Positions 1 to 33,779 of a stretch of DNA of 33,779 nucleotides are shown in pieces. How positions within the stretch are numbered: the first letter of the stretch is position 1; every line of letters begins with the position of its first letter. This DNA is from an uncultured Cryomorphaceae bacterium (GTDB taxonomy: Bacteria > Bacteroidota > Bacteroidia > Flavobacteriales_D > Parvicellaceae), in assembly GCA_947311505.1 (NCBI GenBank), contig CAMZLL010000016.1, positions 1 to 33,779 of the forward strand, written 5' to 3'. The translations under genes were made by a program, and so were the position numbers. The notes under the pieces were generated by a model. That model had not been told where the DNA came from. It worked only from the letters and a program-made list of their open reading frames with translations, and searched no databases.

Positions 1-86
1 CTAATCAGAAGTAGGTTGTATTTTTTGTCCTGTGTTACGATTTCAAGCGTAACACAGGACAAAAAATACAACCTACTTCTGATTAG
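1..86. repeat. Perfect fold-back inverted repeat at left edge
   Basis: Bases 1-39 are the exact reverse complement of bases 48-86, with an 8-nt loop at 40-47. The right arm is in frame with the beta-propeller gene that follows, so the left arm is an antisense copy of real coding sequence. This is typical of a contig end made by a chimeric fold-back read (multiple displacement amplification or an assembly graph error). The first 47 bases should be treated as unreliable. Confidence 0.93.
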
Positions 87-1053
87 TGCTACCGGAAAAG
101 TCAAGTGGTCAAGACCAATAAAAGAACCTATTATTGGGGGGATAACGCAAATAGACGTTTATGGAAATAATAAGTATCAGATGCTCTTCAATACCGCAAA
201 AAAAATACATTTGATAGATATAAACGGTAACGAAGTAAAGGGGTATCCGATTACACTTAAAGAAACGGCATCTAATCAAGTTAGGGCGTTGGATTATGAA
301 CACAATCATAATTATCGATTACTGCTGGCAACTATAACTCAGCAAATACTAAATTACAGTAAAGATGGAAAACTTGTAGATGGGTGGAAAGCGGATCCTA
401 CAAAAAGCATAATAACACAGCCTTTTCAACATTTTGTAACGGGAGGAAAAGACTATATTTTTAATGCCGATATACTTGGGAACATATATCTTTTGAATAG
501 AAAAGGGGAGATTAGGCATGTCGTAGATTCCACTTTTAGTACCTCTCAAAAGGATAAAGTATATTTAGTAGTTGGTAATTCTATCGAAACCACTAAGATT
601 ATTTTTGTAGATTCTGTTTCACAATTCGCTGCATTATTCTTTGATAACACTATGATGAAGCAGGAGATTGACACCTCCTTGTTTGATTACAACTACTATC
701 TCACAGATTTAGAAAACGATAACCTATATGAATATGTAGTGATGCAACCGCATAAATTATCTGTTTATGCTCCAGATAAATCGCTGATATTTAGTGAGAT
801 TTATGATTTTGATATCTCTAGAAATGTTAGTAGCGTTGGGGAAAAGTATAAACACACTATTGTCTATAATAGTTTGCAAGATCAAATTTTGGTGTACAAT
901 CATCAGTTTAAATTGCAACAAGGATTTCCACTTCCAGGTGGTCGTTACAACCTGTTAGGAGACATCAATAAAGATGGAAACAATGAAATAATAACCGTAT
1001 TAAATTCCAATGAATTTATTGTTTATACATTGAATTTGTTTTACGGAATGTAA
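49..1053 (+). CDS. C-terminal part of a conserved Bacteroidota beta-propeller protein (5' partial)
   Basis: Roughly 334 residues are readable from the end of the fold-back to the TAA. The reading frame continues into the artefactual arm, so any start codon there is not real and the N-terminus is missing. The protein is a string of short beta-strand blades with recurring patterns such as LIDINGNEVKGYP, GGKDYIFNADILGNIYLLNR and GDINKDGNNEIITVL, the last resembling an FG-GAP/VCBS-type blade. The order GKxKW, then Y/DxNGNxVxGYP, then a GGKDYI-like segment recalls the C-terminal propeller of a long hypothetical protein common in Bacteroidota. I recognise the family pattern but know no function. 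There are no catalytic motifs or membrane segments in the visible part. Location is probably extracytoplasmic, but that depends on the missing N-terminus. Confidence 0.75.
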   Translation, partial: VTQDKKYNLLLISATGKVKWSRPIKEPIIGGITQIDVYGNNKYQMLFNTAKKIHLIDINGNEVKGYPITLKETASNQVRALDYEHNHNYRLLLATITQQILNYSKDGKLVDGWKADPTKSIITQPFQHFVTGGKDYIFNADILGNIYLLNRKGEIRHVVDSTFSTSQKDKVYLVVGNSIETTKIIFVDSVSQFAALFFDNTMMKQEIDTSLFDYNYYLTDLENDNLYEYVVMQPHKLSVYAPDKSLIFSEIYDFDISRNVSSVGEKYKHTIVYNSLQDQILVYNHQFKLQQGFPLPGGRYNLLGDINKDGNNEIITVLNSNEFIVYTLNLFYGM

Positions 1054-1106
1054 TTTTTAGACCCCAAGTGTAGTTCGTTATATGTGCATTAATTGCGATG
1101 AGATAG

Positions 1107-1251
1107 TTCGCTTATGGGGTGTTGGTTTACGGTAGTATCTCTTCATTAGAAAAATATTAAGACGGTTGCAGAAGTACCTATCTCAACATTAGCCAATGTA
1201 GGTTTTCAAATAACCTTTTTTGAGGAGCAATTAAAATCAGATTTGGTGTAA
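1107..1251 (+). pseudogene. Possible remnant of a gene C-terminus (one frameshift)
   Basis: The 296-nt gap between the propeller gene and the lipoprotein is mostly featureless, but 1107-1251 reads like protein if one frameshift near 1156 is allowed. The first half gives YGVLVYGSISSLEKY. The second half, opening after a TAG at 1147, gives TVAEVPISTLANVGF and ends with EEQLKSDLV and a TAA. The amino-acid composition is protein-like, but I cannot assign a family and no start codon is visible. It may be a decayed C-terminus or chance. Confidence 0.25.
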
Positions 1252-1319
1252 TTTTCAGCAGTCATAGGATATAAGAAAAATAAATAACCTAAAACTCGAG
1301 AATAATCTACAATGTTGGG

Positions 1320-1327
1320 TATATTTG
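1320..1327 (+). promoter_or_regulatory. Bacteroidota -7 box TATATTTG for the lipoprotein gene
   Basis: This is an exact match to the Bacteroidota sigma-ABfr consensus TAnnTTTG, ending 22 nt before the ATG at 1350. That spacing recurs before several other genes in the window. I see no clear -33 TTG at the expected distance. Confidence 0.45.
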
Positions 1328-1349
1328 AATCTTACCAAATAATACTAAA

Positions 1350-1724
1350 ATGAAATCAACTCTTAAGTTAAGCTGGATATTGGGATTGTTAATTGTTTTT
1401 TCTGCTTGTTCTCCAACCAAAAAAATGGCGAAAGAAGCCGAAGAAAAAGCCAAAGAAGAAAAAATGAAAACCGAAAAGATAATAACAGATGCTGGTTACG
1501 TAAAAGCACTTGTTGTAAATAGAAACGGTTCTGATGGATGTGGCTTCCTGTTTGAGGTTATTGACACTAAAGAGTTAATCTCTCCATTGAAGTGGCCAGA
1601 AGATAACCTTCACCAAAAAGAAGGGAATATTGTTTGGATAAAATACAAATTGTCTGATTCACCACAAACAACTTGTTTAATATCTAAACCTGCTGCTGTT
1701 ACAGAGATTAAGTTGGTACAGTAA
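1350..1724 (+). CDS. Small putative lipoprotein
   Basis: A 124-aa protein with a lipoprotein signal: positively charged N-terminus, hydrophobic core around residues 8-19 and lipobox FSAC with the acylated Cys at residue 20. A very charged Lys/Glu-rich helix follows (about residues 25-45), then a compact beta-rich domain from about residue 48 with two Cys (SDGCGF and TTCLIS) that could pair. It is predicted to be anchored in the outer or inner membrane facing the periplasm. The ATG at 1350 is supported by the signal peptide and by the upstream TATATTTG. It stops 11 nt from the convergent stop of the permease gene. I recognise no family beyond 'Bacteroidota lipoprotein', and no function is proposed. 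Confidence 0.8.
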   Translation: MKSTLKLSWILGLLIVFSACSPTKKMAKEAEEKAKEEKMKTEKIITDAGYVKALVVNRNGSDGCGFLFEVIDTKELISPLKWPEDNLHQKEGNIVWIKYKLSDSPQTTCLISKPAAVTEIKLVQ

Positions 1725-1735
1725 TTTTAGTGCTT

Positions 1736-3385
1736 TTATTCAAATCTGATAGCCTTGATAGGACTAATTTTGGTTACAACATAAGAAGGTATAATAAGTG
1801 CTAAAATGCAAAGAAAAAATGCCCCCGCATTAATCATAAAAAATGTAAACCACTCATAGTGCATTGGAACAACACTTACGTAATAATTGGCTTGGTCTAG
1901 CGTGAGGAAATTCGTAGTATTTTGTATGAAAATAATGCCTATACCTAAGATGTTGCCATAGAGAAGTCCTCGTAAAACTAGATAGCCACCGTTGATGAGG
2001 AAAATCTTACGGATCATCCAATTGCCACTCCCGAGAGCTTTGAGAATCCCAATCATTTTGGTTCGCTCAAGGATTAACACCAATAAGGCGGAGGTCATAT
2101 TGATCATAGCAACTAACGTCATGAGTGCAAGGATGATATAGACATTCATATCGAGCATAGAAAGCCAATTAAAAATCTCAGGATGACGCTCTAAGATGCT
2201 AGAAACCTCTACGCTATTTTCGGTATAATATCTTGCTAACTTATTGCCTTCTGAAAGCTTTTCAAAATCATGAAGTACAATTTCGTAACCTCCACAATAC
2301 CCGGTATTTACTTGGTTTGTTCTGTGAAGAGTAGTGGTGATTAACTTATCTCCCATTTGATACTTGATAGTAGAGTCGTTTATATAATCAATAGTCCAAT
2401 GCGAATTTTTTGAAGGGCAAGCGCAGTCTTCAGATTTGATTACTTTAATCTGAAGTTGTATCGTGTCGGGATTAGAGAGCATCATCGTTTCGTCTGCAAA
2501 AGCATATTCATCAAAGTCTGAGGCAATTAAAGTAATGGAGGTGTCGTTTGATAAGCAAATAGGAGCGTAAGCGTATTCGCCAAAAGTACCACCACTCCAA
2601 CTGTATTTGTAGTTTTGATTGCCTCCGTTAGCAGAGGCTTTTAGTAGTGTGCTTCCTTCAAAGCAGGAGTCAAGAAAGGAAAGGTTTGCTTTGATGTTCC
2701 ATTTGTTAATCTTGCTGAGTTGGGCTATGTCAATGAAGGCAAATTGTTTGTCAAAATCTTCTAGCCCTGTTTCATAGATACCTCCGATTATAAAGTTTCT
2801 TTGTTTTGGTCCATTTCCAACGACAAAAAATGCGGTGATTTTTTCTCCTATGTCGAGTTGTAATTGGTTGGCAGTAAATTGAGAAATCAAAATGGTATCG
2901 TTAGGCTTTTTATCGAGAAAAGAAGGAAAAATGCCTGATTTTAGATTTTTAAGAATAAAGTCTTTGTCAAAATCTGCTCCAACACCTTTGAAAACAATGC
3001 CAGTCATATCTCGAAGGTCTTTGCCTTGGTGGTTTTGTCCTGTTACCTCTTTGGATTGAAGTATGGCGGGTTTGTAGGCAATTTGAAAAACTGATTTTAT
3101 TTCAGGGTCGGCACGCAAATCGTTCAGCCAATTCGGGTTGGTTTTCATTTTTACACTTTCAAAAGAACCATTGCTCATAGGAGATGTAAGCTGTACGTGA
3201 CCTCCAAATCCCAGAACTTTGTTGCGAACCTCTGTCTGGAACCCAACTGCTACAGAAACAGAAAGTAGCATCACTGCTACACCTATGGCTATACCTATAG
3301 TCGCAAGATTGACGATGGGTTTAGATATTCGTTTCTCAAAGCCTCCTTTGAGCATTCGTTTTGCTATGAAAAATTCTGTTTTGAT
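1736..3385 (-). CDS. LolC/E-type FtsX-domain ABC transporter permease with an inserted domain
   Basis: Inner-membrane permease of the MacB/LolCDE class. Relatives extract lipoproteins or other substrates with an ATP-binding partner, which is not in this window. The N-terminus reads I-K-T-E-F-F-I-A-K-R and is followed by the first membrane helix (IGIAIGVAVMLLSVSVAVGF) and RNKVLGFGGHV, all typical of the family. Three C-terminal helices (around VYIILALMTLVAMINM, YLVLRGLLYGNILGIG and FFMINAGAFFLCILAL) form the FtsX domain. Family members end near 400 aa. This one is about 549 because roughly 130 residues are inserted between INKWN and GGYEIVLHDF, with an SprB-like GNQNYKYSWSGG segment and several Cys. 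The conserved start position is an ATC at 3383-3385. The first ATG (3353-3355) would remove the conserved FIAKR segment. A near-consensus promoter lies 22 nt upstream of the ATC, which favours the longer form. Confidence 0.85.
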   Translation of the reverse strand: MKTEFFIAKRMLKGGFEKRISKPIVNLATIGIAIGVAVMLLSVSVAVGFQTEVRNKVLGFGGHVQLTSPMSNGSFESVKMKTNPNWLNDLRADPEIKSVFQIAYKPAILQSKEVTGQNHQGKDLRDMTGIVFKGVGADFDKDFILKNLKSGIFPSFLDKKPNDTILISQFTANQLQLDIGEKITAFFVVGNGPKQRNFIIGGIYETGLEDFDKQFAFIDIAQLSKINKWNIKANLSFLDSCFEGSTLLKASANGGNQNYKYSWSGGTFGEYAYAPICLSNDTSITLIASDFDEYAFADETMMLSNPDTIQLQIKVIKSEDCACPSKNSHWTIDYINDSTIKYQMGDKLITTTLHRTNQVNTGYCGGYEIVLHDFEKLSEGNKLARYYTENSVEVSSILERHPEIFNWLSMLDMNVYIILALMTLVAMINMTSALLVLILERTKMIGILKALGSGNWMIRKIFLINGGYLVLRGLLYGNILGIGIIFIQNTTNFLTLDQANYYVSVVPMHYEWFTFFMINAGAFFLCILALIIPSYVVTKISPIKAIRFE

Positions 3386-3407
3386 AGATGTAAAATCAAT
3401 TAGCCTG

Positions 3408-3415
3408 CAAAGTAA
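3408..3415 (-). promoter_or_regulatory. Near-consensus -7 box (TTACTTTG) for the permease
   Basis: On the reverse strand this reads TTACTTTG, seven of eight positions of TAnnTTTG. It ends 22 nt from the ATC at 3383-3385, the same spacing as at other genes here. That supports translation starting at the ATC rather than 30 nt further down at the ATG. Confidence 0.35.
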
Positions 3416-3463
3416 ATGATTTTCAATTAAGAACGATAGATAGTTTTTTAATAATCAAGTATT

Positions 3464-3540
3464 AGGTGGGTTTTGCAAGCTCCGCCTTCGAGTTTTCTCC
3501 CTGCGGTCGACCTCAGGCATCGGTTTCGGATTTGTTTGCT
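3464..3540. repeat. 77-bp direct repeat, copy 1 (left of the GIY-YIG gene)
   Basis: Starts AGGTGGGTTTTGCAAGCTCC and ends near GGATTTGTTTGCT. It is almost identical to 3886-3963, differing only in a CG/GGG spot near the end, and its last bases overlap the stop codon of the nuclease gene. A shortened third version (CTCCGTCTTCGAG then CCTCAGGCATCG) lies at 4047-4079. Its base composition is richer in G+C than its surroundings. Confidence 0.9.
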
Positions 3541-3865
3541 AAAGCTTACTGTTGTTTTTTGAATCGAGGTTTTGTTTTCTATCTCGATAAGCTATGGCTA
3601 AGTCAGGAAGTAAATTATGGGCGTTGTTTATAAGCGCTTCCTTTTTCTTTCTGCTCCAACCTTGAATTTGTTTTTCTCTGTAGAAAGCATCTGAAACTCT
3701 TTCGTATTCTTCCCAATAGACAAGCTTTATGGGGAGTCGTTTTTTTGTGTGATTGGCTCCTTCTCCGCTTTGATGTTGCTGTATTCTTCTATCTAAGTCA
3801 TTTGTGCTACCTGTATAATAACTGTCGTCATTGCATTTAAGAATATATGTCCAACCTTTTTTGAT
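3539..3865 (-). CDS. GIY-YIG nuclease family protein (UPF0213-like), no ATG start
   Basis: A 108-aa reading frame on the reverse strand. It opens with GWTYILKC, continues SYYTGSTNDLDRRI (the GIY-YIG core and its Arg), then GEGANHTKKRLP, VYWEEY and FYREKQIQGWSRKKKEAL, where the Glu of YREKQ is the metal-binding residue. This is the complete single-domain architecture of the UPF0213/YhbQ-like family, with nothing missing. The odd point is the start. The residues K-K-G-W are preceded by ATC (3863-3865), and two codons further upstream is a TAA, so no ATG, GTG or TTG is available near the N-terminus. Either initiation is at AUC or the gene has lost its start codon. It is enclosed by 77-bp direct repeats, which suggests it travels with them. 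The exact cellular role of such small nucleases is unknown. Confidence 0.8.
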   Translation of the reverse strand: MKKGWTYILKCNDDSYYTGSTNDLDRRIQQHQSGEGANHTKKRLPIKLVYWEEYERVSDAFYREKQIQGWSRKKKEALINNAHNLLPDLAIAYRDRKQNLDSKNNSKL

Positions 3866-3869
3866 GGTT

Positions 3870-3877
3870 TAAAGATA
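3870..3877 (-). promoter_or_regulatory. Possible -7 box TATCTTTA for the GIY-YIG gene
   Basis: Reverse-strand TATCTTTA matches TAnnTTTG at seven of eight positions and ends only 4 nt before the ATC, which would give a nearly leaderless transcript. The same short spacing is seen before the DUF4143 gene. Weak evidence on its own. Confidence 0.22.
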
Positions 3878-3885
3878 GTGATTAA

Positions 3886-3963
3886 AGGTGGGTTTTGCAA
3901 GCTCCGCCTTCGAGTTTTCTCCCTGCGGTCGACCTCAGGCATCGGTTTGGGGATTTGTTTGCT
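3886..3963. repeat. 77/78-bp direct repeat, copy 2 (right of the GIY-YIG gene)
   Basis: Near-identical to 3464-3540, in the same orientation and 422 bp further on. The two copies bracket the GIY-YIG frame: one covers its stop codon, the other lies just upstream of its promoter-like box. The interior contains GGTCGACC, a perfect 8-bp palindrome. Confidence 0.9.
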
Positions 3964-3967
3964 GTCA

Positions 3968-4026
3968 TTTTTGAATAGAAGTGGTATCGTTGAGTGAGGT
4001 TTTTCGGTAGAAAAAGAACTCGAAGT
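3968..4026. repeat. 59-bp dispersed repeat, copy A
   Basis: Runs from TTTTTGAAT to CTCGAAGT and contains a small hairpin TTTTTC-GGTA-GAAAAA. It matches 27541-27599, about 23.5 kb away in the same orientation, with roughly six mismatches, all in the first half. Both copies are intergenic. Followed at 4031-4045 by GTTTTCGAGATGTTA, whose 15 bases recur between the convergent genes near 17940-17954. Confidence 0.85.
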
Positions 4027-4138
4027 TAACGTTTTCGAGATGTTACCTCCGTCTTCGAGAGCCTCAGGCATCGTTTTCGAGATTATTGATTATAAACATC
4101 GTTTTTAATTTTAATCTGAGCTATTAATAAAGATGGAT

Positions 4139-4146
4139 TATCTTTG
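4139..4146 (+). promoter_or_regulatory. -7 box TATCTTTG for the namZ-like gene
   Basis: Exact TAnnTTTG consensus ending 21 nt before the ATG at 4168. It explains why the signal-peptide ATG is preferred over the in-frame TTG at 4144, which would lie inside the promoter box. Confidence 0.5.
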
Positions 4147-4167
4147 AAAAGAATTATACATATTAAA

Positions 4168-5352
4168 ATGAAATTTAGAATTATAAATACATTGCTACTC
4201 CTCTTGATTGGCGTGCTTAGTTTCTCTCAACAGTTCAAAACTTCAATCAAGACTGGAGCTGAACAGACTGAATTGTATTTACCTCAAATAAAAGGTAAAA
4301 ATGTGGCTTTGGTAGCAAATCAAACATCAATAATCGGGGCAACACATCTGGTAGATAGTTTACTGTCGTTAGATGTTTCCTTGAAAGCCGTATTTGCTCC
4401 CGAACATGGTTTTAGAGGTACCGCAGATGCTGGCGAAAAAGTAAAAGATGGTAAAGATTCCAAAACCGGAATTCCTATTTACTCGTTGTATGGAAGAAAG
4501 AATCGAAAGCCTTCAGCAGAAAAATTAGCAGGTATTGATGTGGTGATATTTGATTTGCAGGATGTGGGAGTGCGTTTTTATACTTATATCAGCACCATGC
4601 ATTATGTGATGGAGGCTTGTGCAGAACAAAAGATTAAAATGATTATCTTAGACAGACCCAATCCGAATGGGTTTTATGTAGATGGACCTGTTTTGAAAAA
4701 AGGAAATGAGTCTTTTATAGGAATGCATCAAGTTCCTATTGTACATGGAATGACCATAGGTGAATATGCCAAAATGGTACTAGGAGAGAAGTGGCTGGAT
4801 AATAATAATCTTGACTTAACGATTATACCTTGTAAGGATTACGAACATAGTGATTTTTATAAATTACCGGTAGCTCCTTCTCCTAATTTACCGAATATGA
4901 TTTCTATTTATTTGTATCCTTCGCTTTGTTTGTTTGAGGGCACAAGTGTAAGTATAGGGAGAGGAACTTCTAAGCCGTTCCAACAGTTTGGAGCACCTTT
5001 TTTGGAGGCAGATTATTCGTTCACTCCACAACCTATGTTTGGAGCTAAGCACCCAAAATTAGAAGGTGAAAAATGCAGCGGGTATGACTTAACTGATTTT
5101 GGATCTATGTATATACGAACATACGGGAAGTTGTATTTGTTTTGGATTAATGCATCTTATCAGCAATGCCCCGATACCGCTACTTTTTTTAGAAAAGATG
5201 GATTTTTTAGATTGCTAACAGGCGATCCTGTTATACAGAAAATGATAGAGAACGGCAAGTCCACAGAAGAAATCTGGAATTCTTTTCAGCCAGAAGTGGA
5301 AGCGTTTAAAAATATTAGGAGGAAGTATTTGCTTTATGTTGATTTTGAGTGA
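4168..5352 (+). CDS. Exported NamZ-like exo-beta-N-acetylmuramidase (DUF1343, GH171)
   Basis: A 394-aa protein with an N-terminal Sec signal (FRIINTLLLLLIGVLSFSQQ). The mature part shows the DUF1343 hallmarks in order: LKGKNVALVANQTS-type start (here IKGKNVALVANQTS), FAPEHGFRG near residue 80, the segment VVIFDLQDVGVRFYTYISTM, LDRPNPNG, and the SIGRGTSKPFQQFGAPF segment in the second half. Characterised members (NamZ of Bacillus subtilis and Tannerella forsythia) release N-acetylmuramic acid from the non-reducing end of peptidoglycan fragments, so a periplasmic wall-recycling role is expected. Length is normal for the family. The start is set by the signal peptide and the upstream TATCTTTG. 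It precedes the polysaccharide genes by only 14 nt and may be co-transcribed with them, although its function is distinct. Confidence 0.9.
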   Translation: MKFRIINTLLLLLIGVLSFSQQFKTSIKTGAEQTELYLPQIKGKNVALVANQTSIIGATHLVDSLLSLDVSLKAVFAPEHGFRGTADAGEKVKDGKDSKTGIPIYSLYGRKNRKPSAEKLAGIDVVIFDLQDVGVRFYTYISTMHYVMEACAEQKIKMIILDRPNPNGFYVDGPVLKKGNESFIGMHQVPIVHGMTIGEYAKMVLGEKWLDNNNLDLTIIPCKDYEHSDFYKLPVAPSPNLPNMISIYLYPSLCLFEGTSVSIGRGTSKPFQQFGAPFLEADYSFTPQPMFGAKHPKLEGEKCSGYDLTDFGSMYIRTYGKLYLFWINASYQQCPDTATFFRKDGFFRLLTGDPVIQKMIENGKSTEEIWNSFQPEVEAFKNIRRKYLLYVDFE

Positions 5353-5366
5353 AAAAAGAGTAAATT

Positions 5367-6752
5367 TTGATTAGGACAGGTAATATAGGAGTAGTAGATT
5401 TTCAATGGTTTGAATGGGTTTTAATACCATTCTTATTGATGTTAATATATATTATTACATCTATAATTAAGGAAAAAAATATAAAAAAAAATGAAGCCTA
5501 CAAATATTTTCAAGCAGGAATATTTTTTAAAATCGGATTAGGAATTGCTTTTGGTTTAATTTATGTCTTCTATTATGGTGGTGGAGATACTACGGCTTAT
5601 TATGCTAGTTCGGTTCCGTTAGCACGTTTGTTTTGGGAAAGCCCATCTGATTATTTTGAATTAATGATTAGAAATCCTTTCCCTGAAGGGTATCTTCAAG
5701 AATGGAGGGTGTATTCTTCTAATATTTTTTCTGCTGAAACCGGAATTCCTTATAGTAGCTTTTTATCTGACCCTAAAACTTTTATGGTTTGTAAGCTCAT
5801 TAGCCCATTGCTTATTATTACCGGAGAGAGTTACTTCGCATCGACCATACTCCTATCTACATTGATGTACTACCCTATTTGGAAGTTGTTTTTAATTTTC
5901 GATAATCAATTTAAAGGCATAACGTTTAAATTGGCAATTGCATTTTTGTTTATACCCTCTGTTGCTTTTTGGGGAAGTGGCATTATGAAAGATACGTTTA
6001 CATATTCGGCTACGCTATTGTTTGTCGTTGCTGTTTTTTCTATTTTAAAGTATCATCAAAAATGGAAACAAGTTATGATACTTTTATTTGCTAGCTTTAT
6101 AATTATTTCTATAAAACCATATATTTTCATCATTCTTTTACCAAGTACAGGCTTATGGATTTACGCTAACTCCTCAAATAATATATCAAGTCCTATTATT
6201 AAATTTATTGCATTGCCATTTTTGTTTGTAGTTTTCATGGGGGGAAGTTTACTTTTGTTAAATTCATTGGGGGCAAGTATGGATAAATTTGCGCTAGATA
6301 AGGCTATTGAAACAACGGTTATTACGCAAGATGATTTTTTAAATAATAAGTCTTACGGAGATAATAAATTTGATATTGGAGAATTGGATGGAAGTGTTTC
6401 TAATTTGTTATCCAAATTCCCTATTGCTACTTTTTCAGGCTTATATAGACCTTCTATGATAGAGGTTAGAAATATTGTTTCTTTGATTTCTGCTGTAGAA
6501 AATTTATTTTTAATGTACTTATTCAGTAGGTTTCTTTTTACCGTAGGAATGAAAAAGGTCTATAAAATAATAAAAGAAAATTCTTTATTATTATTTTGTT
6601 TGATCTTTACATTACTATTTGCTTTTATGATTGGAGTTACTACGCCTAATTTTGGAGCATTAGTACGGTTTAAAATTCCTTTGATTCCTTTTTATGTAGC
6701 TTTATTGTTTATACTAAATTCTAAGCTGAAATTTTCAAAAAACACATTATGA
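5367..6752 (+). CDS. Polytopic membrane protein, possible GT-C glycosyltransferase or polysaccharide polymerase
   Basis: About 461 residues with some ten hydrophobic segments. The first (WFEWVLIPFLLMLIYIITSI) is followed by a second helix and then YYGGGDTTAYYASSV, an acidic motif in the first long loop. Its position is like the catalytic Asp loop of GT-C enzymes, and a loop of this kind is also seen in some polymerases. Late charged loop residues are few. The start is assigned to TTG at 5367, because no ATG precedes the first helix and the TTG falls 14 nt after the previous stop. The end overlaps the acyltransferase start by 4 nt (ATGA), so the two are translationally coupled. Given its neighbours, a role in polymerising or extending the surface glycan is plausible, but no family is firmly recognised. 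Confidence 0.7.
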   Translation: MIRTGNIGVVDFQWFEWVLIPFLLMLIYIITSIIKEKNIKKNEAYKYFQAGIFFKIGLGIAFGLIYVFYYGGGDTTAYYASSVPLARLFWESPSDYFELMIRNPFPEGYLQEWRVYSSNIFSAETGIPYSSFLSDPKTFMVCKLISPLLIITGESYFASTILLSTLMYYPIWKLFLIFDNQFKGITFKLAIAFLFIPSVAFWGSGIMKDTFTYSATLLFVVAVFSILKYHQKWKQVMILLFASFIIISIKPYIFIILLPSTGLWIYANSSNNISSPIIKFIALPFLFVVFMGGSLLLLNSLGASMDKFALDKAIETTVITQDDFLNNKSYGDNKFDIGELDGSVSNLLSKFPIATFSGLYRPSMIEVRNIVSLISAVENLFLMYLFSRFLFTVGMKKVYKIIKENSLLLFCLIFTLLFAFMIGVTTPNFGALVRFKIPLIPFYVALLFILNSKLKFSKNTL

Positions 6753-7585
6753 AAAGAATATATTTCAAAAATTTAGATGGATTACGTTTTTTATGTTTTT
6801 TAGCTGTTTTTTTTTATCACAGTTTTCATACCGAAGTTACTTCTATTAAAGACTCAAGTATTTACTTGTTTTTAACTAAGACGCTATTTACTAATGGTAA
6901 TTTGGGAGTGAATTTCTTTTTTGTTTTAAGCGGGTTTTTGATTACATACTTATTAATTATTGAGAAGAAATCGAACAATCAAATTAACTTGAAAAATTTT
7001 TGGATGAGGAGAGTTTTAAGAATTTGGCCTTTATTCTACTTCTGTTTATTATTTGGATTTTTCGCTTTTCCTTTTATTAAATCTTTATTTGGACAGTCAA
7101 GTGCTGAAACAGCTAATTTAAGTTATTATCTTCTTTTTGCTAATAATTTTGACATCATTAAAAATGGTCTACCCGATGCCTCTGTATTAGGAGTGTTATG
7201 GAGCATCGCTATAGAAGAGCAGTTTTATTTAGTTTGGCCAATTTTGTTGTATTTTTTCCCAGTCAAGCAGTATTGGATCGTTTTTAGTTCTGTTATATTA
7301 GTAAGTTTGGTATTTAGAGGTTTTAATACTGGCTATTATAATTATGAGTTTCATACTTTGTCCTGTATTGGAGACATGACTGTTGGGTCTTTTGGAGCTT
7401 GGTTAATACTGGAAGGAAAGAGTTTAAAACAACGCTTTGTAGATCTGAAAAAGATTGAAATTATTGTAATCTATTCATTGCTAGCATTAGTGTTCCTCTT
7501 CAGAAAAAATATTTTCAGATTCAACGAAGCATTTTATATTTTTGAAAGAATACTAATCGCAATCCTTTTTCTTTTTGGAATTTAA
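6749..7585 (+). CDS. Acyltransferase family 3 (OafA/YrhL-like), C-terminally truncated
   Basis: Integral membrane O-acyltransferase that normally transfers acetyl groups to exported or lipid-linked sugars. The start is standard: YFKNLDGLRFLCFLAVFFYH with the catalytic His, then GVNFFFVLSGFLIT, FWMRRVLRIWPLFYF and LWSIAIEEQFYLVWP. Family members have about ten helices and 350-380 residues. This frame stops after 278 with FLFGI, so the last two or three helices, including the usual GKISYGLY motif, are absent. In the following 120 nt a different frame gives FNLRTKLVLYLLL, which resembles the segment that normally precedes GKISYGLY. This suggests a deletion or frameshift near 7585 rather than a natural short form. 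It may be non-functional. Confidence 0.85.
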   Translation: MKRIYFKNLDGLRFLCFLAVFFYHSFHTEVTSIKDSSIYLFLTKTLFTNGNLGVNFFFVLSGFLITYLLIIEKKSNNQINLKNFWMRRVLRIWPLFYFCLLFGFFAFPFIKSLFGQSSAETANLSYYLLFANNFDIIKNGLPDASVLGVLWSIAIEEQFYLVWPILLYFFPVKQYWIVFSSVILVSLVFRGFNTGYYNYEFHTLSCIGDMTVGSFGAWLILEGKSLKQRFVDLKKIEIIVIYSLLALVFLFRKNIFRFNEAFYIFERILIAILFLFGI

Positions 7586-7691
7586 AAAAAATATTTTTTG
7601 AAGTAGTGTTACTTTTTACTTTAAAAAACTAAATTCGTTTCAACGTTGAAAATAAATAAATATGAATTCAATCTTAGAACTAAATTAGTTT

Positions 7692-7699
7692 TATATTTG
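7692..7699 (+). promoter_or_regulatory. Possible internal -7 box TATATTTG before the GT2 gene
   Basis: Exact TAnnTTTG match 9 nt before the ATG at 7709, in the 123-nt gap after the truncated acyltransferase. It could restart transcription of the downstream genes. The region is very AT-rich, so chance is possible. Confidence 0.3.
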
Positions 7700-7708
7700 T
7701 TACTAATT

Positions 7709-8818
7709 ATGATTAATAATAAAACGATAGCAGTAGTGGTGCCTTCTTATAATGAAGGTAAACAAATTGGGGAGGTAATAGAATCAATGCCTTCTTTTGT
7801 AGATCGCATAATAATTGTAAACGACACCTCTAAAGATGATACGGCAGATGTTGTCTCAAAGTATATAAACACGTCAAACTACAATGAATCGTCTATTGAG
7901 TTAAAAAATTTAACATTGGGTAAGTTTATCGCAACAAAATACAATTATGCAGATAAAGTAAATTTTGAACAGAACATAAAAGAAAAGGATTACTTTTCAA
8001 AAAGTAAGGTTTATAATGTTAATGTCAATACTGATAGGGTGATTTTAATCAATCATATTGAAAATGGAGGGGTTGGTGCGGCTATAGCTACGGGTTATAA
8101 ATGGTGTAAGGATTATAATATAGATTGTACCGCGGTAATGGCTGGTGATGGTCAAATGGATCCAGATGAATTAGAGTCTATTTGTCGTCCTGTCATAAAT
8201 GAAGGGGTTGATTATGTAAAAGGAAATCGATTAATTCATCGTAGTTCATGGTTAGTGATTCCTAAAGTTAGATTCTTTGGAAATAGTATACTTTCAATTC
8301 TAACAAAAATGGCATCTGGTTATTGGAGAATTTCAGATACACAAACGGGATATACTGCAATTTCGAATAAAGCATTAAATGCTATAAGGTTATATGATAT
8401 TTATAAGAGTTATGGGATGCCCAATGATATGTTAGTTAAACTTAATATAGCCTATTGTACATTGAGAGAAATCGAGATTAAACCGATATATAATGTTGGT
8501 GAGGAAAGCAAAATGAAGGTAATGAAAGTAATCCCGACAGTGATGTGGTTACTTGTAAAATCTTTTTTCAAAAGACTTTGGATAAAGTATTTGTTTAGAG
8601 ATTTTCATCCATTGTTTTTATTATACAACTTATCCATTATATTGTCTTTCTTTGCTACCTACTATGGTGTTAAAATTGGGTATTTGTGGCTGACCCATCT
8701 ACGACCAATTAATAGTCTTACAATAATGGCTTTTATATTTTTATCTATCACTTCTTTGCAGTCTTTTTTCTTTGCAATGTGGATGGATATTCAAGACAAT
8801 GAAAGGTTATATAAGTAA
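7709..8818 (+). CDS. Family 2 glycosyltransferase, DPM1/DPG-synthase-like, membrane-anchored
   Basis: A 369-aa GT-A fold enzyme expected to move a sugar from a nucleotide donor to a polyprenyl phosphate or similar acceptor. The N-terminus has the family signature KTIAVVVPSYNEGKQIGEVI, then IIIVNDTSKDDT where DDGS is usual, NGGVGAAIATGYK, the metal-binding MAGDGQMDP, and SDTQTGYTA in the acceptor region. Two hydrophobic helices at the C-terminus (around LFLLYNLSIILSFFATYYG and SLTIMAFIFLSITSLQSFF) anchor it. Between the DT of the nucleotide motif and the NGG motif there is an extra stretch of about 45 residues, rich in Asn, Lys and Tyr, that typical members lack. The ATG at 7709 sits right before the conserved strand; an in-frame TTG at 7646 would add an unrelated tail. 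The stop overlaps the next start by one base. Confidence 0.88.
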   Translation: MINNKTIAVVVPSYNEGKQIGEVIESMPSFVDRIIIVNDTSKDDTADVVSKYINTSNYNESSIELKNLTLGKFIATKYNYADKVNFEQNIKEKDYFSKSKVYNVNVNTDRVILINHIENGGVGAAIATGYKWCKDYNIDCTAVMAGDGQMDPDELESICRPVINEGVDYVKGNRLIHRSSWLVIPKVRFFGNSILSILTKMASGYWRISDTQTGYTAISNKALNAIRLYDIYKSYGMPNDMLVKLNIAYCTLREIEIKPIYNVGEESKMKVMKVIPTVMWLLVKSFFKRLWIKYLFRDFHPLFLLYNLSIILSFFATYYGVKIGYLWLTHLRPINSLTIMAFIFLSITSLQSFFFAMWMDIQDNERLYK

Positions 8819-9597
8819 TGAGAGACTTTACTTTAGTTGCATATACAAAATATATTGATTTACTTCTTAAATCTGAATTACCTATATATCTCTTTAGAGA
8901 GCTAATGTGTTTGGATAAACAACCTAAAACATTTTGCTTAATTAGACATGATGTTGATAGAAAGCCTAAGAATGCATTAAATATGGCTCGAATAGAAGCA
9001 GATAAAGGAGTTAAATCTACCTATTATTTCAGAACAAAATCGAGCACATTTAAACCTGAAATTATAAAAAGTATTTATCGGTTAGGACATGAAATTGGTT
9101 ATCATTACGAATCTTTGTCTGATACTGACGGGGATATCGATAAGGCATTAATTGATTTTAAAAAAAACCTGAATAAATTGAGGGAAGTTGTTCCTGTCAA
9201 GACTTGTTCGATGCATGGAAGGCCTTTAAAACCACATGATAATAGAGATATTTGGAAAATAGAAAAAAACCACAAACAATTATGTAGTCAGTTTGGTATA
9301 ATAGGAGAAGTGTACTTAGATATAGATTATTCGGATATTGCCTACATAAATGATACGGGGAGGAATTGGACTTCAGGAGCTTCAAACAGACGAGATAAAG
9401 TGAATTCTAAAATTTTCACAGATTTTGAAAATCAAAAAGAGCTGTTAAAATACCTAAGCCAAGATGTGCATTCAAAATTAGTATTTCAAATTCACCCAGA
9501 AAGATGGAGTGACAATGTTTTAGAATGGGGGGTACAATATTTAAAAGATCAAAATATAAATTTAGCAAAGTGGATATTACAAAAAAGAAGATCTTAA
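8818..9597 (+). CDS. Polysaccharide deacetylase-like protein (WbmS-type, CE4 superfamily)
   Basis: A 259-aa soluble protein with a variant of the NodB/CE4 fold. The metal-binding elements are LIRHDVDRKP (in place of TFDDG) around residues 41-50 and LGHEIGYHYES about 55 residues later, followed by a CSMHGRPLKPHD loop and a late FQIHPERW. Members of this group occur in O-antigen loci such as the Bordetella wbm cluster and are thought to act on sugar N-acetyl groups, although activity is rarely proven. No signal peptide, so it would act on cytoplasmic precursors. The ATG overlaps the preceding stop (TAATG), and the 3' end overlaps the sulfotransferase by 28 nt, which indicates tight co-translation. 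Confidence 0.82.
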   Translation: MRDFTLVAYTKYIDLLLKSELPIYLFRELMCLDKQPKTFCLIRHDVDRKPKNALNMARIEADKGVKSTYYFRTKSSTFKPEIIKSIYRLGHEIGYHYESLSDTDGDIDKALIDFKKNLNKLREVVPVKTCSMHGRPLKPHDNRDIWKIEKNHKQLCSQFGIIGEVYLDIDYSDIAYINDTGRNWTSGASNRRDKVNSKIFTDFENQKELLKYLSQDVHSKLVFQIHPERWSDNVLEWGVQYLKDQNINLAKWILQKRRS

Positions 9598-10232
9598 TAG
9601 TAGTTTCAACTGGTAGGTGCGGAACAACTAAGCTAGCAAATTTATTGTCACATAAATTAGAAAATAAATCGTTTGATGTTCACCATCAGATAAGTCGTTC
9701 AAGATTTTATAATATAATGGGCAATATTTTTTATAGAATACCCTTTCTTAACTCCGAATATAGAAAAGAGAATGCATATAACTGGCTTATGAATAAATAT
9801 TGTCTCCAAAACAATTTTATCATTACAGATCCATTAACTTCTATGATAATCCCAAGTGTGTATGTTTATTCTAAAAACGTGTGTATTCTTCATGTGGAGA
9901 GAAAGCCTATAAAATTTGCAAAGTCTATGTTTAATTTTTCAAGAAAAAAAAGAAATAGTTTCATAGCTCATAATTTTTTCCCTTTTTGGCAGCCATATCT
10001 TTTTCCTCTTGAAAATTTATTAAGTAAAAACATTCTCGCCAAGTATCAAAAAGTCTCAATTAAAAAGAATCTTTTTTTTGAAGAAAGATATCAGAAAAAC
10101 GTCAACTATACAAAGATTCAATTTGAAGATTTGTTTACTTCAAATTTACTTGAAAAAAAGATTAATGCCTTTTTTAAAATTAACATTACCTTTACGCAAT
10201 CGGAATTAGATGCTAAGTTAAATGAAAGTTGA
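9570..10232 (+). CDS. P-loop sulfotransferase-like protein
   Basis: About 220 residues starting at GTG 9570. The first strand and loop, [20 protein letters not shown], are the 5'-phosphosulfate-binding loop typical of PAPS-dependent sulfotransferases. The middle segment [17 protein letters not shown] supplies the expected Arg and Ser of the 3'-phosphate-binding site. An in-frame TTG at 9525 exists, but it would only add residues encoded inside the upstream gene. In the locus it could add sulfate to the surface polysaccharide. No PAPS synthesis genes are in this window. The end overlaps the acetyltransferase by 11 nt. Confidence 0.75.
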
Positions 10233-10803
10233 AGAAAAAAATATAAAAAAGCATTGGATCTTTGATTTTGTAAAAAAAATAGATCTTCTTTTCTTTTGGC
10301 TTCGATTTTTTTATCCACGTGCCAAAGGGATTGATAGCATTTATTTGTTGTATTTCTTTACGAAACAAAAAATATTTCGAATAAACGGTTTCGTGCCTTG
10401 GCCTGTTCATTTTACATCGCGTGTTTTGAATTACAAAAATATTAAAACAGGTAATAGAACCGCTCCAGGTATGAATGCGAATTGTTACATTCAAGCTAAA
10501 GCCGGTATTGAGATAGGTCATAACTTTAGAATAGGTCCTGGCGTTGGGCTTATATCCTCTAATCACGACATCAATGATTATGATAAGTGGATTGATAAAG
10601 GGCCTATTGTTATAGGGGATAATGTTTGGATAGGAATGAATGCTATTGTTCTTCCTGGTGTAAAAATTGGGAATAATGTTGTTATTGCTGCTAATTCCGT
10701 GGTAACCAAAGATATCCCTTCTAATTCGATAGCGGGTGGAGTTCCTTGCAAAGTTATAAAACAAAAAGCACCTTATACAGGTATTGATTACGGAAAAATT
10801 TGA
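10222..10803 (+). CDS. Hexapeptide-repeat (left-handed beta-helix) acyltransferase
   Basis: A 193-aa cytoplasmic O-acetyltransferase of the maltose/galactoside acetyltransferase type, using acetyl-CoA. After an N-terminal helical part, imperfect hexapeptides run from about residue 75 ([26 protein letters not shown]) to residue 165 ([37 protein letters not shown]). They are interrupted by the extended loop with the catalytic His (SSNHDIND) and capped by [11 protein letters not shown]. All family elements are present, so it looks intact. It overlaps both neighbours by a few bases and is likely to acetylate a sugar of the glycan made here. Confidence 0.9.
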
Positions 10804-11702
10804 AAAACGTTAATTGGTTTAAAATATTATTATATATCTCGTTGGTCTTTCTTGCGGTTGCTCTGTATCGTGCTGAATATTTAAAGATTCCTGAAATTAA
10901 TTCTTACTTTTTCATGGGGGTTTCTATTCTGTTTTTGTTATTAGGTATATTGGTTTTAAATTTAAATTGGAAAAACATTCTAAAGCAATCTTTTAATCTT
11001 AATATTTCCTATAAGGATGCTGTTGTGTCTAATGGTCTATCCATTTTTACAAAATACATACCAGGGAAAGTGTTAGTCATCATGGGGAGAGCTTTATATA
11101 TTTCTAAAAAATATAATTGTTCATTGAAAAATACAACTGTAGCATCGTTGTAAACCCAAATTTTCACATTATGGATAGGGTTTTTATATGCGTTCGTGCT
11201 ATTGATTTTTATTGATATGAGTGTGTTTTACGTAGTTTTAATGCTTTCTTTTTTGCTTCTGTTTTCTTTTTTTTTATTTTGGAAAAGGTTTAATAACTTT
11301 CTATCCTATATAATACTGAAAGTACTAAAAAAAAGAATTTCATTTCCTTGTATAAAAACTAATAATATCATAAAATTACTACCTAGTTTTATTGTTAACT
11401 GGACATTGTGGACCGCAGGTTTTTATTTTTTTGCTCTTGCGTTAAGCGATTCAGAGATGTCTTTATTGGTCGGGTTTTGTTTTCCTATGGCCGCTACATT
11501 TGCGATTGTTGCGATTGTCTCTCCAGGGGGCTTGGGGGTGAGAGAAGGTATATTGGCTTTTAGTATGATTTTATTAGGTGTAAGTAGTACAGATGCTATT
11601 ACTATTTCTACCGCTAGTAGATTGTGGTTCTTAATTGGAGAGGGGTTCTTTTTTTTACTTGCATTAATTTTGAATAAAGGAAATGAGACAAAAACTGTTT
11701 AA
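10800..11702 (+). pseudogene. LPG-synthase-TM/UPF0104-like membrane protein split by an in-frame TAA
   Basis: Two pieces in the same frame, 10800-11153 and 11154-11702, are separated only by one TAA codon at 11151-11153. Read through, they give about 300 residues with seven or eight helices. Family features include FTKYIPGKVLVIMGRALY in the first half and IVSPGGLGVREGILAFSMIL in the second, as in lysylphosphatidylglycerol synthase transmembrane (AglD/UPF0104) proteins. The residues around the stop, VASL then TQIFTLWIGFLYAF, continue the same helix. A single base change or base-call error is therefore the likely cause, not a gene boundary. The start is a TTG overlapping the previous stop (TTGA). 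The 3' end overlaps the next gene by 20 nt. The role is unclear; relatives in such loci are often called flippase-like. Confidence 0.82.
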
Positions 11703-13194
11703 AATATTAATAGGATTATTACTAATTAGTATTGGTCTATTCATGTACGATACGATTACAAGATCACAATATAGTTCGGATAATATAAAACAGTTAGCCG
11801 CTACTTTAAATTTAGTCAATGGAAATGGTTACACTACGATTGTATCTGATAGTGAATGTGGGAATAACCAATTCGCTTTTTTTTCAAGCTTTCCAATTGG
11901 GTACTCATTGCTGTCAGCGGCTTACTTATTTGTTAATTCGAATATTTATTATTTACATACTTTTTTTTCAATTATAGCATTTATCTTAATTGGTATTTAT
12001 ACTTTTAAAATTAGTAAATTGCTTTTTTCAGAGTTATTATTTAGTGTATTAATGGTACTGCTGGTTTTGACTTCTTGTATAAAAGGTACCGTTGTTGACA
12101 AAGTTACATTAACCTTTTTTCTATCTTCAATATATTATCTATCTAAACATAAAAGCCAATATCATTATTTATCTATTAGCTTATTATTTTTTACCTGTTT
12201 ATTGAGGTATGCTTACTATCCTCAGCTTGTGGTATTGCCGGTAGCTATTTTATTAGTAAACTATTGTAGAAATAATAAAATAAGTTTGAATAGACAATTC
12301 ATAATATCAATTTTAGGATTAGGTTCGCTTTTTATTCTTTATTTTATTTTTTTGAAAATGAATAGTTCGGCTTCAGATAGAATAAATGATATAGATAAAT
12401 CAGGAGTGCATTGGAATTTTGAAAATGTCCTTCATTTTAGACCTGTGTTTCTTGATTATTTTGTTGATACTTATAAGCTGTATAGGGCTTTTGGCTTTCA
12501 ATATACTGGATATGATCGAGGTTTTGTCATTCCGTTATACATTAGAGTATTTGTGTCTTTGATTTCAATACTCATATTCATAACCTCACACTTTTATCTT
12601 TTTGAGAAGATAAGAAAAGCACAGAAAGACAATGTTAAATTAATCCTGAGTTTTTTGTTTTTCTCTTCGGTTATAAATTTAGTCTTTATCTTTTTATTAT
12701 CTTTTTATTACGAATCAAGACATCTCATGTATATTTGGACTTGGGCCATGATTCCGAGGTACTTTATGATTAATTATTTTGTTTTTTCAGTAATTTTAGT
12801 TTTGTTTATCAATGATAAAATAAGAGGCTATAAGTTTATTCTAGCTTTTTCTTTATTTTTTGTTGTTTTGAATATAGTAGATAAAATTCGTTTAGATTTA
12901 ACCATCTATAGTTCAAATTCAAGTAAAAATATTGATATAATGTATCCAAATGTTGGTATACATGATTTGATTAAATTCTATAACTCATTTGAAAATAAAA
13001 GAGGACAATATTGTGTTTATCAATTTGGTAGTAAAATGGATCCATCAAAAGTTACATGGTTAAATCATTATGCAAGTTTGATGAATTTCCCTGTATATGA
13101 CTTGGATAGTGTTAAAATTAATTTAAAAGAAACCGTTCCTGTTATACTAAGTTCCGATACAGTATTCTTGCACAAAAGTGGTATTGATTATTGA
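11683..13194 (+). CDS. Polytopic membrane protein, GT-C glycosyltransferase-like
   Basis: A 503-aa protein with about ten helices. Helix 1 (FKILIGLLLISIGLFMY) is followed by a long outer loop with SSDNIKQLAATLNLVNGNGYT, a pattern resembling the first periplasmic loop of PMT/ArnT-like GT-C enzymes that use polyprenyl-phosphate sugars. The last ~100 residues form a soluble domain (CVYQFGSKMDPSKVTW and onward), also as in GT-C proteins. No decisive motif is present, so this is an architectural assignment. It starts at ATG inside the end of the broken upstream gene and ends with a 7-nt tail-to-tail overlap with the reverse-strand GT4, leaving no room for a separate terminator. Confidence 0.7.
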   Translation: MRQKLFKILIGLLLISIGLFMYDTITRSQYSSDNIKQLAATLNLVNGNGYTTIVSDSECGNNQFAFFSSFPIGYSLLSAAYLFVNSNIYYLHTFFSIIAFILIGIYTFKISKLLFSELLFSVLMVLLVLTSCIKGTVVDKVTLTFFLSSIYYLSKHKSQYHYLSISLLFFTCLLRYAYYPQLVVLPVAILLVNYCRNNKISLNRQFIISILGLGSLFILYFIFLKMNSSASDRINDIDKSGVHWNFENVLHFRPVFLDYFVDTYKLYRAFGFQYTGYDRGFVIPLYIRVFVSLISILIFITSHFYLFEKIRKAQKDNVKLILSFLFFSSVINLVFIFLLSFYYESRHLMYIWTWAMIPRYFMINYFVFSVILVLFINDKIRGYKFILAFSLFFVVLNIVDKIRLDLTIYSSNSSKNIDIMYPNVGIHDLIKFYNSFENKRGQYCVYQFGSKMDPSKVTWLNHYASLMNFPVYDLDSVKINLKETVPVILSSDTVFLHKSGIDY

Positions 13195-14423
13195 AGTATG
13201 TCTTTGTATTTAGTCTTAAAATTAATTAGTCCTGAGTCAAGGCTGAATACTTCTTTTGATTCTTGGGAACACATCTTAGCTAACTCTTTATTACCGTCTA
13301 ACACTTTGTGAGCTCTTAAATAAGCCCTTTTATTAAATTCTCGAACCAAAACACCGCAAGAATAATCGGTGACTATTTTTTCAACATCTCCTACATTATC
13401 ATTGCAGATCATAGGGATTCCCATTCCAAATATTTCTCCCATTTTGGTTGGAGAAGATGCTTTTTTACTATAAAAAGGCTTTATAAATGAGATGCTTGAA
13501 TCTGCTATACTGATATGTAATGGCACTTCAGGCCTCGTTAACGTTTTTGTTATTATTTTAGAAATATCTATTTTTTTTTCTTTTGCTTTTGAATAGACAA
13601 TTTCAAATTCGTCAGCAGTATAGATTACGAATTTCGCATTAACTTTTTCTTCTAATACAATTTTAAAATAATCAAGCATTTCATCAAGCATATACCATGT
13701 TCCAAGAGAGCCTAAATACATTAAAACATAGCAATCATTTGCAATTCCCATTTTAGATTTGAGTTTATTTGATTCTTGCTTTGTGTATTTTTTATAATCA
13801 AATAATTCTAAATCTACACAGGTCGGAATTACACTTATTTTCCCAGCAGCTATATCAATATTTTTCCAAGATAATATTTCTTTCTTTCCTTCGTGAGTTA
13901 AGCTTATTATGCCATCAGATTCGTTTAAAAACTGTATTTCCTTTTTTTTAAAATATGAAAATATTTGTTTGAATGGAAACTTCGAAATATCCCAAAGTTC
14001 TCCGTCAACACGTTCATCTGCCCAAAAACCTCGCATATCAAATAGAAACTTGACGTTGTATTTTCTTTTAAATCCTAAACCGACAAGAGCAGTAATATAA
14101 CTCCTACAATGAAGAAGTTCAATTTCTTTTTGCTTGCGTATTTTTTTTACTTTTTTATTCAATTTGTAAATATCCCAAAGAGTAGATAAAACGGGAGGTC
14201 GTTTGGTATATTTTAGAGGTTGCCAATCAATATTGTTGGCTTTACAAATCTGTTTTATCGTATTTTTGTTTAGTTCAAAACGTTCTTCTTTTTCAAACGA
14301 AACCAATGTAAATTTATACCCTGCTTTAGTGAGCCCAATGATATATGGCAGCACTTGAGATTGCCCTAGCGGGTCCGTCATCCCATCGTAGGATAGGTAT
14401 AGTATGTTTTTTGCTTTGTTCAT
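13188..14423 (-). CDS. Family 4 glycosyltransferase
   Basis: A 411-aa GT-B enzyme expected to add a sugar on the cytoplasmic side of the membrane. The N-terminal acceptor domain has YLSYDGMTDPLGQSQVLPYI, with the glycine-rich motif usual in this Bacteroidota GT4 group, then HCRSYITALVG and DMRGFWADERVD. The donor domain has IPTCVDLELF, LMYLGSLGTWY and, near the end, SSPTKMGEIFGMGIPMICND, the acidic E-x7-E type nucleotide-sugar site. The ATG at 14421-14423 is preferred; an in-frame TTG two codons upstream adds nothing. It follows the first AsnB-like gene by 135 nt on the same strand and converges with the 11683-13194 gene. Confidence 0.88.
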   Translation of the reverse strand: MNKAKNILYLSYDGMTDPLGQSQVLPYIIGLTKAGYKFTLVSFEKEERFELNKNTIKQICKANNIDWQPLKYTKRPPVLSTLWDIYKLNKKVKKIRKQKEIELLHCRSYITALVGLGFKRKYNVKFLFDMRGFWADERVDGELWDISKFPFKQIFSYFKKKEIQFLNESDGIISLTHEGKKEILSWKNIDIAAGKISVIPTCVDLELFDYKKYTKQESNKLKSKMGIANDCYVLMYLGSLGTWYMLDEMLDYFKIVLEEKVNAKFVIYTADEFEIVYSKAKEKKIDISKIITKTLTRPEVPLHISIADSSISFIKPFYSKKASSPTKMGEIFGMGIPMICNDNVGDVEKIVTDYSCGVLVREFNKRAYLRAHKVLDGNKELAKMCSQESKEVFSLDSGLINFKTKYKDILQ

Positions 14424-14510
14424 TTTCAATTACGTTAAAGTTGCTAAGTTAATAAAATTTAACTTTCATTTTTTTTGCTTTAAAATCTCGATAAGACAGG
14501 GTATAAATTA

Positions 14511-14518
14511 CAAATTTA
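14511..14518 (-). promoter_or_regulatory. Possible -7 box TAAATTTG for the GT4 gene
   Basis: Reverse-strand TAAATTTG matches TAnnTTTG exactly. It lies in the 135-nt gap upstream of the GT4 gene and would give an 80-90 nt leader. AT-rich surroundings make this tentative. Confidence 0.25.
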
Positions 14519-14558
14519 ATTTTAGACTCACACTCTTTAGTTGAGTGAATCATTTCAT

Positions 14559-16406
14559 TTACGTTTCAAAAAAACGATGAATCTGTATCAACATCCACAG
14601 TCGATTATATAGATAATCTTCTCCTTTGAGATATCTCTGAATAAGTGAGTTTACGATTTCAAAACGGACTATTCCAGCATTTTCTACGCGAGTTTTTGAT
14701 AAAAAAGTATCTATTAAGTATTTGAGGTCTGTTTTCAACCATTTGCTTAACGGTACCGAAAATCCTTTTTTTGGTCTATCAAATAATGCTTTGGGTAAGT
14801 ACTGATATAAAACTTGCTTTAGAATGTACTTCGATTCTCCATTTTTATATTTTAATTGAGGGGCAATATTCATTGCGTACGATACCACATTATGATCTAA
14901 TAATGGAACTCTAACCTCTAACGAATGAAACATTGAAGACCTATCTACTTTAACCAATAAATCATCTTTTAAATAGTTTTTTAAATCAAAAAATGCTTGA
15001 CCCTCCATTGGATTTAATGTTCGGCTTAGGTCGAATTCTTCCAATATAAGATTGCCCTTATTCGGATTAATTAAAAGTTGTTCTATTTCACGTTTTGAAA
15101 ATAAATATTGTTCTTGAGAGAAAATATGACTTTTTAAATGTTGTTTTGAAGGAGCGTTCAGTACCAATGCCCCTCTCTTGTATTTTTTGTTACCTAAAAT
15201 GTTTAGTGATTTTGAAATGGGTTTTCTTAAAGTGTACAATAGAGAATTGCTCAATCGCTCTGCCCAATTATACATTCCATATCCTAAAAACAACTCATCA
15301 CCTCCGTCTCCTGACAGCGCAACGGTTATTTGTTTTTTTGCCATTTGACAAACTAACAGTGTCGGTATGGCAGAGGAATCTCCAAATGGTTCATCAAATA
15401 CATCGAACAATTTATCTACTTCCGCTATGGCATCTTGTTCGCTTAAAATAAGCTCGTTGTGATTGGTTTTTAGTGTTTTTGCTATTTCTTTAGCATATTT
15501 ACTTTCATCTTGTTTTTGGTCTTTAAATCCTATCGAAAAGGTATTGATGGGACTATTGGATAATTTTTGAGCGGTGGCTGTTATTAAACTTGAATCTATT
15601 CCGCCACTAAGAAATGTTCCCAAAGGTACATCTGCAAGCATTCGCTGTGCTACAGCATTGCTAATTTTATGATCTAATTCTTTTACCACTTGATCTTCAT
15701 TAGAAAATAATTCTTTCTGTACGATGTCTTCAATTTTCCAAAAACTATTATTTTTAACTATAATACCATTTGCAACTTGCATGTAATTTCCGCTTTCTAC
15801 CTTTCTGATTTCGTTATAAATAGAACTATTACCAGTAGCATATCCATAGTGCAATAAGTCGGTAATGGTATCAAAATTTACTGTTAGGTTTTCTTTTTCG
15901 ACAAGGCTTACTAATGCTTTTATTTCTGATGCAAAGGCAAAGCAATCATCTTTCTGATAATAGTAAAGAGGTTTAATGCCTAATCTGTCTCTGAATAATA
16001 GCAGCTCTTTTTTTGTAATGTCCCAAATAGCTATGGCAAACATCCCGTTTAATTTATTTACAAAATCGGCTCCCCAAGTAGCAAATGCTTCTAGTACAAC
16101 TTCGGTGTCTGAATTGGTTTTGGGTTCAAACTTATGTTTAAATTTAAGTTCTTTTATTATTTCTTTGTAGTTGTAAATCTCTCCATTGAATACCATTTTA
16201 TAACCACCACACTGACTGGTGTATGGTTGGTTTGCATTAGTGGTTAGGTCTATAATACTCAATCTTCGGTGTCCTAAGCCAATTCTCGATTGTTCATCGA
16301 AAAAAGCAGCACCAGCATCAGGACCTCGATGCTGAAGAACATTAGTCATTTGTTCTAAATCTTCTTTAGAATACTGTGATGATATAAAGCCGGAAATTCC
16401 GCACAT
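14559..16406 (-). CDS. asnB: AsnB-like glutamine-dependent amidotransferase (first copy)
   Basis: A 615-aa class II amidotransferase. Cys2 after the initiator Met (MCGISGF) is the glutaminase nucleophile, with LQHRGPD, GLGHRRLSIIDL and FNGEIYNY completing that domain. The PP-loop SGGIDSS at residues 267-273, followed by ALSGDGGDELF, binds ATP in the synthetase domain. Free asparagine synthesis is possible. In surface-polysaccharide loci, homologues (Pseudomonas WbpS, Francisella WbtH) are instead thought to amidate uronic acids to uronamides, and the location favours that here. It shares its strand with the downstream GT4. A second, clearly divergent copy lies at 21930-23744. The 5' side carries a 16-nt palindrome and a TTTCTTTG box. 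Confidence 0.93.
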   Translation of the reverse strand: MCGISGFISSQYSKEDLEQMTNVLQHRGPDAGAAFFDEQSRIGLGHRRLSIIDLTTNANQPYTSQCGGYKMVFNGEIYNYKEIIKELKFKHKFEPKTNSDTEVVLEAFATWGADFVNKLNGMFAIAIWDITKKELLLFRDRLGIKPLYYYQKDDCFAFASEIKALVSLVEKENLTVNFDTITDLLHYGYATGNSSIYNEIRKVESGNYMQVANGIIVKNNSFWKIEDIVQKELFSNEDQVVKELDHKISNAVAQRMLADVPLGTFLSGGIDSSLITATAQKLSNSPINTFSIGFKDQKQDESKYAKEIAKTLKTNHNELILSEQDAIAEVDKLFDVFDEPFGDSSAIPTLLVCQMAKKQITVALSGDGGDELFLGYGMYNWAERLSNSLLYTLRKPISKSLNILGNKKYKRGALVLNAPSKQHLKSHIFSQEQYLFSKREIEQLLINPNKGNLILEEFDLSRTLNPMEGQAFFDLKNYLKDDLLVKVDRSSMFHSLEVRVPLLDHNVVSYAMNIAPQLKYKNGESKYILKQVLYQYLPKALFDRPKKGFSVPLSKWLKTDLKYLIDTFLSKTRVENAGIVRFEIVNSLIQRYLKGEDYLYNRLWMLIQIHRFFET

Positions 16407-16417
16407 AAACTTGTAGA

Positions 16418-16433
16418 TTTCTTTACAAAGAAA
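16418..16433 (-). promoter_or_regulatory. Palindrome containing a near-consensus -7 box upstream of asnB copy 1
   Basis: TTTCTTTACAAAGAAA is a nearly perfect 16-nt palindrome. Its reverse-strand half TTTCTTTG (16426-16433) matches TAnnTTTG at seven of eight positions, and the gap to the ATG at 16406 is 19 nt, the usual spacing here. A regulator could bind directly over the -7 region, but this is inferred. Confidence 0.35.
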
Positions 16434-16440
16434 CGCTTTT

Positions 16441-16563
16441 TTATTGAACTGATAAAGAGCCTAAAAAGTGATCTAAGTTTTCGGTCTTGAAGTTTTCATG
16501 AGTAACTATCTCTAATTGTCGAAGAATTTTATTTTGTTTGCGGTAATAAATGCTTGAAAACTG
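16441..16563 (-). pseudogene. Possible C-terminal remnant of an unidentified gene
   Basis: Upstream of the first AsnB gene, the reverse strand holds a 40-codon open stretch ending in a stop at 16441. It includes KILRQLEIVTHENFKTENLD and ends FLGSLSVQ. Composition is protein-like and there is no start codon; a TGA lies directly upstream, beyond which the frame reads HSELHESSF. It looks like the tail of a gene cut off when the neighbouring ATPase arrived. No family is recognised. Confidence 0.3.
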
Positions 16564-16655
16564 TCAGAAAGAAGATTCGTGCAATTCAGAATGGTAAAAA
16601 AAGAAGTCGAAATCAGTAGAATAGCGAGAGTGCTGAAGTGACAGGTAAAGCACTG

Positions 16656-16690
16656 TGGAAAAATATGGAATCTGATTCCATATTTTTCCA
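16656..16690. promoter_or_regulatory. Operator-like inverted repeat with four evenly spaced half-sites
   Basis: Perfect inverted repeat of 16-bp arms (16656-16671 and 16675-16690) around a 3-nt centre. Inside it the pentamer TGGAA occurs at 16656 and 16666, and its complement TTCCA at 16676 and 16686, so the four half-sites are exactly 10 bp apart, one helical turn. The last half-site touches the TATATTTG box of the DUF4143 gene. Such phasing is what a cooperatively binding repressor would use. As RNA it would form a 16-bp hairpin, but transcription from the adjacent box would begin downstream of it. Confidence 0.7.
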
Positions 16691-16698
16691 TATATTTG
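16691..16698 (+). promoter_or_regulatory. -7 box TATATTTG for the DUF4143 gene
   Basis: Exact TAnnTTTG match ending 4 nt before the ATG at 16703. With initiation some 5-7 nt downstream of the box, the transcript would be leaderless or nearly so. The upstream operator covers the region where the -33 element should be. Confidence 0.5.
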
Positions 16699-16702
16699 TA
16701 AT

Positions 16703-17869
16703 ATGATTTACAGAAATGCAACAAAAAGACTCGAATATTTAGCTGAAACTTTTAAAGTTATTGCAGTAGTAGGACCAAGGCAGTCGGGAAAAACGACTTT
16801 GGTAAAAGCAACTTTCCCCAACAAAACATATATTTCTTTAGAAAACCCAGATAACAGAAGTTTTGCGTTAGAAGATCCGAGAGGTTTTTTGCAAAGCATT
16901 CCTAATGGAGCTATTTTAGATGAAATACAAAGAACTCCTTTGTTATTTTCCTATTTACAAGAAATAATAGATAATAGTAAAGAAAAGGGATTGTTTATTC
17001 TTACGGGTTCAAACAATTTTTTACTCCAGGAGAATATAACACAAAGTTTAGCTGGACGGATTGGGTATTTAAGCTTATTACCTTTTTCTGTTTCAGAATT
17101 AGAGTGCAATAAAATGATGAATTTCAACAATAACGACTGGTTAGTCAATGGCTTTTATCCTCCCATTTATGACCAGGAAATTAAACCTGAAGATTGGTAT
17201 CCAAACTATATTAAAACGTATATAGAAAGAGATGTTAGACAGATAAAAAACATTAATAATTTAGCCGTTTTTGAAAAGTTTGTCAAAATATTAGCAGGAA
17301 GAACCGGGCAAGAACTCAACTATAATGCAATCTGCACAGAAGTTGGGGTAGATCTAAAAACCATAAAATCTTGGATAGGAATTTTAGAAAGTAGTTTTAT
17401 TATTTATTTATTAAAATCGCACCACAAAAATTTCAATAAAACCATTGTAAAGAGACCCAAAATATATTTTTATGATGTTGGGCTTGTATGTTCTTTGTTG
17501 GGAATAAGACAACTAAGTCATATTGAAAACAATCCGTTTAGAGGTGCTATATTTGAAACAATGGTTGTAGGTGAAATTATTAAACACTACACAAACAAAG
17601 GCATAGAGCCACCAATATATTATTGGAGAGACAAAACAGGACATGAAATAGATGTGATAATAGATGACTCCTACAAATTGACACCAATTGAAATAAAGTC
17701 TGGACAAACAATTACTTCTTCTTGGTTCAAAAATCTAAACTATTGGAAAAACCTAAGCAAAGAAAAAAACGCCTATATTTTATACGGGGGCGAACAGGAA
17801 CAAAAAAGAAGTGATAGCATAAATGTATTTAACTGGAAAAAAATAGAGTTCATTGAATATAAATATTGA
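16703..17869 (+). CDS. AAA ATPase with DUF4143 C-terminal domain
   Basis: A 388-aa ATPase of the large, mobile and functionally undefined AAA_14/DUF4143 family. Walker A is GPRQSGKTTL near residues 24-33, Walker B is AILDEIQ near residue 73, and a sensor-like FILTGSNNFLL follows. The second half has the DUF4143 features: YIERDVRQI, an HTH-like stretch (ICTEVGVDLKTIKSW), then FYDVGLVCSLLG and FRGAIFETMVVGEI. The C-terminal YYWRDKTGHEIDVII with PIEIKSG gives the D...E-x-K pattern of PD-(D/E)XK nucleases. It is full length. It is the only forward gene between reverse-strand polysaccharide genes and has its own operator and promoter, which suggests independent acquisition. A DNA-processing, defence or toxin-like role is speculation. 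Confidence 0.9.
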   Translation: MIYRNATKRLEYLAETFKVIAVVGPRQSGKTTLVKATFPNKTYISLENPDNRSFALEDPRGFLQSIPNGAILDEIQRTPLLFSYLQEIIDNSKEKGLFILTGSNNFLLQENITQSLAGRIGYLSLLPFSVSELECNKMMNFNNNDWLVNGFYPPIYDQEIKPEDWYPNYIKTYIERDVRQIKNINNLAVFEKFVKILAGRTGQELNYNAICTEVGVDLKTIKSWIGILESSFIIYLLKSHHKNFNKTIVKRPKIYFYDVGLVCSLLGIRQLSHIENNPFRGAIFETMVVGEIIKHYTNKGIEPPIYYWRDKTGHEIDVIIDDSYKLTPIEIKSGQTITSSWFKNLNYWKNLSKEKNAYILYGGEQEQKRSDSINVFNWKKIEFIEYKY

Positions 17870-17947
17870 TATATACTTACAAATAACACTTTAAAGAATA
17901 GACTAAGATTATTGATAATTTAAAAAATAGCAACAACAAGTTTTCGA

Positions 17948-17980
17948 GATGTTAAAACATCGGTGATTTTTATTAAATGT
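17948..17980 (+). terminator. Weak terminator-like hairpin between convergent genes
   Basis: GATGTTAAAACATC (17948-17961) can form a short hairpin and is followed within a few bases by GATTTTTATT. It lies in the 137-nt gap between the convergent DUF4143 gene and the GT2. The preceding 15 bases also occur at 4031-4045, so it may be part of the dispersed repeat family instead. Confidence 0.28.
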
Positions 17981-18006
17981 TCCTCTTTATGTTTAGGATA
18001 TATGGA

Positions 18007-18873
18007 TCAAAGCAGTAGATGTTTTATAATCGCCAAAAACCTTCTTCTTAACACAAAACTAACATCTGATTTAATAGCATTCTTAAAATAACTGATAGCA
18101 GTTTGCTTTTCGTCAGACAAAGCTAAATGTAGTGCTATGTATGAATACACTTCGGCTTTTAGCTTTGGAAAATACTTAGCGTATGAGCTTTTAATATTTT
18201 TATCAGCTAAGGCCTTGTTTAGAAATAACTCTTGTCGAGCTATTAAGCTCTCTTTATTTATGGCAATTACACTTCTTTGTTCGTGGTTAATGATTGTAGA
18301 AGTGACGGTATTGTTATATTCAAATTTAAAGACAGCCGCAAGCTGTAACCAAAGTAAATAATCTTCTGAAGCAGATAATATCCTTTCTTCACTAAACGGA
18401 TAGCTTTTAGCAATTGTAGATTTAATGAATACACCATTGCAACTGAGTAAGTTTCCGCCAATTATTTGTTTGTTGATGTCGGTAATCTTAGTCGGGATTC
18501 TAGTAATAGTACCATCTACATTTTTGATGTCATACCCCAAGTGAAACACATCTGGATTGGAGTCGATAAGTTTATTTGCCGTAGCTAGATGATTTGGATA
18601 GGCCACGTCATCAGAGTCAAAAAAATTAATATAATCCCCTTTCGCCAGTTGAGCTCCATAATTTCTTGCTGCCCCCCTTTCAGCGTTTTCTTTTTTATAG
18701 TAGTTCACTCTTTTGTCTGAAATACTCTGTATTACAGCAGCTGTATTGTCTGTACTCCCATCGTCTATTACCAATATTTCAAAATCACGATATGTTTGTG
18801 ATAATAAAGATTTTATGGTTTTTTCAATAAGAGACGCTCTATTATATGTCGGTATTACGATTGAAAATTTCAT
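18007..18873 (-). CDS. Family 2 glycosyltransferase
   Basis: A 288-aa soluble GT-A enzyme and last gene of the six-gene reverse operon. It has the classic opening FSIVIPTYNRASLIEKTIKS, LVIDDGSTDNT, ENAERGAARNYGAQLAKGDY and the metal-binding FFDSDDVAYP. A helical tail after about residue 210 ends in basic residues that may contact the membrane. No strongly hydrophobic helix is seen. The start overlaps the preceding FkbM stop by 4 nt (ATGA). Sugar and acceptor cannot be deduced. Confidence 0.92.
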   Translation of the reverse strand: MKFSIVIPTYNRASLIEKTIKSLLSQTYRDFEILVIDDGSTDNTAAVIQSISDKRVNYYKKENAERGAARNYGAQLAKGDYINFFDSDDVAYPNHLATANKLIDSNPDVFHLGYDIKNVDGTITRIPTKITDINKQIIGGNLLSCNGVFIKSTIAKSYPFSEERILSASEDYLLWLQLAAVFKFEYNNTVTSTIINHEQRSVIAINKESLIARQELFLNKALADKNIKSSYAKYFPKLKAEVYSYIALHLALSDEKQTAISYFKNAIKSDVSFVLRRRFLAIIKHLLL

Positions 18874-19727
18874 TTAGAAACTAAGTATAAATTGAACTGT
18901 TCCTTTATTTTTTCTACATTAGACAAGTTTGTTAAACTTATTTTATTTTCATCTTTAACTATATAGAAAAGATAAGATAGATCTTCAAATATTTGTAAAA
19001 CATCTCTAATTTTATAACCACTTTTACTCCACCAATCTGGGCTAACCTCAATGTAAACGGAGGGCTTTAAATTGGCAATAGTATTTGAAGCTCCACTAAT
19101 AACTTGAGGTTCGTATCCTTCAACATCTATTTTTAGAAACGAGACTTGTTTTATTTGTTTGTCAATTATATATTGATCTAAAGTAATTACTTGGATGCGT
19201 TCTTCTGTGCAGTTTTCCGAAGAATTTATAAATGATCCACCTCCTGAATTTCCTTTTTCCCAAAAGAAAGAAAGTGTATCACATGCACTAGATAATCCCA
19301 TTTTATTAATAGTAACACGGTTTTTTATTTCTGGATTTAAAGAGATGTTTAATTCTAATTTATCGTAAATAAAAGGATTGGGTTCAAAAGCGTGTATTTC
19401 AATATCTTTTGTATTTTTAGCAAGTTGAATTGTGAATGCACCGACATTGGCTCCAATATCAATAGTCACACCGTCTTTATATTCAAGAGCCTTTCTCCAT
19501 GACAAGTCATCTAAGTCTGCCCAGATATACCACTGCATATAGTCAGATATATCTAATGTGAAAATAGCTTTATTTCTTATTACTTTTTTGTTTGTACCTT
19601 TTCTATATTCAGAGTGAAGAGGGATTAGTTTTATGAAAAAAGGTTTGCTTTTTGATCGATGAATAACATACTCCTCTATTCGTAAAAGTTGGATTATTTT
19701 ATGTGCTAATTTCGAGTGAAATTTCAT
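18870..19727 (-). CDS. FkbM family methyltransferase
   Basis: A 285-aa SAM-dependent methyltransferase. The SAM-binding glycine loop is TIDIGANVGAFTIQLAK near residue 95, followed by EIHAFEPNPFIYDKL. The family's diagnostic FLKIDVEGYEPQVISGA lies near residue 205. FkbM enzymes O-methylate hydroxyls of sugars or polyketides, and in this locus a sugar methyl ether or capping group is the natural guess. It overlaps both neighbours by 4 nt, so it is translationally coupled. There is no signal peptide; action on cytoplasmic intermediates is expected. Confidence 0.92.
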   Translation of the reverse strand: MKFHSKLAHKIIQLLRIEEYVIHRSKSKPFFIKLIPLHSEYRKGTNKKVIRNKAIFTLDISDYMQWYIWADLDDLSWRKALEYKDGVTIDIGANVGAFTIQLAKNTKDIEIHAFEPNPFIYDKLELNISLNPEIKNRVTINKMGLSSACDTLSFFWEKGNSGGGSFINSSENCTEERIQVITLDQYIIDKQIKQVSFLKIDVEGYEPQVISGASNTIANLKPSVYIEVSPDWWSKSGYKIRDVLQIFEDLSYLFYIVKDENKISLTNLSNVEKIKEQFNLYLVSK

Positions 19728-20833
19728 AGGTATAAATCTTCGAGTTTAGTTACAAAGCTAATTAAATTAAATTGTTGAATTGATTTTTCCCCATTTTCAA
19801 TTAGTTTTAGACGGTTTTTATTATCAGACAATAACTCATAAAGTGCTTTTTCTATTGCATTAGAATCCTTAAATGGAACTACTATCGAGTTTTTGTTATT
19901 GATAAATTCACTTGCAACTCCAGATAAGGTAAACACCGAAGGTATTCCAGCGGCTAAAGCCTCAATGTATGTCTGTCCAAAAGCCTCTATTTTAGAATCA
20001 ATAGGAACATGCACATAGACATCAAATAGTTTATATAATGCAAATAAATTAGGTTCAAAAACAATTTCTCTATAGTTATCTTTAGGGATTTTAGTTAGCA
20101 ATTCTCTTATTTCTTTTTTATCGGAACCTGTTGCATTTGCTAATATAAGAATAGCTTTCGGATGTTTTTTTAAAACTTGATGAAATGCCTCTATAATATA
20201 TTTATGTCCTTTCAAATTGATATATCTAGCTACGACTCCAATAGTGGGAGAATTATTTATTTTATATTTTTCTTTTAAACTCTTTATATCTTCTAGGTTA
20301 GGATTCTTGAACTTACTTAAATCAAATCCATGATGTATAAGTGTTATTTTGTCTTTATCTACATTTTCAAAGTTAATTAATACGTTTTCTACATTCTTAG
20401 ATATCGCTATAATATTTGTAGCTAACCAATTACTCCATTTATCATATTTTACAGCTTTAGGAAAGTTATCGTGATGAAAAGTGGAGTGATGCCTCGTATA
20501 TATTCTTTTTTTTACCCCTAATAATTTAGCACATGTTAATCCAATTAAGTTAGCATCAAATAGGTGGGCGTGTATCACATCTGGTTTTATTTTTCGTAAA
20601 GTTTTAAGAACTTTAAAGGAAGACTTTAGGTAGCTCTTCTTACCATTGTGAATTATAAAATGACATTCAATATTGTTTTTTAAAAGCCACTGATATAAAT
20701 ATGTTTTTTCTGAGTTTAAAAGGATGAATGATAAGTCAAATCTACTACTCTCAATATACTCTGAAATCCATTCAAAACTGATTGCTTTGTCAATATCTGA
20801 AAGGATATAAGTTATTTTTATTTTTTTTATCAT
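19724..20833 (-). CDS. Family 4 glycosyltransferase
   Basis: A 369-aa GT-B enzyme. The acceptor half shows KPDVIHAHLFDANLIGL and RIYTRHHSTFHHDNFPK; the donor half begins near NNSPTIGVVARYINLKGHKYII, the usual G-R/K motif. It continues with VHVPIDSKIEAFGQTYIEAL, the acidic nucleotide-sugar site, and AAGIPSVFTLSG. Linker ITLIHHGFDLSKF is typical. It starts 11 nt after the preceding glycosyltransferase and overlaps the next gene by 4 nt. Confidence 0.92.
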   Translation of the reverse strand: MIKKIKITYILSDIDKAISFEWISEYIESSRFDLSFILLNSEKTYLYQWLLKNNIECHFIIHNGKKSYLKSSFKVLKTLRKIKPDVIHAHLFDANLIGLTCAKLLGVKKRIYTRHHSTFHHDNFPKAVKYDKWSNWLATNIIAISKNVENVLINFENVDKDKITLIHHGFDLSKFKNPNLEDIKSLKEKYKINNSPTIGVVARYINLKGHKYIIEAFHQVLKKHPKAILILANATGSDKKEIRELLTKIPKDNYREIVFEPNLFALYKLFDVYVHVPIDSKIEAFGQTYIEALAAGIPSVFTLSGVASEFINNKNSIVVPFKDSNAIEKALYELLSDNKNRLKLIENGEKSIQQFNLISFVTKLEDLYL

Positions 20834-20844
20834 AATGAAAACTC

Positions 20845-21927
20845 TTATTTATTTAGCCATAAATGACTTAAAATACTTTTATAACTTTCAATATTGTGAA
20901 ATTCCCCCACCCATTTAATTGATTTGTTTTGGTCTATTGGTTTGTTAATGTAGTCAATGATGGTTGATTCTAAAGTTAAGACATTGGCTTGGATTATTGG
21001 ACAATCTTTTTTTATGTATGAATTGAGTTTATTATCTGTATATGAAATAACATGTGCTTGGGCTAACACACCTTCTACGGCCTGTAAACCATACCAGCCT
21101 ATAATCATTTGATCAATAATTATGTCCGATTTTTTCATTAATTCAAATAATTCATACCTTGTTACAGAATAAGTAGACTTTCCATCTGTTTTAGGGGTTA
21201 ATACCTTTACATTGTATTTAGGGTTGCTTAAAATTTTCTCCAAGGTGTCATAAATATATTTTGATCCTTTTAATCGTTCGTTTGAAGGAGCATGTAAAAT
21301 CACAATTTCATCGTTTTTACTTTGCGAGTGTTTGTTAAGTTCAGTTGTAGTTTTTGCTATGTCAATGAATATAGGGATATATGTGGCCGTTGGTATTATT
21401 TCAAGTAAATCAGGTGTAGAAACTATGATTTCGTCAGCATATTTAAGTGCATCACTTATTAAGTCATCTTGAAAAGGTTCAGTGAGCGTATGAGAAATTT
21501 CTCCAGTAAGAAAAGCTTTTATATTTTTGGATTTCCAATCTATGTATTTTGGACTTCTGATGTCTGAACCAACAAAATGCATTATTATTTTTTTGCCTAA
21601 TAGCCTATATGTTTTTAGTTCAAAACCGCGAAGTTTTCTTGTTAAAATTGTTTCGCCAGAAAAAAAGTGAAAGACATCATATTTAAATAATGATAAAGTA
21701 AAAAAATATACAGAAATAACCCAGCCATATAGTTTATTTTTTTTACTAAAGTTGTATTTATAGGTGTAATCAGTTTTATATTGGTTACTTGGGACGTAAT
21801 ATTTAACAAATGACTCAGCATGAAGCTGATCAGAGAAATTTTTCTCAATAAACTTAGTGTAATGTTCAATGCGCCAGCCAATATCGACTGCTGCAAATAA
21901 AATTTTTTTTCTCTTATCTTTAGCCAT
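20845..21927 (-). CDS. GT-B fold glycosyltransferase (GT4-like, divergent)
   Basis: A 360-aa protein with a GT-B layout but weak motifs. FEL and IIMHFVGSDIRSP in the N-terminal half and ADEIIVSTPDLLEIIP-TATYIPIFID in the middle resemble GT4 acceptor domains. The C-terminal half has IVILHAPSNERLKGSKYI, SDIIIDQMIIGWYGLQAVEGVL and AHVISY, with the expected acidic residue in AVEG. The GWYG segment in place of the common FGLVxxEA suggests a distinct subgroup. It lies 2 nt downstream of the second AsnB gene and 11 nt upstream of the GT4. Confidence 0.8.
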   Translation of the reverse strand: MAKDKRKKILFAAVDIGWRIEHYTKFIEKNFSDQLHAESFVKYYVPSNQYKTDYTYKYNFSKKNKLYGWVISVYFFTLSLFKYDVFHFFSGETILTRKLRGFELKTYRLLGKKIIMHFVGSDIRSPKYIDWKSKNIKAFLTGEISHTLTEPFQDDLISDALKYADEIIVSTPDLLEIIPTATYIPIFIDIAKTTTELNKHSQSKNDEIVILHAPSNERLKGSKYIYDTLEKILSNPKYNVKVLTPKTDGKSTYSVTRYELFELMKKSDIIIDQMIIGWYGLQAVEGVLAQAHVISYTDNKLNSYIKKDCPIIQANVLTLESTIIDYINKPIDQNKSIKWVGEFHNIESYKSILSHLWLNK

Positions 21928-21929
21928 TT

Positions 21930-23744
21930 TTAAATACAGTTTGCGAGCATTAAATATTGCCAGTTAAGTTGTTCATTTTTGTGTGTGATAATTTTATGAT
22001 CTTTCAATTTCGTTACAGCACATGTTATTTTTTTTTCAAAAAAAGAATTTGCTTGCCAGTCGTCTTGTGGGATAGCGTAACCTATTTTATCTTTACGCCA
22101 TGTAATTTTATCAGGTAACAAATCCTCCATACTTTTTCTTAAAATAAATTTAGTCCATCCTGATTTGATTAAATATTCGTTTGGTAAAGAAAATAAAAAC
22201 TCAACAAGCTTATGGCTTAAAAAAGGAAGCCTAACTTCTATCGAGTGTGCCATTGAATTTCTGTCAGAGTATCTTAGCAACTCGGTCAATCCCGAGTTAA
22301 TTGTCGAGTGATAGAGCCTTTCTTTTAGGTTGGGAGCAAAATATAACGGATTTTCTATTTTTTTATATTCGCTAACTAACTCTGGATTTATTCCATTAAA
22401 ATAAGTAGAGGTAGTTCTTTTAATGTTTTTAGCTAGTTCACTTGCTTTTCTTTTTAGCTTATAATTCAATGCCTCAAACTTAAAGTTTAAATTAGCATTG
22501 ATGCTGTTGTTGTTTCTTAGGTTTTTAAAATCCTGAAATTCAAGGTTAAACTTGTTTCTGTTAGATTTATAGAGCTCTTGTAAGTAGGCTTCAAAGTGCC
22601 TTTCGTAGCCTGCTAATATCTCATCTGCTCCCTGTCCATCTTGTAGCACGATAACGTTGTTGTTTTTGGCTAGTTTCATTACCTCAAACTGGGCGTTGAT
22701 ACTAAAACTCCCAAAAGGTTCTTCTTGATGGTAAATCAATTTTTCAAAATTTTCATTAGCACTTTTTGCTGTTGGATATACAGAGAAACACTCCACATTG
22801 GCACTTCTAGTGATTAAATCAATAAATTTTCCTTCATCCTTTTCGAAGTTTTTGAATCTAGCTGAGAACGTTTTTTGTTTTTGACTCTCAGCCTTTAGTC
22901 TATCTATAGCCATCACAATTGAGGAGGAGTCTAAACCTCCTGATAAGCTACTTCCTATTGGGACATCACTTCTCAATCGTTTATTTACAGAATCTAAAAA
23001 TAATTCGCGAAATCTTTTTTGCGCATCCTCAAAAGAAATATCTAATTCAATAGTCAGGTCTATATCCCAATATTTTATTTGTTTTATTTTTAAATCTTTT
23101 TTTATAATTATATAATGGGCTGGTTTCAATTGGAAAATGTTTTGAAAAAATGTTGATGATTTATCAATTGGATCATCAATATTTCCATACATCAAATATT
23201 GATAATATCTTTTTAAGTTCTTTGTTTTTGGAGTTCCAGTTGCCCAAAGAGCTTTCATTTCTGAAGCAAAAGAAAAGCTCTTTTTGTCTAAATAGTAGAA
23301 AAAAGGTTTCTCGCCAAATCGATCTCTAGCGCAAAATAATTCTTGCGTATATTCATCCCAAATTGCAAAAGAAAACATGCCATCTAAATCGTCAAGACAC
23401 TTTTCTTTTTTAAGGTCAAATAATGCTAAAAGAACTTCGGTGTCTGAATCGGACTTAAAAGTGAAGCCTTTTTTTTGCAGTTCTTTTTTTAGTTCGATAT
23501 AATTATAGATTTCCCCATTAAAAGTAATAGTGTAACGACCATTTGCATAATGCATAGGTTGCGTCCCTTTTTTAGTTAAGTCTATTATAGAGAGTCTTCG
23601 ATGGCCTAATCCAATAGTTTTATTTTCATTAGTCCATTGTCCCTCACCGTCAGGACCTCTATGAATTAACGAATCCGTCATTTGTTTTAAATTATCGGGA
23701 TTTACTTTGCTATTAAGTGTGATTATGCCAGCTATTCCGCACAT
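21930..23744 (-). CDS. asnB: AsnB-like glutamine-dependent amidotransferase (second copy)
   Basis: A 604-aa class II amidotransferase with Cys2 (MCGIAGI), LIHRGPDGEGQW, FNGEIYNYIELK and the PP-loop SGGLDSS at residues 268-274. The synthetase half differs from the first copy: it has VLQDGQGADEILAGYERHF instead of the SGDGGDELFLGY type, and an insert rich in Asn, Lys and Phe before a SDRNSMAHSIEVRLPFL motif. It lies 3 nt after the flippase and 2 nt before a glycosyltransferase, firmly inside an operon. Homologues in O-antigen loci are proposed to amidate sugars. Two divergent copies could act on two sugars, or one could make asparagine. Confidence 0.93.
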   Translation of the reverse strand: MCGIAGIITLNSKVNPDNLKQMTDSLIHRGPDGEGQWTNENKTIGLGHRRLSIIDLTKKGTQPMHYANGRYTITFNGEIYNYIELKKELQKKGFTFKSDSDTEVLLALFDLKKEKCLDDLDGMFSFAIWDEYTQELFCARDRFGEKPFFYYLDKKSFSFASEMKALWATGTPKTKNLKRYYQYLMYGNIDDPIDKSSTFFQNIFQLKPAHYIIIKKDLKIKQIKYWDIDLTIELDISFEDAQKRFRELFLDSVNKRLRSDVPIGSSLSGGLDSSSIVMAIDRLKAESQKQKTFSARFKNFEKDEGKFIDLITRSANVECFSVYPTAKSANENFEKLIYHQEEPFGSFSINAQFEVMKLAKNNNVIVLQDGQGADEILAGYERHFEAYLQELYKSNRNKFNLEFQDFKNLRNNNSINANLNFKFEALNYKLKRKASELAKNIKRTTSTYFNGINPELVSEYKKIENPLYFAPNLKERLYHSTINSGLTELLRYSDRNSMAHSIEVRLPFLSHKLVEFLFSLPNEYLIKSGWTKFILRKSMEDLLPDKITWRKDKIGYAIPQDDWQANSFFEKKITCAVTKLKDHKIITHKNEQLNWQYLMLANCI

Positions 23745-23747
23745 AGG

Positions 23748-25193
23748 TTATAAAAGTTGTTTTAGTTTATTTGGTAATATAGGTTTTATTATTTCCCTAG
23801 ACATAAGTTTTTGTTTTAATAAATAAAAATATATCGGAGGGAAGTATAAAACGGAGAATAGCACAAGTTTGACTCCTGTAATTGAAACTGGAGATAAAAC
23901 GAAATAAAGTAATGTGTTATAAAGCAATGAAACTATTGTTAATTTGAAAAATGCCTTAAAGTCAAAAATATCGTAAATGGAAGCATTTATCAATTGTAAG
24001 GATTTTTTTAGGAAAATAAATGCAAAAATAAACAAACTTATTACTGTGCTTATGGCAGCGCCAATGCTGCCAAATAGGTTTATCAGCCCCAAATTTAAGA
24101 TTAAATTAATGACAAAAACAATTAGGTAGTATTTTAGAATTAATCTTGTTTTATTTGCAGAAATCAAGATGTCGTGATAATCATTAATTCTCATAATTAA
24201 AGTAAGATTAAAGACTAGAAATATAATAGAGCTGCTAATATATTTAACTCCTAAATAGGCGGATATTATTTCATGAGAGTTAAACACCAAAAAGAATAAA
24301 ACAGGATAAGTTAGCATCATAGTGTTCATGATAGCTGTTTTTTTTAACCTCACTATTTCTTTATATTTTTGCTTACTATATAATTTGGATACTTCAGGCA
24401 AAACTATAGCGGCAACTGCCCCATATATTGTTGATATAAAAGGTACTTCAATAGCTCCATTTCTGTATAGCGCAAATGCTTTTACACCAATAATCTTACT
24501 TACCATTATTCCATCTGTATACAAAAGAGCTGCGCCAATTAATCCTGTCATTCCCAAAGGGAAACCTTTTTGCATTTGTCTTAAAATATTATATTTGTTA
24601 ATATTAAAGGTTAAATATTTATTTAAAAAAAGGAGATTGAAAAAGAAAAGAAAGACCTGACTCAACACAATTCCTAAAAGAGCTAATTTTACAGAATTGT
24701 ATACTTGAATTGCTGTTATAACTAGGGCAATCTTTAGTAAATTAGATGTTACAATTAGTGAAATACTCTTTTTGACTTTATTAGTATAGATTAGAAAAGA
24801 GTTAAAGCTATTGTTAGGTATAGAGAAAATTAAACTAATACTGTAATAAGAGATTAGAATTCCTAACATAGGATTATTAAGCCAGCTTGCAAATGATTCT
24901 GATGACAAAAACAATAATACTGTTCCAATAATGCCAAGCACAATCCCTCCGTAGATGTTTGAAGATAAAACAGACGATTTATTATTTTCAGTACTTAAGT
25001 ACACATATATAATTTGTGATAAACCTGCTGATAAAATAGCACCTGCAAAAGTGATAATTAGAATTGCTTGACCATAGCTACCATAGTCTTTATAGTCTAA
25101 AACTCGCGCCATGTATGGTAAAAACAACAAGTTGACTAAAGTGTTGATACCTTGACCTAAAGCTATAATACCTATTTTATTTACCTTTGACAC
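23748..25193 (-). CDS. Wzx-like oligosaccharide flippase (MOP/polysaccharide transporter)
   Basis: A 481-aa membrane protein with about twelve to fourteen helices. It moves lipid-linked repeat units from the cytoplasmic to the periplasmic face. The N-terminus IGIIALGQGINTLVNLLFLPYMARVLDYKDYGSYGQA is a standard polysaccharide-transport opening. Mid-protein GFPLGMTGLIGAALLYTDGIMVSKIIG and NDYHDILISANKTRLILKYY follow the MOP pattern. It begins at GTG 25191-25193; no ATG is positioned before the conserved start. It is the first gene of the six-gene reverse operon. The 169-nt region upstream holds no exact TAnnTTTG at the usual distance. Confidence 0.92.
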   Translation of the reverse strand: MSKVNKIGIIALGQGINTLVNLLFLPYMARVLDYKDYGSYGQAILIITFAGAILSAGLSQIIYVYLSTENNKSSVLSSNIYGGIVLGIIGTVLLFLSSESFASWLNNPMLGILISYYSISLIFSIPNNSFNSFLIYTNKVKKSISLIVTSNLLKIALVITAIQVYNSVKLALLGIVLSQVFLFFFNLLFLNKYLTFNINKYNILRQMQKGFPLGMTGLIGAALLYTDGIMVSKIIGVKAFALYRNGAIEVPFISTIYGAVAAIVLPEVSKLYSKQKYKEIVRLKKTAIMNTMMLTYPVLFFLVFNSHEIISAYLGVKYISSSIIFLVFNLTLIMRINDYHDILISANKTRLILKYYLIVFVINLILNLGLINLFGSIGAAISTVISLFIFAFIFLKKSLQLINASIYDIFDFKAFFKLTIVSLLYNTLLYFVLSPVSITGVKLVLFSVLYFPPIYFYLLKQKLMSREIIKPILPNKLKQLL

Positions 25194-25362
25194 TAATTAT
25201 TAGTTATACAATTTCAATTTGTAAATGTAGTGCTAATAAATGTAACTTATTCTTGGTTATTGCTATTATTTCTATTGAAACAGAATTTGAATAATTCAGA
25301 AGGTATTTCACTTGTTTTACATACGATAGAATTATAAAAAAAAAGGAGGAAAATCGATTTCT

Positions 25363-26259
25363 TTATACTTCATTTGAAATATCTTCTCCCCCCCCAAGAC
25401 CACTCTCATTCTTTCTATAAAGATAATAGAGCGTCCCTATAGTAACTAGCAATATCGGAATTTGAAAAAGCATACCCGAACTATCAGAACCCATGTCCCA
25501 ACGATAGTAGCGAGCAAGATGTAGCAAAGAGATTTGCAGCGCATTGTTTAGAAAATGCAAAACAATAGTAAACCATAGCGACCCTAGTGCAATAGAGATA
25601 TAACCATAGCAAACACCTAGAACAAATATAGGAAGTATATTAAAAGGTTGAAAATGAATCAAAGCAAACAAAGCGGCACACATTACAATTCCAATGTGAA
25701 CATTTTGCGTCCCATTGATAGTCAGTCGCTGTATAACACCCCTAAAAGTAAGCTCCTCACCAATAGCAGGTACGATAGCAATAAGGATGAGGTTAAAAAA
25801 ATAGCTCTTCCAAGTAGTACCCACAAAAGCATGAATCATTTTGTCAGACCATGCCTGTTGCAATTCCAGTTTAGCTTGGAAAGCAGAAGAAATAAAAGAA
25901 AAATCAATAGAGCGGTTGAGTAGATAAAGTAACTCGTTAAAAATAGTAAGACCTATAAAAAGCAACGGAACAACCAAAAACCATTTTTTGGTAGGAGGAT
26001 TTAAATTCAAAAACTCCAAAGGATGAAAACTCGCTAACTTTGAAAAAACCAACGCAGGAATGATAAAGATAAAAATGTGAGACACAAAAAGAAGAATCTT
26101 TTTTAAACGCAAAACCTCCATGCTGCCATAGTCTTGCGAACTCAACATATCTAAATCTCCACCAAGAACAGAAGTAAGAACACCACTGAATATAGCGCCA
26201 AAAAAATAAGAAATAAGCACCATTAAAATAAAAATGGACAACTTTTCCCAAGGTTTCAT
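25363..26259 (-). CDS. CPBP family intramembrane glutamic protease (CAAX protease/Abi)
   Basis: A 298-aa protein with about eight helices. The catalytic signature is GEELTFRGVIQRL (the EExxxR motif) in the middle, followed by ALFALIHFQPFNILPIF with the second motif His, and FTIVLHFLNNALQ with the third (HxxxN). Members include Rce1-like prenyl-protein proteases and bacteriocin self-immunity or 'Abi' proteins, so the substrate is unknown. Translation most likely starts at ATG 26257-26259 just before KPWEKLSIFIL; an in-frame TTG eight codons upstream would overlap the divergent promoter. It diverges from dusB with a 59-nt spacer, so the two may share a regulatory region. Confidence 0.88.
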   Translation of the reverse strand: MKPWEKLSIFILMVLISYFFGAIFSGVLTSVLGGDLDMLSSQDYGSMEVLRLKKILLFVSHIFIFIIPALVFSKLASFHPLEFLNLNPPTKKWFLVVPLLFIGLTIFNELLYLLNRSIDFSFISSAFQAKLELQQAWSDKMIHAFVGTTWKSYFFNLILIAIVPAIGEELTFRGVIQRLTINGTQNVHIGIVMCAALFALIHFQPFNILPIFVLGVCYGYISIALGSLWFTIVLHFLNNALQISLLHLARYYRWDMGSDSSGMLFQIPILLVTIGTLYYLYRKNESGLGGGEDISNEV

Positions 26260-26292
26260 ATGTTCAATACTGCCGTTTCTCAAAAGGTTGAT

Positions 26293-26300
26293 TAGTTTTG
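26293..26300 (+). promoter_or_regulatory. -7 box TAGTTTTG for dusB
   Basis: Exact TAnnTTTG match in the short divergent spacer. It ends 18 nt before the TTG at 26319 that begins the conserved DusB N-terminus, and so supports that start over the in-frame TTG at 26298, which lies inside the box. Confidence 0.5.
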
Positions 26301-26318
26301 TGGTTCAAAAATAACAAT

Positions 26319-27296
26319 TTGACAAAGATAAGAAACATAGAATTAGGAGATTTTCCATTAATACTAGCACCCATGGAAGACGTAAGCGATCCTCCGTTTA
26401 GAGCATTGTGCAAAAAATTCGGTGCAGACCTCATGTTTACAGAGTTCATTTCCTCAGAAGGTTTGATTCGCGATGCCGTTAAAAGCACCCAAAAATTAGA
26501 CTTTTTTGAATACGAACGCCCATTGGGAATACAGATATTTGGGCACGATGTGGAATCCATGCGAAAGACCACCGAAATCTGCCAACGAGCCAACCCTGAT
26601 ATTATCGACATCAATTATGGATGCCCCGTCAAGAAAGTAACTCGAAAAGGAGCCGGTTGTGGCATCCTGCAAGACATTCCAAAGATGGTAAGTATGACAG
26701 CCGAAATCGTTAAGCAAACACACCTACCCGTTACCGTAAAAACCCGGCTAGGATGGAGCGAAGACACCAAATACATCGTAGAAATAGCCGAACGATTGCA
26801 AGATATAGGCATCGAAGCCATTTCTATACATGGTCGCACCCGCCAGCAGATGTACAAAGGCGAAGCAGATTGGTCATTGATAGCCGAAACAAAAAATAAC
26901 CCTCGATTGCACATACCCGTATTTGGCAATGGCGACATAGACACCCCCAAAAAAGCAGTAGAATATAAAAACAGATACGGAGTAGATGGTATCATGATCG
27001 GTAGGGCAACCATTGGCAACCCTTGGTTTTTTGACGAGATAAAGCATTTTATAAAAACGGGCGAAGAAAAACCCAAAATTTCTATTGCCGAACGAGTAGA
27101 AGTGGTCAAAGAACATTTGAGATTCTCACTAGAATGGAAAGGCGATAAATTAGGAGTCGTAGAAATGCGCAGACATTACTCCAATTACTTCAAAGGCATC
27201 GACAATTTCAAACCCATCCGCATGAAGTTAGTAACCTTAGACGAGCCCCAAGAATTATTTTCCGTCCTCAATGAAATCGTGGAAGTTTATTCATAA
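26319..27296 (+). CDS. dusB: tRNA-dihydrouridine synthase DusB
   Basis: A 325-aa FMN-dependent enzyme that reduces specific uridines in tRNA to dihydrouridine. It opens with KIRNIELGDFPLILAPMEDVSDPPFRALC, characteristic of Bacteroidota DusB. The catalytic Cys is in DINYGCPVKKV near residue 100, and GRTRQQMYKGEADW and FGNGDIDTP are the FMN-phosphate and substrate segments of the TIM barrel. RRHYSNYFKG marks the C-terminal helical domain. The start is TTG at 26319, immediately before T-K-I. Base composition is visibly richer in G+C than the polysaccharide genes, consistent with a core gene. It marks the edge of the accessory locus. Confidence 0.95.
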   Translation: MTKIRNIELGDFPLILAPMEDVSDPPFRALCKKFGADLMFTEFISSEGLIRDAVKSTQKLDFFEYERPLGIQIFGHDVESMRKTTEICQRANPDIIDINYGCPVKKVTRKGAGCGILQDIPKMVSMTAEIVKQTHLPVTVKTRLGWSEDTKYIVEIAERLQDIGIEAISIHGRTRQQMYKGEADWSLIAETKNNPRLHIPVFGNGDIDTPKKAVEYKNRYGVDGIMIGRATIGNPWFFDEIKHFIKTGEEKPKISIAERVEVVKEHLRFSLEWKGDKLGVVEMRRHYSNYFKGIDNFKPIRMKLVTLDEPQELFSVLNEIVEVYS

Positions 27297-27350
27297 TAAG
27301 TATTGTTCTGCAATCCTAATTTTAGCAAATAAATTGTATTTTCATAATTT

Positions 27351-27454
27351 GGGCGTGTCCCTACGGGTCGGGCTATCCACTATATCTTTTTTGTTTAGTA
27401 CTTCGCTTCACTCAGCAACCAAACAAAAAAGGATGCCGTTCCTATCCCTCACGC
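27351..27454. repeat. Structured palindromic intergenic element (GGGCGTG...TCACGC)
   Basis: A 104-bp G+C-richer element downstream of dusB. The ends pair (GCGTG with CACGC). Inside, GGC-ATCC pairs with GGAT-GCC, and a long central stem pairs CTTTTTTGTTT with AAACAAAAAAGG around a loop containing ACTTCGCTTCACTCAG. CCCTACGGG near the left end forms its own hairpin. I recall similar elements between genes of many Bacteroidota, but I cannot verify copy number from this window. It may end dusB transcription. Confidence 0.65.
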
Positions 27455-27540
27455 AAAAACCAACCTCACAAAAATCGAGCACCTATTTGATTCGGGTTAA
27501 CATTAAAATGCACCTAATAAATCGTTTCTTTTTCACTTGT

Positions 27541-27599
27541 TTTTTGAATCGAAATGCCATCGTTGATTAAGGTTTTTCGGTAGAAAAAGAACTCGAAGT
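27541..27599. repeat. 59-bp dispersed repeat, copy B
   Basis: Matches 3968-4026 in the same orientation. The second half, from AGGTTTTTCGG to CTCGAAGT, is identical, and about six differences lie in the first half. It is the last intergenic sequence before the stop of the caspase gene and contains the hairpin TTTTTC-GGTA-GAAAAA. The rest of the 344-nt gap outside this copy and the palindromic element shows nothing I recognise. Confidence 0.85.
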
Positions 27600-27640
27600 C
27601 ATCCTATCGGAGGTTTAGTATCGCATCCAGAGGTGTCAAT

Positions 27641-30600
27641 CTACCAAATCCTCCAGTCGGTATCTATAGATTCGGATCTATTAGTAGGTCGTTGCTTGCC
27701 GTTGGTGAGGTCAAATACTCGCTCTCTAACATAACTATTCATTTCACTAATATTGATAGTGCCATCACCATCCAGATCAGCAGCCGCATCTTCTATCCCA
27801 GACAAGAGACTATAAGTAAAAACTCCGTTTTTCCATTTATCTCCCTCCATTGCAAATTCTAATCCACCTGCTGATGAGATAATTACTGTTCCTGATGCTT
27901 TACGCAGGTCGGTAAACAATTCTGTCATTAATTCAAAACTACTATTCAGTCCTACCGTTTTGGTCGTGTTGGTATTTACAGCTCTAAATGTAATATCTTC
28001 TTCAAATGAGTCAACCTCATTCTCTTCAGCAAGCAATAGTTCTTCTTTGTCGATTTCTCCACTATGGCAAGCATCTATCATTAATAGCTTCTTTCGTGCA
28101 GGTATGTCATCCATTAAATCCTCAAAAACATCATAAGGGATCCCTTTTTTATTTGGTTTTAAAAAATCAATATCATAAGAGGCTAAATAATAATTCAAGT
28201 CTGCATCTAATACTCCATGCCCTGCATAAAAAACACAAACCACATCATTTATTGTTGACTCTTGTAAAGTTGCTTTCCATTTTTTTATGTTAGATACTGT
28301 TACCTCTTCATTGGTCAGCACATAAGAATGTACTTGAAAAAAAGAATTATTACCTTTTTCAAACAAACTCTTGACATCACGAGCATCTTTCGAAGCGTAT
28401 TCTAAATTAAATGTAGAATCTTTGTATTTTGACGCTCCTATTGTTAGTAAGTATAAATTAGGTTTCGTTAGGTTCTTGCTCACATTTTCTACTACAATAT
28501 TATCAACAATTGACTCCACGCCTTTTTCATTAAGTGCACTAACCGAAATGGTGTTTCGACCGTAAGAAAGCTTCACGGCAACTTCTTTATGAGTTGAATT
28601 TGAGGATTTATTTTTCAAGGAGAAACCATTTCGACCATTTATCGGAACATCATTTACCCTTACCATTATCCGATCTAAGTTGTATTTTGTATCAGTTGCT
28701 TCAATGTCTATCGTAATCGAATCTGTTGTAGTTACAAAAGGAATTGTGTTTTTATTTGTAATGGCGATGTTGGGCATGTGAAACTCACCGTTCAACATTT
28801 CCTCACTAAACCCCATTTTATGAAGCCTTTTTTCATAAGCTTTTCGGTAGGGTTCGATAAGTTCGTAGTTAGTCGCCTCTAAACTTTCTATAATAATATC
28901 GGGTCTGTTATATTTTAAGTCAAATTGCTTAAAAGGGTAGATTTCCATTCCTTTTACAAAGTGAATATACTTTTGCGCACCTTTTGTGGCGTAATAATAA
29001 TTCTCTGGTGTGATTATCGCATAATCCTTTGGGCCGGTGCTTATCAAACTAGCCATAGGAGTGCCTTTTTCCAAATTCCACACTCTTCTAGTGCCATCGA
29101 GCGAACTGGTTATTAACCGCTTGGAGTCGTCAGAGAAACTCGAAAATCGAACCATTCCAGTATGCCCATGCAATTTGTGTACTAGTTTCTGCGCTTTAAA
29201 ATCATATACGTATATTTCATTGTTTTTGGAACTTGCAAAAGTAAAATACTTGTGGTCATTGCTAATTTGATGCCCAGAAAGAAAAAGTCCTGAAACAGTG
29301 TCTGAAAACACTACTTTACCATTGTGAATGTCCCAAACCTTAGCTATCGTTTGCATTGTTTTTGACTCTTGATCTAAAAAAACATCTCTGCCAATAAGAA
29401 AGTTATGATCCTTACTTACCGCACCGATATAAGTGCTTGAAGTTACTCCTTCTGTCGGGAATTTGGTTTTACTCTTTGTTTTCAAATCATACTTATAACA
29501 AAAAACACCTCCTGAGTCAACTATAATTTTCTCAGAGTTAGCTATGAAAAAACCCTTGGTGCAATTTTCTATTACGCTAGTTTTTAAGCCAGAGACTCGG
29601 TTGTATAAATGTACACTGTAATCCGCTTTAGTAGCGTTTTTATTTTTTTTATCCATTTCTAAAAAACTATAAACAGCTCCCGCATCATCCATGTCAAGTA
29701 AATAACCATTTCCTTTTGAAGTTACATAGTTAGACCCAACTTTTCTTGTTTTTAAGTCCACGTAAACATATTCTCTCACCGCATCTTCAGCTCCATACAG
29801 TTCGCATATCAGTTTTTGACCATCTAAGGAGGTCTTAAAACTGTTGATTCTAGGAATTTCTATATCTGTAACATTTGGGAAGTCCCAAAAACGAAGTCCA
29901 TTTTTGGTTACAGTTACTGGAGTGTGTGTGCCTGGTAAAAATCCTACGGACTCTCCAGTAAATGCGATCTTATGAAATTTTGAAACTTCTTTATTATTTC
30001 TTAAATCATAGATGCTTTGATCGATGAATACATAATTCTCATCAGCACTAAATACAAACTGTGCCGACCCAACTGTATCTACCGCTTTTAAAATAGATTT
30101 GCCATTGTCTAATTGCACAATATACATGTTTGGCATTAATAAGGAACTTCCAAATGGATTTTTAACTTTGGTATATATCAGTTTATTCTTTCTAGATTTA
30201 CTTTCAAATTCTAAAGGCTCGTTATTATCGCTCATTAAATAGATAGCCGATCTCTGCATATTTGAGGTCTTATATGTATAAGTCAAACGATCAAATTCAT
30301 CTCCAATCACTAGTTCTGATTTTCCGGATTCAATTTCAATTTTGAAGCGGTCGTTTGAGGCTCTTTTGCTTACGATCAAATACTTGTTGTTACTAGAAAA
30401 CCAAAGACTATCAACATCTACATAGTCGTCAGAAAATTGAACGTTGCGTAATTTCCGTCCGGTTTTTACATCCCAAATGGCAACTTCTGTGTGTTGAACT
30501 ACCGCCACTAGCTTGTTGTCTGAGCTAAAAGCATTAGCTGTTGACCAATTTGTTCCTGAGGAAATCATTACTTCTACTTCTTGCGAATAGATAACAAGCG

Positions 30601-30643
30601 TGCTAAACGCAATAATAAAAAAACTTATAATAAGACGTGACAT
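27641..30643 (-). CDS. Exported WD40-repeat protein with a C-terminal caspase (peptidase C14) domain
   Basis: A 1000-aa protein with a Sec signal (SRLIISFFIIAFSTLVIYS). Residues from about 25 to 560 form WD40/propeller blades, clearest in VAIWDVKTGRKLRN and HGHTGMVRFSSFSDDSKRL...VWNLEKG. After a linker and an Ig-like region (IDIEATDTKYNLDRIMVRVNDVPI), the caspase domain starts near residue 727 with LYLLTIGASKY. Its catalytic dyad is His809 in FYAGHG and Cys859 in IDACHSG, both present. SSAGGLEFA and GVFTYSLLSG complete the fold. Directly after it lies a perfect EF-hand-type loop, with ligands D956, D958, D960, T962, N964 and E967. No T9SS sorting domain is seen. Substrate and role are unknown. 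The signal peptide would place the protease outside the cytoplasm. Confidence 0.92.
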   Translation of the reverse strand: MSRLIISFFIIAFSTLVIYSQEVEVMISSGTNWSTANAFSSDNKLVAVVQHTEVAIWDVKTGRKLRNVQFSDDYVDVDSLWFSSNNKYLIVSKRASNDRFKIEIESGKSELVIGDEFDRLTYTYKTSNMQRSAIYLMSDNNEPLEFESKSRKNKLIYTKVKNPFGSSLLMPNMYIVQLDNGKSILKAVDTVGSAQFVFSADENYVFIDQSIYDLRNNKEVSKFHKIAFTGESVGFLPGTHTPVTVTKNGLRFWDFPNVTDIEIPRINSFKTSLDGQKLICELYGAEDAVREYVYVDLKTRKVGSNYVTSKGNGYLLDMDDAGAVYSFLEMDKKNKNATKADYSVHLYNRVSGLKTSVIENCTKGFFIANSEKIIVDSGGVFCYKYDLKTKSKTKFPTEGVTSSTYIGAVSKDHNFLIGRDVFLDQESKTMQTIAKVWDIHNGKVVFSDTVSGLFLSGHQISNDHKYFTFASSKNNEIYVYDFKAQKLVHKLHGHTGMVRFSSFSDDSKRLITSSLDGTRRVWNLEKGTPMASLISTGPKDYAIITPENYYYATKGAQKYIHFVKGMEIYPFKQFDLKYNRPDIIIESLEATNYELIEPYRKAYEKRLHKMGFSEEMLNGEFHMPNIAITNKNTIPFVTTTDSITIDIEATDTKYNLDRIMVRVNDVPINGRNGFSLKNKSSNSTHKEVAVKLSYGRNTISVSALNEKGVESIVDNIVVENVSKNLTKPNLYLLTIGASKYKDSTFNLEYASKDARDVKSLFEKGNNSFFQVHSYVLTNEEVTVSNIKKWKATLQESTINDVVCVFYAGHGVLDADLNYYLASYDIDFLKPNKKGIPYDVFEDLMDDIPARKKLLMIDACHSGEIDKEELLLAEENEVDSFEEDITFRAVNTNTTKTVGLNSSFELMTELFTDLRKASGTVIISSAGGLEFAMEGDKWKNGVFTYSLLSGIEDAAADLDGDGTINISEMNSYVRERVFDLTNGKQRPTNRSESIDTDWRIW

Positions 30644-30665
30644 TTGATTTGAGCTTTTTGTTTCA

Positions 30666-30673
30666 CAAAGATA
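30666..30673 (-). promoter_or_regulatory. -7 box TATCTTTG for the caspase gene
   Basis: Reverse-strand TATCTTTG, exact TAnnTTTG, ending 22 nt from the ATG at 30643. It shows that the caspase gene can be transcribed independently of the adhesin gene 99 nt upstream. Confidence 0.5.
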
Positions 30674-30742
30674 ATAATAACGAAACTAATAAATATAGGA
30701 AGGATGATATTCATTAATCTGCTATTCAAAAGTCACTCTTAT

Positions 30743-33658
30743 CTATTTAACAATAGAAACATGCCCTGTTCTCCTGATGTCTTCATTACTGTACTTATCT
30801 TTTCCAGATAGCTTCCAAATGTAGGTATCCATTTGACAAGGACTTCCGTTATAAGTGCCATCCCAATAAGTAACATTGATAGCGTTTGATTGATAAATTA
30901 AATCTCCCCATCGGTTAAATATCATAAATAAGAAGTCGTGATCGGCTACTCCGAATAGAGAAGGTTTAAATACGTCATTTATCCCATCGCCATCAGGAGA
31001 AAATGCATTGGGTACGAATAAGCTAGATATACCATGTACAGTTATCGGCTTACAAATACTATCTACACAACCATAAAAACTTGTAGTTTGTAAACAAATG
31101 TTATAAGTCCCTGAATCACTATTGGGTAATGTGTAAGAAGGGGTTTGGTCTGTGCTTGTTTCCAAATTGGCAAAATCCCAAAAATAGGTTTCGCCAATTT
31201 GAGAATTATTGGTAAAATCTATTTCCGTCTGAAATGTCGTAGTCTCATAAGTAGATGCTGTGAAATCAGCTATTGGTGCTGGATGAACTGTAATGTACGA
31301 AGGTTCATTTATTACGGATTGACAGCCAAATGAACTGGTTACAGCCAACGCTATGTCATAATTTACATCAAACAAACTATTATTCGAAAAACAATCGCTT
31401 GGATTTACATTTGTAGAAATGTTGCCGTTGTTGAATGTCCATAAATAACTAGAAATTGCATCTCCAGAAATGGTGCTGGTGTTTTGAAAATCGACACACC
31501 ATTCCGTACAGCCTTCAGGTGTCGTACTTGTAAAACTAACATCAGGATTGGCATGTACTTCTACATTTATAGTTATCGTGTCGGTACAGTTGTTATTCGT
31601 TGTTGCTATTAATTCAGTTGGATACACGCCTATGTTTCCATAAGTGTACGTGGGGTTCTGTTGCGTAGAAATTGAACTTGCATTTTCTCCAAAGTTCCAA
31701 TTCCAATTCGAAATAGTATTCATTGTATATTGATTTGAAACTGTAGATAAATCCGTGAAATTGACTGGTGTGTTGTCACAAACATCTGCAGTAATAAATT
31801 GAGCGACAGGCATCGGATACACCTCAACAGGGATTGTGATTTGAGAAACACAGTTGTTATTTGACGTTACAGTTAGATTTATAGGATACACCCCTTCATT
31901 GTTGAAAGTTTCTGTAGGACTTAAAAGATGGCTAACATTTCCATTGTTAAAGTTCCAATCATTTGAAATTATAGATCCTGATGCTATATTGGATGTGTTG
32001 TTAAATGTAATCGAGTTGCCTTCGCATATATTTATCGCAGTAAAACTTGTTACTGGGTTAGGGTGAATTATTATGTCGTGTGTTACGGTATCTGAGCAGC
32101 CTTCTTGTGTGGCTGAAATTAATGATACTGTGTATGTGTTGGGAGAGGGGAATATGTTTGCACCGTTCAGCCCAGTAAAGTCTGTTGTCCCATCATTAGT
32201 ATAATCCCATTTATAGGAGGTTATAACTCCACCGTTGGCCATTGATGTGTTTGTAAATATGGCTACTGTTTGATCACAACCATCTACAAAGGAAAAATCA
32301 GCTGTTGGGTTTTGTATAATGTTTATTTGAACAGTATCCGAATGGGTACATCCGCTATCGCTAGTTACTGTTAAAATTGGGTTGTAAGTTCCGTTTGTTG
32401 TAAAAATATACGTAGGGTCTTGCAGTGTAGAGGTCGCTCCTCCATTATCAAAATTCCAAGCATAATTTTGGATTGTGCCTGTGGGAATAGTAGAGGTGTT
32501 TGTGAAGTATGCAGTTTCACCATCGCACACATCCGTAGTCGTAAAAGAAGCTACGGGTAGCGGATCTACAAGAACTGGAATAGTTATGGAATTGCTACAG
32601 TTTTGATCCGTAGTAACGGTCAGTGATGTAGTGAAGCTTCCGTATCCTCCATAAAGGTGCGTAGGATTTTGTAGGTTGTTGTCAATCGTATTATCTGATG
32701 TGAAATCCCATTCCCAAGTATTTATAACACCTGAGGTTGTAGTGCTATTGTCTGTAAGAGCAGTTGCCACATTTTCGCATTCATTGGTATAAGTGAAGTT
32801 GGCTATAGGTAATTTTATAATCGTTACATTTTGTATCAAAGTGTCTGTGCAGCCTAAATCATTACCTACCACAAGGGTCGTAGCGAAAGATCCATCGTTT
32901 GCGAAAGTGTTTGTTGTATTTTGGTTATAATTATCAAAAATACCATCATTAGAAAAGTCCCATTTCCAAGAAGTTAGCGTTCCTTGATTAGCCATACTTT
33001 GATCTGTATATATGTAATCATCGCCATCGCAGACATCAGACAATGGAAAAGCTGCTGTAGGATTTTGATTCAAAGTTATATTTATCGAATCTCTATACGT
33101 ACATCCGTTTTGAGATTCAGTAGCTTCTGCCCAATATATTCCTGTTGTAGAAGTCGTGATTGATGAAGTTGTTTCGGTTGTGCTCCAAACAAACGAAGAA
33201 TAGTTAGCGGCAGGATTTACAGTTAGTGTAACGGATGGTGTTTCATTTAGACAGGCTGTAATATCTGTTCCAAGATCAAACGCTGGATCAAAAACCTCCA
33301 CCGTTTTAGTAATGTTATCTGTACATCCAAATTGATCTATAATAGTTAGTGTGATATTGTAGATTCCTTCATTTGAATAAGTGTGGTTTACTGTAGAAGT
33401 GTTAGTGTACGTGTTGCCATCACCCATGTCCCAAGTCAAACTAGCGTATGGATTGGTGATGGTAGGGTCGCAAAATATATCTAAGTCTAAAGCATCGCCC
33501 AAGCAAATACTGTCTTCCGAAGGGTCTAGGTTAAAATCTGCAATTACATTATAGGTGAAATTTGAGTATATTACATTGTCTTGTGAATAGTTGTAAAATC
33601 CAAATCTTCCTAAAGGAAAACAACCGTCTTGATTGACTACTGTATCGCCATTAATGAT
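30743..33658 (-). CDS. PKD-repeat surface protein with T9SS type B sorting domain (5' partial)
   Basis: About 970 residues are readable. The frame continues upstream of the first internal Met (33502) through GDTVVNQDGCFPLGRFGFYN up to the fold-back point, so the N-terminus lies outside the window. Roughly nine PKD modules of about 85 residues follow one another. Each has a WxWDF/WNF-like core, an N-x-T-Y or equivalent turn and a C-terminal VTxxxGCxDT strand, with conserved Cys pairs; one intervening unit is Ig-like instead. The last ~85 residues start SSLFVPNAFSPDGDGINDVF, include FNRWGDLIYQS and YNGSPCQMDTYIWKL, and end HVSIVK, the gliding-motility-type (CHU_C, TIGR04131) type IX sorting signal. 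It is predicted to be secreted across the outer membrane as an adhesin or matrix protein. Confidence 0.93.
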   Translation of the reverse strand: MINGDTVVNQDGCFPLGRFGFYNYSQDNVIYSNFTYNVIADFNLDPSEDSICLGDALDLDIFCDPTITNPYASLTWDMGDGNTYTNTSTVNHTYSNEGIYNITLTIIDQFGCTDNITKTVEVFDPAFDLGTDITACLNETPSVTLTVNPAANYSSFVWSTTETTSSITTSTTGIYWAEATESQNGCTYRDSINITLNQNPTAAFPLSDVCDGDDYIYTDQSMANQGTLTSWKWDFSNDGIFDNYNQNTTNTFANDGSFATTLVVGNDLGCTDTLIQNVTIIKLPIANFTYTNECENVATALTDNSTTTSGVINTWEWDFTSDNTIDNNLQNPTHLYGGYGSFTTSLTVTTDQNCSNSITIPVLVDPLPVASFTTTDVCDGETAYFTNTSTIPTGTIQNYAWNFDNGGATSTLQDPTYIFTTNGTYNPILTVTSDSGCTHSDTVQINIIQNPTADFSFVDGCDQTVAIFTNTSMANGGVITSYKWDYTNDGTTDFTGLNGANIFPSPNTYTVSLISATQEGCSDTVTHDIIIHPNPVTSFTAINICEGNSITFNNTSNIASGSIISNDWNFNNGNVSHLLSPTETFNNEGVYPINLTVTSNNNCVSQITIPVEVYPMPVAQFITADVCDNTPVNFTDLSTVSNQYTMNTISNWNWNFGENASSISTQQNPTYTYGNIGVYPTELIATTNNNCTDTITINVEVHANPDVSFTSTTPEGCTEWCVDFQNTSTISGDAISSYLWTFNNGNISTNVNPSDCFSNNSLFDVNYDIALAVTSSFGCQSVINEPSYITVHPAPIADFTASTYETTTFQTEIDFTNNSQIGETYFWDFANLETSTDQTPSYTLPNSDSGTYNICLQTTSFYGCVDSICKPITVHGISSLFVPNAFSPDGDGINDVFKPSLFGVADHDFLFMIFNRWGDLIYQSNAINVTYWDGTYNGSPCQMDTYIWKLSGKDKYSNEDIRRTGHVSIVK

Positions 33659-33779
33659 TATGTAATATACTCAAATTTCACCTATAATGTAATTGCAGAT
33701 TTTAACCTAGACCCTTCGGAAGACAGTATTTGCTTGGGCGATGCTTTAGACTTAGATATATTTTGCGACCCTACCATCA
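33457..33779. repeat. Perfect fold-back inverted repeat at right edge
   Basis: Bases 33660-33779 are the reverse complement of 33457-33576 over 120 bp, separated by an 83-nt spacer. The left arm and spacer are in frame with the PKD protein, and the right arm re-reads the same gene backwards. Together with the left-edge structure this points to chimeric contig ends. Confidence 0.93.

Follow-up and report, generated by a model that had tools for sequence, protein, structure and literature searches.

A DUF4143 ATPase-nuclease gene of an uncultured Cryomorphaceae bacterium is preceded by a 35-bp perfect palindrome, which is probably an autoregulatory operator read, as a repressor, by the product of the gene itself. 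The site was located within a contig stretch of 33,779 nucleotides, referred to in full as the window. The symmetry of the site extends over 35 bp; the site is linked to the gene, it has diverged alongside the protein, and its bases are coupled to particular residues of that protein. Judged from these patterns in sequence, recognition by the ATPase-nuclease of its own predicted operator is well supported.

The palindrome, its promoter and its gene

The predicted operator, TGGAAAAATATGGAATC-T-GATTCCATATTTTTCCA, occupies positions 16656..16690 (no strand assigned; full sequence TGGAAAAATATGGAATCTGATTCCATATTTTTCCA) and was assigned from its symmetry and its conservation in orthologues. The arrangement TGGAA-N5-TGGAA-N5-TTCCA-N5-TTCCA, described in the original prediction, was recovered with 0 mismatches, the half-sites starting at 16656, 16666, 16676 and 16686 (10-bp steps); the symmetry of the inverted repeat was perfect as claimed, but its length had been given as 16 bp and measured 35 bp, two 17-nt arms around a 1-nt centre. 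The left outer box (TGGAA, 16656..16660) spans distances 13–17 from the centre and is degenerate (TTGTCTTTTT) in several orthologues; the left inner box (TGGAA, 16666..16670) contains a GG pair at distances 5 and 6 that is coupled to residue 219 of the protein; the right inner box (TTCCA, 16676..16680) was placed by sequence, and the right outer box (TTCCA, 16686..16690) lies immediately beside the -7 promoter element (none of the four boxes was assigned a strand). When at most 3 mismatches were allowed, the four-half-site pattern matched once in the window and 0 times in 100 window shuffles. The palindrome motif is present as a single copy in its own genome, and its core-plus-promoter form, also with ≤3 mismatches, had no further copy across 395 sampled Bacteroidota genomes.

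The -7 element TATATTTG (16691..16698, + strand), of the Bacteroidota TAnnTTTG type, was assigned by sequence and orthologue conservation; it abuts the repeat as had been stated, and is followed by TAAT and the ATG at 16703, leaving 12 bp between the operator end and the ATG. From the box-to-ATG distance the ATPase transcript would be nearly leaderless. The element is invariant or nearly so at -12..-5 of the orthologues, apart from its variable N positions. Among upstream regions of the family, an exact TAnnTTTG box occurred in 33% compared to 5.6% of shuffles; the box mostly starts 6 or 18 bp to the right of the operator centre and typically ends 3–6 nt from the ATG.

The gene (16703..17869, + strand; ORF and profile matches) encodes 388 aa and is annotated by PADLOC as the phage-defence candidate PDC-S01 (PDLC04790, E 4.3e-98, along with six other PDC-S01 models). 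Its designation as a DUF4143 ATPase was borne out by PF13635 (DUF4143; 175.8 bits, gathering score 28.1) and PF13173 (AAA_14; 97.6 bits, gathering score 27); no significant family was found for the protein in PHROGs or NCBIfam, and a sequence search for a solved homologue found none. The gene is oriented opposite to its neighbours, an asparagine-synthase-like gene and a glycosyltransferase gene of a polysaccharide locus. This one locus has two asparagine-synthase-like genes (window 14559–16406 and 21930–23744), which flank the ATPase gene together with a run of glycosyltransferase genes.

The AlphaFold2 model of the protein (pLDDT 88.5) comprises the ATPase, a winged helix-turn-helix (wHTH) at residues 187–256 (17261..17470, + strand; block mean pLDDT 88–95) and a C-terminal nuclease-like domain. 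Walker A/B residues are kept in 99–100% of 223 homologues. The order of a P-loop ATPase followed by a wHTH is the NB-ARC-like arrangement of STAND-type proteins, as judged from the model and from VIA structural matches, which were led by 2qen (Z 15.2) and 2fna (Z 14.5) over residues 1–267, followed by NLRs and AVAST5 (Z about 11–13). The recognition helix of the wHTH in the model is 218–230, with residue 219 at its start; codons 217–219 (D-L-K, 17351..17359, + strand) specify its N-terminus and are coupled to operator distances 5–7. The C-terminal domain is a predicted PD-(D/E)XK nuclease with intact motif: its active-site region E285...D317...E330-x-K332 (17555..17698, + strand) is conserved in 99–100% of the same 223 homologues (E285 100%, D317 100%, E330 99%, K332 100%). 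Codons 311–312 (K-T, 17633..17638, + strand), which are coupled to operator distances 14–16, though more weakly on the tree, lie in a beta-hairpin turn shortly before the catalytic D317; in the model the turn of the 305–310/315–321 hairpin contains residue 312, five residues ahead of D317.

Conservation of the site and the 35-bp format of the family

Loss of the motif in close relatives had been named as the result that would count against the original prediction. The comparison was run and the core site proved common to homologues in other Bacteroidota at 58–68% identity: a site of roughly TATGGAATNNGATTCCA...TTCCATATNTTTG, four bases from the start, was found by contig search for 13/13 of the best homologues in that range. 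For 14 orthologues the pairwise identity upstream of -60 was about 0.26, which is background; it was 0.5–1.0 in the majority of columns between -47 and -5, and was again at background 10 nt past the stop codon. Several orthologues are without the left outer box. Five upstream regions (L005, L010, L011, L015 and L016) share TGTCTTTTT or TATCTTTTT in its place, at about -47 to -38, and keep the other three boxes.

The window's own genome has three DUF4143 gene copies with three different palindromes. Mean operator similarity was 0.776 for orthologues across genomes, 0.494 for same-genome paralogues and 0.490 for all pairs. Because the operators of same-genome paralogues are unrelated, the operator follows the protein and not the host; it overlaps the promoter of its own gene and accompanies that gene between genomes. 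In partial Mantel comparisons with operator similarity the wHTH was the best predictor (0.232), compared to 0.079 for the nuclease and -0.08 for the ATPase domain. An exact match to the site was absent from viral contigs, and viral spread of the same site was rejected.

The format was assessed in a first set of 131 distinct upstream regions, drawn from the 395-genome sample and a species collection, and in a hold-out set of 95 genes from an independent sample. Symmetry was scored as complementary pairs out of 15, with a cut-off of ≥11; this score was adopted because a palindrome score requiring long exact arms overlooked many mismatched operators. In the first set 82% of genes reached the cut-off, compared to 7% for shuffled sequences and 8% each for distal upstream and downstream sequences; the hold-out values were 76%, compared to 11%, 12% and 23%, respectively. 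Across the 131 upstream regions the pair frequency was 0.89–1.0 at distances 13–17 and at most 0.59 past 17, placing the limit of symmetry at 17. Symmetric covariation reached z of about 9.5–13.5 against shuffled partners at distances 5–7 and 13–17, with several pair types at each; operator sequences vary between clades while the symmetry is maintained, and an A/T-rich stretch occupies distances 8–12 in nearly all operators.

About a quarter of the family members are without a clear palindrome, and some of these have direct repeats. Several departures from the usual form were seen. The region upstream of a 47%-identity homologue (L053, G371:C1) contains a 61-bp perfect palindrome with 30-nt arms that reaches the start codon, where 35 bp is usual. 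A genome of candidate division TM6 (G397, the source of L026) has 23 DUF4143 matches in 1.3 Mb, and the palindromes of the copies examined were mostly weak or absent. DUF4143 genes also occur on Wolbachia plasmid pWALBA2 (L267) and on the unverified faecal phage contig MT836366 (L278), the latter with a good palindrome. Related DUF234 ATPase genes (L280–L283 and L285, a small sample) have inverted repeats just upstream, with scores of 11–14. For the comparison family AAA-ATPase_like (PF09820) a clear palindrome was found in 0/4 loci, which is likewise a small sample.

Coupling between protein residues and operator bases

To score couplings, each protein column was compared with each operator position by mutual information, corrected by average product; d5 denotes distance 5 from the centre. 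The top pairs in the first set were 219-d5, 312-d16, 219-d6 and 218-d7, with 311-d14 at rank 6; these pairs were fixed and then tried on the hold-out set. There, 219-d5, 218-d7, 217-d5 and 219-d6 ranked 1–4 of 5,236, with 312-d16 at rank 7 and 311-d14 at rank 61. The inner half-site code reads K219-GG, P219-AA and N219-CG; in symmetric counts from both sets, K219 accompanied G at d5 in 48/49 cases, P219 accompanied A in 31/31, and N219 accompanied C in 18/20. The outer half-site code shows weaker coupling and reads N312-A, D312-C and H/K312-G (N with A16 in 41/42 symmetric counts from both sets, D with C in 9/10, H with G in 9/10). Lys or His with G, Asn with A, and Asp with C are familiar base contacts, and the code agrees with these.

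Shared ancestry was controlled for in two ways. Among 2,768 pairs of proteins at 45–85% identity, the d5 base differed in 4.5% of pairs where residue 219 was the same and in 81% where it was different, the largest contrast among 348 columns; 218-d7 and 312-d16 were also top for their own positions in these close pairs, whereas 219-d6 and 311-d14 were not. Co-changes were then counted on a tree built without the tested columns. Changes at residue 219 coincided with 17/21 base changes at d6 (nominal hypergeometric p 1e-14) and with 15/18 at d5 (4e-13), all branches being weighted equally; changes at residue 218 coincided with 15/26 at d7, and 219-d6, 219-d5 and 218-d7 took ranks 1–3 of 2,792 tests. 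For the outer box the p values, which ignore branch lengths in the same manner, were 5e-5 for 311-d15, 4e-4 for 311-d14 and 0.002 for 312-d16 (rank 59). Residue-base covariation is strong for the inner box and moderate for the outer box; reading of the outer box by the hairpin, as suggested by these couplings, is the less certain part of the code.

Where a palindrome is missing, the same half-operator is often present as direct repeats spaced 22–23 bp. The upstream regions of L070, L107, L222, L224, L225, L227 and L238 show two to four such repeats at this spacing and no palindrome. For automatically detected direct-repeat operators, which were outside the fit, the code agreed in 36/62 readings compared to 38.5% with shuffled residues (p 0.0005), a figure lowered by a wrong repeat register in some genes (e.g., L232 and L233). 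At six loci mostly outside Bacteroidota, which include the unverified faecal phage contig of unknown host, agreement was 31/42 readings; Treponema succinifaciens agreed in 8/8 and a Deltaproteobacterial locus agreed poorly. The fit of the direct-repeat and non-Bacteroidota readings lends support to one half-operator per protomer, whether the site is palindromic or tandem.

Proposed self-repression, its alternatives and known systems

In the mechanism that we propose, a dimer of the ATPase-nuclease would sit on the palindrome, each protomer occupying a 17-bp arm; the recognition helix of the wHTH (217–219) would read the inner box, and the hairpin 311–312 of the PD-(D/E)XK domain would assist in reading the outer box. 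The couplings fit two half-operators, in each of which an inner box goes with the helix and an outer box with the nuclease-domain loop, probably with a single protomer on each arm. The bound protein would extend over the promoter as far as the -7 box, shutting down its own nearly leaderless transcript until a trigger releases it; infection and an altered nucleotide state are conceivable triggers. Repression is inferred because the operator overlaps the promoter. The original prediction had proposed cooperative repression from four half-sites: the placing of an operator over the promoter holds by position, conservation and symmetry, and repression is probable, while the four-site scheme gave way to two half-operators, which fit. 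For a defence candidate, its suggestion that the ATPase is costly to express, or that expression has to be triggered, is plausible. Against the proposed mechanism stands that the wHTH of STAND-type proteins often has an autoinhibitory role instead of binding DNA.

The start of the -7 box lies at about +6 in some members and about +18 in others, counted from the operator centre, a difference of roughly one helical turn. With a geometry that varies in this way, the protein might be an activator, or a sensor of its ATP state that switches between activation and repression; steric overlap with the core promoter would favour repression, and we regard this alternative as unlikely. A host transcription factor repressing the gene from the palindrome, one of the binders that the original prediction considered, would suit a site that overlaps the promoter, and separate regulators do most transcriptional control. 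Yet the operators of same-genome paralogues are unrelated, and orthologous genes have their operator in common across genomes, making a host regulator very unlikely; the hold-out set and the tree also tie the operator to the recognition helix of the ATPase itself. A host regulon was rejected, the motif being unique in its genome and missing from the rest of the 395 genomes.

We consider it equally improbable that the palindrome serves as an end for recombination or transposition, by which the gene would be mobilised, or that the nuclease targets it. Conservation does run from the palindrome to the stop codon, the gene is opposed to its neighbours in the polysaccharide locus, and the nuclease motif is intact; but the site adjoins the promoter and start codon in this clade, and paralogue sites differ. 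A mobile-element end was rejected, as the genome has no second copy and the 3' end is not conserved. Operator cleavage may be a secondary role of the nuclease. An RNA hairpin, acting as leader or terminator, would explain a long perfect inverted repeat beside the start codon and is scarcely credible, for in this clade the repeat precedes the -7 box, which probably places it outside the mRNA, and the couplings involve DNA-binding residues; an RNA element was rejected with the absence of an Rfam match. Self-repression is the reading that we carry forward. Its extension to the whole family is doubtful: DUF4143/PDC-S01 proteins might form an extensive and diversified group of STAND-like ATPase-nucleases that address themselves. 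Every copy would have its own bipartite 35-bp address, recognised by the wHTH together with a hairpin beside the active site of the nuclease; paralogues would thereby be kept orthogonal, and the nuclease would be parked at its own promoter, and perhaps act on it, until released or retargeted by an invader.

Across prokaryotes, PDC-S01 is reported to rank fourth in frequency among defence annotations, and most candidates of its kind still await validation (PMC12988326). The window protein shares the ATPase and PD-(D/E)XK architecture given there for PDC-S01 (DUF4143/COG1373 ATPases). The open-access literature searched reported no operator, autoregulation or DNA-recognition code for DUF4143/PDC-S01. 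The predicted operator, the residue-base code and a promoter readout would together provide a first testable molecular activity for PDC-S01. The code (K219-GG, N312-A, D312-C and others) is open to testing with point mutants; operator and code could serve in locating start codons and true family members, in predicting which copies cross-regulate, and in a reporter screen for the trigger.

The single lead from expression is the DUF4143 gene TT_P0211 of Thermus, reported to be increased 6.6-fold in plasmid-bearing HB27, only with TtAgo present (PMC4406477). It was rejected as an example of the 35-bp format, the DUF4143-like gene presumed to be TT_P0211 having instead an inverted repeat with 9-nt arms upstream. 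This ATP-binding-protein gene, TT_RS11170 (L265, upstream of 26074, minus strand), is preceded by the inverted repeats TGCCATCTC-N5-GAGATGGCA and TGAATG-N5-CATTCA.

Mycobacterial IniR resembles the window protein in its ATPase domain (predicted to be SSO1545-like) and binds promoter DNA, but it does so with a separate C-terminal DNA-binding domain, and its target is iniBAC and not its own gene (PMC5760070). The archaeal STAND-type ATPases SSO1545 (2fna) and PAB2304 (2qen) have the same ATPase and wHTH arrangement as the window protein, the matches being limited to its residues 1–267; in the open-access papers searched an operator function was not found described for either. With the I-TevI endonuclease autorepressor, P1 ParA, C proteins and BrxR/CapW, the operator lies over the gene's own promoter and is bound by the gene product or by a partner. 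Compared with these systems, the window protein unites a STAND-like ATPase, a wHTH and a PD-(D/E)XK domain in one polypeptide, and the hairpin of its nuclease appears, from the couplings, to be involved in reading the operator.
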